In this document: positions 1-64,000 of the stretch, piece by piece
Layout of the letters: the number at the start of each line of letters is the position of its first letter
Numbering within the stretch: the first letter of the stretch is position 1
Assembly (NCBI GenBank): GCA_017524405.1
Contig: JAFWSJ010000002.1
Span: forward strand, 1-64,000
Direction: 5' to 3'
DNA length: 64,000 nt
DNA from: Candidatus Saccharimonadota bacterium
GTDB taxonomy: Bacteria; Patescibacteriota; Saccharimonadia; Saccharimonadales; Saccharimonadaceae
Program-made: the position numbers and the translations under genes
The notes under the pieces: generated by a model
What the model saw: only the letters and a program-made list of their open reading frames with translations
Database searches by the model: none
What the model was told of the DNA's origin: nothing

Positions 1-1225
1 ACGCACTCTTTAAATGAATGGCTGCTTCTAAGCCAACATCCTAGCTGTTTAAGAAATCTCACCTTGTTTCCCACTTAGTATTAATTAGGGACCTTAGACG
101 ATGGTCTGGGCTGTTTCCCTTTTGAGCGACGAGCTTAGCCCCGCCGTTCTGACTGCCGTGATTGCACACCTAGTATTCGTAGTTTGATAAGGATGGGTAC
201 CCTTGCGGGCCCCAGACCTTTTCAGAGCTCTACCCCTAGATGCTACTACACAACGCTAGCCCTAAAGCTATTTCGAGGAGAACCAGCTATCTCCGAGTTC
301 GATTGGCATTTCACCGCTAACCACAAGTCATCCAAGCACTTTACTGCGTACCCTGGTGCGGTCCTCCACTGCGTGTTACCGCAGCTTCAACCTGCTCATG
401 GTTAGGTCACCCGGTTTCGGGTCTAATACTGCTGACTTGTCGCCCTATTCAGGCTCGCTTTCACTGTGGCTCCATCATCTGACTTAGCCTCGCCGAAAAA
501 ATTAACTCGCTGGATCGTTCTACAAAAAGCACGCCGTCACCCTTGCGGGCTCCGACACGTTGTAGGCACTGAGTTTCAGGATCTATTTCACTCCCCTCCC
601 GGGGTTCTTTTCACCTTTCCATCACTGTACTAGTTCGCTATCGATCATTTGCAATATTTAGTCTTGGCAGGTGGTCCTGCCAGATTCAAACAGGGTTTCT
701 CGTGCCCCGTCCTACTTGTGAAAACACATATAAGTTCTAATAGTTGTTTTCGCATACTGGGCTTTCACCATCTTTGGCGCGCCATTCAAACGCTTCCGCT
801 AACAACTACGAATCTTACCCATTCAGTTAACGCTGATGGTTTTTATGCCGAACGGTCAAGCAAGCTCAACTGCTCAGCATAAAAATTGTGTAAACACGCA
901 ACACCCCTGATAACTCTGGTCGTTAAACCGTAAGGTTATCTTGAGGTTTAGACTATTCCAATTTCGCTCGCCACTACTTTCGGAATCATTGGTTATTTTC
1001 TTTTCCTCAACCTACTAAGATGATTCAGTTCGGCTGGTACCCGTCTCATTACCCTATGTGTTCAGGTAACGGCAATACAACATGACTTGTATTAGGTTTC
1101 CCCATTCGGAAATCTCCGGATCAAAGCTTGTTCTCAGCTACCCGAAGCTTATCGCAGAGTTCTACGTCCTTCATCGGTTGCAAATGTCAAGGCATCCACT
1201 ATCAGTGCCCTTATGTACCTTTTTA
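1..1225 (-). rRNA. rrl: 23S ribosomal RNA, 5' part (cut by window edge)
   Basis: Read on the minus strand this is the 5' third of 23S rRNA. The conserved stretches near the 5' end (GATGAAGGACGT, the CTGCGATAAGC region and the TTTCCGAATGGGGAAACC block) lie at about 1080-1190, and the conserved domain II blocks follow down to base 1. The gene continues past the left edge of the window. The 5' end at about 1225 is estimated from family homology. I see no intron-like ORF or obvious large insertion in the visible part. No 16S gene or spacer tRNA lies upstream; the next gene is an aminopeptidase. ORFs on either strand here are chance frames within rRNA. Confidence 0.95.
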
Positions 1226-1436
1226 TGCATTGACTTAACTAGTAATTGAAGTTCAATCACTATTACCGTCAATTAAATTTCCTATTGTTGTCTAATTCCA
1301 AATTGTTAAAAGATAAATTTTTAAGACGAAAGAAAACAAGCTGATTTCGTAGAAATTATAGTTTGTTTCCTCGCAGTATTTATCAAACTATGTTCAGTGG
1401 TTCGTCAAAATCGAACTTGAATCAAAAACTGTATCT
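1226..1436 (-). other. 23S rRNA leader region
   Basis: About 200 A+T-rich nucleotides lie between the predicted 23S transcription start and the mature 5' end. The part next to the gene contains ATTGAC and GTCAAT elements that could form part of a processing stem with the 3' flank, which is outside the window. No ORF or tRNA is present. Confidence 0.5.
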
Positions 1437-1465
1437 ATATTAGCGCAAAAAACCGTCTAATGCAA
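1437..1465 (-). promoter_or_regulatory. Promoter of the 23S rRNA gene
   Basis: On the minus strand TTGCAT (1465-1460) and TAATAT (1442-1437) are separated by exactly 17 nt. This is a good sigma-70-type promoter placed about 200 nt before the 23S gene, and shows that 23S can be transcribed without a 16S gene upstream. The stretch 1466-1531 is only T-rich sequence beyond the aminopeptidase stop codon. Confidence 0.7.
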
Positions 1466-1531
1466 GTACTTTTTTGTAGATTTTTGGACTTTTTTCGACT
1501 TTTTTGGCATTTTTGGGACCAAAAGGCGTTT

Positions 1532-3901
1532 TTATCCTAAATATTTATATATTTCATCCTTATCGGATGCGATGAGTTTGAGGCGAGCGTCGATTTCAGC
1601 GAAGGCAATGGCGATGTCGCGCGCGAGGATCTTCTCCTTGCGATGAGGCTCAAAGAAGTCGCGGAACATCTTAGCCTCTTCGTCGGTCTGGGCGTAATAG
1701 GCCATATAACGCGGATAATCCGGAATGGTCTTGTCGCCCTCCTCCTGGTAGAGCCAGTCCCAGTTATCAAAAGCCCACTGGAAGGCTTCGTCGCGAATCG
1801 TGTAGTTACGGAGCAAACGGAGATAGAACAGATGGCGATCCTGCGGGCGGACCGTGCCGTCCTTGAGCTTCTCAAGATAGCTAAAGGCCGTATCGTGGTC
1901 GCGCACTGCCGTTAGGGCGTCCATTAGGTCGCGCTTCAAGGCAGAATCTGGAGTCATATAATAGACACCAAAGTATTTCATCGAAAGTTCTGGGTGCTTG
2001 CGGACTAGGGTCGAAGCAACAATCCAGCGTAGGTTCTGATCGACTTTCTCGATATAGACCTTGTTGTAGCGTTCGTCGACGGCATCAATATAGTCCTCGT
2101 CAGCAGCGTAGTGCATGAGCGACATAATAATCGGGCGGAGCTTCGTGTCATCAATCGGCTCACCGGCGCGCTCACGAATACCGAGGCGCTCGTAGTTCGA
2201 AACAGCAATATCGCGGACAAACTTCATGAAACGATGCTTTTCGACGCTCTTCGGGCGGAAGAATACCTTAAGATCGGCCACGACAGCAGACATGAGTTCC
2301 CAGATAATCGGGTCAGTTTCATTCGCGAACGCCTGAAGAAGCGGCAAAAGTGAGACGCTCTTCACGCGCTTAGTCTTCGCGAGGAGACGACGGTCGATGA
2401 GGAGACGCATCTTCTGCTCGCGGCTGAGCTTATCGAGATTTGCGAGTTTCTCGGCGAGTTCTTCGTCGGACAGATTAATAATATAGTGGCCAGTAAGGTC
2501 ATCGCGGAGGTTGCCGATTGGGTATTTTTCATCGCCAGTGCGGCCAGTCAGGAGGAAACGCTCCTGCTTCCCGTCCGTAATGACCGGATAGCCAGATTGG
2601 ACGAGCCACGGCGTCATGAAACGGCGAACGTCAAACTGCGCGTACGGACTTAGCGCCTCCCAGAGGTCATTCGCCTTGGTGTTGCCATATTTATGCTTCT
2701 TAAAGTAATCAGCGAGGCCGCGGAAGAAGTTTTTCTCGCCCATCAGGCGCATCAGCATCATGAGAAGACGCGAGCCTTTACCGTAGACAATGGCGCCGTC
2801 GAAGAGATTCGAGATATCCTCGACGTTCTGGACCTGGACTTTCACTGGCTGGACGCCCGGCAAGCAGTCGCGCTGGAAGGCGCCAAGAATTGCGCTCGTA
2901 TAGAAGTCGTCCCAGGCAGAAAGCTCCGGACGAACCTTATCGGTCGAATAGACTTCCATCATATTTGCAAAAGATTCATTGAGCCAGAGGTCATCCCACC
3001 ATTCCATGGTAACAAGATCACCAAACCACATGTGCGACAGCTCGTGAGCAATCACGATAGCAACATATTGGCGGTGGTCGAAGGAAGATTTCTCGTTCGC
3101 GAGCATCGCAATCTCACGAAAAGTGACGAGACCCCAGTTTTCCATCGCGCCAGCTTCGAAATCTGGTACCGCAAGGAGATCCATTTTCGGAAGCGGGAAC
3201 GGCGTCTTGAAACAATCGTCATAGAAATCCAATACATCGGCGGCGAATTCGGCAGAATACTTCAAGTCTTCAACCTTCTGGTGGAGGCAGGCGTAAGAGG
3301 TAATTTTCACGCCATGCTTGGATTTGGTCTCATATTTTACGAAGTCACCAACCGCGAAGGCCAGGAGATAAGTCGACATCTTCGGAGTATCCTCGAAGAC
3401 GACGGTTTTCGACTCGGCGTCGGTCTTTTCGGACACAACCGGCATGTTCGCGATAATCGTATCAGTCGGCGTACCAGAGGTAATCGTGAGGCCAAACACC
3501 GCTTTGGCGGCTGGCTCATCGACACATGGGAAACATTCGCGCGCATAGTGCGATTCGAACTGAGTCGTAACGAGGCGGCGGGCTTTGCCCTTATACTCGT
3601 AGGTCGAGAGATAAACACCCTGCATATCGCCCTCAATTGGCGCAAAATAGACAAATTCTAGAGTATGCGGGCCTTTTTTGACGCCTTCAATGATAACGGC
3701 GCCCTTTTCACGGCGATAATCATGCTCTTCGCCGTCGAGTTTGAGACTTTTGATTGCGAGTTTTTCGACATGGAACTTAATCGTGGTCGCCTTTGCCTCG
3801 CCTTCCACCTTCGCTACGGCGTTAATATCGGTTTTTTCTGGGCTAATATTTAGGTTTAAATCGTAGCGGCTTGGGGCAAAGTAATCAAAAAATCTCTCCA
3901 T
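1532..3901 (-). CDS. pepN: M1 family zinc aminopeptidase
   Basis: A 789-residue cytoplasmic aminopeptidase that removes N-terminal amino acids from peptides. The substrate-gripping GAMEN motif is at residues 251-255, the zinc ligands HELSH at 286-290, and the third ligand Glu in WLNESFA at 309. The gluzincin core is followed by a C-terminal helical ERAP1-like domain, and the length is typical of the family. The start is well supported: a TAAAAT box lies 6 nt upstream of the ATG, so the mRNA is probably leaderless and no Shine-Dalgarno sequence is present. The gene follows ackA in the same direction but has its own promoter. In a peptide-scavenging CPR cell it would supply amino acids. Family assignment is firm; substrate range is not readable. 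Confidence 0.95.
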   Translation of the reverse strand: MERFFDYFAPSRYDLNLNISPEKTDINAVAKVEGEAKATTIKFHVEKLAIKSLKLDGEEHDYRREKGAVIIEGVKKGPHTLEFVYFAPIEGDMQGVYLSTYEYKGKARRLVTTQFESHYARECFPCVDEPAAKAVFGLTITSGTPTDTIIANMPVVSEKTDAESKTVVFEDTPKMSTYLLAFAVGDFVKYETKSKHGVKITSYACLHQKVEDLKYSAEFAADVLDFYDDCFKTPFPLPKMDLLAVPDFEAGAMENWGLVTFREIAMLANEKSSFDHRQYVAIVIAHELSHMWFGDLVTMEWWDDLWLNESFANMMEVYSTDKVRPELSAWDDFYTSAILGAFQRDCLPGVQPVKVQVQNVEDISNLFDGAIVYGKGSRLLMMLMRLMGEKNFFRGLADYFKKHKYGNTKANDLWEALSPYAQFDVRRFMTPWLVQSGYPVITDGKQERFLLTGRTGDEKYPIGNLRDDLTGHYIINLSDEELAEKLANLDKLSREQKMRLLIDRRLLAKTKRVKSVSLLPLLQAFANETDPIIWELMSAVVADLKVFFRPKSVEKHRFMKFVRDIAVSNYERLGIRERAGEPIDDTKLRPIIMSLMHYAADEDYIDAVDERYNKVYIEKVDQNLRWIVASTLVRKHPELSMKYFGVYYMTPDSALKRDLMDALTAVRDHDTAFSYLEKLKDGTVRPQDRHLFYLRLLRNYTIRDEAFQWAFDNWDWLYQEEGDKTIPDYPRYMAYYAQTDEEAKMFRDFFEPHRKEKILARDIAIAFAEIDARLKLIASDKDEIYKYLG

Positions 3902-3941
3902 ACCTTAATTTTAGCATGGAGAGAAGTTTTTCGCTTGTGCT

Positions 3942-5132
3942 TTATTCTTCGTTTAGGAAGGCCTGAGCGCGGTAGATCATCTGATCGGTTTCGTCAGTAA
4001 AGATGATGTAGATAGGTTTGCTATCAGCGGTCGAGATGAGCGCATGGCGTCCTTCGAAGACTGGGTTCAGGTTCTTTTCTTCGTCGAGCTTGAAGCCAAG
4101 GTAGCCCATCTTCTGGGTGACGAAGCGGCGGATTTCATCCGAGCGCTCGCCGATGGTACCAGCGAAGACCAAGGCATCACAGCCACCGAGGCTAGCAGCC
4201 ATCTGACCAACATAGCTCTGAATACGATAAACGAAGATGGAATGCGCCATCGTTGCGCGGAGGTCGCCCTCGTCGCGCTTCTGGATAATCTCGCGCATAT
4301 CGTCGGTGCAGCCGGAAAGACCGAGGAGGCCACACTTCTTGTTAAGGTAAAGAAGGAATTCTTCGTCGCTTTCGATCTTCAAGGCCTTCTTGAGGCCGAG
4401 TGCAGCGGCGACATCAATCGTACCAACACGGGTGGACATAGCGAGGCCTTCGAGTGGGGTGTAGCCCATCGAGTTGTCCATCGCCTTGCCATTATAAATA
4501 GCGGAAACGGACGAACCGGAACCGAGGTGCATCGCCACGAGCTTCTCTGGAAGAATGCCCTGCTCCTTCATGTAGCGGGAGATGAAGGCATAAGAGAGGC
4601 CATGGAAGCCATAGCGCTTGATTTCGGTCTGGTCAGCAAGCTCCATATCGAAGCTGTAATACTTCATCGTATCTGGCTTTTCCCAGTGGAAAGCGGAGTC
4701 GGAAACGGAGATAATCTTCACGCCCTTGAAGGATTCGCGGATGCCGCGGATTTCGTTCGCGGTGGTTGGAACGTGAACCGGATTGCGCTTCTCGGCAATC
4801 TTGAGGTTCTTCATGTATTCCTCGTCAACAATGTGGTCCTTCGTGAAGTAATCGCCAGGGGCGACGATGCGAACAACCACAGCGGCAAGCTTGTGCTGCT
4901 CAGTAGTATATTCCTCTTCCTTGAGGATGCGAGGAACGTCAGCGATAGCCTCATTGAGGTCCTTGATCGCGGTCTTGATATCTTTTTTGTTACCTTTGGC
5001 GTCCTTAAGAGTGCAGACAACCTTCTTGCCCACATACTCGAAATGGAGCTGCGCTAAGAGTTCTTCGCCGTCGTAAAGCGCATATTTACGGCTGGCGCTG
5101 CCCGGGTTAGTAATTAAAATCAATTTGCTCAT
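3942..5132 (-). CDS. ackA: Acetate kinase
   Basis: A 396-residue ASKHA-fold kinase that converts acetyl-phosphate plus ADP to acetate plus ATP. Recognisable family blocks are NPGSAS at the N-terminus, the YGFHGLSYAF block with the transition-state His, HLGSGSSVSAI, DNSMGYTPLEGL followed by the conserved Arg in STRVG, and the C-terminal FAGTIGERS block. Some signatures diverge from textbook forms (STRVGTID instead of GTRSGDLD; TIGER instead of GIGEN). The start chosen is MSKLILITNPGS, not the longer frame, because TATAAT (5145-5140) sits 7 nt before this ATG, giving a leaderless mRNA. With the phosphoketolase at 15.3-17.4 kb and Pta at 29.5 kb it forms the acetate and ATP branch. Confidence 0.93.
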   Translation of the reverse strand: MSKLILITNPGSASRKYALYDGEELLAQLHFEYVGKKVVCTLKDAKGNKKDIKTAIKDLNEAIADVPRILKEEEYTTEQHKLAAVVVRIVAPGDYFTKDHIVDEEYMKNLKIAEKRNPVHVPTTANEIRGIRESFKGVKIISVSDSAFHWEKPDTMKYYSFDMELADQTEIKRYGFHGLSYAFISRYMKEQGILPEKLVAMHLGSGSSVSAIYNGKAMDNSMGYTPLEGLAMSTRVGTIDVAAALGLKKALKIESDEEFLLYLNKKCGLLGLSGCTDDMREIIQKRDEGDLRATMAHSIFVYRIQSYVGQMAASLGGCDALVFAGTIGERSDEIRRFVTQKMGYLGFKLDEEKNLNPVFEGRHALISTADSKPIYIIFTDETDQMIYRAQAFLNEE

Positions 5133-5154
5133 AAAGTACATTATACCACCTCTT

Positions 5155-5280
5155 TTAGCGGATGCCGCTTTACTCCTGGGAGGCACAGCGTCCAGCTAGC
5201 CCGTCTTTACGGGTAGCTGGCGCTTCGTACTCGGCAGCAGCCTCCGTAAGTCCTCCCAAGAGCAAAGCGGCGCCCGCTAA
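5155..5280. repeat. 126-bp nested palindrome with stacked hairpins
   Basis: Outer arms TTAGCGG/CCGCTAA (5155-5161 with 5274-5280), then GCCGCTTT/AAAGCGGC (5164-5171 with 5264-5271), CTC/GAG, then TGGGAGG/CCTCCCA (5177-5183 with 5252-5258) give about 25 paired bases. Inside is a second near-perfect hairpin, AGCG-CCAGCTA-CCCGT pairing with ACGGG-TAGCTGG-CGCT (5187-5224), with a CTTT loop. It fills the gap between the divergent ackA and 5356 promoters and overlaps where the ackA -35 box should be. It could be a REP or MITE-like repeat, a cruciform or a regulatory RNA; there is no second copy in this window. Confidence 0.7.
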
Positions 5281-5292
5281 CAGGGGTGGATA

Positions 5293-5321
5293 TTGACTTT
5301 TCGGGCAAAGTGTGATATAAT
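5293..5321 (+). promoter_or_regulatory. Promoter of the gene at 5356
   Basis: TTGACT (5293-5298) and TATAAT (5316-5321) with a 17-nt spacer. It belongs to the TTGACTTTT-type promoters found repeatedly in this window before small unknown genes and the RNA units. Confidence 0.8.
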
Positions 5322-5355
5322 AGATAAATCTTATCGAAAGGGGGAAGAGTTCTTT

Positions 5356-5829
5356 ATGACAAAAGGACGAATCAAACCGTATCCCGAGATTTGGGAGGAA
5401 TACAAGAAGGTTTTTGACACTATTAGCGCGGCACAGAAAAAGTGGCCCGCCGCTAAACCGTGGCAAGAAGACAGCCCGAGGCGCAGGACAGCGGAGGAAG
5501 ATGAGCTCGTTGTAGCTTACAAGAGCATCATTTCTTTCATGCGTAAGTCGAACAAGCGCCTCAAGTATGCTACCGACTGGGAGATCTGGCGCCCAAGCTT
5601 CAACTACGCGTTCGATCTTGCGAATAGGCTTGATATTAACTATAAAATCTGGAGCGAACTCTGCTGGGAAGAGAAAGAATTCCTCGAAAGTTTTTCCAAG
5701 ATTATTAGTTACTTAGAGCAGAAGATTGGCGCAGAATACGACAGCGATTTCAATCTGTCGGCCAGACAGCTTCGTTGCGTCCTGGATTGTATGAGAAGGG
5801 GCCGCGCCACTCCGCACTGCCCTCGCTAA
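5356..5829 (+). CDS. Hypothetical protein, 157 residues
   Basis: A small soluble protein that I do not recognise. It is rich in Trp, Lys and Glu in its first half and is predicted mostly helical (KSIISFMRKSNKRL; WEEKEFLESFSKIISYLEQ). No signal peptide, membrane segment or Cys motif is seen. The ATG at 5356 is chosen over an upstream in-frame ATG at 5293 because that one lies inside the -35 box, while 5356 is preceded by a purine-rich AAAGGGGGAAG ribosome site. The gene has its own strong promoter and a bidirectional terminator behind it, so it is a monocistronic unit. Function unknown. Confidence 0.75.
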   Translation: MTKGRIKPYPEIWEEYKKVFDTISAAQKKWPAAKPWQEDSPRRRTAEEDELVVAYKSIISFMRKSNKRLKYATDWEIWRPSFNYAFDLANRLDINYKIWSELCWEEKEFLESFSKIISYLEQKIGAEYDSDFNLSARQLRCVLDCMRRGRATPHCPR

Positions 5830-5836
5830 AAAACTC

Positions 5837-5864
5837 AAAGCTCCGCTAGAAATAGCGGAGCTTT
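5837..5864. terminator. Bidirectional terminator
   Basis: A 12-bp perfect stem, AAAGCTCCGCTA/TAGCGGAGCTTT, with a GAAA loop lies between the convergent genes ending at 5829 and 5867. A or T runs flank both sides, so it can serve both strands. Confidence 0.85.
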
Positions 5865-5866
5865 AA

Positions 5867-6403
5867 TTATTGATTGTCGAGGTATTCGAAGAGAATCTCA
5901 AACTCGGCCTCGTGGCGGACGAGCTCCGGGTCGTTATTCTCGATCATCTCTTTGAGCTTCACGAACGGCACATAGAAGACCTCGGCGACTTCCTCTTCCT
6001 GGAAAGTCATGTCCTCCGGCCCCTTATCGGTGCGAAGGATGAAAATATCGTTGAATTCGTTATTGATGAAGTCCGGGCGCGGACGAGCGTTCTGGGTGAC
6101 CTGGCCAATCAATTCAAAATCGCTAGGATTAGAATCGAGTCCGAGCTCTTCTTTTAGCTCGCGCATGGCGCCAGTAACCGCGTCCTCGCCGGCATCCAAA
6201 TGCCCTGCACAAGAAATATCTAACATGTTTGGATAGCTATCCTTCTGGGGAGCGCGTCTCTGGAGCAAAATCTCGCCACCACGGATAATCCAGACATGGA
6301 CCGATTTATGCCAATCGCCATCGCGATGAACCGCGTTGCGCGATTTCGTGATGCCGGTTTTGTTGCCATTTTCGTCTAAGACGTCAAAATATTCTTCATT
6401 CAT
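5867..6403 (-). CDS. NUDIX hydrolase, isopentenyl-diphosphate-isomerase-like
   Basis: A 178-residue NUDIX protein with a complete box: Gly at the start of GHLDAGED, then REL and EELGL (pattern G-x5-E-x7-RE-L-x-EE-x-G-L). The N-terminal EYFDVLDENGNKTG and the HKSVHVWI segments are typical of the YfcD/Idi-like subfamily, which includes type-1 isopentenyl-diphosphate isomerases and diphosphohydrolases. Whether it isomerises or hydrolyses cannot be decided from sequence. The start is MNEEYFDVL at 6403, since TATAAT sits 7 nt upstream and makes the mRNA leaderless; the longer frame would begin upstream of that promoter. It is divergent from the gene at 6534. Confidence 0.85.
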   Translation of the reverse strand: MNEEYFDVLDENGNKTGITKSRNAVHRDGDWHKSVHVWIIRGGEILLQRRAPQKDSYPNMLDISCAGHLDAGEDAVTGAMRELKEELGLDSNPSDFELIGQVTQNARPRPDFINNEFNDIFILRTDKGPEDMTFQEEEVAEVFYVPFVKLKEMIENNDPELVRHEAEFEILFEYLDNQ

Positions 6404-6438
6404 TAGTCTAATTATACCATACGCGACAGAGGTACGGA

Positions 6439-6467
6439 TTGACTTTTTCGGCAATCTGTGCTATAAT
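6439..6467 (+). promoter_or_regulatory. Promoter of the gene at 6534
   Basis: TTGACT (6439-6444) and TATAAT (6462-6467) with a 17-nt spacer, followed by a leader of about 60 nt with an AGGAGGTGA ribosome site (6519-6527). Confidence 0.8.
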
Positions 6468-6533
6468 ATAATTCTAGCCATTTGGCTTGTTGTTTTTTAG
6501 TTTTGTCAGAAAATTCCAGGAGGTGACAGAATA

Positions 6534-7211
6534 ATGGAATACGCGTTTCATAGGAAAGAGTTAGGCAACCTTGATCCGAAACTCGTCGAGATATTTGACG
6601 AGGTCGCAAGACAGACAATGCCCGCTTTTAGCATCAACACGAAACTTCGACCGATGCTTGCTTTTACGGTTAAGAAGACGGCATACCACGACGACGAAGC
6701 TCGAGGTTATGGATTCTTCGACGAGGTATATGGGGACAGTATCTTCTACGCCACGGATAGAGCTATCATCCCGAGTAAGCCCATTAACTACCTTGACCAG
6801 AATCTTAAAGGCACGAGACTGAATATCGTCATTGCTCGGGCACCAGCCTTTGATAGCAAAACGACGACATTTAAGGGCGAGTTTTACCATCTGTTTATTG
6901 AGTGTACAGAAACCACTGGACTCAAGAAACTCAAGGGCGGAAAATATGGCTACAAGATGAAGAGAACCAAAGTGTCAGAACAATACGAAGCGCTTTTCCT
7001 CGATCGCGTCAAGGATGCCCTGAAGACGAAATTGCTGCAGTCCAGCGATTATGTCATCGCCGAAGCAGGCCTGCATAAGTTCGAGCCGATGCGTTTTACT
7101 GAACTGATCAAATCTTTCTTCGGCTTTAGGAAGGCAATAATTACGCTCTGCAAGAATGTGAGTGAGAATGTGAGTAAAGAGTTAGGGCCAGTGATTGCCG
7201 AGACTGAATGA
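6534..7211 (+). CDS. Hypothetical protein, 225 residues
   Basis: An unrecognised soluble protein. The middle alternates beta-like segments (residues about 70-145, including RLNIVIARAPAF and FYHLFIECTETTGL) and is followed by a basic stretch KGGKYGYKMKRTK and a helical C-terminus. No signal peptide or convincing membrane segment. The ATG is set by a very strong AGGAGGTGA site 6 nt upstream. It has its own TTGACTTTTT promoter and a strong terminator, the same single-gene arrangement as the cassettes at 5356, 8744 and 9301, which suggests high expression. Function unknown; no conserved motif could be named. Confidence 0.8.
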   Translation: MEYAFHRKELGNLDPKLVEIFDEVARQTMPAFSINTKLRPMLAFTVKKTAYHDDEARGYGFFDEVYGDSIFYATDRAIIPSKPINYLDQNLKGTRLNIVIARAPAFDSKTTTFKGEFYHLFIECTETTGLKKLKGGKYGYKMKRTKVSEQYEALFLDRVKDALKTKLLQSSDYVIAEAGLHKFEPMRFTELIKSFFGFRKAIITLCKNVSENVSKELGPVIAETE

Positions 7212-7212
7212 C

Positions 7213-7260
7213 AGAACGCAAAAAGAGACCCCTTAAAGAGGTCTCTTTTTAATGCGTTCT
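7213..7260. terminator. Bidirectional terminator
   Basis: A long stem AGAACGCA...AAAAAGAGACC pairing with GGTCTCTTTTT...TGCGTTCT lies between the unknown gene ending at 7211 and tsf ending at 7263. It is symmetrical with T or A runs, so it should work on both strands. Confidence 0.85.
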
Positions 7261-7262
7261 AA

Positions 7263-7853
7263 TTACTCGACAACGCCGAGCTCGATGCGCTTGAACTGCT
7301 TGACGGTGATGTTTTCGCCGGTCTTTGCAATTGCTTCCTTGATGAACTGCTCAACAGTCTTCGAATCATCGAGAATGTATGGCTGGTTCATGAGGACCTT
7401 GTCGCTGAAGGCTTTCTTTGCCTGGCCTTCGAGAATCTGAGCTTTCATGTTCTCTGGGCCCTTAAAGTTAGCCTCGAGCTCCTTCATCTTTGCTTCCTTG
7501 ACGTCAGCTGGGATGTCAGCTTCGGAGACGTAAAGTGGGTTCATCGAAGCGATTTGCATCGCAATCTGATGAGCGAGAGTCTTGAATTCGTCGGTCTTGG
7601 CGACGAAGCTAGTCTCGCAGTTAACCTCAACGATAGCGCCGAGGCGGCCATCGTGGATGTAAGCGTCGATGATACCTTCGCGAGTTTCGCGGTCACCGCG
7701 CTTCTCTGCCTTGGTCAAACCTTTTTCGCGCATAGCCTTGAGAGCCTTGTCGAAATCGCCATCGGCTTCGACGAGCGCTTTCTTTGCATCAGTAAGACCC
7801 ACACCAGAGAGCTCTTTTAGTTTTTTGATTGATTCAATGCTGATTTCAGCCAT
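7263..7853 (-). CDS. tsf: Elongation factor Ts
   Basis: A 196-residue nucleotide-exchange factor for EF-Tu. The N-terminal UBA-like domain carries the family signature LRELSGVG-type block (LKELSGVGLTDAKKALVEA), followed by the EF-Tu-contacting segment with GAIVEVNCETSFVAKTDEF. It is shorter than the E. coli protein (283) but matches short-form EF-Ts of many bacteria. It follows rpsB by 19 nt in the standard rpsB-tsf operon and ends at a shared bidirectional terminator. Confidence 0.97.
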   Translation of the reverse strand: MAEISIESIKKLKELSGVGLTDAKKALVEADGDFDKALKAMREKGLTKAEKRGDRETREGIIDAYIHDGRLGAIVEVNCETSFVAKTDEFKTLAHQIAMQIASMNPLYVSEADIPADVKEAKMKELEANFKGPENMKAQILEGQAKKAFSDKVLMNQPYILDDSKTVEQFIKEAIAKTGENITVKQFKRIELGVVE

Positions 7854-7872
7854 TTTTAGCTCCTTTTACTAA

Positions 7873-8571
7873 TTATTTTGCAACCTTGGCCTTGCCTTCT
7901 TTGATGGCAGCGGCGAAGTAATCGAGAATAAGTTTGACGGACTTGATAGCGTCGTCGTTGGCTGGGATTGGGAATGCAACCTCGCTTGGATCCGTGTTAG
8001 TATCGCAGATTGCGAAAACAGGGATGTTAAGCGTGTTAGCTTCCTTAACAGCGTTCTTGTCCTGGATCATATCAGTGACGATGACAGCAACTGGCTGCTC
8101 GGCCATTTCCTTGATACCGCCATAGCGCTCGTTCAAGAGGTCGATTTCCTCCTGGAAACGCTGAACTTCGAGCTTGTTGTAGCGCTTCTCAAGTTCACCG
8201 GAAGCCATGCGGCGTTCGAGATCCTTGAGCTTGCGAATCTGCTTCGTGACAGTCTCGACGTTAGTAAGCATACCGCCTACCCAACGAACGGTGACATATG
8301 GCATATCGACAGACTCAGCAGCTTCCTTGACGGAATCCTTGAGCTGTTTCTTGGTGCCGACGAAGAGGATCTTCTTGCCCTTAGCTGCGAGCTTGGTGAG
8401 CTCTGGAAGAGCGACATCGAGAGCCTCGACGGTCTTTTCAAGGTTGATAATATGAGCGCCTTCGCGCTTGCTGTGGATGTACGGAGCCATCTTTGGGTGC
8501 CAGCGGCTGGTCTTGTGACCAAAATGTGCGCCAGCAGCAAGAAGCTCCTTGATATCTGCATTTACAGGCAT
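7873..8571 (-). CDS. rpsB: Ribosomal protein uS2
   Basis: A 232-residue 30S subunit protein. Typical blocks are LLAAGAHFGHKTSRWHPKMAPYI at the N-terminus, the KILFVGTKKQ block, PYVTVRWVGGMLTN and the C-terminal FAICDTNTDPSEVAFPIPANDDAIKS. The start is fixed by an AAAGGAG site and conservation. First gene of rpsB-tsf, with a leader of about 53 nt that contains a small hairpin next to the ribosome site. Confidence 0.98.
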   Translation of the reverse strand: MPVNADIKELLAAGAHFGHKTSRWHPKMAPYIHSKREGAHIINLEKTVEALDVALPELTKLAAKGKKILFVGTKKQLKDSVKEAAESVDMPYVTVRWVGGMLTNVETVTKQIRKLKDLERRMASGELEKRYNKLEVQRFQEEIDLLNERYGGIKEMAEQPVAVIVTDMIQDKNAVKEANTLNIPVFAICDTNTDPSEVAFPIPANDDAIKSVKLILDYFAAAIKEGKAKVAK

Positions 8572-8581
8572 CTTATACCTT

Positions 8582-8636
8582 CTCCTTTGCTACCTCTGGT
8601 AGCTGTTTCGTTAAATTTATTTACTCCGCTAGTATA
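8582..8636 (-). promoter_or_regulatory. rpsB promoter and leader hairpin
   Basis: On the minus strand a TATACT -10 box (8636-8631) is followed by a leader of about 53 nt. A perfect hairpin GCTACC-AGA-GGTAGC (8603-8589) ends next to the AAAGGAG ribosome site (8587-8582). This layout could allow S2-mediated control of its own operon, as known for rpsB in other bacteria, but the hairpin is not a recognised S2 motif. No convincing -35 box. Confidence 0.5.
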
Positions 8637-8657
8637 TCACACCTCGAGAAGGAATAC

Positions 8658-8685
8658 TAGACTTTTCTTGAAATGGTGCTATAAT
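8658..8685 (+). promoter_or_regulatory. Promoter of small paralog A
   Basis: TAGACT (8658-8663) and TATAAT (8680-8685), 16-nt spacer. The same TAGACTTTTC and GTGCTATAATCA elements recur at 9213-9240 before paralog B. A leader hairpin AGTGC/GCACT follows at about 8701-8715. Confidence 0.75.
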
Positions 8686-8743
8686 CAGTGAATCAAATCT
8701 AGTGCAGGTTAGCACTAAGTTCTTTGAAAGGAGATGTTCACCT

Positions 8744-9079
8744 ATGAAAACGCGCACAAAGACAGTCAAGTACAAACCAAAAGGAAAAGAGGCCTACGAA
8801 GAAGTCCCCATCGTCGACAATGATGGTAATCTTCTGGTCGGCAGCCTCATAAAGATGCTGATGGACAAAGAAAGTGTCGGGGATATTATTATCCCCCGCG
8901 AGTTAGTCACGGATATTCTCCTTGGCTACGAAAAGCTAGCATGCGGCAGGAAAGACGAAACTGCCCCTAGTTGTTCCGAATTCCCATCCGAAGACTGGGG
9001 GGACTGGACGGAAGCCGACGAGGCACGCGCCGCAGCCGAGGAGGCGGCTAGTAAAAAGGCCGCCGAATCCGATAGCTAG
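8744..9079 (+). CDS. Small paralog A, 111 residues, unknown function
   Basis: Unknown. Residues about 20-70 match the protein encoded at 9301: a PIVDNDGNL turn followed by two short amphipathic helices (LIKMLMDKESVGDIIIPRELVTDIL against MILSMLKQPNAEVKLPLSIVIELI). The N-terminus is basic (MKTRTKTVKYKPK), and the C-terminal third is an acidic Ala/Glu-rich tail with two Trp residues. No signal peptide, no membrane segment. The ATG at 8744 is preceded by GAAAGGAG at 8726-8733; the leader AAGTTCTTTGAAAGGAGATG is identical to that of paralog B. Monocistronic with its own promoter and a structured 3' end. Possibly a small nucleic-acid- or protein-binding factor, but nothing proves it. Confidence 0.75.
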   Translation: MKTRTKTVKYKPKGKEAYEEVPIVDNDGNLLVGSLIKMLMDKESVGDIIIPRELVTDILLGYEKLACGRKDETAPSCSEFPSEDWGDWTEADEARAAAEEAASKKAAESDS

Positions 9080-9087
9080 CAATCGTT

Positions 9088-9205
9088 CCTCTAGCCATTT
9101 CTAGAGGGCGCGCTGTGGGGCAACAGCCCCAAACTCATTTGTAGGCGGAAGCTTAGCCGCCATTTTCTCCTTGGGGGTCGCAGCCCATTCGCTGCGACCC
9201 TTTTT
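9088..9205 (+). terminator. Four consecutive hairpins ending in a terminator
   Basis: Behind paralog A: CCTCTAG/CTAGAGG (9088-9107), GGGGC/GCCCC (9117-9130), GGCGG/CCGCC (9144-9161), then the 10-bp terminator stem GGGTCGCAGC/GCTGCGACCC (9175-9200) with five T. The first three are too far from a T run to terminate, so this is a structured 3' UTR or a processed RNA. TTTTCTCCTT between the last two hairpins is unpaired. Confidence 0.7.
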
Positions 9206-9212
9206 ACTGCCC

Positions 9213-9240
9213 TAGACTTTTCGCGGAAAAGTGCTATAAT
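9213..9240 (+). promoter_or_regulatory. Promoter of small paralog B
   Basis: TAGACT (9213-9218) and TATAAT (9235-9240), 16-nt spacer, nearly identical in key blocks to the paralog A promoter. A TAGC/GCTA leader hairpin follows before the shared ribosome-site leader (9271-9300). Confidence 0.75.
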
Positions 9241-9300
9241 CAAAAAATCGCACTTAGCTATACGCTAGGGAAAAAGTTCTTTGAAAGGAGATGTTCACCT

Positions 9301-9786
9301 ATGAAAACGCCCATTGATACCAGTGTCGACGACATTAGCGTCACCATTACAAACCCGGAAAACGGAGTGGCTGCAAAGTATGCTCCAGTTATTCGCGACG
9401 AGAATGGCAACCTAAAATCGCACATGATACTCAGCATGCTAAAACAACCGAACGCCGAGGTTAAACTCCCGTTATCTATCGTCATCGAATTGATTAGTAA
9501 TTCCATTCGAAAATCACGGCGATTAAAGGCTCGCAACAGAAGAATTGCCCGACTAGAAGCCGAAGTCGCATCGCTCCAAGAGGAGCTCGCCGCTTCGAAA
9601 AAGAGCTATCATGATCGCGACGAAGAGATTAAGGCATTAAGAGTCGGAAATGCGCAGCTAGAGGATGATTTAGCCGCAGCCAAGTTAGCGGCAGCCATCC
9701 AGAAGGCAAAAGTCCGGCAAGTCAACAGCGCTCAGCTCAGGGATAATCTGGACCAGGTCCAGAGCCCAGCAGGCCGCTTTGACTGA
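9301..9786 (+). CDS. Small paralog B with coiled-coil tail, 161 residues
   Basis: Unknown. The first 75 residues contain the domain shared with the protein at 8744 (APVIRDENGNLKSH followed by two short helices). The rest differs: residues about 78-150 are a long charged coiled coil (heptads in RRIARLEAEVASLQEELAAS and later QLEDDLAAAKLAAA), suggesting oligomerisation. No signal peptide or membrane segment. The start is fixed by GAAAGGAG (9283-9290) within a leader identical to paralog A. It has its own promoter and a strong structured 3' end. The pair looks like a tandem duplication in which the partner tail was replaced. Confidence 0.78.
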   Translation: MKTPIDTSVDDISVTITNPENGVAAKYAPVIRDENGNLKSHMILSMLKQPNAEVKLPLSIVIELISNSIRKSRRLKARNRRIARLEAEVASLQEELAASKKSYHDRDEEIKALRVGNAQLEDDLAAAKLAAAIQKAKVRQVNSAQLRDNLDQVQSPAGRFD

Positions 9787-9804
9787 CATTTTTCATGGTG
9801 GCAG

Positions 9805-9918
9805 CATGCATCCGGTTTCTTTCGTCTTTGCCATTTTAGTTCTCCGGATGTATGTGTTGGGGACTCCTACCCCGCCCTATAGATGGGAAAAGGGTCGCTA
9901 GTTTTAGCGGCCCTTTTT
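9805..9918 (+). terminator. Structured 3' region and terminator behind paralog B
   Basis: An 11-bp stem with one G-U pair (CATGCATCCGG with CCGGATGTATG, 9805-9815 and 9844-9854) closes a 28-nt loop. A GGGG/CCCC hairpin around ACTCCT follows, then the terminator AGGGTCGCTA/TAGCGGCCCT (9891-9914) with a T run. As with paralog A, the extra hairpins go beyond what termination needs. Confidence 0.7.
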
Positions 9919-9936
9919 CTTGTCTTGAGTTATTCT

Positions 9937-11154
9937 TTATAGATTCGACTTGCTGTATGCGCCAAGCGTGACGTTAATAGTCTTCGTCTCGTCACCACGA
10001 CGAATCGTAAGCGTAACTGTATCGCCGGCCTTATACTCGCCAATGAGGGTCGAAACCGTACCAGCACGGCCAACCTCGATGTCGCCGACCTTCACAATAA
10101 TATCGCCAGACTTGATGCCAGCCTTATCGGCCGGGCCATCCTCAACGACAGCGCTCGAATCGCGATCGGAATTATAGACATAGGCGCCATTAGATACTGG
10201 AAGCTTGTATTCCTTTGCGACCTCAGCCGTCACGTTAATATACATAACGCCAAGATAGGAACGAGCAGCCTCTTTACCTTCCGTAATAGTCGCAAGCATG
10301 CCCTTGGTAGCCGAAATCGGAATTGCGAAGCCGAGGCCATTTGCTGAAGTGCTGACTGCGGTGTTGATACCAATCACTTCCCCGGCGGCGTTCACGAGCG
10401 GACCGCCCGAGTTGCCCGGGTTAATCGCAGCATCAGTTTGAATCATGTCCATCAAAGTCTCAGACTTGCTGCCACTGGAATCAGAAGCGGTGATGGAGCG
10501 ACCAATGCCAGAGATAATGCCCTGAGTGACGGTGTTTTGGTAAGCACCCAGCGCGTTACCAATGGCGAGCACCGGCTGGCCAATGCCAATCGTCTTCGAA
10601 TCGCCAAGCGTAACGGTCGGCAAATCCTTCGCACCATTAATCTTAATATAGGCAACATCGTTGAGCGGATCGGTGCCGACAACCTTTACGTCATCGTAGG
10701 TGTCGCCCGCATCGGTCACAACAGAAAGCTTAGTGACGCCCTCGACGACATGCTTGTTCGTAATAATGTAGCCGTCAGAAGTGACAATCATACCAGTGCC
10801 GGCAGACTGGGAGGTAGTGCCACCATAGAATGACGAGCGGCTGCTCGTGCGGGTTTCGCCGAGAATAGAGACGACAGCAGGAGTCACCTTCTGGGCGATG
10901 CCAGCAACCGAATCTTCCTTAAATTCGACAGCGTTGCCACCAGTGTAGTACCCGGCCGAGCTGGTCGTAGCGACCGGCTGGTTCTTTGCGCTAAGGAGCG
11001 TAATAATCCCGAGCGCGAGACCGCCGCTACCGATAAGTAACGAAATAATAACTAATGCGATAAGTCCACCATTGCGGGCGCGCGGAGCACGCTCTGCTTT
11101 TGGCTTCGGTTCTGGTTTTTGTTGCGCGAAAACGTTGTCTGTTTTTTGATCCAT
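9937..11154 (-). CDS. htrA: HtrA/DegP-type serine protease with PDZ domain
   Basis: A 405-residue membrane-anchored quality-control protease. After a Pro/Lys-rich cytoplasmic head and one membrane segment (about residues 32-56, LIALVIISLLIGSGGLAL), the trypsin-like domain carries His in TNKHVVEG, Asp in PLNDVAYIKI and Ser in GNSGGPL. A single C-terminal PDZ domain follows (AGIKSGDIIVKVGDIEV). The start is taken at MDQKTDN, 12 nt downstream of the preceding gene's stop, because AAAGGAGG lies just before it; the ribosome site overlaps the upstream gene's end. It probably degrades misfolded exported proteins outside the membrane. Confidence 0.95.
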   Translation of the reverse strand: MDQKTDNVFAQQKPEPKPKAERAPRARNGGLIALVIISLLIGSGGLALGIITLLSAKNQPVATTSSAGYYTGGNAVEFKEDSVAGIAQKVTPAVVSILGETRTSSRSSFYGGTTSQSAGTGMIVTSDGYIITNKHVVEGVTKLSVVTDAGDTYDDVKVVGTDPLNDVAYIKINGAKDLPTVTLGDSKTIGIGQPVLAIGNALGAYQNTVTQGIISGIGRSITASDSSGSKSETLMDMIQTDAAINPGNSGGPLVNAAGEVIGINTAVSTSANGLGFAIPISATKGMLATITEGKEAARSYLGVMYINVTAEVAKEYKLPVSNGAYVYNSDRDSSAVVEDGPADKAGIKSGDIIVKVGDIEVGRAGTVSTLIGEYKAGDTVTLTIRRGDETKTINVTLGAYSKSNL

Positions 11155-11167
11155 TTTGCCTCCTTTT

Positions 11168-11956
11168 TTAGATATCAAAACTTGCTACCGAGAAGAATAG
11201 TAACATCACAGCAATAACTGAAACTGAAAATATTGCAGGTGCGAGAATATCTTTTGCGCGAATCTTGCCGTCGTGGCGAGAGGCGGATTTATATCCGCGC
11301 GCAAAGAAGAAGAACAGGATGCTTGCGACGATTGGAAGCTGCGGCAAGGCGAGCGTCGTGCCTGGGCCGAGCTGATAGACGATCGCCCAGTGGAAGAAAA
11401 CCCAACCAAGCTCTGCGATCATCAAGCCGCAAATAAAGGTCGTGAGGTTATAGTCGTGGTCATCGCCCTGCATGAGAACGTGGCGGCTTGCGCCGTAACC
11501 GATAATGAAGCAGTTAATGATGCAGAAAATCGGATTTGATTGAGCTGGCCAAAGCGCCGTCGCGAAAGTACCGAAGAAGATGGCAAAAATCGCCTGAACC
11601 TCGGTCATCGCCGGTTCGCTGCGTGGCTTCAGAATGACGAGCCAGACCGCATAGATGGCAGTCAGCAAAACATGCCAAACATTGACGCCGTCAGTACCGG
11701 CCAAGAAGATGAGTATAGCGATGTTGATGCCCACAATGAGGTCGACAAGGTTGCTCTTAATATTTGCCCACCAATAGCGCGGACGTACCGCGATAACGCG
11801 CCACTTCGAAAGAAGCACCAAGGCGAGGCCAAAGACATAGCTACCGCTAATAATAATCGAAGCGGTTGTTGCAACTGCAAGAGCAATATTGAGCACAATG
11901 TGAAGGAATGAACTGAGTTTATTGCGCCCTTTGCGAAGCAAAACGTAATCTGCCAT
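11168..11956 (-). CDS. Polytopic membrane protein, unknown
   Basis: A 262-residue integral membrane protein with about seven to eight hydrophobic helices and short polar loops (for example LHIVLNIALAVATTASIII, LVDLIVGINIAILIFLAG, IPIVASILFFFFA-like segments). One loop carries MQGDDHDYN before a helix. No transporter signature is recognised. It is the first gene of an operon with htrA, whose ribosome site lies in its 3' end, suggesting an envelope-related job. A TAAAAT box 9 nt before the ATG indicates a nearly leaderless start, divergent from lepB. Confidence 0.85.
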   Translation of the reverse strand: MADYVLLRKGRNKLSSFLHIVLNIALAVATTASIIISGSYVFGLALVLLSKWRVIAVRPRYWWANIKSNLVDLIVGINIAILIFLAGTDGVNVWHVLLTAIYAVWLVILKPRSEPAMTEVQAIFAIFFGTFATALWPAQSNPIFCIINCFIIGYGASRHVLMQGDDHDYNLTTFICGLMIAELGWVFFHWAIVYQLGPGTTLALPQLPIVASILFFFFARGYKSASRHDGKIRAKDILAPAIFSVSVIAVMLLFFSVASFDI

Positions 11957-12003
11957 AACACATATATTTTAGCACAACACTGTTCTTATGGTAAAATGAG
12001 GTA

Positions 12004-12645
12004 ATGGAGCAAAAACCAACTTTTGGGCAAAAATACCCGGCATTAAAAGACATTCTGAACTTCTTGGTTTTTGCTGGCGCAGTCGCGCTCGGCACCTTCG
12101 TTCTGAACACCTTTATCTTCCGTAGCTACAACGTGATTGGCGGCAGTATGGAGAATACTCTCCAGTCTGGCGATCGCGTTATCGTGAACCGCGTACCGGT
12201 TTCCCTCGCGCACCTTGCCGAGCAGGAATACATGCCAGAGCGCGGGCAAGTCATCGTCTTTGCGAACGGCGGCAACACTTCAGTCACGAATTGCGAAGCC
12301 TTGAGCGACGTAAACGACCAGTATATCATCAAGCGCGTGATTGCCTTCCCAGGCGAGCGCGTAAAAGTCGACAACGGCATACTTACGGTCTACAACGACG
12401 AGCATCCAGAAGGCTTCCATCCTGACGACACTACGCATAAATCTGACACCGATGGACCAAAGGAACATACTTCCGGTAGCGTCGACGTAATTGTTCCAGA
12501 AGGCGAAATTTTCGTTTCTGGCGATAACCGCGAAGGTTCTTATTCGTACGATTCGCGCAATGGTCTCGGCACCATTCCGCTCTGCCGCATTATCGGCCCA
12601 GCAGTCATGCGCATCTTCCCATTCACCGCAATGCGTTTCTTCTAG
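12004..12645 (+). CDS. lepB: Signal peptidase I
   Basis: A 213-residue S26A membrane protease that removes signal peptides from Sec-exported proteins. One N-terminal membrane anchor (residues about 16-38) is followed by the catalytic Ser48 in GGSMENTL (usually SGSM) and the general-base Lys110 in IIKRVIAFPGE. The box E motif SGDNRE is at 172-177. The Ser-Lys dyad makes it the ordinary bacterial P-type enzyme rather than the Ser-His SipW type. A TAAAAT box lies 6 nt before the ATG, so the mRNA is probably leaderless. It shares a bidirectional terminator with dnaK. Confidence 0.93.
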   Translation: MEQKPTFGQKYPALKDILNFLVFAGAVALGTFVLNTFIFRSYNVIGGSMENTLQSGDRVIVNRVPVSLAHLAEQEYMPERGQVIVFANGGNTSVTNCEALSDVNDQYIIKRVIAFPGERVKVDNGILTVYNDEHPEGFHPDDTTHKSDTDGPKEHTSGSVDVIVPEGEIFVSGDNREGSYSYDSRNGLGTIPLCRIIGPAVMRIFPFTAMRFF

Positions 12646-12651
12646 AACAAC

Positions 12652-12680
12652 AAAAAGCGGAGTTTAAAACTCCGCTTTTT
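12652..12680. terminator. Bidirectional terminator between lepB and dnaK
   Basis: A 13-bp stem AAAAAGCGGAGTT/AACTCCGCTTTTT with a three-base loop, flanked by A and T runs, between convergent genes. Confidence 0.9.
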
Positions 12681-12692
12681 CATGCCGCACTA

Positions 12693-14582
12693 TTATTTGT
12701 CGACGACTTCGCCTTCAACGGCGCCGTCATCTTCTTTTTTATCGTCGGACTTTTCGTCCTTCTTAGCATCTTCGCTTGCAGCCTTGTAGAGCTTAGCGCC
12801 GATTGGCATGATGGCGTCATTGAGGGCCTTGGTTGCAGCCTCTAGCTCATCCTTGTCATCAGCACTCTTTTCGAGCTTTTCCTTGGCTTCCTTGACGGCC
12901 TTCTTGATAGTTTCTTTGTCGTCATCGGAAATCTTATCCTTGTATTCATCCGGCATCTTTTCTGCCTGATAAATCGTGTTCTCGAGGATATTCTTAGCTT
13001 CGATAGCTTCCTTTTTCTTCTTATCCTCTTCGGCGTGAGCCTCGGCATCGCGCTGAGCCTTTTCGATATCTTCCTTGCTCATGTTGCCAGAGTTCTGAAT
13101 CGTAATGCTCTGCTCTTTGCCAGTACCCTTATCCTTTGCGGTAACGTTCAAGATACCGTTAGCATCGAGGTTGAAAGTAACTTCAATCTGAGGAATGCCG
13201 CGTGGAGCCGGTGCGATACCATCGAGAATGAAGCGGCCGAGAGATTTGTTGTCGGCAGCCATCTCGCGCTCGCCCTGGAGCACATGAATCTCGACCTGTG
13301 GCTGGTTGTCGGAAGCGGTCGAGAAGACCTGAGATTTGCTGGTAGGAATCGTAGTGTTGCGATCGATAAGTGGAGTACGAACACCACCCATGGTCTCAAT
13401 ACCAAGAGTAAGTGGGGTGACATCGAGAAGGAGAACATCCTTCACATCACCAGCAAGCACGCCGCCCTGAATAGCAGCACCGACTGCGACGACCTCGTCT
13501 GGGTTAACGCCCTGCATTGGATCCTTGCCAAAGAATTTCTTAACACGTTCGACGACAGCCGGCATACGAGTCATACCACCGACCATCACAACTTCGGAGA
13601 TATCGCTTGGCTTGAGGTCAGCATCTTTCAAAGCGCGTTCGACTGGGCCATCGAGCTGAGCGAGAAGTGGCTCAACGAGCTCTTCGAGCTTTGCACGAGA
13701 GAGCGTGAGCTCGAGGTGCTTAGGGCCATCAGCGTCAGCAGTAATGTACGGGAGGTTAATTTCAACTTCCGTAGCAGTGCTGAGCTCTTTCTTAGCCTTT
13801 TCTGCCTCATCCTTGACGCGCTGCATAGCGGCAGCATCACCGCGGAGGTCGATGCCGGTATCGCCCTTAAAGCTGTCGAGGATATAATCAACAATCTTAT
13901 TATCGAAGTCTTCACCACCAAGGTGAGTATCGCCGTTCGTGGACTTTACTTCGAAGACGCCGTCGCCGAGTTCGAGGACGGAAACATCGAAAGTACCGCC
14001 ACCAAGGTCGAAGACAACAATCTTCTGGTCCTCGTTCTTTTCGAGACCGTAAGCAAGAGCGGCTGCGGTAGGCTCGTTAATAATACGGCGAACTTCGAGG
14101 CCGGCAATCTTACCAGCATCCTTCGTAGCCTGGCGCTGAGAATCGTCGAAGTAGGCAGGAACTGTAATGATAGCTTCAGTCACAGTCTCGCCGAGGAAGG
14201 CCTCTGCGTCTGCCTTGATCTTCGAAAGAATCATAGCGGAAACTTCTTCTGGAGTGTATTCTTTACCGCCAAATTCGACAGCAACGCCACTGCCCTTCTT
14301 TACAATCTTGTATGGGGCGTTCTTCTTGTCGTTCTGAACTTCTTTGTCGTCAAATTTGCGGCCAATGAGACGCTTGATACCATAGATAGTATTCTCTGGG
14401 TTAGTGACGCGCTGGCGCTGTGCAACCTTACCGACGAGGCGGTCGCCCTTCTTAGTGATAGCCACAACGGAAGGGGTCGTACGATCGCCTTCGCTGTTCG
14501 TGATAACTTCTGGTTTGCCTGCGACCATATAGGCAAATGCCGAGTTGGTCGTACCAAGGTCAATACCGATAATCTTACTCAT
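12693..14582 (-). CDS. dnaK: Chaperone DnaK (Hsp70)
   Basis: A 629-residue ATP-dependent chaperone. The ATPase domain opens with [14 protein letters not shown] and contains the phosphate-2 block [13 protein letters not shown]-type sequence and [10 protein letters not shown]; the substrate-binding domain starts near [14 protein letters not shown], and the C-terminal lid ends in an acidic Asp/Glu-rich tail. The start is MSKIIG at 14582, preceded by AAAAAGGAGG; the longer frame is not used. Transcription is under two CIRCE operators, so HrcA control is expected. grpE, dnaJ and hrcA are not next to it. Confidence 0.98.
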
Positions 14583-14613
14583 ATTATTCCTCCTTTTTGG
14601 AATCTTTTCTCGT

Positions 14614-14640
14614 TTAGCACTCACGGTGGGTTAGTGCTAA
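14614..14640 (-). promoter_or_regulatory. CIRCE operator 2 (HrcA site)
   Basis: TTAGCACTC-N9-TAGTGCTAA, one mismatch from the CIRCE consensus inverted repeat. It lies downstream of the predicted transcription start, in the dnaK leader. Confidence 0.88.
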
Positions 14641-14651
14641 TTCTTAAGTCC

Positions 14652-14680
14652 ATTGTAGTCCATTAGCACTCTACTGTCAA
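14652..14680 (-). promoter_or_regulatory. dnaK promoter
   Basis: On the minus strand TTGACA (14680-14675) and TACAAT (14657-14652) with a 17-nt spacer. The -35 box lies in the spacer of CIRCE 1, so a bound HrcA repressor would block RNA polymerase directly. Confidence 0.88.
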
Positions 14681-14689
14681 GAGTGCTAA
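14663..14689 (-). promoter_or_regulatory. CIRCE operator 1 (HrcA site)
   Basis: Perfect consensus TTAGCACTC-N9-GAGTGCTAA. It spans the -35 region of the dnaK promoter. Confidence 0.96.
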
Positions 14690-14712
14690 TACAGGGGTAG
14701 AAATGAGATTTT

Positions 14713-15300
14713 TTAGTTTTTTTCGAGCATTTTGACGAAGCGAGGCGTCGTCATGAGCGCTGCCCCGATAATGGAGCCAGCGGCTGCTGCAAGAAGATCG
14801 AACATTGTATCGTCGACGCCGACGGAAACGAGCTGTTGCATGTGCTGCCCTAGGAACTTGTCGCAGCAAAATTCGAAGCATTCCCAGCCGACCGCAACAA
14901 GCATGCAGAGCGAGACGATGAAGAGAATCTTGAAACCGCGCGGGTTCTTCATGACCTTGAAGTAGACGAGCGCATAGTAGCCAACGAGAGCTGATAGGAC
15001 GCCGGACCCGAAGTGGACGATTTTGTCAAAAAACGGCGCGGTCTTGTACCAGTCGAGACAGATGCCGAGATCGAGCGAGATAAATAGGAAGACGTAATAG
15101 ACTAACTGAATGCGGAACGAAATGTGGCTCTTATAGACCTTCTCGACGACTGGCGGCAGGAATGGCAAAGCGAGGCCAGCAATGACGCCACCCCACTTGT
15201 TGTAATTTGGGTCGACAAGAATGCGAACGAGGAAGAAGATGGCGAGACCAACGAAAGCGGCACGCAGAATATAGATAATCGCACGTTCGATTTTGTTCAT
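14713..15300 (-). CDS. DUF2238/YjdF-like membrane protein
   Basis: A 195-residue integral membrane protein with about five hydrophobic helices. The FDKIVHFGSG block, the AVGWECFEF block and the GVDDTMFDLLAAAAG block near the C-terminus match the YjdF/DUF2238 family, whose function is unknown. Conserved Asp, His and Glu in or near membrane segments hint at metal or proton chemistry, but that is inference. TATAAT lies 6 nt before the ATG, a leaderless start. It is transcribed toward the dnaK promoter region. Confidence 0.8.
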   Translation of the reverse strand: MNKIERAIIYILRAAFVGLAIFFLVRILVDPNYNKWGGVIAGLALPFLPPVVEKVYKSHISFRIQLVYYVFLFISLDLGICLDWYKTAPFFDKIVHFGSGVLSALVGYYALVYFKVMKNPRGFKILFIVSLCMLVAVGWECFEFCCDKFLGQHMQQLVSVGVDDTMFDLLAAAAGSIIGAALMTTPRFVKMLEKN

Positions 15301-15321
15301 AGCTTAATTATACCTGAATAT

Positions 15322-16491
15322 TTAGACTTGGTCGAGGCTAGTTAGGCTAGCGTGGAAAGCATTTTCGGCGAGGATATCGCGATATCTCTCGACGGATTCG
15401 TAATGGCCAGTGCGTTCTAGAATATCGGCGGCGAGGTCGTAGCGCGAGCAGTCGTTGCGAGCGAGCTCATCAAGCGGCGTAGTAGTCGAACCTTCGTCAT
15501 TGTAGCCATGGAGCGAAACGCGCTTCATATCGGTGTAGCGCGAGAGAATGCCACGCATTGTCTCGGTATAGCCATGGAAGTTAAAGACGATTGGCTTATC
15601 AAGCGTGAAATAATCATCGAAGTCGCCAGGTTTTAGCTTACTCGCAGTCGTACCGATGGCGCCATAGGAAAGCGCGGCGACGTTCACGAAGCGAACCTTG
15701 AGCTCTGGAGCGTCCTTCTTCGCGAGTTCAATCGCAGCAAGCGCCTCGCGGGTTGGAATATCGCCGGCTGCTGCTACTACGATATCCGGATCGTCATCGG
15801 AGGCGAACTGGAAGATTGAGCAGCCCTGCTCGAGCTGGAAGCGTGCATGGTTAATGTCGATCCAACGCGGAAGATCAATCTTATTGAAAGTCGTGAGATT
15901 AACGACGTTCTTCGAGGTTTTCATATATTCCCAGACCGCATGGGCGGCGATGTCGTCCACTGGGAAGAAACAATTCACGAGATTACTTGGCTTCGCGAGG
16001 AGATTCGAGATGAGAGCTGGGTTCTGATGTGTGTAGCCATTATGGTCCTGGCGCTGCCAGCAAGAAGTCGATAGGAGATTCAGCGCGCTGACATCACGAC
16101 GCCATTCGATCTGCTTGCTTTGAGACAGGAATTTGAGATGCTGGTCGAGCTGGGAAGAAACGATTGGGAAGAACGATTCATAGGAAGTCATGCAGCCAGA
16201 GCCGCCAGTGAGAATATGCCCCGCCATCACGGCGAACAACGTATTTTCCGACAACATTTCGATAACGTGTCCGTTCGCGGCAAGCTTGAGGTCCCACGGC
16301 TTCATCTCGAGTGCCCAAGCGCGTTCGGTCGCATCAAAAACTTCCTCCATCTTATTCGACGTAGTTTCGTCTGGCGAGAAGAAATAGAAATCCTTGTTCT
16401 GGTAGAGCTCCTCGCGCACGCATTCGCCGAATGCGTCGGCAATTGAATGCTCTTCTTTTCCGGGCTCGTCAATCGTTATGGGCAAATTCAT
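15322..16491 (-). CDS. xfp: Phosphoketolase, C-terminal half (Pyr and C-terminal domains)
   Basis: A 389-residue protein matching the second half of xylulose-5-P/fructose-6-P phosphoketolase: PDETTSNKM, the SYESFF block, WRQDHNG-like (QRQDHNGYTHQNP), AAAGDIPTREAL, and the C-terminal GYNDEGSTTTPLDEL. In known single-chain enzymes (about 800 residues) this follows the thiamine-diphosphate PP domain in the same chain. Here it is a separate gene: the start at 16491 has its own AAGGAG site 7 nt upstream (16504-16499) and overlaps the N-terminal gene by 23 nt in another frame. All conserved blocks are intact, so a two-subunit enzyme is more likely than a pseudogene. Confidence 0.88.
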   Translation of the reverse strand: MNLPITIDEPGKEEHSIADAFGECVREELYQNKDFYFFSPDETTSNKMEEVFDATERAWALEMKPWDLKLAANGHVIEMLSENTLFAVMAGHILTGGSGCMTSYESFFPIVSSQLDQHLKFLSQSKQIEWRRDVSALNLLSTSCWQRQDHNGYTHQNPALISNLLAKPSNLVNCFFPVDDIAAHAVWEYMKTSKNVVNLTTFNKIDLPRWIDINHARFQLEQGCSIFQFASDDDPDIVVAAAGDIPTREALAAIELAKKDAPELKVRFVNVAALSYGAIGTTASKLKPGDFDDYFTLDKPIVFNFHGYTETMRGILSRYTDMKRVSLHGYNDEGSTTTPLDELARNDCSRYDLAADILERTGHYESVERYRDILAENAFHASLTSLDQV

Positions 16492-17410
16492 GGAATAACT
16501 CCTTAAAATGATAACTTCTAAGCCAGTTTTCGAGCATTTCGAGCTGATGACGATCAGTCTTTGCCTTCGGGAGCGGGACCTGATGCGAGGCATAGTTGCC
16601 TTCGAGCTTCACGCCGTCCACTTCCTTCGGACAACCATAGCCTTTTGGCGTCTTCATAACAATGAAACTATGTGGGTTCAGATTCTTGAGGGCCGACTGG
16701 AACTCGTCAATATCAAGGCCATTCACGACGACCGGATCGAAGCCGAAGCCACGAAGCATCTGCATGAGTTCGCGTTCGCTGCTGCGGCCATAAATCGTTG
16801 GGGCGGAAATCTTGTAGCCGTTCAGATGAAGAATCGGGAGGACACGACCATTGTCGCTGGTCGCAAGAAGCTTGTTGAGGTTGAGGCTAGCAAGTGCCGT
16901 GGCAGTTTCGAGCTCGCCGTCGCCAATGAGGACTGCGATAAACTTTTCCGGCTTGCCGAGCGCAGCGCCATAGGCGGCAGCTAGCGCGTAGCCAAGTTCC
17001 CCGCCCTCAGAAATAACGCCGGGCGTCATTGGGCTAGCATGCGACGGAAAACCATACGGCCAGGAAAAACGACGACACAAAAACTCTAGGCCACGCTTGT
17101 CTGGCGTAGCTTCTGGGCACACTTCGTGCAAATCGCCATCGTAGTAGAGGTTGGCCTGAAGTGCTGGGAAACCATGACCCGGGCCAAGAATAAACTGCAT
17201 TTCTGGAAAAACCGCCTTAAGGTTGGCATAGGCACGGTTAATGCCTGGGCAAGAGCCCCAGTGACCAAGCAGGCGCGGCTTCACGTCAGTTGGATCAAGC
17301 GGCGTATCGAGCAAGAAATTATCCTGCAAAAAGATTTGCGCAACAGAAAGATAGTCGCAAAAAGCGATGCGTTTTTTAATCCGAGAGACATCGATGCCCG
17401 ACCCGTTCAT
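16469..17410 (-). CDS. xfp: Phosphoketolase, N-terminal half (PP domain)
   Basis: A 313-residue protein matching the first half of phosphoketolase, which cleaves xylulose-5-P or fructose-6-P to acetyl-phosphate. Blocks seen: YLSVAQIFL, GHWG (residues 49-52), GPGHG (76-80), SHASPMTPGVISEGGELGYAL, the thiamine-diphosphate/metal motif GDGELET (163-169) and ILHLNGYKISAPTI. It ends just after NWLRSYHFKELF, the point where known enzymes enter the linker to the Pyr domain, and that linker is missing. A TAAAAT box lies 7 nt before the ATG (leaderless). Acts with the C-terminal half at 15322 and feeds AckA and Pta. Confidence 0.88.
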   Translation of the reverse strand: MNGSGIDVSRIKKRIAFCDYLSVAQIFLQDNFLLDTPLDPTDVKPRLLGHWGSCPGINRAYANLKAVFPEMQFILGPGHGFPALQANLYYDGDLHEVCPEATPDKRGLEFLCRRFSWPYGFPSHASPMTPGVISEGGELGYALAAAYGAALGKPEKFIAVLIGDGELETATALASLNLNKLLATSDNGRVLPILHLNGYKISAPTIYGRSSERELMQMLRGFGFDPVVVNGLDIDEFQSALKNLNPHSFIVMKTPKGYGCPKEVDGVKLEGNYASHQVPLPKAKTDRHQLEMLENWLRSYHFKELFHEFAHND

Positions 17411-17435
17411 GCTTTATATTTTAGCATAAGCGAAA

Positions 17436-18266
17436 CTATAAATCGACATGAAGCAAGTAGTGAATAAGGGTTTCTTTTAGGATCTTGTTGGACTTCGTGG
17501 CCTTGGCGCCGACGATATCGTGACCGCCGAAGGTTTCGGTTAGACGGAAACGCTTGTTGTTCTTCGCGATAGACTTGAGGTTTGCCCCAATGACGAGCGG
17601 ATCGAGGCGGCCATGGATGACCTCCATTGGGATTTTCAGGTCGCAAGCGAGCGCATAGTTGTCCTTATTGAGGATAATCTTATCCATCGTCTCGCGGAAA
17701 GCCTGCGTGTCGAGGCTGCGCTTCTCGAAACTACTCATCGAATCAACGAGGCCAGCAAGAACGCCAATCGGCTTGGCGCCAGTATGGTTCTTGAGGCCAG
17801 TGTAGAGGCGGCTGTAGACCTGATCTTGGACGCCAGCGACCTCTTTCGCGCGAATAATTGGCGGTGAAATTAGCACGAGCTGGTCGACGAGTAAGTCGCC
17901 GTTCGCGGCATAGTCCATCGCGATAAGACAACCCATCGAATGGCCGCAGATGATGAGCGGCGTATTGATTTTGAGCTTCTTTAGCGTTCGCGTGATAGTC
18001 TTGCGATAAGCGGCGTAATCATAGTCGAACCATTTCGGCTTCTCGGATTTGCCAAAACCAATGAGGTCGAAGGCAATGAAGCGAACCTTCGACAAATCGC
18101 GATCCTTCGAGAGCTCAGGAATGGTATTTTTCCAGGCAGCGAAACTCGCAGCAATGCCGTGGATGAAGACGATTGTTAGTTCCGGATTCTCCACCGCGCA
18201 ATGATCGTAGCGCACCCGCATGGTGAGCGGGATCTTCAGTACACGATGAATGAACCAGTCGAGCAT
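17436..18266 (-). CDS. Alpha/beta hydrolase
   Basis: A 276-residue alpha/beta-fold hydrolase. The oxyanion region HGIAAS, the nucleophile elbow GHSMGC (Ser), the acid Asp in HGRLDPLV and the late His in FGGHDIV are all present, so it should be catalytically active. The substrate (ester, lipid or acyl) cannot be told from sequence. Its ATG overlaps the stop of the DHH gene by one base (TGATG), implying translational coupling in a two-gene operon. Confidence 0.88.
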   Translation of the reverse strand: MLDWFIHRVLKIPLTMRVRYDHCAVENPELTIVFIHGIAASFAAWKNTIPELSKDRDLSKVRFIAFDLIGFGKSEKPKWFDYDYAAYRKTITRTLKKLKINTPLIICGHSMGCLIAMDYAANGDLLVDQLVLISPPIIRAKEVAGVQDQVYSRLYTGLKNHTGAKPIGVLAGLVDSMSSFEKRSLDTQAFRETMDKIILNKDNYALACDLKIPMEVIHGRLDPLVIGANLKSIAKNNKRFRLTETFGGHDIVGAKATKSNKILKETLIHYLLHVDL

Positions 18267-19237
18267 CAGTGGATGTCCAGCAATTTCATGGTTGCGTCAA
18301 TCAATTCTGGGAGCACAGTATTGTAGTCTTCATAAATACGGAAGCCTGCCGCATATTGATGGCCGCCGCCGCCGAAATAGCCAGCGAGCTGGTCGGCGAT
18401 TGGTTTGCTCGAGCGAATCTTACCCGTTAGTTTGCCGTCTGGATAAGTCTTAATTGCGACAGCGATCTCGACGCCCTCAACAAGGCGGAGTTCTTCGAGA
18501 ATGAGCACATTCGGATTATATTCATCAGAGTATTCCTGGATGTCTTCAAAAGGAATCAGCACAGTCGCGAGTCGGCCATCGAGGTGATATTCGACGCGCT
18601 TGATGAGATCTGCTTTGTAATCGAGAATGCGCGGGGATTTCTTCGAGAAATCGCGGCGGCGTTCCTCCATTTCAGCAATCTGGGCGCCAGCGTCAATGAG
18701 CTCAGCCGAAGTGCGGAAATCCGTCGCGCTAGTCGTCTGGGAAGTAAGTCCCAAAGTATCCGAAAGGATGCCATAGAGCAAATCTTCGGCGCACTGCGCA
18801 TCGATGGCAATATTCTGATCTTTGAAAATCTTAAACAATAGGGCGCAGCAGCTCGACTCGGTCTCGAAAATGCTCTGATACGGGAAGTCGAGGTCGGCCT
18901 CAGTTTCGTGGTGATCGATTACAAAAACTGGCGTTTCATAGAGACAATTCTTGATAACTGGATCGTCGAGCAGCTTCGATAGCAAAATCGAGCTAGCCGT
19001 ATCGACGATAATGAAAGCGTCGGCTTTGTACGGGAAATCATTCGTTACCCTGTCCCAGCCAGCAAAATAACGCATGTATTTCGGAATATCTACCGGGCAA
19101 TAAAGCGTCACTTCCTCGTTCGAAAGAGCTTCCTCGAGGGCCAAAGCGGCGCCCAAAGAATCGCCATCAGGATTTTCGGCCTGAATAACGCAAATATGTT
19201 TTTTGTCTTTAATAAACTCTGAAAATTGATTGTACAT
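18266..19237 (-). CDS. DHH/DHHA1 phosphoesterase, NrnA-like
   Basis: A 323-residue DHH-superfamily protein. N-terminal motifs are NPDGDSLGAALAL, the DTAS segment and VIDHHET (the DHH metal site); the C-terminal DHHA1 domain has FGGGGHQYAAGFRI. The length and layout match nano-RNase/pAp or cyclic-dinucleotide phosphodiesterases (NrnA or the GdpP catalytic part) rather than full RecJ. It likely degrades short RNA oligonucleotides or linear dinucleotides in the cytoplasm. The ATG at 19237 is preferred over the TTG just before it; a TAAAAT box 7 to 9 nt upstream makes the mRNA leaderless. Confidence 0.88.
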   Translation of the reverse strand: MYNQFSEFIKDKKHICVIQAENPDGDSLGAALALEEALSNEEVTLYCPVDIPKYMRYFAGWDRVTNDFPYKADAFIIVDTASSILLSKLLDDPVIKNCLYETPVFVIDHHETEADLDFPYQSIFETESSCCALLFKIFKDQNIAIDAQCAEDLLYGILSDTLGLTSQTTSATDFRTSAELIDAGAQIAEMEERRRDFSKKSPRILDYKADLIKRVEYHLDGRLATVLIPFEDIQEYSDEYNPNVLILEELRLVEGVEIAVAIKTYPDGKLTGKIRSSKPIADQLAGYFGGGGHQYAAGFRIYEDYNTVLPELIDATMKLLDIH

Positions 19238-19255
19238 CAATTATATTTTAGCATA

Positions 19256-19498
19256 TCAATAGCTAATCTGGCTGCTCGGCACTCTCTGGAGCATCTCCGC
19301 TAATGAGTAGCTATAGTGGCGACGTAGATAGATGTCGTCAAAATAGGCTGACGTAACCTTCGTACCGTACTTTTTGCCAAACGCAAATTCCGTACTGAAG
19401 GCATAGTTTACCAGTTTTACCTGGTAGCGTTCCTGGTTGAATTCGAACTCAACCTGGCGGCCGCTCCACAACAGCTGCCTCAAAGTTCCCTCTGACAT
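19256..19498 (-). CDS. Small hypothetical protein, 80 residues
   Basis: An unrecognised small soluble protein (MSEGTLRQLLWSGRQ...). It alternates beta-like and charged stretches, with many Tyr and Phe in the second half. The start is taken at 19498, after a GTGAGGTA site; longer versions of the frame would run antisense through tRNA-Trp and are rejected. A TACAAT -10 box lies a short distance upstream, overlapping the divergent tRNA promoter region. Confidence 0.6.
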   Translation of the reverse strand: MSEGTLRQLLWSGRQVEFEFNQERYQVKLVNYAFSTEFAFGKKYGTKVTSAYFDDIYLRRHYSYSLAEMLQRVPSSQISY

Positions 19499-19561
19499 TT
19501 TTACCTCACACTTTTTGTTAGTCTTATTGTAGCACAGGTTTATGATATAATTAGCAAAGTT

Positions 19562-19637
19562 AGGGGCGTAGCTCAGTTGGTAGAGCACTGGTCTCCAAAA
19601 CCAGGTGTCGCGAGTTCGAGTCTTGCCGCCCCTGCCA
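19562..19637 (+). tRNA. trpT: tRNA-Trp (anticodon CCA)
   Basis: Complete cloverleaf: acceptor stem AGGGGCG/CGCCCCT, D arm GCTCAGTTGGTAGAGC, anticodon stem CTGGT/ACCAG with loop CTCCAAA (anticodon CCA at 19595-19597), and a T arm GCGAGTTCGAGTCTTGC. Discriminator G and an encoded CCA end follow. A TATAAT box lies about 15 nt upstream. A CCA anticodon reading only UGG fits the standard code with UGA as stop. Confidence 0.98.
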
Positions 19638-19696
19638 AGCAATCGGGCACTTTTCTTCAAAAGAAAAGTTCCCGACGTCAAAAGAACTCATTATGA

Positions 19697-19731
19697 AAAA
19701 GATTCCAGGCGCATGTCCTGGAATCTTTTTG
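19697..19731. terminator. Bidirectional terminator after tRNA-Trp
   Basis: A 14-bp stem AAAAAGATTCCAGG/CCTGGAATCTTTTT with a 7-nt loop, between the tRNA and the convergent gene ending at 19773. Confidence 0.9.
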
Positions 19732-19772
19732 ATTATAGTTAGGCGTATGCCCTAACTTCTTTTTGCCTTTGA

Positions 19773-20306
19773 TTATTTCTTGTAGATTTCGACGTTGTAG
19801 AGCTTGCCGCCCATCATCGTGATGTCGATGCCGTAGCGAAGGTCGGCGTAAGTCAGATAGCGATAATGGCCGAAGTTCGTGATGCGCGTGTAGCCGAAAT
19901 AAGTGGCAAAATCTGAGATTGTCGCGAGCGGATAACCGCGGTATCTCAGCGAAACATCGTCAAAACTAGCGCCGTCGGTCGTCGTAAAGAAGCCGAGACG
20001 ACTAATTCTTCCCTCCGAATCTAGCGCGAACAAGATATTATTCCAAGAATAGCTATAGTTTGGATCGACGATAATATTATCGCGCACCTCGCGCTCCGGT
20101 TCTTCCCCGAGAAATAGCCCATTCAGGCTGATTTTGGAGTAATCCACCTCTGCATCGAGGGCATTATTGCGCCGGACGCGGTTCGAAAGCACCACGATAA
20201 CATCGAGAACGACTAGCAAAACGAGAAAAAATAGCATCACGATCCAAAACAAACGCATGCGGCGACGCATTGGTTCGTAAGAACGGCGCATTTTTCGCTT
20301 AGCCAT
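19773..20306 (-). CDS. Single-pass membrane protein, unknown
   Basis: A 177-residue protein with a strongly basic cytoplasmic head (MAKRKMRRSYEPMRRRMR), one membrane helix (about residues 18-41) and an extracytoplasmic domain of about 130 residues rich in Tyr and Asp. The outer domain has no recognised motif. The start is supported by an AAGGGAAGG site and a TATAAT promoter about 30 nt upstream, so this gene is not leaderless. It is divergent from the RNA array. Confidence 0.75.
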   Translation of the reverse strand: MAKRKMRRSYEPMRRRMRLFWIVMLFFLVLLVVLDVIVVLSNRVRRNNALDAEVDYSKISLNGLFLGEEPEREVRDNIIVDPNYSYSWNNILFALDSEGRISRLGFFTTTDGASFDDVSLRYRGYPLATISDFATYFGYTRITNFGHYRYLTYADLRYGIDITMMGGKLYNVEIYKK

Positions 20307-20362
20307 AACCTTCCCTTTTAATTACAGAAATTATACCACTTGTGCTATTTGAGGGTAAATTC

Positions 20363-20391
20363 TTGACAATTTTTGCGAAGTGTGCTATAAT
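20363..20391 (+). promoter_or_regulatory. Promoter of RNA unit A
   Basis: TTGACA (20363-20368) and TATAAT (20386-20391) with exactly 17 nt between them, a near-consensus promoter. Confidence 0.88.
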
Positions 20392-20595
20392 GAGTGTAAG
20401 CATGTATCTCATGCCCGGTTTTTGGGCTACATAACCTGAGATTCTACCCCTAGATCGAGGTCCCAAAAACTAAATTATACTGACAGTGTCAGGGTTCCTT
20501 ACGAGAACAGAGACAGAAAGAGTTGAAAAACGTGCACCTTCTATGTGCGATTTTTATAAACTTTTCTTGCATCAAGAAAAGCGAGGTGAACAACT

Positions 20596-20673
20596 ATGAA
20601 GAACGATAAGGAACAGAGGGGGTTGTACGTTCCCTCCTCTTATAGCAACAACTCTTCAAAACAAGTCTCATAG
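20596..20673 (+). CDS. Micro-ORF, 25 residues
   Basis: ATG at 20596 with a GAGGTG site (20583-20588) directly behind a 9-bp hairpin, encoding 25 polar residues beginning MKNDKEQRG and ending in a Ser/Asn-rich tail, stop TAG. It is the only ORF in the array with a plausible ribosome site. It could be a leader peptide or a small regulatory peptide. Coding is uncertain at this length. Confidence 0.4.
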   Translation: MKNDKEQRGLYVPSSYSNNSSKQVS

Positions 20674-20712
20674 CCAAGTCGGCCACCACAGAGCTGACAA
20701 ACAAATCTAACG

Positions 20713-20746
20713 AGCCTCCCGACGACGTATGTCTAAGGAGGCTTTT
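20713..20746 (+). terminator. Terminator of RNA unit A
   Basis: Stem AGCCTCC/GGAGGCT (20713-20719 with 20737-20743), 17-nt loop, followed by a short T run. The next promoter begins 4 nt later. Confidence 0.7.
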
Positions 20747-20749
20747 CTA

Positions 20750-20777
20750 TTGACTTTTTCAAAAAATCATATATAAT
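20750..20777 (+). promoter_or_regulatory. Promoter of RNA unit B
   Basis: TTGACT (20750-20755) and TATAAT (20772-20777), 16-nt spacer; the TTGACTTTTT class. Confidence 0.82.
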
Positions 20778-20783
20778 AACTCT

Positions 20784-21027
20784 TGCGGAATCGTTAAGAA
20801 TAATACCCTTTTGTAGCACTTAACCGGGTTCCGCGTGGAACGTAGCTGCTTTTTTACAAACGAATGACCATATATTACCGACCCTTTCTGACGACGCGAT
20901 GCAGGGTCTGAGATTTTTCTACAACAATTCAATCTCACATTCGTCTCTCATAGAACGCCTTTGGGCAGCTATTAGTACTATTGACGCCAGCGTTCGGCGG
21001 GCCCCGCAGTTTATTTGCGGGGTTTTT
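20784..21027 (+). ncRNA. RNA unit B: three-way-junction RNA
   Basis: About 244 nt with no ORF having a ribosome site. The 5' hairpin is GCGGAA/TTCCGC (20785-20790 with 20829-20834) stacked on GTTAAG/CTTAAC (20793-20798 with 20819-20824). A second domain is closed by ACGAATG/CATTCGT (20860-20866 with 20938-20944) and encloses GACCCT/AGGGTC (20880-20885 with 20903-20908) and TGAGATT/AATCTCA (20909-20915 with 20931-20937). The helices abut without gaps at 20908/20909 and 20937/20938, a strict three-way junction. CGCC/GGCG and the terminator follow. Looks like an independent non-coding RNA of unknown family. Confidence 0.65.
21002..21027 (+). terminator. Terminator of RNA unit B
   Basis: CCCCGCA/TGCGGGG stem (21002-21008 with 21016-21022), 7-nt loop, five T. 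The next promoter starts 4 nt later. Confidence 0.92.
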
Positions 21028-21030
21028 AAA

Positions 21031-21058
21031 TTGACTTTTTGCGAAAAATAGGTATAAT
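21031..21058 (+). promoter_or_regulatory. Promoter of RNA unit C
   Basis: TTGACT (21031-21036) and TATAAT (21053-21058), 16-nt spacer; TTGACTTTTT class. Confidence 0.85.
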
Positions 21059-21064
21059 TTGCGG

Positions 21065-21289
21065 CAAGAGCGCCGCCTGATAGCTTCCGCGGTGCTTGCT
21101 TCTATATATAAGAGTCGATTGCGTAGCTAAAAAGAGCCGATCTATGGGCAGAACAAAAATTACTCCTTTCTAAAGATAAGATCGTTTCGTATTAGGTTAC
21201 CGCATTTTTCGTCTGTTAGGAGATATATATCTTCAGCAATTGACTCTGGCTCTTTTGGGTCCTGCATCTTCGGATACAGGACCTTTTTT
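21065..21289 (+). ncRNA. RNA unit C: predicted pseudoknot with exposed anti-SD tract
   Basis: About 225 nt, no credible ORF. A 12-bp helix (21111-21122 with 21236-21247, one G-U) and a 9-bp helix AAAAGAGCC/GGCTCTTTT (21130-21138 with 21248-21256) interleave, so they form a long-range pseudoknot or two exclusive folds. CGATCT/AGATCG (21138-21143 with 21179-21184) closes a loop containing CTCCTTTCTAAAGA (21163-21176), which resembles the 3' tail of 16S rRNA and matches the shared leader at 8744 and 9301. A GCGGC/GCCGC hairpin overlaps the predicted 5' end. No known family recognised. Confidence 0.62.
21258..21289 (+). terminator. Terminator of RNA unit C
   Basis: GGTCCTG/CAGGACC stem (21258-21264 with 21277-21283) and six T. 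Its stem sequence resembles the unit D terminator (GGTCCTGCAT), suggesting the units are related by duplication. Confidence 0.92.
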
Positions 21290-21290
21290 A

Positions 21291-21318
21291 TTGACTTTTT
21301 TGATTTTTCGTATATAAT
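21291..21318 (+). promoter_or_regulatory. Promoter of RNA unit D
   Basis: TTGACT (21291-21296) and TATAAT (21313-21318), 16-nt spacer; TTGACTTTTT class. Confidence 0.85.
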
Positions 21319-21324
21319 AATCCT

Positions 21325-21572
21325 CAGAAAGCTTGCGCTCTGGAAGACGCAGGTTTTTGGCATGGGCTTTGGCCGCGTTTTTCATGTATTCATAAGTCAC
21401 CATTAGGTTAGCTTAAGGGATACCTCCAGACAATTTAATATTCAATTTCAAGTGCTACCGCAAAGTGCAATTTCGTTAGCCCGCGACCAAGCCCATGCCT
21501 ATTGCTCCTTTCTCGGCGTATATCGCATCTCCGAGAAGTGGGTCCTGCATCTTACGATGCAGGACCCTTTTT
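21325..21572 (+). ncRNA. RNA unit D: long-helix RNA with exposed anti-SD tract
   Basis: About 248 nt, no ORF with a ribosome site. A very strong long-range helix pairs GGCATGGGCTT with AAGCCCATGCC (21359-21369 with 21489-21499, 11 bp perfect), continuing after a bulge with GG/CC and CGCG/CGCG toward 21377 and 21482. It is followed by the single-stranded tract GCTCCTTTCT (21504-21513), a TCTCGG/CCGAGA hairpin (21511-21536) and the terminator. A small 5' hairpin (CTTGCG/CGCAGG) precedes the helix. The CTCCTTTCT tract is identical to that of unit C although the rest differs. Unknown family. Confidence 0.66.
21540..21572 (+). terminator. Terminator of RNA unit D
   Basis: A 12-bp perfect stem GGGTCCTGCATC/GATGCAGGACCC (21540-21551 with 21556-21567), TTAC loop, five T. 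Confidence 0.95.
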
Positions 21573-21573
21573 A

Positions 21574-21602
21574 TTGACTTTTTATCTGATAATTCTTAAG
21601 AT
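21574..21602 (+). promoter_or_regulatory. Promoter of the ABC exporter operon
   Basis: TTGACT (21574-21579) and TAAGAT (21597-21602), 17-nt spacer. The ATG at 21611 is about where transcription would start, so the mRNA is probably leaderless. It is the fifth promoter in a row at this locus. Confidence 0.65.
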
Positions 21603-21610
21603 TATATGGT

Positions 21611-23368
21611 ATGTTCCGCATTTTCCGAAACTTTACCAAGAGAGATTGTCTTTTTTTGATTGGCGGCGTTTTGCTCGTAGCTTCACAGGTGGGGCTCGAG
21701 CTAAAAATGCCAGATTTCATGTCCGAAATTACGCGCCTTGTCGAGACGCCGGGCAGCGATATTCGCGACATTTTATTAAATGGCGGGCTAATGTTGCTCT
21801 GCGCGCTCGGCGCATTCTTCGCGACGATTTTTGCCGGTTACTGCTTCGCGAGGGCGAGCGCCAGCCTTTCGATGAATGTGCGCAAAAAGCTTTTTGACAA
21901 GGTTGAAGAGCTTGACATGCACGAGGTGAAAAAGTTCTCGACGAGTAGCCTCATTACGCGCACGACGAATGACATCACGCAGATCCAAATGTTTGTGGCG
22001 ATGGGCGCGCAGATGCTGGTGCGCGCGCCGCTCACGGCGATTTGGGCAATCACGAAAATCGCTGGCAAGAGCTGGCAGTGGAGTACCGTAACGGCAATTG
22101 CGGTCGTGGTCCTACTTTCTGTTATGATTTCCGTTTTGTCGGTCGTGATTCCGCGTTTCAAAATTGTCCAAAAATTGACGGATCGTATCAATGGTGTTAC
22201 CCGCGAGCATTTGACTGGCATTCGAGTCGTCCGCGCGTTCAATGCAGAGAGATACCAAGAGCAGAAATTTGACAAGGTTAACCACGATCTCACTAGTACG
22301 CACCTCTTCAATGAGCGTATGCTTTCGCTGCTCTCGCCAGCGATGTATCTTGTGATGAACGGCGTCACGCTCGCGATTTATGTGACGGGCGCATATATCA
22401 TCGCAAACGCCGCGATGCCGGACAGGCTCGGGATTTTTTCGGACATGGTCGTGTTTTCGTCCTATGCAATTCATGTGATTTTTAGTTTCCTCATGGTCAC
22501 GATGGTACTAATGCTGATGCCGCGCGCGCAAGTTTCGGCTGGCCGCATTAACGAAGTGATGAAAGAAAAAATCACGATCAAGGATGGCAATTTTGACGAC
22601 GAGACCGCCGAAAAAGGCACGGTCGAATTCCGCAACGTTTCGTTTAAATACCCAGACGCCGAGGAATACTTGCTCCGCGGTATTTCATTCCGCGCCGAGA
22701 AGGGCGAGACGGTCGCATTTGTCGGTTCGACCGGCTCCGGCAAAACTACACTCGTCAATCTCATCCCGCGTTTTTACGATGCAACGAGCGGCGAGGTTTT
22801 CGTCGATGGCGTGAATGTGCGCGACTTTAAACAAGAAGCGCTACATAATCGCATCGCATATGTGCCGCAAAAAGCCGTGATGTTCGACGGCAGCGTTTCG
22901 TATAATGTAGCCTACGGCGACAATGGTCGCGAAAAGACAAGCGATACGGCCGTAAAGAAAGCTATCAAGACCGCGCAGGCTCAGCACTTCGTGGAGAAAA
23001 TGCCGGACAGCTACGACGCGCACATCGCGCAAGGCGGCACGAATATTTCTGGCGGACAGAAGCAGCGCCTCGCAATCGCACGCGCAATCGCACGTGACCC
23101 AGAAATCTATATTTTCGACGATAGCTTCTCTGCCCTCGACTTTAAAACCGACGCCGCGCTCCGCCACGAACTAAAGAAGCAGACTGGCGACGCGACGAAT
23201 CTCATTGTCGCGCAGCGCATCGGGACGATCATGCATGCCGATAAAATTCTCGTGCTCGACGAAGGCAAATGCGTCGGCATGGGCACCCACCAAGAACTCA
23301 TGAAGAATTGTCCAGTTTATCAGCAAATTGCATTGTCTCAGTTGACGGAAAAGGAGCTCAATGTTTAA
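21611..23368 (+). CDS. ABC exporter subunit with degenerate ATPase site
   Basis: A 585-residue half transporter: six membrane helices (about residues 15-310) and a nucleotide-binding domain with Walker A GSTGSGKTT, signature ISGGQKQRLAIARA and Walker B IYIFDDSFSALD. The residue after the Walker B Asp is Asp instead of the catalytic Glu, as in the non-catalytic site of heterodimeric exporters (TM287/288 or BmrCD type). It overlaps the next gene by 8 nt, its likely partner. Such pairs export drugs, lipids or peptides; the substrate is unknown. The first gene after the RNA array, with a leaderless start. Confidence 0.93.
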   Translation: MFRIFRNFTKRDCLFLIGGVLLVASQVGLELKMPDFMSEITRLVETPGSDIRDILLNGGLMLLCALGAFFATIFAGYCFARASASLSMNVRKKLFDKVEELDMHEVKKFSTSSLITRTTNDITQIQMFVAMGAQMLVRAPLTAIWAITKIAGKSWQWSTVTAIAVVVLLSVMISVLSVVIPRFKIVQKLTDRINGVTREHLTGIRVVRAFNAERYQEQKFDKVNHDLTSTHLFNERMLSLLSPAMYLVMNGVTLAIYVTGAYIIANAAMPDRLGIFSDMVVFSSYAIHVIFSFLMVTMVLMLMPRAQVSAGRINEVMKEKITIKDGNFDDETAEKGTVEFRNVSFKYPDAEEYLLRGISFRAEKGETVAFVGSTGSGKTTLVNLIPRFYDATSGEVFVDGVNVRDFKQEALHNRIAYVPQKAVMFDGSVSYNVAYGDNGREKTSDTAVKKAIKTAQAQHFVEKMPDSYDAHIAQGGTNISGGQKQRLAIARAIARDPEIYIFDDSFSALDFKTDAALRHELKKQTGDATNLIVAQRIGTIMHADKILVLDEGKCVGMGTHQELMKNCPVYQQIALSQLTEKELNV

Positions 23369-25148
23369 CGGCGGCAGAAAAAATCAGGCGGCAGAAAAGA
23401 GCAAAGATTTTGGCGCGTCGATTCGCAGGCTCTCGCGCGAGCTTCGCGGCGCGAAAATTCTCGTAATTCTCGCGATCGTTTTCTCAATTGGCGGCTCCGT
23501 ATTTACGATTCTTGCACCAAACAAAATCGCGACTTTGACCGACGAGATTAGCAAAGGACTCTTTGGTCCAATCGACATCAATGCAGTGTGGGCGGCGGCA
23601 ATTTTCATGATTTTGCTCTATGGCGGCGCGGCGCTCTTCGAACTCGCAGAAGGCCTCACAATGGCGCAGGCTTCGAACGGTTTCGCAAAAGAACTCCGCC
23701 GTCGCATTTCGCGCAAAATCAATCGCTTGCCACTCAAATTCTTCGACAATAATCAGACTGGTGATATTCTTTCGCGCGTCACGAACGATATCGACACGGT
23801 CGCGCAGAGTCTCGACAATTCCCTCGCGACTTTGACGAGCGAATCGTCCATCATGCTCGGCACAATTATCATGATGTTTATCACGAACTGGACAATGGCG
23901 CTCGTCGCAGTTGGCGCAAGCATTCTCGGTTTCATTGGCGTCGGCGCAATTCTCGGCAAATCACAGAAATATTTCGGCATGCGCCAAAAAGAACTCGGCA
24001 AACTCAACGCGCATATTGAAGAAATCTATTCGGGCCTGCTCGTCGTCAAAGCCTACAACGGCAAACGCGAGAGCGACAAAAAATTCGACCGGCTCAACAA
24101 GCGTGTCTACACGGCAAACTTGCGCAGTCAATTCTTGTCCGGTATCATGCCGCCAATCATGATTTTTATCGGCAACCTCGGCTATGTCGCAGTCTGCGTC
24201 ACGGGCGCATTACTCGTCACGAACAATGCCATCACATTCGGCACAATCATGGCCTTTATCGTTTACGTCAGACTCTTCACTTCCCCACTTTCGCGTATTG
24301 CGCAATCAATGCCCAGCCTGCAGGCTGCGGCAGCCGCGAGCGACCGTGTATTTGATTTCCTAGACGAAGACGAGATGAGCGACCAAAAAGAAATCGAAAC
24401 GCGCGTAGACAAAGACAAAATTCGCGGCGATATCGAGTTCGATCACGTGCGCTTTGGCTACAACGAAGACAAAACCATCATTAACGATTTTTCGGCCGAG
24501 GCAAAGGCCGGACAGAAAATCGCAATCGTTGGCCCAACCGGCGCCGGCAAAACTACGATGGTCAATCTCCTCATGAAATTCTACGAATTGCAGGACGGCG
24601 ACATTCGCATCGACGGAATTTCGACGCGCCGCATGAAACGCGAAGACGTTCACTCGCTCTTCACGATGGTACTACAGGACACTTGGATGTTCGCCGGCAC
24701 GCTGCGCGATAATATCGTCTACAACCGCAAGGGCGTGAGCGACGAAGAAATAATGAAAATTATGAAGACCGTCGGCCTTGAGCATTTCGTGAAGACTTTG
24801 CCGAAAGGTTTGTCGAGCGAAATAAGTGAGAGCGATTCGATTTCGGCTGGACAAAAGCAGCTCATCACGATCGCGCGCGGTATGGTCGAAGACGCACCGT
24901 TCCTCATCCTCGACGAAGCAACTTCGAATGTCGATACGCGCACGGAAGAGCTCGTCCAAAAAGCGATGGACAAACTCATGAAGGGCCGCACGTCATTCAT
25001 CATCGCGCATAGACTTTCGACGATCAAAAATGCAGACCTCATTCTCGTCATGAATGAAGGCGACATTGTTGAGTCCGGTACGCACGACCAACTTATGAAA
25101 CAAAAAGGCTTCTACGCCGAGCTGTATAACTCGCAATTTTCTCTGTAA
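23361..25148 (+). CDS. ABC exporter subunit, catalytic partner
   Basis: A 595-residue half transporter with an N-terminal membrane domain (about residues 30-320) and an ATPase with Walker A GPTGAGKTT, signature SISAGQKQLITIARG and a full Walker B FLILDEATSNVD including the catalytic Glu. The unusual SAGQ signature is common in this subfamily of heterodimeric exporters. An AAAGGAG-like site lies in the end of the upstream gene, and the 8-nt overlap indicates coupled translation. It pairs with the preceding subunit in the cytoplasmic membrane. Confidence 0.94.
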   Translation: MFNGGRKNQAAEKSKDFGASIRRLSRELRGAKILVILAIVFSIGGSVFTILAPNKIATLTDEISKGLFGPIDINAVWAAAIFMILLYGGAALFELAEGLTMAQASNGFAKELRRRISRKINRLPLKFFDNNQTGDILSRVTNDIDTVAQSLDNSLATLTSESSIMLGTIIMMFITNWTMALVAVGASILGFIGVGAILGKSQKYFGMRQKELGKLNAHIEEIYSGLLVVKAYNGKRESDKKFDRLNKRVYTANLRSQFLSGIMPPIMIFIGNLGYVAVCVTGALLVTNNAITFGTIMAFIVYVRLFTSPLSRIAQSMPSLQAAAAASDRVFDFLDEDEMSDQKEIETRVDKDKIRGDIEFDHVRFGYNEDKTIINDFSAEAKAGQKIAIVGPTGAGKTTMVNLLMKFYELQDGDIRIDGISTRRMKREDVHSLFTMVLQDTWMFAGTLRDNIVYNRKGVSDEEIMKIMKTVGLEHFVKTLPKGLSSEISESDSISAGQKQLITIARGMVEDAPFLILDEATSNVDTRTEELVQKAMDKLMKGRTSFIIAHRLSTIKNADLILVMNEGDIVESGTHDQLMKQKGFYAELYNSQFSL

Positions 25149-25181
25149 AATCCATTCCGCTAGTGCTATAATATTAGGGAC

Positions 25182-26402
25182 ATGAAAATTTTGATGCTGG
25201 GCTGGGAGCTACCCCCTCACAACAGTGGCGGCCTCGGAGTAGCTTGTCTGAATCTTTCAAAATCCTTAGCCAAAATGGGTGCGGATATTGATTTTGTAGT
25301 CCCGTACGAAGCCGAGCATCACTTGGAATATATGAATGTTTTGTCTGCCTGCGAAATCGATCCATTGATTCGCTATGGCGGCGCTTATGAATCGAAAGAA
25401 ATCGAAAAGAAGAAATTCCATCAAGCCAAAACGCAGCAGAATTTGTCGATTCGCGACATTCAGAAAAGCTACTGCGATTTTGTGAACAAATATCTCATGG
25501 ATCACAAGCCGGAAGTTGTGCACGCGCATGACTGGCTGACATACGAAGCTGGTATTCTCGCGAAAAAGAACTTCGGCATTCCACTCGTCGCGCATGTCCA
25601 CGCGACCGAATTCGATCGTGGCGGTCCGGACGGCGGCAATCCGCTCATCCGCCAAATCGAATACGAAGGTCTCGTTTGGGCAGATAAAATTATCGCCGTG
25701 AGCCACGCGACGAAAGACATGATTGTTGCGCATTACGGAATTCCGGCAGATAAAATCGACGTCGCCTACAATGGCTTCGACGTGCCAGACGATGACAGCT
25801 ACCGTTTCGACGGTTCGAGCTACCAATATCTCGAAAACTTGAAGAAAAAAGGCTATACGATTGTTTCGACGGTTGGTCGTTTCACGTTGCAGAAAGGTCT
25901 CTTCCATCTCATGCGCGCCGCAGCACGTGCGATCAGTATCCATCCGAAAATGGTTTTCCTTTTTGCGGGCGACGGCGAACAAAAGGAACAGCTCATGCGC
26001 ATGAGCGCAGACCTCGGCATCGCGAAGAATGTGATTTTCACTGGTTTCATTCGCGGCAAACAACTACGCGACATTTACAGCATCTCTGACATCTTCGTAA
26101 TGTCTTCTGTTTCTGAACCATTCGGCCTCACCGCGCTCGAAGCAGCGCACCACGGCAACGCTCTTATCGTAACGAAGCAGTCCGGTGTCGGCGAAGTGCT
26201 GAATTCGATCGTGCGTTACGATTTCTGGGACGAAGACAAGCTTGCAAGTGCATTAGTGAACATTGCTGAAAGCCCTGCTCTCGAGGATTCCTTACGAGAC
26301 GGCATCAAGCACGAATACGCGCGCATCTCTTGGGACGATGTTGCAGAAAAGTGCGTAGAAGTGTATGATGAAGTAAGGAAACATAAGAGGAATTGCTTCT
26401 AA
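25182..26402 (+). CDS. Glycosyltransferase GT4/GT5, glycogen-synthase-like
   Basis: A 406-residue GT-B enzyme. The N-terminal MLGWELPPHNSGGLGVA loop (compare KVGGLADV of glycogen synthases), VVHAHDWLTYEAG, and the donor-site STVGRFTLQKG and SSVSEPFGLTALEAAHHG (E-x7-E pattern) are clear. It likely transfers glucose from a nucleotide sugar to a glucan. The neighbouring GH57 enzyme supports a glycogen-like storage role, although GT4 enzymes with other acceptors cannot be ruled out. TATAAT (25167-25172) lies 9 nt before the ATG, so the leader is at most about 3 nt. Confidence 0.88.
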   Translation: MKILMLGWELPPHNSGGLGVACLNLSKSLAKMGADIDFVVPYEAEHHLEYMNVLSACEIDPLIRYGGAYESKEIEKKKFHQAKTQQNLSIRDIQKSYCDFVNKYLMDHKPEVVHAHDWLTYEAGILAKKNFGIPLVAHVHATEFDRGGPDGGNPLIRQIEYEGLVWADKIIAVSHATKDMIVAHYGIPADKIDVAYNGFDVPDDDSYRFDGSSYQYLENLKKKGYTIVSTVGRFTLQKGLFHLMRAAARAISIHPKMVFLFAGDGEQKEQLMRMSADLGIAKNVIFTGFIRGKQLRDIYSISDIFVMSSVSEPFGLTALEAAHHGNALIVTKQSGVGEVLNSIVRYDFWDEDKLASALVNIAESPALEDSLRDGIKHEYARISWDDVAEKCVEVYDEVRKHKRNCF

Positions 26403-26437
26403 TTCTTCTTTAAAATAAGAGAGGTATTTTCAGTTTA

Positions 26438-27652
26438 ATGCGGTCATTTGTCCTGTATTTCCATATGCATCAACCGTGGCGCCTAAAGCACTACAATATT
26501 TTTTCTGTCGACCACGATCATGACTATTGGACCGAGAAGGATTGGTATGCCGGCACGAACAACGAACGCATTTTCAAGAAGGTCGCGGACAAGTCCTACC
26601 GTCCGATGCTAAAGTTGCTCGAAAAATGCATCAAGAAATACCCTGGTTTTAAGTTCTCGCTTTCGATTACTGGCACTTTCCTTGACCAGGCCGAGAAATG
26701 GGCGCCAGACGTCATTGAGACTTTGCAGCGCCTCACGAAGACTGGCCGCGTCGAAATTGTGGCAGAGACTTATTACCATTCGCTCGCGTTCTTCTACGAC
26801 CGCGAAGAGTTCGAGGCGCAAGTCAAGCAGCATCAGGAGCGCATCCACAAGCTCTTCGGTGTCCGCTCGCAAGTTTATCGTAATACCGAGCTTTCATATA
26901 ATAACGACCTCGCGAAGTGGGCCGAAGAATTTGGCTTCAAAGGCATCCTCGCAGAAGGTTGGGACAAGATTCTCGAATGGCGCAGTCCAAACTTTGTTTA
27001 TCGTCCGAGCGGCTGCAAGAAATTGAAACTCCTCATGAAGAATTACCGCCTGTCTGACGACATTGCATTCCGCTTCTCGGATAAGCATTGGAAAGAATGG
27101 CCGCTCACGGTCGACAAGTACATGAAGTGGGTCGAGACCGACACTTTGCGCGGACCGCTCATCAATCTCTTCATGGACTTCGAAACTTTCGGCGAAAACA
27201 TTTGGGAAGACACCGGCATTTTCAAATTCTTCGAATGCCTCGTCGACCAATGGAGCAAAGACAGAGATAATAATTTCATGACCGTCAGCGAAGCCTGCGA
27301 CAGCGCGGAACCGACGGCAGAGATTTCGATGCCATGGACGGTGACTTGGGCTGATACTGAGCGCGATTTGTCGGCATGGCTCGGCAACTCGATGCAGCAC
27401 GAAGCGATGAAAGCCGTTTATGAATTGAAACCAGAAGTTCTATCGACTGGCGATCGCAAGCTCATCGAAGACTGGCGCAGGCTGCAGACTTCCGATCATC
27501 CATATTACATGTGCACAAAATACTTCAACGACGGAGACGTGCATGCCTATTTCTCGCCGTACGATTCACCATACGACGCATTCCTTTACTACATGAATTC
27601 CCTTCGCGATATACGCGGCCGCCTCGACGGTATCACAAGAGCAAAGAAATAA
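26438..27652 (+). CDS. Glycoside hydrolase family 57 (alpha-amylase/glucanotransferase)
   Basis: A 404-residue GH57 enzyme acting on alpha-1,4-glucans. It starts with the family block LYFHMHQPWR (His and Gln near residues 9-12), the nucleophile is Glu151 in YRNTELSY, and the acid/base is Asp247 in NLFMDFETFGE. The C-terminal helical bundle with SAWLGNSMQHEA is also typical. It lies 35 nt behind the glycosyltransferase, presumably one operon for making and breaking glucan. Its stop abuts the stop of the convergent gene at 27653 with no terminator between. Confidence 0.93.
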   Translation: MRSFVLYFHMHQPWRLKHYNIFSVDHDHDYWTEKDWYAGTNNERIFKKVADKSYRPMLKLLEKCIKKYPGFKFSLSITGTFLDQAEKWAPDVIETLQRLTKTGRVEIVAETYYHSLAFFYDREEFEAQVKQHQERIHKLFGVRSQVYRNTELSYNNDLAKWAEEFGFKGILAEGWDKILEWRSPNFVYRPSGCKKLKLLMKNYRLSDDIAFRFSDKHWKEWPLTVDKYMKWVETDTLRGPLINLFMDFETFGENIWEDTGIFKFFECLVDQWSKDRDNNFMTVSEACDSAEPTAEISMPWTVTWADTERDLSAWLGNSMQHEAMKAVYELKPEVLSTGDRKLIEDWRRLQTSDHPYYMCTKYFNDGDVHAYFSPYDSPYDAFLYYMNSLRDIRGRLDGITRAKK

Positions 27653-29455
27653 TTAGAACTCAACGATATACGGATTCTGCGCCGTGCCTTCGCCTTTAAT
27701 CCCAACCTTCGCGCCAGCTTTCAGTGAAACGGACGGGCGGAAGCTACTGATATCATTCGCGATTGCGCGCGTAAACATATAAGATGTCCCAACGACATGA
27801 TAATCCGTACGCTGCTGGCTAGAAGCATTTGGCGTCATTGTCCAGTCGTAGCCACCACCAGCAAGATAAGTAGTGTCATAATAAGCATTTCTCATGCCGG
27901 CCATAGTGTACTCGTCGGCGGTAAGAAGGCCGACTTTATATCCGAGGCTACCGTTGCCATTGGCAGTGTCGCTCTTCGTGAACGCATCGCGTTTTAGTGG
28001 GCAATCAAGGCTCGGCGAGCTGAGGTGAGTGGTCGTCAATGTCCTATCATTACAGAAGATGGCATCTTCTAGTTCGTTTTCGCGATCGTCTAGACCAGAA
28101 TTGACAAACCACGTTTCGATAACGGTCTTCGCGATAGAGTCGTAAGTGTTTTGGTAGGAGGCCTCTTTGAGCTCGTCAATATTGTCGTAACCGCCAAGTG
28201 GATAGTACTTGAAATAGTTCAGGTACGGAGTGTAATACCCAATATAATAGCCAATCTCCGAGGCATCACAAGAGGTCCTAGCATTCGTGCAAAAATAGAA
28301 GTAACCGTCATAAATATCCGACCGAATATCCTCAAATATGCCAGATATTGAGTGCCCCTCGCTAATATCAAGCGTATAAGTGTCGCCATCCCTAATGACG
28401 TTACTAGAGAACGTATATGGCACATTTTCTATGTCGTGTTTTTCGCCATATACTTTTTCGCCGTGCATGTAGCCGAGGTCGGCATACGTATATTCGCCGC
28501 TGTGGTCCTGGTCGTAGTAATTGATTGGGAACATATTGGAACTATAAGTCCCGTGATACACGGTGTAGCTGCCGGATATGACCGGTCGATTAAACTCGTT
28601 CGGGCATTGCTGCGTACCATTTACATTAGTTGGGGTGCCATAGTATGCTAATTTTACGCCGCCAGAGTAAGTCGTGCGAACCATTTTCCAACAGAAGTCA
28701 GCCCAAATAACATAGTTATCTGGAACTTCGCCGCGGAAATATGAGACGGTCTGACCTTTTTCAGTATATTCATTCACGCCGTTACAGTTCGAGATATTCG
28801 GATTGTCGTCAACTTTTGAGCCGCGACTCCAGTCCGGGTCGCATCGCTTAGCTTTCGAAGCAATCATGTCATGAAGGTCTGACTTTGCATCCTTGTGCTC
28901 GGCCTCAACGGTCTGGGCAACCATTTTGAGATTGTAGCGCTTGCCAGCATACGCCTTGTCCGCGCCAGAATCGTAGTCTAGATTCGCATCGCAGTTCAGA
29001 GTGACGCCAGAAATCAAGGAAGTCGTAGTTTCACCTGGCGCTAAATCATTTTCATAGTAATAATACAGGCCGTCTTTGACCCAGCCAGAGTTTTCGGTAT
29101 AGTTAATCAGTGCCATCGTGAGGCCGGAATTAGCAGAAACGAGTGGCATTTCTCTATCGCTAGAATCGAGCCATTGCTCCTCAAGTCGTACGCGAACGGA
29201 AACTGGCCCGGACGAGCTCGAGTCGTTCGTTACAGTCAGGGTTTTGTCAATGGTTTGACAGGTAATCCAATTCGTTGGCGCTTCAAAGTCCTCGGTATAG
29301 AGCGTCTTATACGCCGCGACGTTAAATTGGTTCATCATCACTGAGCCGTCTCGGCTTAAGGCGACGGTCATGCCCACTACGCCAAGCAAAACCGCGGGAA
29401 CAATAATAGCAGGAATGCTTTTCGCCTTGAATCGAAAATGGTTTTTGTTTTTCAT
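27653..29455 (-). CDS. Secreted surface protein, SipW-type family, paralog 1
   Basis: A 600-residue exported protein. Residues 1-35 form a signal or anchor segment (SIPAIIVPAVLLGVVGMTVALS) followed by MMNQFNVAAYK, resembling SipW-dependent/TasA-type N-termini. An N-terminal domain with NDSSSSGPVSVRVRLEEQW and YYYYENDLAPGETT comes next, then NGVNEYTEKGQTVSYFRGEVP, CWKMVRTTYSGGVKL, LEDAIFCNDR, and the C-terminal VGLLTADEYTMAGM, YDWTMTPN and RPSVSLKAGAKV blocks. Paralogs are at 40271 and 47766. Cys pairs suggest disulfides. Function unknown; a surface adhesin or filament component is possible. Own promoter (29486-29515) and AAAGGT ribosome site. Confidence 0.82.
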   Translation of the reverse strand: MKNKNHFRFKAKSIPAIIVPAVLLGVVGMTVALSRDGSVMMNQFNVAAYKTLYTEDFEAPTNWITCQTIDKTLTVTNDSSSSGPVSVRVRLEEQWLDSSDREMPLVSANSGLTMALINYTENSGWVKDGLYYYYENDLAPGETTTSLISGVTLNCDANLDYDSGADKAYAGKRYNLKMVAQTVEAEHKDAKSDLHDMIASKAKRCDPDWSRGSKVDDNPNISNCNGVNEYTEKGQTVSYFRGEVPDNYVIWADFCWKMVRTTYSGGVKLAYYGTPTNVNGTQQCPNEFNRPVISGSYTVYHGTYSSNMFPINYYDQDHSGEYTYADLGYMHGEKVYGEKHDIENVPYTFSSNVIRDGDTYTLDISEGHSISGIFEDIRSDIYDGYFYFCTNARTSCDASEIGYYIGYYTPYLNYFKYYPLGGYDNIDELKEASYQNTYDSIAKTVIETWFVNSGLDDRENELEDAIFCNDRTLTTTHLSSPSLDCPLKRDAFTKSDTANGNGSLGYKVGLLTADEYTMAGMRNAYYDTTYLAGGGYDWTMTPNASSQQRTDYHVVGTSYMFTRAIANDISSFRPSVSLKAGAKVGIKGEGTAQNPYIVEF

Positions 29456-29485
29456 TTTTGACCTTTTTATAAACCAGTTATGGTT

Positions 29486-29515
29486 ATTTTAACAGATACG
29501 GGCGGTTTTTGTCAA
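29486..29515 (-). promoter_or_regulatory. Promoter of surface protein paralog 1
   Basis: Minus-strand TTGACA (29515-29510) and TAAAAT (29491-29486) with an 18-nt spacer, then a leader of about 25 nt. Confidence 0.7.
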
Positions 29516-29519
29516 GGTG

Positions 29520-30290
29520 TTACGCGAGCTTAGCTAAGCACTCTGCAGTCAAAACAATATCTTCGACGGTTGAGCCACGCGAAAGATCGGAGACTGGTTT
29601 TTTGAAGCCGAGAAGGATTGGACCAGCAATATGAGCACCAGCAAACTGCTCGAGGGATTTGGCAAGGATATTCCCTGCGTTGATGTCTGGAACGATCAAA
29701 ACATTTGCCTGGCCAGCAACTGGTGAGCCGCCATGGGCAGCAGATTTCTTTTCGCCGATGCGCGCATTCACGGCAGCGTCAAGCTGCATCTCGCCATCAA
29801 CGACGATGTCTGGGCGCTTAGCACGAACACTGTCCAGGGCCTCATGAATTTTATCGAGCGACGGATCGTTTGTGCCCGAACCGAAAGTCGAGAAGCTAAG
29901 CATCGCAACGCGCGGTTCGTCGTCAAGAATCTTTGCGGCAGCATCATTCACGAGCTCCACGATTTCGGCTAGTTGAACAGCAGTTGGGTTTTTGCAAGTA
30001 GCGCAATCCGAAAGAATGTAGCGGCGGCCGTCCGGCAAGTAGGCGACGCAAATACTAGTGAAAACATGGTAGCCATCAAGCATGCCGAACACTTCGCGCA
30101 CGCCAAGAATTACATCGCGCGTCGAGAAGTCGATGCCGGCAATAACCGCATCCGCTTCGCCATTCTGCACTTTCTGCGCAGCAGCAATCATGTCGCTCGC
30201 TTCGAGAATCGGTTCGACGGTGCCTGCCATTTTTGCGGCAGCAGCTTGGATATACTCATTATTAGCTTCAGGAAAAACAATCTTCTTCAT
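29520..30290 (-). CDS. pta: Phosphate acetyltransferase, short form
   Basis: A 256-residue protein matching the catalytic part of Pta (acetyl-phosphate plus CoA to acetyl-CoA plus phosphate). Blocks: MKKIVFPEANNEYIQAAA, the ADAVIAGIDFST segment, ILSDCATCKNPTAVQLAEI, AMLSFSTFGSG, VDGEMQLDAA, ANVLIVPDINAGNI and KPVSDLSRGSTVEDIV. Normal Pta is about 325 residues; roughly 60 residues after the first helix are missing here, so the N-terminal subdomain is reduced. The start at 30290 is chosen because TATAAT (30302-30297) is 6 nt upstream. Links AckA and phosphoketolase to acetyl-CoA. Confidence 0.88.
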   Translation of the reverse strand: MKKIVFPEANNEYIQAAAAKMAGTVEPILEASDMIAAAQKVQNGEADAVIAGIDFSTRDVILGVREVFGMLDGYHVFTSICVAYLPDGRRYILSDCATCKNPTAVQLAEIVELVNDAAAKILDDEPRVAMLSFSTFGSGTNDPSLDKIHEALDSVRAKRPDIVVDGEMQLDAAVNARIGEKKSAAHGGSPVAGQANVLIVPDINAGNILAKSLEQFAGAHIAGPILLGFKKPVSDLSRGSTVEDIVLTAECLAKLA

Positions 30291-30297
30291 ACTCTCA

Positions 30298-31005
30298 TTA
30301 TATACCGCGGAGAGTATCGATGAGTTCACTTGTGTTTAATTCCTTCGAGAAGTCGAGACCGAGCGACTTGAATTGCTCTTCGTAGCGTTCCTTCAGACCA
30401 TTCAATTCGCCAATCTTATCGTCGAACACACTGTCTGGACAAACCGAAATGCAGGTTGCGGCCGTGTCGACAATTTCGCGCGCATCTTTTGCGAAGTTGC
30501 TCAGGTTCTCGCGGACATCTTTGAAATCTTCGAGCTCAATTTTCTCGAGCGCTAGGCCAAGATCCTCGAGCGTGTGAGATACGCGATAGAGACCGGCCGC
30601 GTCGACTTCTGCGCCGCCAAGATTATGGAGCTCAGACGTTACCGCCGTGAGCGCCGCGCGGAGTTCGAGTAAAATGTCGATTTTTTCGGAGTTGTCGCGG
30701 AGCGCATCGCGATAATTTTCAAGCGACTGCAAAACATCAGAACGATGATTCTTCATATAATCGTTGCGGCGGTATTCGCTCAAAGTCTGGTCGAAGCGAG
30801 AAACGCCTTCGGAGTATAGAGTCTTGTTCCCGCTCGTGAAGGAAGCCGAGATTAGGCCAAGCTCGACCGAAATTGTCTCGGACTGCTCGCGCGCCTCAGC
30901 AAAATCATGATGATCTTTGGCGAAGAACAACAAGAACACTTCCGCACCTGCGAGAATCGGCGCAATCGTAAAGGCGATGGTTGCTATAATGCGCTGGCGT
31001 TTCAT
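30298..31005 (-). CDS. Membrane-anchored helical protein, unknown
   Basis: A 235-residue protein with one N-terminal membrane helix (about residues 6-28) and an otherwise all-helical, charged extracytoplasmic part resembling a four-helix sensor or scaffold module. No enzymatic motif. Its ATG overlaps the stop of the acyltransferase gene (ATGA), and AAAGGAG lies just upstream, so the two are translationally coupled and likely act together in envelope modification. The pta promoter lies in its 3' end. Confidence 0.75.
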   Translation of the reverse strand: MKRQRIIATIAFTIAPILAGAEVFLLFFAKDHHDFAEAREQSETISVELGLISASFTSGNKTLYSEGVSRFDQTLSEYRRNDYMKNHRSDVLQSLENYRDALRDNSEKIDILLELRAALTAVTSELHNLGGAEVDAAGLYRVSHTLEDLGLALEKIELEDFKDVRENLSNFAKDAREIVDTAATCISVCPDSVFDDKIGELNGLKERYEEQFKSLGLDFSKELNTSELIDTLRGI

Positions 31006-32852
31006 TTGCGAACTCCTTTCAAGACATTATTCAGCATGTTCGCATAGGTCGTACGGCCTTCCGGGTTGAGGTGGATATGGTCGGCATACATGAGCGACCA
31101 GTTATTGTGCGCGATTGACCACCAGTCGGCAAGATAAACATTCTGATGCGAATCGGCGAAGGCCTTCAAGGCGGCGTTCTGTTTTTCGCGCGGCTGGAGC
31201 GGACCGGCATAGGCGGTAATGAGCACGAAATTATGGTCATGCCCTGCGACGTTTACGATGTCGCGCAAAGTCAGTTCGGTGATATTGCGCTCATTCGTGG
31301 CGAGACTAATCACAATGGTTTTTGCGAGGCGACCGCTTGCAGCATAGCCCGCAATAAGACCGGTAGCGGTCTCGATACCGCGCGACTCTTTGGCGTCAAC
31401 ATACGATTTCGAAATCGTCGATTCGATAGCGGTTTTAGCGCCGAGCGTGACGGAGTCCCCGATTACTAATACGTCGGCATCGTTCGCAGACGTAACGGTC
31501 ACAACAGAATTCGGATCGATTTCCGGCTTCGTGGTTTTTGCGAGTTCAAATTTTTCTGAAAGAGTCTTCGTTGTTTGCTCGAGGAGCTGAGAGGCTTTTA
31601 AGTAATCCGTATTTTCCGATGCGGTCGAAATAACGGATTCAGTTTTTTGGTCAGCGTTCTGGCTGAGCTGTTCCGCAATGCTCGAAACGCGCGGCGCACG
31701 GACGAGCGTGATAGTCGAGGTCGCGACGAGCGCGAGTGCGGCGACCGCATAGCCGATGCGCACTGCGAGCGGTTGGCGCTTAATCTTGCGACGTAGGTTT
31801 TTGATGCGTAGAACGTTATAAATAACCGACGCGAGAATAATACTTAGGCCGACATTAACGACAGCATAGCCCCACTCCTCGGTATCTGGCGTGAGAATTT
31901 GCGGCAAAAGAATATAGAGCGGCCAGTGAAAGAGATAAATACCATAGGCGAGGCTGCCAGTGCTTTCGATAATGCGAACGAGGTTATTGGTTTTATGGCG
32001 TTCGCGAATATTGCGCTGCAACTTAATAACGCAAGCAATAATAATGAGCGTCACAATCGTGACGGCATGCAAGCCGAGCATGAATGTAAGCGGATTGTCA
32101 TAATGAAGGACGAACGAAAGCGCGAGAACAACGCCGAGGCTTGCGAACATCGCGATTGCCGCAAGGCGCTTGGTCGTGCGCGGCGGACGCGGGAAAAGTT
32201 GGCTAAAGACCGCAAAGGCGGCACCGAAGCAGAAAGCGGTCATGTGCGAATCGAGCGCGAAGTAGGCGCGATCCGGCATGCCAAAAATCCCGCCGTAGAA
32301 GAACATCAGAATCCAGGAAATAATGCCGAGCACGATCATCGAAACGCCGAAAGTCTTCAGGGCTTTCTTGCGATTCTTGATGAGCGCGAGAAAGAGCTTC
32401 ATGACGAGCGGAACGATGAGGTAGAATTGGAAAATTAGCGCGAGAAACCAAGTGTGCTCGAACACATTTGGAAGATACGAGTTTTCGTATGCGCCGCCCG
32501 AAAACAGCTCAAAGAAATTCGTCGTGAAAGTCAGGGCGCCGAGGGTATTCGTGCGTGCGCCAGTCATAATATCTGGATTCACCATGAGCCCAAAAGCGAG
32601 CGTCAAAAGGACACAAAAAAGTAAGGTCGGATACAAACGTTTCAAACGACCGAGGATGAAGGCGCCGTATTTAAACCCACCTTCAGACAGGACATTTTGG
32701 ACCAACTTGCCGGCAATAAGAAAACCGGATAGACAGAAGAAAATTTCAACCGCAATGAAGCCGCCTGGAAGAATATTTCGGAAAAGATGATAAACAACAA
32801 TCAGCGCGATTGCAAAAAATCTGAGCGAATTGATGCCTACCAACTTCTTCAT
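31002..32852 (-). CDS. OatA-like acyltransferase with SGNH domain
   Basis: A 616-residue membrane protein. The acyltransferase-3 domain (about ten helices, residues 1-370) begins with GINSLRFFAIALIVVYH and has FFCLSGFLIA, typical of peptidoglycan or polysaccharide O-acetyltransferases. After a linker, an extracytoplasmic SGNH esterase-like domain has the nucleophile in VIGDSVTLGA and the Asp/His pair in DHIHLNPEGR. This fusion is the OatA architecture, so it probably O-acetylates peptidoglycan or a surface glycan outside the membrane. A TATGAT box 8 nt before the ATG suggests a nearly leaderless mRNA. Confidence 0.9.
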   Translation of the reverse strand: MKKLVGINSLRFFAIALIVVYHLFRNILPGGFIAVEIFFCLSGFLIAGKLVQNVLSEGGFKYGAFILGRLKRLYPTLLFCVLLTLAFGLMVNPDIMTGARTNTLGALTFTTNFFELFSGGAYENSYLPNVFEHTWFLALIFQFYLIVPLVMKLFLALIKNRKKALKTFGVSMIVLGIISWILMFFYGGIFGMPDRAYFALDSHMTAFCFGAAFAVFSQLFPRPPRTTKRLAAIAMFASLGVVLALSFVLHYDNPLTFMLGLHAVTIVTLIIIACVIKLQRNIRERHKTNNLVRIIESTGSLAYGIYLFHWPLYILLPQILTPDTEEWGYAVVNVGLSIILASVIYNVLRIKNLRRKIKRQPLAVRIGYAVAALALVATSTITLVRAPRVSSIAEQLSQNADQKTESVISTASENTDYLKASQLLEQTTKTLSEKFELAKTTKPEIDPNSVVTVTSANDADVLVIGDSVTLGAKTAIESTISKSYVDAKESRGIETATGLIAGYAASGRLAKTIVISLATNERNITELTLRDIVNVAGHDHNFVLITAYAGPLQPREKQNAALKAFADSHQNVYLADWWSIAHNNWSLMYADHIHLNPEGRTTYANMLNNVLKGVRK

Positions 32853-32922
32853 ACTTTTTTATCATAGCAAGATTAATAACAGATTAAAAACTTGAGCGCA
32901 ATAGAGATGATACAATAGTTTT

Positions 32923-34275
32923 ATGGAACAGTCATTTTTCTTTTATGACCTAGAAACTTCGGGGCTTAGTCCGCGTGTTGACCGCATTATGCAGTTTGCC
33001 GGACAGCGCACGAACATGAATCTTGAACCAATTGGCGAACCGGTGAATCTGCTCATCAAGCTCGCCGATGATACCCTACCTAGCCCGTACGCCATCATGG
33101 TAACCGGCATCACGCCGCAAAGCACGCAGCTCGATGGCCTAACGGAAGCCGAATTCTGCAAATACGTGCTCGAGGAGATTTTTACGCCCGGGACGATCGC
33201 GGTCGGCTATAACTCGGTGCGTTTTGACGACGAACACATGCGCTACTGCTTCTGGCGCAATTTCCGCGATCCGTACGAATGGCAATGGAAAGACGAGCGC
33301 AGCAAGTGGGATTTGCTCGATGTCGTTCGTATGACGCGCGCACTCAGGCCGGAAGGCATCGAGTGGCCAGTGACCGATGACGGTAAGGCGACGAACCGCC
33401 TTGAACTCATCACTAAAATGAATGGCATCTCGCACGAGAATGCTCACGACGCACTCGCCGATGTCAATGCATTAATTGACGTAACGCGGCTGATCCGCGA
33501 TAAGCAGCCTTCGCTTTACGAATATCTCCTAAAAATGCGCGGCAAGAAGGCCGTTCAACAGCTCGTAAATCTCGAAAAGCCAACGCCGTTTGTTTATAGC
33601 TGCGGGCAATATTCGAGCACGCATAATAAAACTTCTGTTGCTTATCCAATTGCGCCCGCAAAGAATGGCAACGTACTCGTATTTGACCTGCGCATTAATC
33701 TCGACGAATTACTCGCCGAGGAGGAACCGAAATTCTTCCCGACTGTAAAGGAGCTAAAATACAACCACTGCCCGGCCGTGGCGCCGCTTGGCGTGCTGAG
33801 CCAAGGAGGTGGTTGGGAAAAAATCGGCCTGACCGAAGAAGTTATCAAGAAGAACCTCGATTCCCTGCTCGCCCATCCGGACTTCATCGAACGTATGCGC
33901 AGCGAAAACGAGGCGAAACCAGAATTTCCAGAGTCCGCCGACAGCGAAAGCGCGCTATATGACGGCTTTCTCGACACGCAAGACAAGACGAAATGTCTCG
34001 CCGTAGCCCGCGCCACCGCAAACCAGCTTGCCGATTTTCATCCAGATTTCGTCGATTCGCGTTTGCCGGAATTATTGCTTCACTATAAGGCGCGAAACTT
34101 CGCTAATTCCCTTTCCGAATCGGAAAGCAAACAATGGGAAGAATACCGTGTGGCCCGCATCAAAGCGCACGCCAACGATTACATCCGCGCAATCCAGGAA
34201 CTCGCCGAAGCCGGCAAAGATCCGTATCTCCTCGAAGAGTTGCAGCTCTGGTATCAGTCGCTTTTGCCATACTAA
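32923..34275 (+). CDS. sbcB: Exonuclease I
   Basis: A 450-residue single-strand-specific 3'-5' DNA exonuclease of the DnaQ superfamily. FFYDLETSGLSPRVDRIMQFA holds the first acidic pair, VGYNSVRFDDEHMRYCFWRNFRDPY and WDLLDVVRMTRALRPEGI match E. coli ExoI closely, and HENAHDALADV is the ExoIII motif with His and Asp. The C-terminal SH3-like and helical parts follow; E. coli ExoI has 475 residues. TACAAT (32911-32916) is 6 nt before the ATG, a leaderless start. It acts in mismatch repair and recombination. It stands alone here, not beside other repair genes. Confidence 0.94.
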   Translation: MEQSFFFYDLETSGLSPRVDRIMQFAGQRTNMNLEPIGEPVNLLIKLADDTLPSPYAIMVTGITPQSTQLDGLTEAEFCKYVLEEIFTPGTIAVGYNSVRFDDEHMRYCFWRNFRDPYEWQWKDERSKWDLLDVVRMTRALRPEGIEWPVTDDGKATNRLELITKMNGISHENAHDALADVNALIDVTRLIRDKQPSLYEYLLKMRGKKAVQQLVNLEKPTPFVYSCGQYSSTHNKTSVAYPIAPAKNGNVLVFDLRINLDELLAEEEPKFFPTVKELKYNHCPAVAPLGVLSQGGGWEKIGLTEEVIKKNLDSLLAHPDFIERMRSENEAKPEFPESADSESALYDGFLDTQDKTKCLAVARATANQLADFHPDFVDSRLPELLLHYKARNFANSLSESESKQWEEYRVARIKAHANDYIRAIQELAEAGKDPYLLEELQLWYQSLLPY

Positions 34276-34277
34276 AC

Positions 34278-34309
34278 AAAATATGCGCCAACCGACTGAC
34301 GCATATTTT
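34278..34309. terminator. Bidirectional terminator between sbcB and the large surface gene
   Basis: Stem AAAATATGCG/CGCATATTTT with a 12-nt loop between convergent genes. Confidence 0.85.
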
Positions 34310-34323
34310 TTATTCGCTTTTAG

Positions 34324-37300
34324 CTAGCTGCGCTTGCGGTGAATGACGGCGAATACGGCTCCGGCGGTAATGCTGCCAGTAAGAATGGCAACATACTTCA
34401 CGATCTCATCGAGTGTCTTTGGCGTGTCTGGTTGCGGTTCTGGTTGTGGGGTTGGGGTCGGTTCTGGCTGCGGTTCCGGTTCTGGTTCTGGGTCCGGCGT
34501 TGGATCTGGGGTTGGATCTGGTTCGCGTTCGCGCTCAGCATCACGTGGGTCGACGTTAGTGTTAGCGAGGTAAGTAGTGTATTTGTCTGTATGCTTAAGA
34601 TCGACCGTGAGAACTGCTGGATCATCAGTTGCTGGGCGAATAAGATATGCGAGATTTGCGAAGTTCTGGTTCGTAAGGTCTAGTTCGTCCATTGGGACTG
34701 GAGTATCCCAGATTGTACCAAAGGCTTCGTTCTCAGCAATAGTCTCGGCCATATGCTCGAAGTTGAGGCCCTTGCCAGCACGGGCATAGGCATTGCCATC
34801 GAATTCTTGCCAGCTATCGGATTCGAGGATGATGCCATCGCGGCGCATTGCGTAGACGACGAGATCAGATTTATCGAAATCGGTATCGTCTTCTTGGAGA
34901 AGGACGGTTGGATGGTTGCTCGTCAGATAGAGCACCTCGTCGAGTGGGTAGAACTTGCCGGCGAAGTCTGCGCGTTGTTCGCTTGCGGCATAGTCTTCAG
35001 TCTTTGCCGTAGAGTAGGCATAGATGTCTGTCGTCTCTGGAATGGTTGGACCGACGACGACTGGGATTGGACCACGAGTTGGTGGAGTGTAGCCATCAAG
35101 GCTCTGGTCCTGGATGATGGTATCGCCCCAGATGAAGATACGCTTCAGATTGTTGTCGCGAGCAAATGCTGCGTTCTTAATGTCTGTAATCTTGTAGTCT
35201 ACCCGAGCTTCTTCAAGGAGCTCGTCGTTGTAGAAGGTGTACTCTGGGATGGTGGCGCCGCTGAAGTTACGAGGGACGGTGACCTTCTTGAGCTTTGACA
35301 TGTTAGCGAAGGAGTGGCCTGGGGTGGCATCGAACTTCGCTGCTGTGAGGTCGAACTTAGTCGAGGAATCGCCGAGCTCGGTGAAGCCGGTGCCGGAGAA
35401 GGCATTGGAGCCCACTGTGATCGTTTCGTTCTTTATCGATGGGGAGAATTTAATTGTGTCGAGCTTTTCATCGTTCACGAAGGCCTCCTCACCAATCATA
35501 CGAATAGCAGAGTTGCTACTCATGTCTACGGTCTTGAGATTCGTACAGCTATCGAAGGCGCCGTAGGAGATGCCCGGGAGATTATTAACGACCGCCTCGT
35601 TCATATCCATGTTCCAGAATTCCTGATTCAGAGGCAAAGCAGGGTCGTTCGCGAGGGCCGGGAGCATACTAGAGTCGATGACGAGTTTATCTAGGCTAGA
35701 TCCCCAGAGGAACTGATGAACGAGTTGATCGTCCGTGTCGTCGTAGGTGAGTGCCGGCTTAATAGTGACAGTGCCGTAGTGGACGTCCTGGCTTCCGGCG
35801 TTAAAGGCGGATTTACCAATATGCTCAACGGTTGCCGGGATAGTGAGATCGTCTGCCATATTTGCATCATAGAATGCAGCTTCGTTGATGGATTTGACGC
35901 CTTCTGGGAGAACTTCCGTAATCTTGCCGGTTGCACTTTGGAAGGCAGCACGGTCAATGGTCTTCGTCGTTGCAGGAAGTTCAAATTCGTTCTCGATCAC
36001 GGCATCATGGAAGGCGCCTTCATTGATGGTCTTGACGCCATTTGGAAGGATCAACGTCCCAATGTTTGCCTGATTGAAGGCATATGGCTGCTCGGTAATC
36101 TTGGTCCAGCTGGTTGCACCCATGTCTACTGTGCCGAAGCTGAGGCCGGAGAAGATACCGGTAGTACCGTCGAGCTCAGTGACGTTTTTGTCTGTGAAGA
36201 TGAGGGAGCCGTAGGCAAGGCCAGAGTCGAGCTGGTCGCCTGTCTCAGTTCTGTAATATGGCCAAGAATCCGTTTCCACTCGGTAGGACATATTTTTGCC
36301 GAAGATAGAGAAGAAGGTTTCATACGGCCCGAGATAGCTTTGCGGAGTGAAGCTGCGATAAAGCTCAATGCCAATCATTACGTGTGCAGGAACTATGCCA
36401 TTATCTGCATAATTAATTAACGATTGCGGATAGTATTGATATGTGTCCGGCCTCGTTTCTTCGGTAGCGACGAGCGTTGCAAAGTCTGCATCGATTGTAA
36501 TATCACGTAGGGTTGGGATATCACTAAATGTGCCGCTGTGGAGCCACTCGACGGTGCTCGGAATATATACGTCGCGGAGGCTGGTTCTTTGGAAGGCGCT
36601 AGAATATACGCGCCTTAGGTTCGGAGCGTTTAGGTCGGCAGTCAGGTTCTTGTCGCCGTAGAAGGCGTTAGCGCCAATGAATTCTAGGCTCGCTGGAAGC
36701 TTGGTGATGATGATTGAGTTATCCGGCGAACAGCCCTGACCGGTGCACTGGAAAGCGCCGTCACCGATGATTTTTAGCGTATTCGGGAGAATGACCTCTT
36801 TTTCGATGGTGTTTTCGGCGAAGGCCATAGTACCGATTACCTCAAGGTTGCTTGGTAGGATTAATTCATTAACCTTTGCGTGATGGAAACCGTACGGATG
36901 GAACACCTTCCAAGGCGTAGCGCTGAAGTCGACCTTTTGGGCGTTCATATAGTTGAAGGTTGCGCCGTTATTAGACGAACCGAAGCTTTGGCCGTTAATG
37001 TTGTAGATACCTTCGCCGCTCATAGTGCTCGAGTAAGAGAAGTTTGGCTCATGAACTGCCTTCTCAGTAAAGGTGATAGTGCCGAATTTGACGACCGTCT
37101 CGTTATTGTAGTCGCAGCTTAAGTTCCATTCTGCACAGCCTGCATCGCTCGGGTTGTAGTTGGAAGTATCGCCAAACGAGCCGTGGAACTCGCTAGAGTA
37201 ATAGTTGTTCCAACCGCTTAGGGTGTTATCAAGTAGGGTCTTTGACCAAATGATCATATTGTCTGGATCGTATACGTCTAGGTCGAACGTGATGTCTCTG

Positions 37301-39429
37301 AGGCCGAAACAATCATGGAAAACGCCCCAGCCCATGTACTCAAGACTGTCGTGGAGGTAAACGTTTCTGACGAGAGTTCCGCTAAATGCGCCGTCGCCGA
37401 GGAACTTTAGGTTCGGAAGGTCGATGTCGTTTTCGAGAGTGTACATTTGCTTGAATGCGCCTTGGCCGATAAATTCGAGGGAAGTAGGAAGGTTTACTTC
37501 CATCCCTGGGTAAAATGCGGATCCGAACGCAAGTGTGCCGACGCCCTTTAAGGTGCTGGGTAGGGAGATTTTCTCGATAGGCCTTGCTGCTTTGGCCTCG
37601 TAGTTGTCGCATTCGGCGCTGCTTCTGCTGCAGTTGTTTACGACTCCTGCTGCATAAAATGCGGCGCTACCTGGGTCGCGTTGCGTGTCGATGAAAGCGG
37701 AGCCGCCAATATATTCATAACCTTCGCCAACGGTAATTCTCTTTAAGTTATGCAAGCTATCGAAATAGGCCGGGGCGATAACATTTTTCATTTCGTCTGG
37801 TTTGATCCAGCGTTTTTCTGTTTCGATGGCCTGGTTGTCGCAACCGATCTTGCCATACCAATAGTTGATGTTGCCGTCCGTGTATCCGACGCCGCAGTTG
37901 TAGCGAGGATAAACCCTTTCTGAATGATAATTCTGGTCCTGGTCGTAGTGGAAGGCATAATCTTCCATAGTGACGTGAGTTGCGCTAACTTGTTCGTCAG
38001 CGGCATATGGGGCGAGAACGACGACTTCTTCGATTGTGCTTTCTGGTTCGTTTTCAGTGCCGTATGTGCTGTAAGCGCCATCAAGCACGATGGCGAGCGC
38101 ATGGGTAGTGCCACTCGTCATCGTATCGTAGGCGACGGTGACTTTTTTCATGTGGCCGTTGCCTTTGAATACTTGAGCCTGCAAATAATTGATAGACTTT
38201 GGAAGGTATAGCTCGACAATATCGTTGTCTTTGAAGGCACGATAATCGAGGCGTTCGACGCCAGTGAGGTCTATAGATTCTAGGCGAGATCCTTCGAAAG
38301 CGCGGGCCTTAATGCGCTTGATGCCGTGGGCGCCGAAGTCAAAGCTAGTGAGGTCGGTGCCGGCGAAGGTGTCCTCAACGATAGTGTCGACGCCGTCGCC
38401 AAACGTAATGCTTTCGATGTTCTGGCAATCCTTGAAGATACCGGCGCCAATATTATTCGAATTAATCGTGACGTTTTTGACGTTCGACCCACGGAAAATG
38501 AAGCTACCGGCGAACTTTTCGTCAACGGTTACGCTCGTATTCTCAGCGTTGAGCGTGGTATTTGCGAATGCGTTCCAACCGATGTAGTTGAAGTTGCTAG
38601 AAACGAAATTCGTGAGCTTGAGCTTGTAGCCGGCGAATGCGCCGCCAGAGCGTGCGTTTTGATTGATAACGTCTGGATAATAATAGCTCTCGTATTTAAC
38701 GAAGCATGGGTATGTGGCATACATGGTCGGGTTAACCCAGTAAGTGTATTCTCCTAGTGCGTAGCAGCCAGATTTTTGAACGCCTTGTTGCATGGTTGGA
38801 GCGTAGGCAATCTGCTCCTCTTCGGACATGTTGTCCCAGCCAGAAACGATATCTTCGACATTATCTACCCACTTGCCTTCGTGAATGCGGCAATAATAAT
38901 AGCCGTCGCCCTCGTCATCGAGGTCGCAATATGGAATCCAGACTCTTTTATTTAGCGTATCGCCGATAACCATCTCCGGGCCGAATTTGAGTTCGGTTTC
39001 GACGTCTGGGTCAATGATTGGCTGGACGCCAAGGATTTGGATCTTGTTTGTATTCGTCATGTCGAGGACGGTCGTGTTAGCCGTTGCGGTGCGGCGAGCT
39101 GGAGAGGGGGAGTAGTTTGCATCCTGTGCGGTCTGGTCAGCGTCCATGAGGAAGTAGGTGTTGAGGTCAGCTGAAACGCCAGGGATATTGCTCTTCAGCC
39201 AATCGAGGGAAGGAACCGTAACGGTCGTTGCGGTTGGGGTCTTGTCATAGAATTTGATCTGTAAATCATTGCCGGTTAGAACATATTCCCAGCGGGCGTC
39301 GCCATTCTCGACGATGCCTGCGGTATCAGCAAAAACTGAACTACCACCGAATGTGGTGAATAATGCGCTAGCTAGGAACGCACAAAAAGCAACAAAGACC
39401 CATTTGTTGCATGTTTTTATTTTGGACAT
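34324..39429 (-). CDS. Giant BspA-like leucine-rich surface protein 1
   Basis: A 1701-residue exported protein. A Sec signal peptide (KTCNKWVFVAFCAFLASAL, cleavage near VFADT) is followed by a beta-rich N-terminal part and many BspA/LRR_5-type repeats (patterns such as IKARAFEGSRLESIDLTG and LYLPKSINYL) up to about residue 1450. Then come a Pro/Glu/Asp-Thr stalk (about 1630-1665), the motif TPKTLDE, a hydrophobic segment and a basic tail HRKRS, an arrangement like a cell-wall sorting signal. BspA-type proteins are adhesins in other bacteria; host attachment is inferred. The start at 39429 has a GGGAGAGGT site and matches the paralog at 57536, which has an almost identical C-terminal 350 residues. 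Confidence 0.9.
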   Translation of the reverse strand: MSKIKTCNKWVFVAFCAFLASALFTTFGGSSVFADTAGIVENGDARWEYVLTGNDLQIKFYDKTPTATTVTVPSLDWLKSNIPGVSADLNTYFLMDADQTAQDANYSPSPARRTATANTTVLDMTNTNKIQILGVQPIIDPDVETELKFGPEMVIGDTLNKRVWIPYCDLDDEGDGYYYCRIHEGKWVDNVEDIVSGWDNMSEEEQIAYAPTMQQGVQKSGCYALGEYTYWVNPTMYATYPCFVKYESYYYPDVINQNARSGGAFAGYKLKLTNFVSSNFNYIGWNAFANTTLNAENTSVTVDEKFAGSFIFRGSNVKNVTINSNNIGAGIFKDCQNIESITFGDGVDTIVEDTFAGTDLTSFDFGAHGIKRIKARAFEGSRLESIDLTGVERLDYRAFKDNDIVELYLPKSINYLQAQVFKGNGHMKKVTVAYDTMTSGTTHALAIVLDGAYSTYGTENEPESTIEEVVVLAPYAADEQVSATHVTMEDYAFHYDQDQNYHSERVYPRYNCGVGYTDGNINYWYGKIGCDNQAIETEKRWIKPDEMKNVIAPAYFDSLHNLKRITVGEGYEYIGGSAFIDTQRDPGSAAFYAAGVVNNCSRSSAECDNYEAKAARPIEKISLPSTLKGVGTLAFGSAFYPGMEVNLPTSLEFIGQGAFKQMYTLENDIDLPNLKFLGDGAFSGTLVRNVYLHDSLEYMGWGVFHDCFGLRDITFDLDVYDPDNMIIWSKTLLDNTLSGWNNYYSSEFHGSFGDTSNYNPSDAGCAEWNLSCDYNNETVVKFGTITFTEKAVHEPNFSYSSTMSGEGIYNINGQSFGSSNNGATFNYMNAQKVDFSATPWKVFHPYGFHHAKVNELILPSNLEVIGTMAFAENTIEKEVILPNTLKIIGDGAFQCTGQGCSPDNSIIITKLPASLEFIGANAFYGDKNLTADLNAPNLRRVYSSAFQRTSLRDVYIPSTVEWLHSGTFSDIPTLRDITIDADFATLVATEETRPDTYQYYPQSLINYADNGIVPAHVMIGIELYRSFTPQSYLGPYETFFSIFGKNMSYRVETDSWPYYRTETGDQLDSGLAYGSLIFTDKNVTELDGTTGIFSGLSFGTVDMGATSWTKITEQPYAFNQANIGTLILPNGVKTINEGAFHDAVIENEFELPATTKTIDRAAFQSATGKITEVLPEGVKSINEAAFYDANMADDLTIPATVEHIGKSAFNAGSQDVHYGTVTIKPALTYDDTDDQLVHQFLWGSSLDKLVIDSSMLPALANDPALPLNQEFWNMDMNEAVVNNLPGISYGAFDSCTNLKTVDMSSNSAIRMIGEEAFVNDEKLDTIKFSPSIKNETITVGSNAFSGTGFTELGDSSTKFDLTAAKFDATPGHSFANMSKLKKVTVPRNFSGATIPEYTFYNDELLEEARVDYKITDIKNAAFARDNNLKRIFIWGDTIIQDQSLDGYTPPTRGPIPVVVGPTIPETTDIYAYSTAKTEDYAASEQRADFAGKFYPLDEVLYLTSNHPTVLLQEDDTDFDKSDLVVYAMRRDGIILESDSWQEFDGNAYARAGKGLNFEHMAETIAENEAFGTIWDTPVPMDELDLTNQNFANLAYLIRPATDDPAVLTVDLKHTDKYTTYLANTNVDPRDAEREREPDPTPDPTPDPEPEPEPQPEPTPTPQPEPQPDTPKTLDEIVKYVAILTGSITAGAVFAVIHRKRS

Positions 39430-39477
39430 GACCTCTCCCGTTTGTATTTTGACCCTTTTCCCTAGTAAAGCATAAGC
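39403..39477 (-). repeat. 75-bp identical leader repeat, copy 1 (inverted)
   Basis: From GCTTATGCTTTACTAGG through the ribosome site to codon 9 of the surface gene, identical base for base to 57488-57562 on the opposite strand, 18 kb away. It holds the -10 box, leader, GGGAGAGGT site and start codon. Confidence 0.95.
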
Positions 39478-39492
39478 ATTTCGAAATTGCAA
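39464..39492 (-). promoter_or_regulatory. Promoter of surface protein 1
   Basis: Minus-strand TTGCAA (39492-39487) and TTTACT (39469-39464), 17-nt spacer ending in TATGC, which supplies an extended -10 (TGC). Confidence 0.7.
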
Positions 39493-39536
39493 GTTTTTTG
39501 CATGAAAAAGGCCGACATTTCTGTCGACCTTTTCAA

Positions 39537-40151
39537 TCACCTTTTCTCCGTGCGCATACGCATGGAGTGACGCAGTTTTACCTGCATCTTGTCTACGCCC
39601 CTAACAATCGATGACGCTACAAAGTGAAATACAGATACGACGCCACGACGGCTATAAGCCTTGACGACGAATCCATTTTCTTTGCAACGCTCTTGAATTG
39701 TCAGAGTTGTTGACCAAGTGCCGAGCCACATAAGCCCGACCATTAACAATACCGTGGCCACTATAACAATAGCAACGGCCACTACGGCCCATCCATGTGA
39801 CGCTGCGTCATTCTTGCCGAGATATAAACCTCGAATAGCAGCGTAAATGGCGCGGAAGTAGCGATCCGCAAAAGCCTTTCCGAACATCGTTGTGGTAATA
39901 GCTATATAGATACAGCTAAAAAACGCGTTTGGAGTATAGATCGCGAATTTGCTATTAGTCGGCAAGTCTGTCTCATAATAGCCTGATTCCCCGAGAAAAT
40001 ACTTCGCTACATACGAGCGTATGTAGGGCAGTCTTGTCTCCTTCTTTGTCGGCATCAATCTGGTGCCGAAGGTCCCGATGAACGATGCTCCTAACAGAAA
40101 CACCGCCCAAATTGCGAATAATACAGTTTTGTTGTCAACAACAATAGTCAT
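39537..40151 (-). CDS. Membrane protein, unknown, 204 residues
   Basis: An unrecognised protein with about three membrane helices (VLFAIWAVFLLGASFIG, AFFSCIYIAITTTMFG, a long VVAVAIVIVATVLLMVGLMW) and a basic C-terminus that should be cytoplasmic. The ATG at 40151 is chosen because AAAGGGGG lies 8 nt upstream; an in-frame GTG at 40160 is too close. It has a strong TTGACTTTTT-class promoter and a 5' leader hairpin. It lies immediately upstream of, and reads toward, surface protein 1, possibly in an envelope role. Confidence 0.75.
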   Translation of the reverse strand: MTIVVDNKTVLFAIWAVFLLGASFIGTFGTRLMPTKKETRLPYIRSYVAKYFLGESGYYETDLPTNSKFAIYTPNAFFSCIYIAITTTMFGKAFADRYFRAIYAAIRGLYLGKNDAASHGWAVVAVAIVIVATVLLMVGLMWLGTWSTTLTIQERCKENGFVVKAYSRRGVVSVFHFVASSIVRGVDKMQVKLRHSMRMRTEKR

Positions 40152-40191
40152 TGCAGACACCCCCTTTATTGGTGATTTTTAGGATCGTGGA

Positions 40192-40208
40192 AGTGCCTAA
40201 AAGGCACT
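40192..40208 (-). promoter_or_regulatory. 5' leader hairpin
   Basis: AGTGCCT/AGGCACT, a 7-bp stem with a 3-base loop, at the very 5' end of the 40151 transcript. Could stabilise the mRNA. Confidence 0.55.
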
Positions 40209-40217
40209 CACAAGTTC

Positions 40218-40246
40218 ATTATATCACAAAAGCACAAAAAAGTCAA
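40218..40246 (-). promoter_or_regulatory. Promoter of the gene at 40151
   Basis: Minus-strand TTGACT (40246-40241) and TATAAT (40223-40218), 17-nt spacer; TTGACTTTTT class. Confidence 0.82.
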
Positions 40247-40270
40247 TAGAGCTTACGGTTTTCTCCCCTG

Positions 40271-42163
40271 TTATCGGATAATATATGGGTTGATTTTTTG
40301 GCCCGTGCCGGAGACGACCTCGGCGCCCGCCTTTAGGGTAACCACCGGGCGAACTGCCCCTAGAGTCATCATGCCATTTCCGCCCCAAATCCAAGTCGTC
40401 CAGCCGAAGCCCTGCATCTTGTTGTCGCCACCTTGGGTATCGAGCGACATTGCCCAAGAGAACTGGCCAGTATAGAGGTAATTACGGTCGCTTTCCTCTT
40501 CCCAGCCGATACCTGCTAAAGTGAGTTCGTCGCCGGTGACGAGGCCGACTTTGTGGGTGAGCTTGGCGTTGCCGTTGACAGTATCCTCTTTCGTGAAGGC
40601 ATCGTTTTTGTTCGGGCAGTCGAGGCGGAGGCCGTCTTTGCTACCGGTCTCCGAGACGTCGACCGCGATGCGACCATACGCGCCAGTGAGGTTATAATAG
40701 ACGCCCCTAGTGAAGACATGATCTGTATTGAAGACGCCAATGTCGGTAGTCTTTCCCTTCAGGAAGCCGGCATAATAGCTGCGGTCATTGCAATAAACCG
40801 CGTCGTCGAGCTCGTCGTCGTCGAGGCCTTTGGCTTCGAACCAGGCGTCAATAGTGGATTTGATGACCGAATCGTTGGTGTTAGTATCCATCGCCGCCTT
40901 CATTTGCTCGAAATTAGTTCCACCGGTGAGGGCGAAAGCGTATTTTTCTGGCCCGTTGACATAGTCGAGATAGTAAACTGTGGAGCAAGTTGCACTGCTC
41001 GAGAGACAAGTATAGTGGTGGTCCTGAGCGATGGAGCTAAGCTGCGAGTTCCAATCCGTGAGCGTGAGTGTATTTGTCAGAGTATAGTTGCCAGAATCAT
41101 AGGAGACATCATTGCCAAAAACATATCCATTGACGGCCGGCTCAACACGTTCGGCGACGTAGCGCGTGCCGTACATATAACCGCCATCCGCAGGCGAATT
41201 TTGGTTGTTATTAAATCTAAAAGTATTGGCGCCATTCAGCGAAATCTGCGCGGCGGTGCCGGTGGCGAGACATTGCTGTTTGCCGTCAACTGTGGTTGGC
41301 TCGCCGTTATAAATAATCTTTGTGCCGCCAGTATAGGTGGTGCGGACAATCTTCCAGCAGAGGCCGCTCCAAATGACATTATTATTGTCGATTTGGCCGC
41401 GATAATAATAGATCGTCTGGCCTTTTTCAGTCATGCGGTTAATGCCATTGCCGTTCTTTAGATAAAGATTGTCAGAATCAATGGCTGGACGGCGGAAGTC
41501 GATGTCGTAGTCTGGGTTGACCTGGTCCTCGACGTCGCCGGCGATGGTCTCTTTCCATTCGTCCGTAGCGTCGGCCTGGATGGTCTCGGCCGTAATCTTT
41601 AGGTGGTATTTCGCGCCCTCATATTCGTCGGCCGGTTTTTCACAAACCGTACCTGCGGCAGTCGTGCGGCAGACGTTGACTTTGCCAAAGTTCGCATCGC
41701 AGCTAAGCTTCACTGATTTGAAGAGCGAACTAGTAGTCACGCCAGGAGCCAGCGAAGTCTTGTAGTAATAATATCCGTCTTCCTTTAGCTCCCAATCGTC
41801 TTCGTTCTGGAAGATAATGGTCGCGAGGCGTACACCGTCTTTTTCGAGCGGTAGCGTAGTTGTATCGGCGCGATTTCGCCAGTATTCATCATACTTGAGG
41901 CGCACTACAATATCAGAGTCTCCTTCGTTTTTGACCGTAAACAGCTTTTCGGTTTCGTCGCATGGTTTCCAATCATCTGGACTAATGAATTCTTCGGCCG
42001 AAACCACGCGATACTTCGCCATCGTAAAGGTATTGGCAAGATGTGCGTCATTCGCATTGTAAGCGACCGTAAAGCAAATCGCCGCCGCAGCTAATAATAG
42101 CCCGACGACGAGAAGTGGTTTTTTATTGATTTGCTTTTTATTGCTGAGCACGGAGAGAGCCAC
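40271..42163 (-). CDS. Secreted surface protein, SipW-type family, paralog 2
   Basis: A protein of about 630 residues. Residues about 13-36 are a hydrophobic signal (KKPLLVVGLLLAAAAICFTVAYN), then HLANTFTMAKY, the WKPCDETEKLFTVKNEGDSD domain, YYYYKTSLAPG, YHLKITAETIQADA, the INRMTEKGQTIYYYRG block, LCWKIVRTTYTGGTKIIYNG, YMYGTRYV, LDDAVYCNDRS, THKVGLVTGDELTLAG and VRPVVTLKAGAEV. Same order as paralogs 1 and 3. The first codon is uncertain: GTG at 42163 or 42151, overlapping the FKBP gene by 14-26 nt, so translation is probably coupled. Last gene of a pheS-pheT-FKBP operon. Function unknown. Confidence 0.8.
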   Translation of the reverse strand: MALSVLSNKKQINKKPLLVVGLLLAAAAICFTVAYNANDAHLANTFTMAKYRVVSAEEFISPDDWKPCDETEKLFTVKNEGDSDIVVRLKYDEYWRNRADTTTLPLEKDGVRLATIIFQNEDDWELKEDGYYYYKTSLAPGVTTSSLFKSVKLSCDANFGKVNVCRTTAAGTVCEKPADEYEGAKYHLKITAETIQADATDEWKETIAGDVEDQVNPDYDIDFRRPAIDSDNLYLKNGNGINRMTEKGQTIYYYRGQIDNNNVIWSGLCWKIVRTTYTGGTKIIYNGEPTTVDGKQQCLATGTAAQISLNGANTFRFNNNQNSPADGGYMYGTRYVAERVEPAVNGYVFGNDVSYDSGNYTLTNTLTLTDWNSQLSSIAQDHHYTCLSSSATCSTVYYLDYVNGPEKYAFALTGGTNFEQMKAAMDTNTNDSVIKSTIDAWFEAKGLDDDELDDAVYCNDRSYYAGFLKGKTTDIGVFNTDHVFTRGVYYNLTGAYGRIAVDVSETGSKDGLRLDCPNKNDAFTKEDTVNGNAKLTHKVGLVTGDELTLAGIGWEEESDRNYLYTGQFSWAMSLDTQGGDNKMQGFGWTTWIWGGNGMMTLGAVRPVVTLKAGAEVVSGTGQKINPYIIR

Positions 42164-42875
42164 CCATGAATTCGCTATAGAGCGTTTCGAGCTCGTCGGA
42201 AACCTCGAGAGCTTCCGGCTTTTCGACTAGCATAACGACAAATTTGAGCGGAGAGTTGGCAGGGATATCATTCTGTTCCTGAGCGCCGTAGCCGAGCACG
42301 GATGGGATGGTAATTTCGCGGACACCACCAATGTGCATGCCCTCGATACCCTCAATCCAGCCCTGAATCATATTGGACGAACCAATAAGCGGATCATTCA
42401 ATGCGGTTGGGTCATCCTTGCTATTGTAGGACGAGTCGAAAATCTTCTCATCAGATAGCCAGCCAATGTAATAGGCGGCGTAGTTGGTGTCGAGACTCGA
42501 GATCTCTTCCTTTTTCTCGTCTGCGTATTCGTAGGTGATTTCCCTGCCCTCGCCGACAACGATGTCGCGAGTCTCGAGCGAAGTAGCGGCGGCAGCGTTG
42601 AAAGCCTTTACCTCAGTGCGATAGCCCTTGAACTGCTCAAAATACTGCTCCGAGAGCTTCTTTGCGCGGTCGGACTTGCGGCTCTGATAATCATTATAGA
42701 GCTCAGCGAATCTGTTCATGCGGTTATTGACGTTCGTGGACTGAGTTTCGCTGTTCTCGAAATTTAGCACGATGCCGACATAGAGGGCGAAAGTGCTAGC
42801 GAGCATGAAAACTGCAATCGCTGCAATGATGATGCGCTGTTTTGGTGACGTTTTTCTATCTTCGTTTACAATCAT
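42138..42875 (-). CDS. Membrane-anchored FKBP-type peptidyl-prolyl isomerase
   Basis: A 245-residue protein with one N-terminal membrane helix (about residues 14-36), a helical spacer with NDYQSRKSDRAKKLSEQYFEQF, and an FKBP domain (about 120-228): KIFDSSYN, NMIQGWIEGIEGMHIGGVREITIP, LGYGAQEQNDIPANSPLKFVVMLV. It probably catalyses proline isomerisation or acts as a chaperone for exported proteins outside the membrane. The CGGAGGTAAT site defines the ATG. It lies 24 nt after pheT and overlaps the secreted paralog 2, its plausible client. Confidence 0.88.
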   Translation of the reverse strand: MIVNEDRKTSPKQRIIIAAIAVFMLASTFALYVGIVLNFENSETQSTNVNNRMNRFAELYNDYQSRKSDRAKKLSEQYFEQFKGYRTEVKAFNAAAATSLETRDIVVGEGREITYEYADEKKEEISSLDTNYAAYYIGWLSDEKIFDSSYNSKDDPTALNDPLIGSSNMIQGWIEGIEGMHIGGVREITIPSVLGYGAQEQNDIPANSPLKFVVMLVEKPEALEVSDELETLYSEFMGGSLRAQQ

Positions 42876-42899
42876 ATTACCTCCGTTATTGCCACCCTA

Positions 42900-45320
42900 C
42901 TAAATAGATTCTAACTTATCCATTATATCTTGAATTTCGTTTTTTGTCAGAGTTTTATCTGGGTGAGCGAATTCAAGATGGAAGCTGATATTCTTCGTGT
43001 CGGCGCCGTCGGCCTGGTAAATCGAGACTGGGCTGAGCTTATAGATGTAATCCTTCAAGGCGTCGCGAATCTTGCTGTCGAGTGCCGCATAGGCGGTGTC
43101 GCCAGCGACCGTGAGCGTCAAATCGCGAGAGACCGATGGGTAGTTGCTGAGGCGGAAAGTCTTCGCCGCTGCGCCGCGCGCGAGGGCGAGAAGCGCCGTG
43201 AGATCGAGTTCAAATGCTGCGATGCCGCGCGAAAGCTTGAAGCTCTTTGCGACCGAGCCCTTAATCTCGCCGATATAGCCGATGGTCATATTGCCAGCGA
43301 TAATAGCGGCAGAGCGCTTTGGCTCATAGTAGCTGTTGGTTGCGCTATTCGTGAATTTGGCGAGTTCAAACTTCGCGCCGAGCACCTCGAGCAAATTCTC
43401 AAGATACTTCTTCGCAAGGTAGTAATTGCTCTGCTCTTTATTGCTCACAAAGACGAAGCCGAGCTGCGGAAGCCCCTGCGGAGTCTTGTCGTCGTCGAAG
43501 CCGAGATTCTTTGGATAGACCTGGTTCATTTCGTAGAGCGCGAAGCGGTCGTAGCCGGCGCGGAGATTGCCGTAGCTCTTATCGAGAAGGCTAGGCACGA
43601 TGCTCTGGCGAATGTACTGGAGATCTGGCGAAATGGAATTCACAATCTTATAGGCGTTATCTGGCTTCTGACCAACCTTTTCCATGAGGTCGCCGTGGAC
43701 GAAGCTGTAAGTCAAAACCTCGTTGGCGCCACGCGCGGAAAGGATGTTGCGGATCTGAGTCTTCAGGGCGAAGAGCGGATTCGGATCGGCAGTGGCATGA
43801 AGCGGAAGAACCGGCTTGATATTGTCGAAACCGGTAAGGCGGCCGACTTCCTCGATGATATCTTCAGCGATATGGATATCGGTGCGCCAGAATGGTGCAG
43901 TAACCGAGATATTGTCGCCATCGAGCTCGACGGCAAATTCGACATTTTCAAGAATCGTCTTCACGTCCTTGCCCGAGAAATCCGAGCCGAGAAGGCCGTT
44001 GATTTGTGCGAGCGTGACGTCGACAACGATTGGCTCTGGAGTTTCTTTCTGAGTATCGAAAGCTGCGAGCGGCTTGAAGTAAGCCTGAAGATCACGAGCG
44101 CAACGAAGTGCGACCGGCAAAGTCTGGCCGGCTGGCTGACCCTTCGTGAAGCGCGTGATGGCCTCGGAGAAAATGCCGTGCGCCATCTGCGTCTTGCGGA
44201 GATTATAAAGGCTGAAGGTTGCGGATTCGAGAATAATGCGCTTCGTGTTTTCGTCGATAGCGGTGCTCTTGCCGCCCATTGCGCCAGCAAGCGCAACTGG
44301 AACGTTATTGCTCGTAATTACGATGTCGTCTGGGGTGAGTTCGACCGTCGTACCGTCGAGAAGTTCGAGCTTTTCGCCCTTCTTTGCAGCGCGAACGATA
44401 ATCTTCGGCGAATCGGTGCCGCCGACTGCGACGAATTTGTCGTAATCAAAGGCATGAAGTGGCTGGCCATAAGTAAGCATGCAGAGATTCGTAGCGTCGA
44501 CAACTGGATCGATTGGGCGCATGCCAGCGCGCGCGAGGAGCGTAGCGCCAGTCGAAATCGTCTTTGGATATTCGGCGCCGGTCGATTCGAGCACGAGCGC
44601 AGTGTAGCGTGGGCAGAGTTTTTCGTCGATCTCGATGTCGAGCTTTACGCTCTTGTCATTCTCGAAATCCTGCTTGCCATCAAGATACCAGTCTGGCGAA
44701 GTGAACTTCTGGCCAAGGATGCCGGCAACTTCGCGGCGGAAACCGAGAATACCAAAGGTATCTGGGCGATGGGTGAGGGATTTGTTTTCAATATCGAGAA
44801 TCTTGTCGGATAGGTTGAAGATGTCTGCGAATGGTTTGCCCGGTTCAGCGACAGAGCTATCGAGCTCGATGATGCCAGTATGATCATCGCCAAGGTCAAC
44901 TTCGTCGGCGCCGGCCATCATGCCATAGGAATCATACTTGCCGAGCATCTTGCGCATGCCGATCTTGAATGGCTCGTCAGTGCCAAAGGTGGCTGGAACG
45001 ATTGCGCCTGGAGCGACCCAAGCAGCAAACATGCCTTCATGAACATTTGGCGCGCCGCACATAACTTGGACATAACCGTCAGAATCGCGTTCAACGTCTT
45101 CGGCCTTGCCGCCATCGTCGATCTTGCAGAGGCTGAGGTGAGTATCTGGGATTTTCTCGCAGTACTTTACCTGAACTGCATAAACTTTGTCGTATTTGTG
45201 GGTATTATCGATAACTCCCTCGACTTCGACGAGTCGAGCACCAATGAGCTTTACGAGTTCGTCGTCAGAAATAGTGATTTTGTCGAGGCCTTGTTTTAGC
45301 CAATTGAGAGAAACTAACAT
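42900..45320 (-). CDS. pheT: Phenylalanyl-tRNA synthetase beta subunit
   Basis: An 806-residue subunit of the alpha2-beta2 synthetase. Order: N-terminal MLVSLNWLKQGLD, EMAP-like tRNA-binding domain (about residues 40-150, with VMCGAPNVHEGMF), B3/B4 editing domain, B5 domain, catalytic-like core, and the C-terminal FDX-ACB anticodon-binding domain (LSNYPSVSRDLTLTV onwards). Full length. Overlaps pheS by 7 nt. Confidence 0.97.
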   Translation of the reverse strand: MLVSLNWLKQGLDKITISDDELVKLIGARLVEVEGVIDNTHKYDKVYAVQVKYCEKIPDTHLSLCKIDDGGKAEDVERDSDGYVQVMCGAPNVHEGMFAAWVAPGAIVPATFGTDEPFKIGMRKMLGKYDSYGMMAGADEVDLGDDHTGIIELDSSVAEPGKPFADIFNLSDKILDIENKSLTHRPDTFGILGFRREVAGILGQKFTSPDWYLDGKQDFENDKSVKLDIEIDEKLCPRYTALVLESTGAEYPKTISTGATLLARAGMRPIDPVVDATNLCMLTYGQPLHAFDYDKFVAVGGTDSPKIIVRAAKKGEKLELLDGTTVELTPDDIVITSNNVPVALAGAMGGKSTAIDENTKRIILESATFSLYNLRKTQMAHGIFSEAITRFTKGQPAGQTLPVALRCARDLQAYFKPLAAFDTQKETPEPIVVDVTLAQINGLLGSDFSGKDVKTILENVEFAVELDGDNISVTAPFWRTDIHIAEDIIEEVGRLTGFDNIKPVLPLHATADPNPLFALKTQIRNILSARGANEVLTYSFVHGDLMEKVGQKPDNAYKIVNSISPDLQYIRQSIVPSLLDKSYGNLRAGYDRFALYEMNQVYPKNLGFDDDKTPQGLPQLGFVFVSNKEQSNYYLAKKYLENLLEVLGAKFELAKFTNSATNSYYEPKRSAAIIAGNMTIGYIGEIKGSVAKSFKLSRGIAAFELDLTALLALARGAAAKTFRLSNYPSVSRDLTLTVAGDTAYAALDSKIRDALKDYIYKLSPVSIYQADGADTKNISFHLEFAHPDKTLTKNEIQDIMDKLESI

Positions 45321-46276
45321 GCGAACTCCTTTAGAAAATCCAGTTTTGCCGATTCGAGATAGCGAATGTCGTTGAGTTGGTAGCGAAGCATGATGAGACG
45401 ATCAATACCGCCGCCCCATGCGAAGCCCTGGTACTTGGTCGGGTCGATGCCCGCAGCCTTCAAAACATTCGGATGGATCATGCCGCAACCAAGCATCTCA
45501 AGCCAACCATCGCCCTTGCCACCGAGGGAGGCGGGTTTTTCGATGAGAAATTCGAGACTTGGTTCGGTGAATGGGAAGTAGCCTGGCTGAGTCTTGATGT
45601 TCAGCTTCTGGCCGTAGTATTTTTCAAAGAATTCGCGCAAGATTGCGAGCATGTTGCCGAGCGTGCAGTCCTCGGAAACATAAACACCCTCGCACTGATA
45701 GAAAGTGTGCTCGTGGGTGGCGTCGATATCTTCGTTGCGATAAACGCGGCCCGGGACGGCGACGGCAATTGCCTTGCCCTCTTTGAGCTTGTGGGCGTTC
45801 GCCTTCAAAACGCGGTTCTGCATCGTGCTAGTGTGGGCTGGCGGGATAAAGCCTTCTTCGGTGCGGAAGGTATCATAACCATCACGTGCGGGATGGCCCT
45901 TCGCAAAGTTGAGACTATCAAACATATGGTATTCGTCATCGAGCTGAACGGATTCGACGACGTCGAAGCCCATGCTCTGGTAAATCGAGATAACGCGGTC
46001 GAGCTCAGTCATCAATGGATGCTGGCTGCCCTGGTCCGCCGTCAAAAACTCTGGCATCTGCCCGTTAATATCACATGGCGCGCTAATATCGAGTGGCGCG
46101 ACATCTTCCTGTTCGGCAGCGGCCTCGGCGGCTGCGATTTCGGCGTTTAGTTGATTTTTACGTTCGTTAATTTTTTTGCCAAAATCTGCACGTTGGTCGG
46201 CCGGCAGGTCCTTGATTTTTGCGTATTCAGCACCAAGTGCCTTTAGCTCATTTTTTAGTTCCTGTAATGTGGCCAT
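45314..46276 (-). CDS. pheS: Phenylalanyl-tRNA synthetase alpha subunit
   Basis: A 320-residue class II catalytic subunit: N-terminal coiled coil (residues 1-85), HPARDGYDTF, motif 2 region CEGVYVSEDCTLGNML, YFPFTEPSLEF, the WLEMLGCGMIHPNVL block and motif 3 GFAWGGGIDRLIMLRY. A TAAAAT box 9 nt before the ATG suggests an almost leaderless start. Heads the pheS-pheT-FKBP-surface protein operon. Confidence 0.97.
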   Translation of the reverse strand: MATLQELKNELKALGAEYAKIKDLPADQRADFGKKINERKNQLNAEIAAAEAAAEQEDVAPLDISAPCDINGQMPEFLTADQGSQHPLMTELDRVISIYQSMGFDVVESVQLDDEYHMFDSLNFAKGHPARDGYDTFRTEEGFIPPAHTSTMQNRVLKANAHKLKEGKAIAVAVPGRVYRNEDIDATHEHTFYQCEGVYVSEDCTLGNMLAILREFFEKYYGQKLNIKTQPGYFPFTEPSLEFLIEKPASLGGKGDGWLEMLGCGMIHPNVLKAAGIDPTKYQGFAWGGGIDRLIMLRYQLNDIRYLESAKLDFLKEFAC

Positions 46277-46308
46277 AATAGATATATTTTACCACATTAT
46301 CAGAGATG

Positions 46309-46339
46309 AAAAAGCCCGCCTCTAAAGTCTAGTGCGGGC
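46309..46339 (-). terminator. Terminator of the small membrane-protein gene
   Basis: Minus-strand stem GCCCGC/GCGGGC (46339-46334 with 46319-46314) followed by a T run, behind the gene at 46347. Confidence 0.8.
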
Positions 46340-46346
46340 CTCAAGT

Positions 46347-46574
46347 CTAGTGGATAACGAAAATGATGACGAGTGAAACCGCGGCGAGGGCGACGAGGAT
46401 AAACCAGAACCAGCTAAAACGATTGGTCTTCTGCATGTTCTTGAGGTATTCGGACTGCTCAACAAAATCTGGATCATCGCGCTGCGCGGTCTTCTCTGCG
46501 CGCTCACGCAAATCCGAGCTAATGCGTTCGCCTAGTTTGCTGCGTTCTTCGTCTTTCTCTACTAAAATCCCCAC
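46347..46574 (-). CDS. Small tail-anchored membrane protein, 75 residues
   Basis: A charged cytoplasmic part (KDEERSKLGERISSDLRERAEK) followed by one C-terminal membrane helix (FWFILVALAAVSLVIIFV). No family recognised. The start is a GTG at 46574, with AAGGAGG a few bases upstream and a TATACT promoter. Divergent from the aquaporin gene. Confidence 0.7.
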   Translation of the reverse strand: MGILVEKDEERSKLGERISSDLRERAEKTAQRDDPDFVEQSEYLKNMQKTNRFSWFWFILVALAAVSLVIIFVIH

Positions 46575-46654
46575 GGGTCCTCCTTAATTACCTATCAAGT
46601 ATAGCACAAACAGAATGTGCTATAATATGTTCATATACATTAAAAGGAGGTGTA

Positions 46655-47653
46655 ATGGCTACAACTAAAGCCAAGTCGACCAAGAAGCCTGCTGCCAAGA
46701 AAGTTGCAGCAAAGAAGCCGGCTCCAAAGTCGAAAACTACAGCCAAGGCCGCGAAAGTTGCTCCAAAAGCAGCCGCAGTCAAGGCAACCAAGGTGGGCGC
46801 AGTAAAAACCAAGATCGTCTCCGAGAAGAAAAATCCGGTTAAGGAATTCTTTGCTCGCAAGGGCGATCCAAACGAAAACATTCTAACAATCTTCAAAGAT
46901 ACCAAGATTATTGGCGCTTTGATTGGTGAAATCGTAGGTACGGGCCTCATTACCGCCGTCGCTTTGACGCTCGGTCTTTTCAACCCACTCTACATGATCT
47001 TCGCTTATATCGGCATCACCGCTGCGGTCTTCGCACTCTCTGGTGCTCATATTAACCCAATCATTACCGCTGGTATGATGGCTAGCCGTCGTGTTTCGGC
47101 GATTCGCGGTGTGCTTTATCTCATTGCACAGCTTATCGGCGCATGGATCGGCTTCATGCTCATTAGCTACTTCTACAACCAGGGTATTGCTAGTGGCAAC
47201 ATCACGGCAGAATCCACTCTGCTCCCAACGCTCACGTCCGCAGACCAACTCAACGCTGCTACGGAAGGCTTCAGCTTCTTCTGGGCAATCACTATGATTG
47301 AGTTCATCGGCGCAATCATCATTGCGTTCTTCTTCGCACGTGCGCTCGAGTTCAAGCGTGGCGCTTTCACCTTCGCAGCAGTCGTTGGTGGTGGCGTTTT
47401 CCTCGCTATGCTCTTCGCAGTTGTGATTACCGGCCAATTCCTCGGTATCCAAGAGAACGTGTTCATCATGAACCCAGCAGCCGCATTCATGTACGGCTTG
47501 CTCCCATCGAACGCTGAAGGCTTTGACGCGCTCATGGGTCAGCTCTGGCCAATGCTGGTCACTTACGTCATCTTCCCTGTGATGGGTGGCGTGCTCGGCT
47601 TCTATCTTTCCGACTTTGCAAACAAGCTTAGCGGCAAAGAGCTCAAAGCCTAA
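46655..47653 (+). CDS. Aquaporin/glycerol facilitator with histone-like N-terminal tail
   Basis: A 332-residue MIP-family channel. Residues 1-65 form a Lys/Ala/Pro-rich tail (repeats of AKKPA and KKVAAKKPAPK type) resembling histone H1 or bacterial H1-like proteins. The channel domain (about 85-325, six helices) has the two pore motifs as SGAHINPIIT (NPI in place of NPA) and FIMNPAAAF. It moves water or small polyols across the cytoplasmic membrane. The fused basic tail is not part of normal aquaporins. A strong AAAAGGAGGTG site and TATAAT (46621-46626) precede it, so it is a leadered gene. Confidence 0.88.
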   Translation: MATTKAKSTKKPAAKKVAAKKPAPKSKTTAKAAKVAPKAAAVKATKVGAVKTKIVSEKKNPVKEFFARKGDPNENILTIFKDTKIIGALIGEIVGTGLITAVALTLGLFNPLYMIFAYIGITAAVFALSGAHINPIITAGMMASRRVSAIRGVLYLIAQLIGAWIGFMLISYFYNQGIASGNITAESTLLPTLTSADQLNAATEGFSFFWAITMIEFIGAIIIAFFFARALEFKRGAFTFAAVVGGGVFLAMLFAVVITGQFLGIQENVFIMNPAAAFMYGLLPSNAEGFDALMGQLWPMLVTYVIFPVMGGVLGFYLSDFANKLSGKELKA

Positions 47654-47670
47654 TACCGTTCAAAAGATTC

Positions 47671-47703
47671 AAAATACCGATCCTCCGGGGTCGGTATTTT
47701 TGT
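47671..47703 (+). terminator. Terminator of the aquaporin gene
   Basis: Stem AAAATACCGA/TCGGTATTTT (47671-47680 with 47691-47700), followed by T. Confidence 0.88.
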
Positions 47704-47707
47704 CGTC

Positions 47708-47736
47708 TTGACCAGAGGTGACGCTTATGCTTAAAT
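47708..47736 (+). promoter_or_regulatory. Promoter of surface protein paralog 3
   Basis: TTGACC (47708-47713) and TTAAAT (47731-47736), 17-nt spacer ending ACGCTTATGC, the same extended -10 context as the giant surface genes. Confidence 0.65.
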
Positions 47737-47765
47737 AAATCTTAGATAAGGTCACAAAAATCCAA

Positions 47766-49640
47766 ATGAAAAAACTGCAGAAAAAGAGAGTTCTACTATT
47801 TGGTGGTATTCTGTGCGCCTTGAGCCTAGTAGCCAGCCTTACAATTGCTTACAACCACGACCGCTCCGTAATCGGCAATGAGTTCGGACCGAGCGTTTAT
47901 AAGACCGCAACTACCGAGCAATTCGATAGCCCAAGTAATTGGCAGCCTTGCGACGAAAAAACGAAGACCGTATTCGTAAAAAATGAAGGTAGCGTCAATG
48001 TACGAGTACGTGTGAAATATGACGAAGTATGGCGCGATGCTGCTGACACGAAAAATCTCCCGCTCGAAAAAGACGACGTGAGATTAGTTAATGTCGCGCT
48101 GCAGAACCTCGATGATTGGGAGCTACGCGATAATGGCTACTATTATTACAAGCACACGCTAGCGCCAGGCGAATCGACGAATTCGCTATTTAAGAAAGTC
48201 GTTTTTGGCTGCAATGCAAATCTCGGGGCCGAAAATGTCTGCGAAAATACTGCCGCCGGAATGACCTGCACGAAGCCGGAAGACGATTACGAAGGCGCGA
48301 AGTATCATCTGAAAATTACCGCCGAGACAATCCAGGAAGATGCCGCTGATGAGTGGACAAATCTCTACAATATCATCGCGAGCCAAGCGAATGACCCGAG
48401 CTATCAAATCGACTTCACGCGCCGCGCGCAGATTTCGGACGACGTCAGCGTCAGAAATGGCAATGGCGTAAATAAATATACCGAGAAGGGGCAGGATGTT
48501 TACTATTTCCGCGGCGTCATTGATAATAACATCGTTCTCTGGGCAAACCAATGCTGGAAAATTATGCGCACCACTTACACTGGCGGGATTAAAATGATCT
48601 ACAACGGTCCGCCGAAAGAGATTGACGGCGTGATGCAATGCGACTGGTCAACGCGAGTCGTCGAATCATTGATCGGCAATTATTTCGATCCATATAGCGT
48701 CAATAGCAATGACACTTCCCCAGCCGACGTCGGTTATATGACCGGTACGCGCATCGAGAATGCGACACTCACAACTACTTCTTCGCAGGTTTTCGAGTTC
48801 TCGAATAGCGTGTCGAGAGACGGCGATACTTATACCCTCAATACGACTGCCGGACACGCCTTGACTGGCTCCTGGCAAAATACGCGAGAAGCCGCCGCCA
48901 CGCGCTACCATTACTTCTGCACCAACGGCGCGGCCGTTTGCTCGAGCGCCGAGATTGGCTACATCCACTTGTTCACTTACTGGCGCGACACGAACACGAT
49001 TTACTATCTGCCAATCGGCGGCTACGATGATATCGAGGCAGCCAAGACGGCAATGTTCGCAAATGAGAATGATTCGGCCGCTAAGCAGCTTATTGAGAGC
49101 TGGTTCTCGAACAATTTCACGAGCGCACAAGAAGACCAGCTTGAGGATGCGATTTATTGCAACGACCGCTCGATTGCGATCGGTTCGCTGAAGGGCGAAG
49201 ACACCAACGCATCGGACACATCTTATCTCTACAACTATTTTGGCGCATTTTCGCGTCTTTCGATCAAGAACGCTGACGGCAATGTCACGCCGTCGCTCGA
49301 ATGCGGCAAGCACGATTCCTTCACGAAGTCCGATACGACGAACGGCAACGGCAAACTAAACCACAAAGTCGGCATGCCGTCGGCCGACGAATTGAACCTA
49401 GCCGGCCGCTCTTATTTCGATGGCACGACAAGCGACTATCTCGGAAACAACAACTGCTGGTCAATGTCGCCATCCTTCTTCAACTATAATTCGGCATGGC
49501 AAATCATCATTGACCGCCCAATTATGACTAACCTCTGGACTGGCACCTGGGAAGGCGTTCGTCCAGTCATTTCCTTCAAGTCCGGCACGCATATCGTCTC
49601 GGGCCAAGGCACCAAAACCAGCCCATACATCGTCGAATAA
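47766..49640 (+). CDS. Secreted surface protein, SipW-type family, paralog 3
   Basis: A 624-residue exported protein, closest to paralog 2. Signal residues about 6-30 (KRVLLFGGILCALSLVASLTIAYN), then SVIGNEFGPSVYK, WQPCDEKTKTVFVKNEGSVN, YYYYKHTLAPGEST, YHLKITAETIQEDA, VNKYTEKGQDVYYFRGVI, CWKIMRTTYTGGIKMIYNG, VGYMTGTRI, LEDAIYCNDRS, HKVGMPSADELNLAG, CWSMSP and VRPVISFKSGTHI. Disulfides are likely from paired Cys. Monocistronic with its own promoter. The TIAYNHDRSVIGNEF junction resembles SipW-dependent signal peptides (TYAYFT-type), but the window's own signal peptidase is P-type. Function unknown. Confidence 0.82.
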   Translation: MKKLQKKRVLLFGGILCALSLVASLTIAYNHDRSVIGNEFGPSVYKTATTEQFDSPSNWQPCDEKTKTVFVKNEGSVNVRVRVKYDEVWRDAADTKNLPLEKDDVRLVNVALQNLDDWELRDNGYYYYKHTLAPGESTNSLFKKVVFGCNANLGAENVCENTAAGMTCTKPEDDYEGAKYHLKITAETIQEDAADEWTNLYNIIASQANDPSYQIDFTRRAQISDDVSVRNGNGVNKYTEKGQDVYYFRGVIDNNIVLWANQCWKIMRTTYTGGIKMIYNGPPKEIDGVMQCDWSTRVVESLIGNYFDPYSVNSNDTSPADVGYMTGTRIENATLTTTSSQVFEFSNSVSRDGDTYTLNTTAGHALTGSWQNTREAAATRYHYFCTNGAAVCSSAEIGYIHLFTYWRDTNTIYYLPIGGYDDIEAAKTAMFANENDSAAKQLIESWFSNNFTSAQEDQLEDAIYCNDRSIAIGSLKGEDTNASDTSYLYNYFGAFSRLSIKNADGNVTPSLECGKHDSFTKSDTTNGNGKLNHKVGMPSADELNLAGRSYFDGTTSDYLGNNNCWSMSPSFFNYNSAWQIIIDRPIMTNLWTGTWEGVRPVISFKSGTHIVSGQGTKTSPYIVE

Positions 49641-49664
49641 GCTCGGGTTCCACCCCTGTTATAT

Positions 49665-49693
49665 TTGACAATTACGCTTATGTATGCTACAAT
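49665..49693 (+). promoter_or_regulatory. Promoter of the small membrane protein at 49738
   Basis: TTGACA (49665-49670) and TACAAT (49688-49693), 17-nt spacer containing ACGCTTATG and ending TATGC (extended -10). Confidence 0.8.
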
Positions 49694-49737
49694 TAGAAGA
49701 TACCCTTTTATTCTTGGGGAAAGGAGGTAAAAATGGT

Positions 49738-49884
49738 ATGCACGACGATGCTGACGTTTATCGAAGTTCTAAAAGAGAACGCGAAAAGAGGCGCCAACAC
49801 AGGACGGCCATAAAAATCTATATGGCCACAGCCGTGCTGCTCGCGATTATGTCCGCGGCCGCCGCATTGATGGCAATCATGTAA
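49738..49884 (+). CDS. Small single-pass membrane protein, 48 residues
   Basis: A basic head (KREREKRRQHRT) followed by one membrane helix (MATAVLLAIMSAAAALMAIM). The ATG at 49738 is taken because the promoter starts transcription after the first in-frame ATG at 49684. AAAGGAGG (49720-49727) lies 10 nt upstream. A second ATG at 49733 in another frame, only 5 nt from the same site, would encode 26 residues, so either or both frames could be used. Unknown role. Confidence 0.55.
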   Translation: MHDDADVYRSSKREREKRRQHRTAIKIYMATAVLLAIMSAAAALMAIM

Positions 49885-49913
49885 GCAAACCGCCTACATA
49901 TTTGCAAGCAAAC

Positions 49914-49946
49914 AGCCCTGCCGGATTCCCGACAGGGCTAATTTTT
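49914..49946 (+). terminator. Terminator behind the small membrane protein
   Basis: AGCCCTG/CAGGGCT stem (49914-49920 with 49933-49939) followed by AATTTTT; also positioned at the end of the convergent peptidase gene. Confidence 0.85.
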
Positions 49947-51222
49947 ATACGGTTTCGAGGATGCGGGTCCAGAGCTCGTCAAGCTCGGCTTTGTTGATGG
50001 TGCCGACGGTTGCGAGGCCGGAGATGCCGGACTGCATGAAGAGGCGGGCGAGCTGAACGATTGAGCTCTTGTCGATGGCTTCGACCATCTTGGCGGCGTC
50101 AGACATTGGCTCGTAGCGACCAGTCGTAATGTAGTCCTTGAGATAATAATTGCTGATTTGTTCGGCGGTTTGGGCGAGCATTTGCTGGCGACCGAGCGCG
50201 TAGCTCTTCGCGGCAGCGATATCGGCCTCGCTGATGTCGCCATTGATAACCTTGCCGAGCTCGACCGCAATAAGGTCGAAGAGGTCGGCGGCGTTTTCGG
50301 AGTTCACTTCCCCGTCAAAATCCCAAGTACTAGACCAGCGGTCAGACTCTGTCTGTGAGCCCATGCCGTAGACGATGCCTTTTTTGCGCGCCTTGCCAAA
50401 AATCTTGCTGCTCATCGTTCCGTTCAAGATATGGTTGAGGCAGCCCATGGCATACTGTTCAGATGGCTCAAGCGGGCGGTTCAGGACAAACGAAAAACCG
50501 AAGCACATATTGCTGGCGTCCTTGCGGCGAATCACGACTGGATCGGTAGCCTGGTAGTCAGAATGCGGAATTTCGAATTTCTCGCCTGGTTTCAAATCCC
50601 AGTCTTCGAGCATGCTAATAATCTTGCGCTTACGGCCATGGAGATTGCCGGTAATGATGAACTGCATATTGTTTGCTGTATGCGTGCGATGATGATGGTC
50701 GCGAATATCTTTTAGTTCGATATCATTTATTGTCTTGAGGCGTTCGCCATAAGTCAGGACGTTTTCGCCAAGCGACTGCTGGAGCTTCGGCCAAATTAGG
50801 CGCGAATAATCGTTCTGGTAGCCAGTAAGCTCAGAGCGGACATTGCCCTTCTCGGAGGCCAGTTCTTCCTCGCAGAAGCGCGGCTTCGCGGCAGCAAGTT
50901 CCTGGAGACCCAAAATACGTTCCCATTCAAAGTCGGCGCATTCGGTTTCGTAGCAAATAAAGTAATCGGAAGTCCAAGCATTGTGGTAGGCGCCGTTCTT
51001 CGTGAACTCAGCCTCATAGGCCTGCTCGTCGCGATACTCGGCATTACGGCCGAAAGCCATGTGCTCCATAAGATGCGCGACCTCATAGATCTCCGGCTTC
51101 TTTACGAAACGGTTGCCGGCACGGAAAATAACCCGGATATTGAGAACCGGCGATTCTGGCGCGTCAATCAAAAGCCCCCGCCCACCAGATTTGAGCTTAA
51201 CTTCTTCTATCGAGTGTTTCAA
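49945..51222 (-). CDS. M16 family zinc peptidase
   Basis: A 425-residue peptidase of the insulinase/processing-peptidase family. The inverted zinc motif is HLMEHMAFG (HxxEH, near residue 50) and the third ligand Glu lies in ELASEKGNVRSEL. A second, non-catalytic M16 domain makes up the C-terminal half. The start is TTG directly after the SecA stop codon (TAATTG), so it is translated by coupling with secA. It could degrade peptides, perhaps cleaved signal peptides given its neighbour; that is inference. Confidence 0.9.
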   Translation of the reverse strand: MKHSIEEVKLKSGGRGLLIDAPESPVLNIRVIFRAGNRFVKKPEIYEVAHLMEHMAFGRNAEYRDEQAYEAEFTKNGAYHNAWTSDYFICYETECADFEWERILGLQELAAAKPRFCEEELASEKGNVRSELTGYQNDYSRLIWPKLQQSLGENVLTYGERLKTINDIELKDIRDHHHRTHTANNMQFIITGNLHGRKRKIISMLEDWDLKPGEKFEIPHSDYQATDPVVIRRKDASNMCFGFSFVLNRPLEPSEQYAMGCLNHILNGTMSSKIFGKARKKGIVYGMGSQTESDRWSSTWDFDGEVNSENAADLFDLIAVELGKVINGDISEADIAAAKSYALGRQQMLAQTAEQISNYYLKDYITTGRYEPMSDAAKMVEAIDKSSIVQLARLFMQSGISGLATVGTINKAELDELWTRILETV

Positions 51223-54123
51223 TTATCTGCGACCTTTTTTCTTGTTCTGGCGAGCCTGCTTCTTGGACTTGCGGGCTGCGTTGCGCTTGGCGTTGCGATC
51301 GGTGTTACGAGCGGAGCCGGACTTTTTGCTGGTGCCGACATTGCTCTGGCGCTCAGCGGCCTTACCTACGCCATGCTCATCTTTCGTAAACTCATCGTCC
51401 ATGTTCTTGACGCCGGCAGAAACCTCGTTGACGCCCTTTTCGGTAGCACCTTCAGCCATCTTGGTAAGCTCAGTGTCGTACTTGTCGTCGGAAACCTCAG
51501 CAACTTCCTGCATGCGGAGCGAGAGGAGAATCTTCATTACTTCCTCGCGGAGTGCACGCTGGAGGCCATCGAAGAGCTTCTGGGATTCAGAGCGATACTC
51601 TACGAGCGGATCGCGCTGACCAACAGAACGCCAGTGGATACCCTCGCGGAGGTGCTGCATGTTTTCAAGATGCTGCATCCAAAGAGTATCGAGAACGTTG
51701 AGGTATACTTCACGCTCAATCTTGCGCATCGTATCTTCGCCGAATTCAACTTCCTTATCATGGTACATTTCTTCAACCGCGGCCACTGCAAGCTTGTTGC
51801 GGTCTTTTTCGCGGCGCATGAGGCCGATGGACTCGATGAGATCCTCGTCGAGGTCAAAGACGGCCTTGAAGTTATCAACGAACTTCTTGTTTACGCGAGA
51901 GCTAAACTGAACGAGCTCGGCAATTTCGTCTTTGTAGAGGCGAGCAATCTCTGGGCGAATGTTATCTCCGTCGAGAATCTTACGACGCATCGTATAGACA
52001 ACCTTACGGTGGCGGTTAATGACGTTATCGTACTGAACAACGTTCTTGCGGGAGTCGAAGTTGAAACCTTCGATACGCTTCTGAGCAGACTCCAAGGTCT
52101 TACTCACCATGCGATTTCTGAGCGGCATGTCATCATCGACGCCAAGGCGCTTCATGATCATAGAGATACGGTCGCCCTGGAAGATGCGCATGAGGTCGTC
52201 TTCGCAAGATACGAAGAACTGAGTGGTACCTGGATCGCCCTGGCGGCCACCACGGCCACGGAGCTGATTATCAACGCGGCGAGAATCATGACGAGCGGTA
52301 CCAATCACGGCGAGACCGCCGAGTTCGACGACGCCCTTACCGAGCTTAATATCGGTACCACGACCTGCCATGTTGGTAGCGAGGGTAACTGCACCCTTTT
52401 CACCAGCCTTAGCAATAATCGCGGCCTCACGCTCATTGTTCTTTGCGTTCAAAATTTCGAATGGAACACCTTCCTTCTCGAGGTAGGCAGCGATGCGCTC
52501 ATTGTTCGCAATGGAGTCGGAGCCGACGAGAACCGGCTGGCCCTTTTCGTGGAATTTCTTGATCTCGTTTGCAATCGCCTTGAGCTTCGCAGCCTCGGTG
52601 CGATAGATGAGATCATCCTTATCAACGCGGATAATTGGCTTGTTTGGTGGAATCTGAATCACGTCGAGTGCGTAAATTTGCTGGAACTCCTCAGCCTCAG
52701 TAAATGCTGTACCGGTCATACCGGAAAGCTTGTTGTAGAGACGGAAGAAATTCTGGAAGGAAATCGTAGCGAGCGTGGTAGATTCCTCGCGAACCTGGAC
52801 ACCTTCTTTAGCTTCGATTGCCTGGTGGAGACCTTCGTTATAGCGGCGACCATGCATGAGACGACCGGTATGCTCATCGACGATCATGACCTCGCCAGAG
52901 TTCGTAACGACATAGTCCTTATCGCGCTTGAAGAGAGTCTCTGCGCGGAGAGCCTGCTCGAGGTGATAGACGATGCGAGTATTCTCGGTGCTATAGAGAG
53001 TCTCGACGCCAAGAATCTTCTGAACCTTCTCAACGCCAGCATCGGTTAGAGAAACCGTGCGGCGCTTTTCGTCGACAATGTAGTCTTCGTCAGCGAGCTG
53101 AGCGCAAACCTTAGCGAACTGGTAGTAGCTCTCTGGGTTGTCGGCAGCAGGAGCCGAAATAATAAGTGGCGTACGAGCCTCATCGATCAAGATGGAGTCC
53201 ACCTCATCGACGATCGCGAAGTTCAATTCGCGCTGGCGGAGATATTCGGCATCCTTGACCATGTTGTCGCGGAGATAATCGAAGCCGAATTCGTTGTTCG
53301 TACCATAGGTGATATCGCAAAGATAAGCTTCCTTGCGGGTGCATGGCTCGAGATGGCGCATGCGCGGATCGTCGTGATCCTCGTTCTCATAAGCCTTGTT
53401 ATAGCGGAAGCTAGCTTCGTTAATAATGACACCGACAGAGAGCCCGAGGAAGTCGTAGAGCTCACCCATCCAGCCAGCGTCACGCTGTGCGAGGTAGTCG
53501 TTAACGGTCACGATATGAACACCGCGGCCAGTCAAAGCATTAAGATATGCCGGTAAAGTAGCGACGAGAGTCTTACCTTCACCAGTCTTCATCTCGGCAA
53601 CGTTGCCTTCGTGAAGGACAATACCACCGATGAGCTGGACGTCGAATGGACGAAGCTTCAAAACGCGGTCGCTCGCCTCGCGAACGAGGGCGAATGCCTC
53701 TGGAAGAATCTGATCAAGCACCTTGTTATCGGCGGCAATGCGAGCCTTCTTATCGATCTTCTTTGGAGCTTTCTTGTCGTCCTTTTTAGCCTTCTTGCCT
53801 TTGACCTTCTCGACAGCCTTGGCGGCGACGGCTTGCTTATTGAGCTTATCGAAACGAGCCTTTAGCTTCTCGGTCTGAGCAGCAAGTTCTTTCTTGTCCA
53901 TCTTGGCATACTTTGGCCCGAGCTTATTAATCTCGTCGACGCGCTTTTTTAGACGATGAAGAGTTTTCTTCTGAGCGTCACCAAAAATATGCTGCAAAAC
54001 TTTGGTCGTTGCGGTCTTGTCGGCTAGTTTGTCTGTAGGTTTTTTGTCTTTAGGAGCCTTTTTGACTTTTGGAGTCTTGGCTACTTTTTCCACCCTTTTC
54101 TTATCTGACTTCCTCTCTTTCAT
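51223..54123 (-). CDS. secA: Preprotein translocase ATPase SecA
   Basis: A 966-residue motor that drives protein export through SecYEG. Walker A MKTGEGKTLVATLPAYLNAL, DEVDSILIDEARTPLIIS (Walker B), the preprotein cross-linking domain, ATNMAGRGTDIKLG and the helical scaffold with WRSVGQRDPLVEYRSE are all clear. Unusual are a Lys-rich N-terminal extension (residues 1-45), a Lys-rich insert at about 95-130 (VKGKKAKKDDKKAPKKIDKK) and a basic C-terminus (KQARQNKKKGRR) without the usual Cys/His zinc tail. TATACT lies 6 nt before the ATG (leaderless). Operon with the M16 peptidase. Confidence 0.97.
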   Translation of the reverse strand: MKERKSDKKRVEKVAKTPKVKKAPKDKKPTDKLADKTATTKVLQHIFGDAQKKTLHRLKKRVDEINKLGPKYAKMDKKELAAQTEKLKARFDKLNKQAVAAKAVEKVKGKKAKKDDKKAPKKIDKKARIAADNKVLDQILPEAFALVREASDRVLKLRPFDVQLIGGIVLHEGNVAEMKTGEGKTLVATLPAYLNALTGRGVHIVTVNDYLAQRDAGWMGELYDFLGLSVGVIINEASFRYNKAYENEDHDDPRMRHLEPCTRKEAYLCDITYGTNNEFGFDYLRDNMVKDAEYLRQRELNFAIVDEVDSILIDEARTPLIISAPAADNPESYYQFAKVCAQLADEDYIVDEKRRTVSLTDAGVEKVQKILGVETLYSTENTRIVYHLEQALRAETLFKRDKDYVVTNSGEVMIVDEHTGRLMHGRRYNEGLHQAIEAKEGVQVREESTTLATISFQNFFRLYNKLSGMTGTAFTEAEEFQQIYALDVIQIPPNKPIIRVDKDDLIYRTEAAKLKAIANEIKKFHEKGQPVLVGSDSIANNERIAAYLEKEGVPFEILNAKNNEREAAIIAKAGEKGAVTLATNMAGRGTDIKLGKGVVELGGLAVIGTARHDSRRVDNQLRGRGGRQGDPGTTQFFVSCEDDLMRIFQGDRISMIMKRLGVDDDMPLRNRMVSKTLESAQKRIEGFNFDSRKNVVQYDNVINRHRKVVYTMRRKILDGDNIRPEIARLYKDEIAELVQFSSRVNKKFVDNFKAVFDLDEDLIESIGLMRREKDRNKLAVAAVEEMYHDKEVEFGEDTMRKIEREVYLNVLDTLWMQHLENMQHLREGIHWRSVGQRDPLVEYRSESQKLFDGLQRALREEVMKILLSLRMQEVAEVSDDKYDTELTKMAEGATEKGVNEVSAGVKNMDDEFTKDEHGVGKAAERQSNVGTSKKSGSARNTDRNAKRNAARKSKKQARQNKKKGRR

Positions 54124-54142
54124 TGTTCCAGTATACCACAGC

Positions 54143-54499
54143 CTACTTCTTCAAAAAGCGCTTAAGGAATCCTTTCTTGTCGTAATTAGTTTTCTCAGTC
54201 TTAAAGCGGCGGATCTGGCCATCAAGCTTTGCTTCGAGGATATCAATACCGGCGTAGACGTTCGATGCCTGGTCCTTTGCGGCGAGCACCTTGCCGCCTG
54301 GGATATCCATGGAAACGGAGATTTCGTACTTGTTGCCATGAGCGCGGTCAACTTCGGAAACGACAACCTTTACGACGACATCTTTGCGGTTATTGCGTGG
54401 AAGATGGCGATCGAGCTTACCGATGCGCTTAATGACATATTTCTTGAAGCTCTCCTCAACCTTGTAATTTGAGCCACTAATTTCAATATTATCGATCAT
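54143..54499 (-). CDS. hpf: Ribosome hibernation factor, short HPF/RaiA type
   Basis: A 118-residue protein with the beta-alpha-beta-beta-beta-alpha HPF fold (DVVVKVVVSEVDRAHGNKYEISVSMDIPGG, KDQASNVYAGIDILEAKLDGQIRRFK) and a short basic tail. It binds the 30S decoding region and inactivates idle ribosomes. It lacks the C-terminal dimerisation domain of long HPF. The ATG directly follows the serS stop, and its ribosome site (GGAAAGGAG) lies inside the end of serS. Confidence 0.93.
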   Translation of the reverse strand: MIDNIEISGSNYKVEESFKKYVIKRIGKLDRHLPRNNRKDVVVKVVVSEVDRAHGNKYEISVSMDIPGGKVLAAKDQASNVYAGIDILEAKLDGQIRRFKTEKTNYDKKGFLKRFLKK

Positions 54500-55801
54500 T
54501 TAGATATTCTCCTTTCCATCCAAATATTTTTGCAGAACCTTTGGCACGCGAACCGTGCAGTCCGGATTCTGATAGTTTTCGATAATTGCAATCATAATAC
54601 GACCGAGTGCAAATGCAGTCGCATCGTTGGTATGAACAAGTTCGAGATCACCATTGTCGCGGCGGACGCGGGTCTGAAGACGGCGAGCCTGGTAATCAGT
54701 CATGTAGTCAGCGGTGTGCGTCTCGCGATACTTGCCCTGACCTGGGAGCCAAACCTCGATGTCGATGCCACGAGCATCCGGCTTACCAATATCAAAGGTA
54801 CATTTGCGAATCACGCGATAAGGTAACTCGAGTTGCTCGACGAGCCAGCGCTGAATCGCAACGAAGAACTCGTGCTCAGCGCGAGAAGTGTCCTTAGTCG
54901 AAAGGCTTTCCATCTCGAGCTTGTCGAACTGATGCATGCGGAAGATTCCCTCCATATCCTTGCCATAAGTGCCCGCCTCTTCGCGGAAGCTTGTAGCATA
55001 GCCAAGGTAACGAACTGGAAGTTCTTTCTCTTCGAAAATCTCATTCATGTGCATCGAACCTAGAACGTGCTCAGCGCTACCCTGAAGCCAGAGTTCCTGG
55101 CCCTCAATCTTGTAGCGGTCTTCGCGTGGCTCGAGGCGATCCATCGCATCGTAAACCTCAGTGCGAAGCATGAGCGGAGGAAGCACAATCGTAAATGGCT
55201 TCTCAGAAATCTTGCCCGTAAGACCAGCCTTCTCGATAATTTCTTTAATTACATCCTCGTTCGAGAGGCTATTCATAACGAAGTTGACGATTGCCATCTG
55301 AAGCTTGACCATATCGCCCTTGATGTAGGCGAAGCGAGCACCAGCAATCTTTGCGGCGCGCTCCTTGTCGAGCCAGCCACGCGCGATAGCAATCTCGGCG
55401 TGGTTCTTCGGGTCCTTGATGTCTGGGATCTCGCCGCAAACCTCGGCGACCTGATTGTCGTCTTCGGTTAAGCCGATCGGGACATCGTCTTCTGGGACAT
55501 TCGGCACGGTCTTGAGCTTCGCGATATACTCGGACTCAATCTCGGCGAGCTTTGGTTCCTTCTCGGCGAGCTGAGCTTTGAGCTCCTTGCCTTTCTCAAT
55601 TAATTCTGGGGCTGGTTTGTCGCCCTTCATTTGGGCGGAAATTTGATTGCGCTCCTGGCGGAGAGCATCGATTTCTCTGGATAGTTCCTTACGAGAATCG
55701 TCGAGTTTCAAAATCTCGTCGAGATCAATCTCGTAGGCTTTGTTGCGGATTGCATCCTCGACTTTCTGGCGATTCGCACGGATGTAATTAATATCTAACA
55801 T
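54500..55801 (-). CDS. serS: Seryl-tRNA synthetase
   Basis: A 433-residue class IIa synthetase: N-terminal tRNA-binding coiled coil (residues 1-105), then motif 2 around YATSFREEAGTYGKDMEGIFRMHQF and motif 3 near TNDATAFALGRIMIAIIENYQ. Full length. TATACT 9 nt before the ATG suggests an almost leaderless mRNA. First gene of serS-hpf. Confidence 0.97.
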   Translation of the reverse strand: MLDINYIRANRQKVEDAIRNKAYEIDLDEILKLDDSRKELSREIDALRQERNQISAQMKGDKPAPELIEKGKELKAQLAEKEPKLAEIESEYIAKLKTVPNVPEDDVPIGLTEDDNQVAEVCGEIPDIKDPKNHAEIAIARGWLDKERAAKIAGARFAYIKGDMVKLQMAIVNFVMNSLSNEDVIKEIIEKAGLTGKISEKPFTIVLPPLMLRTEVYDAMDRLEPREDRYKIEGQELWLQGSAEHVLGSMHMNEIFEEKELPVRYLGYATSFREEAGTYGKDMEGIFRMHQFDKLEMESLSTKDTSRAEHEFFVAIQRWLVEQLELPYRVIRKCTFDIGKPDARGIDIEVWLPGQGKYRETHTADYMTDYQARRLQTRVRRDNGDLELVHTNDATAFALGRIMIAIIENYQNPDCTVRVPKVLQKYLDGKENI

Positions 55802-55839
55802 ACTAGATATAGTATAGCATATAGACAGGGAGAATTCAG

Positions 55840-57423
55840 CTACTTGGCTTGGTGATAAAAATCTTTGCCTTTGAATGTATAGTAGACGGTTTCGCTGTCG
55901 GTTTTAATGCTAAAGTATTCATCTTTTCCGACCGACAATTGTCCATCGGGCAGCTGTTTTGCGCTCTTGCCTTTCGCGTCGATGAGGGCATGCTTGTCCA
56001 CTCCGTTCTCGCCAAAAATGAGTTTGCCGTCACGATAAAACTTGTACGAAGTATAGTTGCCAGACACAAGAACTTCGCCATCCGAGTTGAGCAAATCGCC
56101 GGTCTTGTTGACGAAGTCGAATGCGGAATAGTACTTGCCGTTACGCGAGATTGAGCTATATTTTTTCGAAATTGCCTTACCCTCTTTGTTGGCGAGGTAG
56201 TAGTACTCGTTAACTACGCCGGAGGTCGGATCGTTCACGATTATTCGCTCGTTCCCATCTAAGCCGAGCAGGCTGCCGCGATTTGTATTGAGCTCGAAGA
56301 GCTGATTGCCGTCGAGATCATATAGCGCAGCATGCTTTTCTTTGTTGTTGGCCACATAATAACCGCGGCTACGAACAAACGGCGCTACATCGGCGTTGAC
56401 GGATAGCTTCTCGGAGCCGTCAACGAAGATTGTAGCCTTGCCCTCTTTGGCATTAAACCGCGCATAATGTTTTTCGTCGAAAACGACCGTGTGATTATTG
56501 TCTTCGGTTAGATTCAGGTCGGTTATATCGAGGCCGCGCATAAGGAAGACTCCGTCATTTTTCGTGCAAGTCATATACTTGAACCCGTCAACCGAATCGG
56601 TCTCGTCTCTGAGCGCAATATTGCTACATTCTTCGCCATACTCCTTGATTTTTCCGTCTTTTACGACCGCCCAAACATTCTTGTCTCCTTCGGTGCCGCG
56701 AAGAACGAAAGTCTTCATGTCTTCCGATGTCGAGCTCAGACGATATGCGGCGTTCGTTTCTTGGTCTTTAATCTTGTTGAGAGTTTTATTATTAAAAATC
56801 ACGATATGGCCGTCATAGCTCATCGAAGTGGCCATTTTCTTGTTGTAAGTATTAAAGACCGGGCGGCTCTCGCTCCTAAAATCGAGTAACTTGCTGCCAG
56901 TAGCATTATATATAGAGTATTTGCCAGTTTCGGTCTCGACGGCTAGATATGGAGCACCGACCGCCTCGAAGGCCGAAACATAATTGTCGACAATAACATC
57001 GCCGTTGCCGTTTATAATAGTGTGTTTGCTGTCTTTATCGACCGCTTCAAAGAGACCGCCACGCGTTTCGAGATCCTCATAAGCGCCGAATTTGACCGTC
57101 ATGTCGCCGTTTTGGTTAATAATGCCATACTGGTTATCGGCATTGCGAACAAGCGAATGGCCGTTCACGAACGCGCTGGCAGATCTGAAAATGAAATCCG
57201 TTTTCTTTTCGCCTTTTTTATTGAAGAGCGCGTAATTCGAGCTCGTCGCACTCGTTTCGCGGATGAAGAATGCGTCGGAATCGTAAACAGTATGTTCTTC
57301 ACCGTCGCCATTTATGAGAAATAGCAGTCCGAGAACGACGCCCGCCGTCACAAGAACTGCTGCAGGCAGAATTAAAAGTTTTTTATCAAAACGTTTTTTC
57401 TTCGTAGACCTCTCTTGTTCCAT
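55840..57423 (-). CDS. Membrane-anchored WG-repeat-like protein
   Basis: A 527-residue protein with a basic head, one membrane helix (about residues 15-37, LLILPAAVLVTAGVVLGLLFLI) and a long extracytoplasmic beta-rich region. Repeats of about 30-45 residues carry motifs such as YALFNKKGEKKTDF, YGIINQNGDMTVKF and HTIINGNGDVIVDN, which resemble WG (KWG) repeats or beta-propeller blades. Role unknown; a ligand-binding surface protein is plausible. TATAAT (57436-57431) is 7 nt before the ATG, so it is leaderless. Divergent from giant surface protein 2. Confidence 0.8.
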   Translation of the reverse strand: MEQERSTKKKRFDKKLLILPAAVLVTAGVVLGLLFLINGDGEEHTVYDSDAFFIRETSATSSNYALFNKKGEKKTDFIFRSASAFVNGHSLVRNADNQYGIINQNGDMTVKFGAYEDLETRGGLFEAVDKDSKHTIINGNGDVIVDNYVSAFEAVGAPYLAVETETGKYSIYNATGSKLLDFRSESRPVFNTYNKKMATSMSYDGHIVIFNNKTLNKIKDQETNAAYRLSSTSEDMKTFVLRGTEGDKNVWAVVKDGKIKEYGEECSNIALRDETDSVDGFKYMTCTKNDGVFLMRGLDITDLNLTEDNNHTVVFDEKHYARFNAKEGKATIFVDGSEKLSVNADVAPFVRSRGYYVANNKEKHAALYDLDGNQLFELNTNRGSLLGLDGNERIIVNDPTSGVVNEYYYLANKEGKAISKKYSSISRNGKYYSAFDFVNKTGDLLNSDGEVLVSGNYTSYKFYRDGKLIFGENGVDKHALIDAKGKSAKQLPDGQLSVGKDEYFSIKTDSETVYYTFKGKDFYHQAK

Positions 57424-57472
57424 GCTTTTTATTATAACACGATGGATTTTTCGACTTTTTATGAAAAAGTAC

Positions 57473-57501
57473 TTGCAAATGCAAAAAGCTTATGCTTTAC
57501 T
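57473..57501 (+). promoter_or_regulatory. Promoter of surface protein 2
   Basis: TTGCAA (57473-57478) and TTTACT (57496-57501), 17-nt spacer ending GCTTATGC; same architecture as the promoter at 39464-39492. Confidence 0.7.
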
Positions 57502-57562
57502 AGGGAAAAGGGTCAAAATACAAACGGGAGAGGTCATGTCCAAAATAAAAACATGCAACAAA
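57488..57562 (+). repeat. 75-bp identical leader repeat, copy 2
   Basis: Identical to 39403-39477 read on the minus strand, covering the -10 box, leader, ribosome site and first nine codons. Identity stops abruptly on both sides. Confidence 0.95.
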
Positions 57563-60500
57563 AGTGTCTTTGTTGCTTTTTGCGCTCTTGGGTTAAGCGC
57601 AATCTTATCTGTAATTATTAATAATTCTGCTTTTGCTGCCGGAAGCGGCATCATTACGAGCGGCGACGCACGCTGGGAATACACAGTAAAGGACCCAGCC
57701 GCAGATAGGCCGCAGGAATTATCGATTAAGTTTTACGATAAAGCCCCATCAGCAACAACGGTTGTCGTTCCGTCATTTAATGACGTCAAATCTCTCGTTA
57801 CGACCGCTGGCGAAACCCTAGACAACGACCTCGACACTTATTATCTGAGAGATGCCGACCCCGATCAGCAAGATACTGATTACCCTTCTGTAACCCGACG
57901 CCCCGCAACTGCGGCCACGACCAAGCTAGACATGAGCGGTACTTCCAAAATCCAGATTATGGGCGTCAAGCCAATCATCGACCCTGAGACGGAGACCGAA
58001 TTAGTATTTGGCCAAAATATGGTGCTCGGAGACGAAGTAAGTAAGACAGTGTGGTTGCCATACTGCGATGTTACGCACAACTCGAGCTATGATTGTACGG
58101 TCAGAAGCGGTAAAACATACGAGCACTTCGAACAATATGTTCCAGGCTGGGAGACCATGACAAACGAGGAGCGTGAAAATTATTCGCCAACCGTCGAAGA
58201 AGCTACGCAGCTAGTTGGCTGCCGTTTCGTAACCCAGTCGTGGTGGTATGAAAATTATGGCGAAAACGCCTGTTTCGTCATGTATCGTCCGAGCTATGGC
58301 GATAAACCTATGGTCATTAACCATCTCCGTTCCGGCGGCGCCTTTGCGGGCTATAAGTTGAAGTTGACGAATTTCACCGCCGAAAACCTTAATTATATCG
58401 GCTGGAATTCTTTCGAAGGATCCACCTTTAACTCTGCTAATACATCCATCACGATTACGGGCGCACCATTCCACGGCGGCTTTATCTTCCAAGGCACGAA
58501 CGTTAAGAATATCACTATCAATTCCTCCGACACCGGGCCAGGCCTCTTCAAAGACTGCCAAAACATCGAAAGCATCACCTTTGGCAACAATGCCGACACT
58601 ATCGTAGCAGACACTTTTGCGGGGACAAACTTGACTAGCTTCGACTTTACGAATACCGGGATTAAGAATATCGGCGCCCATGCATTTGAAGGCGCAAGGT
58701 TAACTGAGGTCAACTTTACTGGTATCGAACGTATCGACTATCAGGCCTTTAAAGATAATGATCTCTACGAGATTTACCTTCCGAAATCTATCAACAAGCT
58801 TGGTGTCGAAATTTTTAGGAATAACGGCAATATGAAGAAAGCAACAGTCGCTTACGACACCATGACCAGCGGCACCGTCCTTCCGTTCTGGGTAGTACTA
58901 GACAACTATAACTGGTACGATAACGACGCCGCTCAGCCCGCAACGCAGATTGAAGAGCTAATCATTCTCGCGCCATATGCCGCCAACGAAGAAGTGAGCG
59001 CAACCCATATTTCGATGGATCAATACGCCCACCACTACGACGATCGCGGCAACTATCATGCAGAAAAAAGCACCGGCTCATGGGATGGCGGCTCTTGGAA
59101 GAACAACTGTGGCATGGGCTACGTGAGCGGCAACGCAAACTATTGGAGCTATATTTACGACAATATGTGCGACGCTATGTATGAGCCAGAACAGCGCTGG
59201 GCAAAGCCGGACGAAAAGAAAAATGTTATCGCACCAAAGTATTTCCAGGGCATGCACGGACTAAAGAAAATCGTCGTAGGCGATGGTTATGAATATATCG
59301 GCGGCTCTGCATTCATTGTTGACGAGGGCTCGTGGAGCGGCGGGTGGTATATAGAAGATGCCATAAACTCCTGCTCCCCAAGCGATACGGTGTGTACCGC
59401 AGGCGGCGGAAGAAGCCTCGAAAAAGTTTCGCTCCCAGAATCCCTAAAAGGCATCGGCTCGCTCGCATTCGGTGGTAGTGCATACACTGCAAATTTCGAA
59501 ATGAGCATTCCGAGCGGGATTGAATATATCGGGCAGGCGGCGTTCAAGAGGATGTACCCTCTCAGCGTTGACGTTGATTTCGCAAATCTGAAGTATCTTG
59601 GCGACGATGCCTTCACCGGCACCATGATCAGAAATATATACTTGCACGACTCACTCGAATATATGGGCTGGGCAGTCTTCCATGATTGCTTTTTCATAAA
59701 TGACATCACCTTCGACCTAGATATCTACGATCAAAATAATCTCATTATCTGGCCGACTACAATCGCAGACGAATCTATGAAGGATCAATACGGCTACTGG
59801 GCAGCAGACAATGGCTACGCTTCTGAATTTAGAGGCATGTTCGGCGAAAGACACCCAGGCGGCTTCATCGGCTCCGAAGAAGTTCGCGAAAAATGGGGTC
59901 TTAAATACGAATCTAGAGCAACCAACTATCACCAGAAGTTCGGCACAGTTACGTTCACCGAAAAGGCAGTCACCGCCCCTCCTCTCGTCGCCTCAGAGCA
60001 GTATGGTAATATGGGCTACGGCGTCGTAGACCCATATAACCCATATCTTCCAACTTCCTGTAGCGGTATCACCTTTAACTATATGGCCGCTGACGTCTTC
60101 GATATCAGCGCAACGCCATGGAAGGTTCTCCGTCCTTACATCTTCAACCATTCCGTTATTGGCGAGCTCCGTTTGCCGGCGAACCTAGAAGTTATTAGCG
60201 TCGCATCGTTTAGCCAGGCGAAAATCGTCGAAGAGCTCGTTCTGCCTGATACGCTCAAGGTAATCGGTGATGGCGCCTTTGATAACGGCCAGTCGGATAT
60301 TCGCGTGGACGAATTCACGCCAAAAATTACAAAATTACCTGAGAGCCTCGAGTTCATCGGTTCCCACGCATTCTGGGGCGATACGCGCCTCACGGCCGAT
60401 GCCTACCTGCCAAATGCCAGACGCATTGACGCAGAAGCTTTCACTCGCACTAGCATTCGCGACGTATACCTACCAGATACTCTTGAGTACCTAGCTCCTG

Positions 60501-62752
60501 GCGCTTTCGACTGTATAGAAACGCTGAGAGATATAACGATAGATGCCGATCTCGCTACCCTTATCTCTACCCCGCTAGAAAGGCCTGACACGTATCAATA
60601 TTATCCTCAATCGCTACTTGACTACTCGAAGGAATTCGTTGGCCCATGGGTCATGGTGATGATCGAGACAATTGGCAACCAAGGCTTCGATCCTCTCTCC
60701 GACTTCCAGAGTCGCGCTATCGATACTTTCTACACCGTCTTTGGCAAATCTGGCGAAAAGCAAAACAAGATCCCAGTTACCACTACCTATAGCGATGGCT
60801 CAACTTACACGTGGTACAAATACGAAGGCGTCGACCAGCTCGACACTGGCGATACCTATGGCGCGCTCATCCTCACCGACAAAAACGTAACCGAGATTGA
60901 TGCCAGCACGGGCTTCTTCTCCGGCCTCACCTTCGGCACAGTAGATATGGGCGCCACTAGCTGGACAAAAATAACGGAGGATTCCTATGCCTTTAACAAG
61001 GCAAACATCGGCACCCTCATCCTTCCTGGCGGCCTCAAGGTCGTGAACGAAGGCGCCTTCCATGACGCTACGATTGGCGGCGAGTTTGAGGTTCCTGCAA
61101 CCACCAAGACGATTGATCGCGCAGCCTTCCAGGGCGCAACCGGTAAGATCGTTAATGGCCTCCCAGAAGGCGTAAAGAACATCAACGAAGCAGCCTTCTA
61201 TGAAGCAGACATCGCCGACGATATTACCGTCCCATCGACCGTCACCCACATTGGTAAGTCCGCCTTCAACGCTGGTAGTAAGGATGTCCATTACGATACC
61301 GTCACCGTCAAGCCAGCTCTCACCTACGACAACACTGACGAACAGCTCGTCCACCAGATCTTCTGGAACGCAGACCTGGACAAGCTCATCATCGAGTCCT
61401 CTACCCTCCCAGCCTATGCTGAAGACCCAGATCTACCATTCCAGCAAGAATTCTGGAGCATGCCAATGGATGAGGTAGTCTTAAAGAACCTCGTTGGTAT
61501 CTCCCATACCGCCTTCGAGGGTTGCGATAACCTCACTAAGGTTGATGCGACTGGCGACCCAGACCTCGCAGTAATTGGCGAACAAGCCTTCCTTAACAAC
61601 GAGAAGCTCGATACCTTCCTCTTCTCTACTGGCTCGAAGAACAAGACCATCGCCATCAAGCCAAACGCCTTTGAAGGCACTGGCTTCACTGAGCTCGGCG
61701 ATTCCTCGACTAAGTTCGACCTCACCGCAGCGAAGTTCGACGCATCGGCAGGCCACGCCTTCGCTAACATGCCAAAGCTCAAGAAGGTCACCGTTCCTCG
61801 TAATTTCTCTGGCGCAACTATCCCAGAGTACGCCTTCTATAACGATGCATTGCTTGAAGAAGCTAGCGTAGACTACAAGATCACCGACATCAAGAACGCA
61901 GCCTTCACCCGCGACGACAACCTCAAGCGTATCTTCATCTGGGGCGATACCATCGTCCAGGATCAGAGCCTTGATGGCTACACCCAGCCTACCCGCGGCA
62001 ACACCCGCGCAGTGGTTGGTCCAACCATCCCAGAATCTACGGATATCTACGCTTACTCTACGTCAAGAACTGAGGCTTATGCCGCAAGCGAACAGCGTGC
62101 AGACATGGATAGCACCTTCTACCCACTCGACGAGGTTCTCTATCTCACTTCGAACCATCCAACCGTCCTTCTCCAAGAAGACGATACCGATTTCGATAAA
62201 TCTGACCTCACCGTCTACGCAATGCGCCGCGATGGCGTCATCCTCGAATCTGGCTCATGGCAAGAGTTCGACGGCAATGCCTATGCTCGCGCTGGCAAGG
62301 GCCTAAACTTCGAACATATGGCTGAGACCATTGCTGAAGACGAAGCCTTCGGTGCTGTCTGGGATACTCCAGTTCCAATCGCAGAGCTCGATCTCTCGAA
62401 CCAGAACTTCGCAAACCTTGCATACCTCATTCGCCCAGCAACTGACGATCCAGCAGTTCTCACGGTTGACCTCAAGCATACGGACAAATACACTACTTAT
62501 CTCGCCAACACCAACATCGACCCACGCGACGAAGAACGTGAGCACGAGAAAGAACCGGAACCGGAACCGGAGCCAACTCCAACCCCACAGCCAGAACCAG
62601 AACCAGAGCCGACCCCAGCTCCAGAACCAGAACCGGAACCGGAACCAGATACTCCAAAGACGCTTGATGAGGTGGCAAAGTTCGGCGCCATTCTCACCGG
62701 TAGCGGCATCGCAGTAGGCGCACTCTTGCTCGCCGTTCGCCGCCGTAGATAA
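57536..62752 (+). CDS. Giant BspA-like leucine-rich surface protein 2
   Basis: A 1738-residue paralog of the protein at 34324. Signal peptide KTCNKSVFVAFCALGLSAIL with cleavage near AFAAG, a moderately diverged N-terminal two-thirds built of LRR_5/BspA repeats (for example FDFTNTGIKNIGAHAFEGARL), and a C-terminal region almost identical to paralog 1. The end has a Pro/Glu stalk (EPEPTPTPQPEPEP type), the motif TPKTLDEV, a hydrophobic segment and the tail RRRR. It is expected to be exported by Sec and attached at the surface. The start at 57536 is set by GGGAGAGGT; the longer frame runs into the divergent gene. Probably an adhesin; target unknown. Confidence 0.9.
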   Translation: MSKIKTCNKSVFVAFCALGLSAILSVIINNSAFAAGSGIITSGDARWEYTVKDPAADRPQELSIKFYDKAPSATTVVVPSFNDVKSLVTTAGETLDNDLDTYYLRDADPDQQDTDYPSVTRRPATAATTKLDMSGTSKIQIMGVKPIIDPETETELVFGQNMVLGDEVSKTVWLPYCDVTHNSSYDCTVRSGKTYEHFEQYVPGWETMTNEERENYSPTVEEATQLVGCRFVTQSWWYENYGENACFVMYRPSYGDKPMVINHLRSGGAFAGYKLKLTNFTAENLNYIGWNSFEGSTFNSANTSITITGAPFHGGFIFQGTNVKNITINSSDTGPGLFKDCQNIESITFGNNADTIVADTFAGTNLTSFDFTNTGIKNIGAHAFEGARLTEVNFTGIERIDYQAFKDNDLYEIYLPKSINKLGVEIFRNNGNMKKATVAYDTMTSGTVLPFWVVLDNYNWYDNDAAQPATQIEELIILAPYAANEEVSATHISMDQYAHHYDDRGNYHAEKSTGSWDGGSWKNNCGMGYVSGNANYWSYIYDNMCDAMYEPEQRWAKPDEKKNVIAPKYFQGMHGLKKIVVGDGYEYIGGSAFIVDEGSWSGGWYIEDAINSCSPSDTVCTAGGGRSLEKVSLPESLKGIGSLAFGGSAYTANFEMSIPSGIEYIGQAAFKRMYPLSVDVDFANLKYLGDDAFTGTMIRNIYLHDSLEYMGWAVFHDCFFINDITFDLDIYDQNNLIIWPTTIADESMKDQYGYWAADNGYASEFRGMFGERHPGGFIGSEEVREKWGLKYESRATNYHQKFGTVTFTEKAVTAPPLVASEQYGNMGYGVVDPYNPYLPTSCSGITFNYMAADVFDISATPWKVLRPYIFNHSVIGELRLPANLEVISVASFSQAKIVEELVLPDTLKVIGDGAFDNGQSDIRVDEFTPKITKLPESLEFIGSHAFWGDTRLTADAYLPNARRIDAEAFTRTSIRDVYLPDTLEYLAPGAFDCIETLRDITIDADLATLISTPLERPDTYQYYPQSLLDYSKEFVGPWVMVMIETIGNQGFDPLSDFQSRAIDTFYTVFGKSGEKQNKIPVTTTYSDGSTYTWYKYEGVDQLDTGDTYGALILTDKNVTEIDASTGFFSGLTFGTVDMGATSWTKITEDSYAFNKANIGTLILPGGLKVVNEGAFHDATIGGEFEVPATTKTIDRAAFQGATGKIVNGLPEGVKNINEAAFYEADIADDITVPSTVTHIGKSAFNAGSKDVHYDTVTVKPALTYDNTDEQLVHQIFWNADLDKLIIESSTLPAYAEDPDLPFQQEFWSMPMDEVVLKNLVGISHTAFEGCDNLTKVDATGDPDLAVIGEQAFLNNEKLDTFLFSTGSKNKTIAIKPNAFEGTGFTELGDSSTKFDLTAAKFDASAGHAFANMPKLKKVTVPRNFSGATIPEYAFYNDALLEEASVDYKITDIKNAAFTRDDNLKRIFIWGDTIVQDQSLDGYTQPTRGNTRAVVGPTIPESTDIYAYSTSRTEAYAASEQRADMDSTFYPLDEVLYLTSNHPTVLLQEDDTDFDKSDLTVYAMRRDGVILESGSWQEFDGNAYARAGKGLNFEHMAETIAEDEAFGAVWDTPVPIAELDLSNQNFANLAYLIRPATDDPAVLTVDLKHTDKYTTYLANTNIDPRDEEREHEKEPEPEPEPTPTPQPEPEPEPTPAPEPEPEPEPDTPKTLDEVAKFGAILTGSGIAVGALLLAVRRRR

Positions 62753-62771
62753 AGTTAGGACCCCCCGTCAC

Positions 62772-62805
62772 AGATAGACGCACGAAATGTGCGTCTATCT
62801 TGTTT
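62772..62805 (+). terminator. Terminator of surface protein 2
   Basis: AGATAGACGCAC/GTGCGTCTATCT stem (62772-62783 with 62789-62800), 5-nt loop, then TGTTT. Confidence 0.85.
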
Positions 62806-62827
62806 GATGTCGTATAATTAAAGTATT

Positions 62828-64000
62828 ATGGTCAAAAAATTGAAGTTACTAGTTTATCTTATCTCGTTGGCCGCGACTGTCGTATATATCGGATACCGTC
62901 TCGCCTTCACAATGCCATTTAACCTTTATGCGATTGATATTATATTTGGCTTGATCGTTATTATTGTGGAGCTCATTGAGGCGCTCGAGTTCGGCGTCTA
63001 CTTCTGGCATGTTCTTCGCCCAGAAAAAGTGTCGCCAAAGGCACCGAAGATCAAGGATGAAGACTATCCAGATGTTGACGTATTTGTGGCAACTTATAAC
63101 GAGGACGAAGATCTTCTCGCGAAGACGCTCGAGGCTTGTTCGAAGATGAAATATCCGAGCAAGAAGAAGGTCCATATTTATCTTTGCGATGATGGCCATC
63201 GCGATAGCCTAAAGAAGCTCGCGAAGAAATATGGCGCCGAGCATATTGTGCGCGACAATAATAATTTCGCAAAGGCTGGTAACTACAACCATGCGCTCAA
63301 AGTGACCAATTCCCCATATATCGCTATCTTCGACGCCGACATGCGTCCAACACCAGACTTCCTTATCAAGACCGTACCATTCTTCCATGACGATGAAAAG
63401 GTCGGCTTCGTGCAGGCTCCGCAGAGCTTTAATAATCCGGATATTTTCCAGGCTAGACTCAACAAGCAAACGCCGTTCGAACAGGATTATTTCTACCACT
63501 ATATTCAAATTGCACGCAATAAAACCAACTCTGTTATCATGTGCGGCACGAACTGCGTCTTGTCGCGCACTGCCCTAAAGAAAGCGGGCGGCTTCGCACA
63601 GGCAACCATTGCCGAGGACGTCGCAACCGGTATGCTCATCGAGCGCAAAGGTTTCCGCGGTATCGCGATTGATGACGTAATCGCGCATGGCGAGAGCGTC
63701 AACAGCGTTCCGGCCTTCCTCAAGCAGCGCTCACGCTGGGGTCGCGGTTGCATCCAGACTGCAAAGGCTTACGGCATTTTCCGCTTCAGAGGCTTGAAGC
63801 TCAGTCAGCGCCTCGACTATTTTGTCGCGATCAACTACTGGTGCTTCGGCCTAAAGCGCATGCTCTACATGATCTTGCCGCTTCTCTTCGCCTTCATCGG
63901 TATCATTGCAATTCAGGGCGACCTCGTCGTATTTTCGATCATCTTCTTTACACAGTACTTGCTCAAGCGTTTCGTTATCGACTGGCTCGAGCGCGGCTAC
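62828..64000 (+). CDS. Processive glycosyltransferase family 2, BcsA/hyaluronan-synthase-like (cut by window end)
   Basis: At least 391 residues, open at the right edge. Two N-terminal membrane helices (about residues 5-28 and 35-62) are followed by a GT2 domain: DVFVATYNEDED, CDDGHRD (UDP-binding Asp), FDADMRP (DxD), IAEDVATG (catalytic Asp) and the processivity motif QRSRWGRG. At least two further membrane helices follow near the edge. It should polymerise and export a surface polysaccharide through the cytoplasmic membrane; cellulose-like, hyaluronan-like or other product cannot be told. TATAAT (62813-62818) lies 9 nt before the ATG, an almost leaderless start. Confidence 0.92.
   Translation, partial: MVKKLKLLVYLISLAATVVYIGYRLAFTMPFNLYAIDIIFGLIVIIVELIEALEFGVYFWHVLRPEKVSPKAPKIKDEDYPDVDVFVATYNEDEDLLAKTLEACSKMKYPSKKKVHIYLCDDGHRDSLKKLAKKYGAEHIVRDNNNFAKAGNYNHALKVTNSPYIAIFDADMRPTPDFLIKTVPFFHDDEKVGFVQAPQSFNNPDIFQARLNKQTPFEQDYFYHYIQIARNKTNSVIMCGTNCVLSRTALKKAGGFAQATIAEDVATGMLIERKGFRGIAIDDVIAHGESVNSVPAFLKQRSRWGRGCIQTAKAYGIFRFRGLKLSQRLDYFVAINYWCFGLKRMLYMILPLLFAFIGIIAIQGDLVVFSIIFFTQYLLKRFVIDWLERGY

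Follow-up and report, generated by a model that had tools for sequence, protein, structure and literature searches.

Four head-to-tail units of predicted non-coding RNA (ncRNA) occupy positions 20363-21573 of the window (the whole stretch of DNA analysed here, 64,000 nucleotides from a genome, G000, of an uncultured gut Saccharibacteria genus), between a membrane-protein gene on the minus strand and an ABC exporter. I consider it rather probable that these are four independent ncRNA genes of a genus-specific multi-copy family, which would act in trans and block ribosome-binding sites with an exposed anti-Shine-Dalgarno (anti-SD) tract. In computational comparisons across the genus, gene architecture, synteny and RNA structure are conserved, open reading frames are not, and the tract is enriched, strand-biased and open. 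As an exposed tract of this kind mimics the mRNA-binding tail of the ribosome, the predicted transcripts are likely to repress sets of mRNAs, the ribosome-binding sites of which they would cover. The locus and its landmarks are laid out as follows.

19562-19637, plus strand: tRNA-Trp gene, which marks the locus on its upstream side; directly behind it stands an sRNA promoter in G068 and G031.
19773-20306, minus strand: predicted membrane protein of 177 amino acids, without a Pfam family; a divergent, variable neighbour that is missing at the same place in G068.
20363-20391, plus strand: promoter of unit A, TTGACA-17-TATAAT with an extended -10, 12/12 consensus.
20398-20748, plus strand: unit A, a predicted ncRNA, ~351 nt, terminator at about 20711-20742 and T run; orthologues in G068 and G023.
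20633-20638, plus strand: CCTCCT of unit A, a weak anti-SD candidate since the model pairs most of it.
20750-20777, plus strand: promoter of unit B, 11/12 consensus.
20784-21030, plus strand: unit B, a predicted ncRNA, ~247 nt, terminator at 21001-21023 and T run.
20883-20889, plus strand: CCTTTCT tract in unit B, a partial anti-SD match, partly paired.
21031-21058, plus strand: promoter of unit C, 11/12 consensus.
21065-21289, plus strand: unit C, a predicted ncRNA, ~225 nt, terminator at 21257-21284 and T run.
21163-21171, plus strand: anti-SD tract CTCCTTTCT of unit C.
21291-21318, plus strand: promoter of unit D, 11/12 consensus.
21325-21572, plus strand: unit D, a predicted ncRNA, ~248 nt, terminator at 21540-21567 and T run.
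21422-21427, plus strand: ACCTCC, a second anti-SD-like tract in unit D.
21505-21513, plus strand: anti-SD tract CTCCTTTCT of unit D, with CAT 8 nt upstream in anti-start-codon register.
21574-21602, plus strand: promoter of the ABC exporter, directly behind the last T run.
21611-23368, plus strand: ABC exporter subunit 1, the downstream synteny landmark.
23361-25148, plus strand: ABC exporter subunit 2.

As a preliminary description of this DNA had claimed, each unit has its own promoter, matching 12 or 11 of the 12 consensus positions, and its own terminator (ending at about 20748, 21028, 21289 and 21572). The unit sizes given there (350, 244, 225 and 248 nt) are exact for the predicted transcripts C and D and are recomputed as 351 and 247 nt for A and B, and the next promoter indeed stands right behind each T run, at a distance of 1-3 nt instead of the 2-4 nt reported. 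The promoter matches do not result from chance, as the 898-kb genome contains 55 matches to TTGAC-N15-18-TATAAT and a single match to the reversed pattern; four of these 55 perfect matches fall in the array, within 956 bases. A second cluster of such promoters, at C11:93140-94009 of the same genome, was rejected as an sRNA array, as it consists of three consecutive small protein genes, small-membrane-protein-like and spaced ~420 nt apart; a perfect promoter and a strong SD sequence precede every one of them. Units C and D have in common the terminator core GGTCCTGCAT and the tract CTCCTTTCT, both of which had been described correctly, the tract without its anti-SD identity; the genus-wide range and the variable copy number of the units are new here.

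An orthologue of the exporter was sought in 45 genomes and its upstream region was read in 42, and 27 of these 42 congeners carry promoter-terminator units upstream of the exporter, often near tRNA-Trp, with a total of 44 units. There are five in G068 (Ca. Saccharibacteria MAG contig CAMJLD010000013), four in G000, two in each of ten genomes, and one each in G023 (CAMZEA010000005) and fourteen others; the 15 genomes without recognised units include G002 and G013, in which only a paralogue of the exporter was matched. Unit length ranges from 160 to 420 nt, with some boundaries in the other genomes set by eye, and blastn sorts the 44 units into 31 sequence clusters. In G068, the exporter of which is 97% identical to that of G000, the array comes immediately after tRNA-Trp, in the order A, B, D, E, C. 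The junction TTTTTATTGACTTTTT is recurrent at unit borders, and in G023 unit A is joined straight to the exporter promoter, an arrangement that looks like the recombination product of two TTTTTATTGACTTTTT-type junctions, or else like the ancestral state. The units are part of a fast-changing RNA locus across the genus.

The surroundings vary too. The stretch behind tRNA-Trp (19562-20306 in the window, and its counterparts in relatives) resembles an insertion hotspot with species-variable cargo: a membrane protein in some, an acidic coiled-coil protein or various other small proteins in others, and in still others no cargo. The ABC exporter (21611-25148) shares 58-65% identity with homologues from MAGs that carry a gut Bacilli or Clostridia label, and since it is about as close to these as to some congeners, horizontal transfer is suggested, or mislabelled bins. 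Other structured elements were seen near the exporter elsewhere in the genus. In G025, G015 and G003, AATTCGTAG and CTACGAATT close off a very stable 5' domain ~200 nt upstream; this domain has three inner hairpins, keeps the strings GAGAAGCCA and GCGGCTG in the three species and has no Rfam match. In G010 and G019 a similar leader, GCTGAAYA..AATG...CTG.CGGGGG.TCGGGA..TTTAATTTRGCAAAG, stands between the promoter and the gene, directly before the exporter ATG, and is possibly a cis-regulatory element.

Orthologous units are 50-70% identical (52-60% between G000 and G068), and as this is near the divergence at fourfold sites of the exporter (67% identity between G000 and G068, 56% between G000 and G023), most of the unit sequence seems to drift freely. 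Consensus folds lie below those of column-shuffled alignments in every orthologous set (z from -3.1 to -9.4; A -3.1, B -3.1, C -9.4, D -5.7, other clades -3.7 to -7.8) and each set contains 14-34 double (compensatory) changes, where the sets comprise 2-4 sequences and the MAFFT alignments are uncertain at 50-60% identity; many base pairs break in the sets of 3-4 sequences. Tested singly against dinucleotide shuffles, units A to D reach z-scores of -2.8, -2.8, -2.8 and -5.7, of which only -1.5 is left for B and only -1.1 for C when the terminator is removed, and over all 44 units the fold of the body has a mean z of -3.0 versus -0.2 for coding windows. I regard this as good but not overwhelming evidence for selection on RNA structure. 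A further observation concerns the first units of G012, G034, G026, G065, G018, G063, G029 and G030, where (A)TTACC/TC comes after a shared hairpin whose loop carries a G-run. This suggests a small pseudoknot in which GGG pairs with CCC; the hairpin is not seen in the same form in the units of G000.

The tract CTCCTTTCT is found in the window only twice, at 21163 and 21505 (0.49 expected). The consensus bacterial 16S 3' tail is CACCUCCUUUCU, to which CTCCTTTCT, and also CACCTCC, is identical. The label "anti-SD" rests on this general consensus and on SD usage in the genome, the host's own 16S tail being outside the assemblies: three pattern searches of these assemblies did not find a 16S 3' end, and the sole candidate, on contig C15 of G023, turned out to be the reverse strand of a gene start with an SD site. 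At the end of the contig a 23S rRNA gene is truncated (window 1-1224, minus strand).

In G000 alone the enrichment amounts to two 9-mers, and its strength comes from the genus. In 30 units from 13 genomes CTCCTTT occurs 12 times in sense and never in antisense orientation (0.79 expected), and CCTCC 22 times in sense and 4 times in antisense (6.5 expected). ACCTCC was counted in an independent set of 14 units outside the motif-discovery set (12 sense, 0 antisense, 0.99 expected) and again with one unit from each of its nine homologous groups (7 sense, 0 antisense, 0.72 expected), the latter count correcting only in part for the fact that related units are not independent. Compared with tracts of matched composition, the best tract of the unit is the more open one in 34 of 43 units (p = 9e-6), and in five orthologous pairs, the sequences of which are elsewhere ~50-60% identical, no identical stretch is longer than the one formed by the tract (C of G000/G068, where it is CTCCTTTCTAAAGATA; G018_1/G063_1; G018_2/G063_2; G012_1/G034_1; G034_1/G065_1). 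In units A and B of the window the anti-SD matches are short or paired, and therefore weak. Of 93 anti-SD-like sites, 13 have a CAT at a distance of 4-10 nt on their 5' side, compared with 8-14 in control windows, so that an anti-start-codon register is not enriched; in the window it is present in unit D only.

Among 387 ORFs sampled from 18 stretches (360 kb) and the window, 424 kb in total, 147 are preceded by SD sites (AGGAGG, GAAAGGAG) that are complementary to CTCCTTTCT, and in 92 the start codon closely follows a -10-like element, the division into SD-led and leaderless-like classes being heuristic. Such an element lies ~10 nt before the start codon of many genes in the window as well, e.g. 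16469-17410 and 55840-57423, both on the minus strand, which points to leaderless mRNAs beside SD-led ones, and the cell thus appears to use both modes of initiation. The exporter ATG (21611) follows its -10 hexamer by 8 nt, so that the predicted mRNA would be nearly leaderless. For the C and D tracts, duplex energies are lower at SD-led than at leaderless-like starts, as the motif dictates. The best single candidate target is C11:209740, encoding a protein of 164 amino acids, with 14 continuous base pairs to unit C; it was rejected as a conserved target, having one distant homologue only in the genus.

These observations could be brought together in a model in which the RNAs adopt multi-helix folds, each serving as a scaffold on which a CU-rich tract with the sequence of the 16S anti-SD tail is exposed. 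The tract would pair in trans with AAGGAG(G) of leadered mRNAs, by which ribosome entry would be blocked, and the bases flanking it would select the targets; separate promoters would let dose and specificity diversify through the gain and loss of units. As Hfq was not found in the genome, pairing would be Hfq-independent, as it is for most LhrC targets. A more far-reaching version, to which I assign only a slim chance, holds that the RNAs together mimic the 16S tail, favouring leaderless over SD-led mRNAs in translation, which would give this reduced genome, with its two modes of initiation, a global switch tuned by dose; the adjacent exporter is itself near-leaderless.

Several other explanations of the array have to be considered. 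The 25-codon ORF of unit A (20596-20673) is indeed present, as described before, and as it has a plausible SD sequence, the units could be genes for short peptides or leader peptides. This is very improbable, as the ORF has an early stop in G068 and encodes an unrelated peptide in G023, ORFs of at least 15 amino acids show no match between orthologous units (best E 0.37), indels are not multiples of three and substitutions keep base pairs. That the region is degenerating or chance intergenic sequence could be argued from the divergence of the units, which approximates the fourfold-site rate (52-60% vs. 67% for G000/G068), but this seems scarcely credible where much of the genus has preserved, at one and the same position, not only promoters and terminators but also the folds and the anti-SD tract, and it is contradicted by the strand-specific enrichment of the motif in the independent set. 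The units might also be cis-acting leaders or attenuators of the ABC exporter that have been duplicated, in line with the conserved exporter synteny and the orientation of all units toward the exporter. However, every unit has its own terminator, the last T run is followed by a separate promoter for the exporter, this promoter is identical in G000 and G068 despite different units, and some congeners have the exporter without units, so that I find this reading quite doubtful.

Another unlikely possibility is that the units are structured RNAs that bind protein, either RNA polymerase in the manner of 6S RNA or a protein titrated by a sponge, with the CU tract being incidental. Their length (160-420 nt) and high degree of structure would be unusual for simple antisense sRNAs, and the rest of the genome yielded no 6S RNA. 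However, the covariance model of 6S RNA (RF00013) has no match at the locus, nor has any other Rfam family, the shapes of the units differ and lack a common single hairpin with a central bubble, and the open anti-SD tract is often the most conserved element. In the Rfam search of the locus no known sRNA family, LhrC included, came above its own threshold, and permissive thresholds (locus and 24 relatives) gave chance-level matches only; a match to snR83 was rejected, being the hairpin of the unit D terminator. The tmRNA and RNase P RNA of the genome sit on contig C17 and neither matches the array; the preliminary description likewise could not match the units to tmRNA, RNase P or 6S RNA. Its view that the units form a dedicated locus of small RNAs, perhaps not yet described in this lineage, gains support from the synteny and covariation comparison: position and promoter-terminator architecture are conserved and substitutions preserve structure, which, with no conserved ORF and no Rfam family, argues for small-RNA genes.

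The trans-acting anti-SD RNAs proposed here may work like LhrC, the csRNAs, the CcsR/cuckoo RNAs and RsaE, the nearest systems by mechanism, an analogy by which neither membership nor homology is claimed. With the class of anti-SD sRNAs the units share an own promoter and intrinsic terminator, the lack of a conserved ORF, and an accessible SD-complementary tract conserved beyond background, the latter being weak for A and B individually. The LhrC family of Listeria monocytogenes comprises LhrC1-5, Rli22 and Rli33-1, four of them in one intergenic region, and through base-pairing of its single-stranded CU-rich motifs to AG-rich SD regions it blocks translation, mostly independently of Hfq (PMC13350326). 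Like LhrC, the units are multi-copy with exposed CU-rich SD-complementary motifs; however, LhrC1-5 are nearly identical to each other and consist of two stem-loops joined by a single strand, whereas the units are 225-351 nt long, multi-helical, and have almost no common sequence beyond the tract and the C/D terminator core. The CiaR-dependent csRNAs of streptococci, several per genome and variable in copy number, have their own promoters and terminators and an unpaired region in which stretches complementary to the SD sequence and to AUG are located (PMC3091779, PMC4507080). They measure 51-202 nt, are tied to the CiaR promoter motif and mostly have CAU in register, whereas the present units are in tandem, longer, and have ordinary sigma-70-type promoters and no enriched CAU spacing. 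On reading the unit promoters, which are plain TTGAC-TATAAT, no CiaR motif (TTTAAG direct repeat) was seen. The CcsR/cuckoo RNAs carry a CCUCCUCCC loop motif and are cut from one precursor that is co-transcribed with a DUF1127 gene, in contrast to the separate promoter and terminator of each unit here. In Rhodobacter and other alphaproteobacteria, CcsR1-4/cuckoo RNAs form a tandem array of four sRNAs (PMC10253847), and RsaE of Staphylococcus aureus is also among the nearest by mechanism (PMC9266662). No sequence relation was found between RsaE and the units. RsaE is a single sRNA, not an array.

A search of open-access papers found no description of regulatory sRNAs in Saccharibacteria or other bacteria of the candidate phyla radiation. 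If the family is as I read it, it would show that very small genomes invest more than 1 kb in riboregulation, apparently without Hfq. The locus shows an sRNA that keeps its effector tract and its folds while its other sequence and its copy number, from one to five, change, and could therefore serve as a natural series for the study of sRNA birth and loss.
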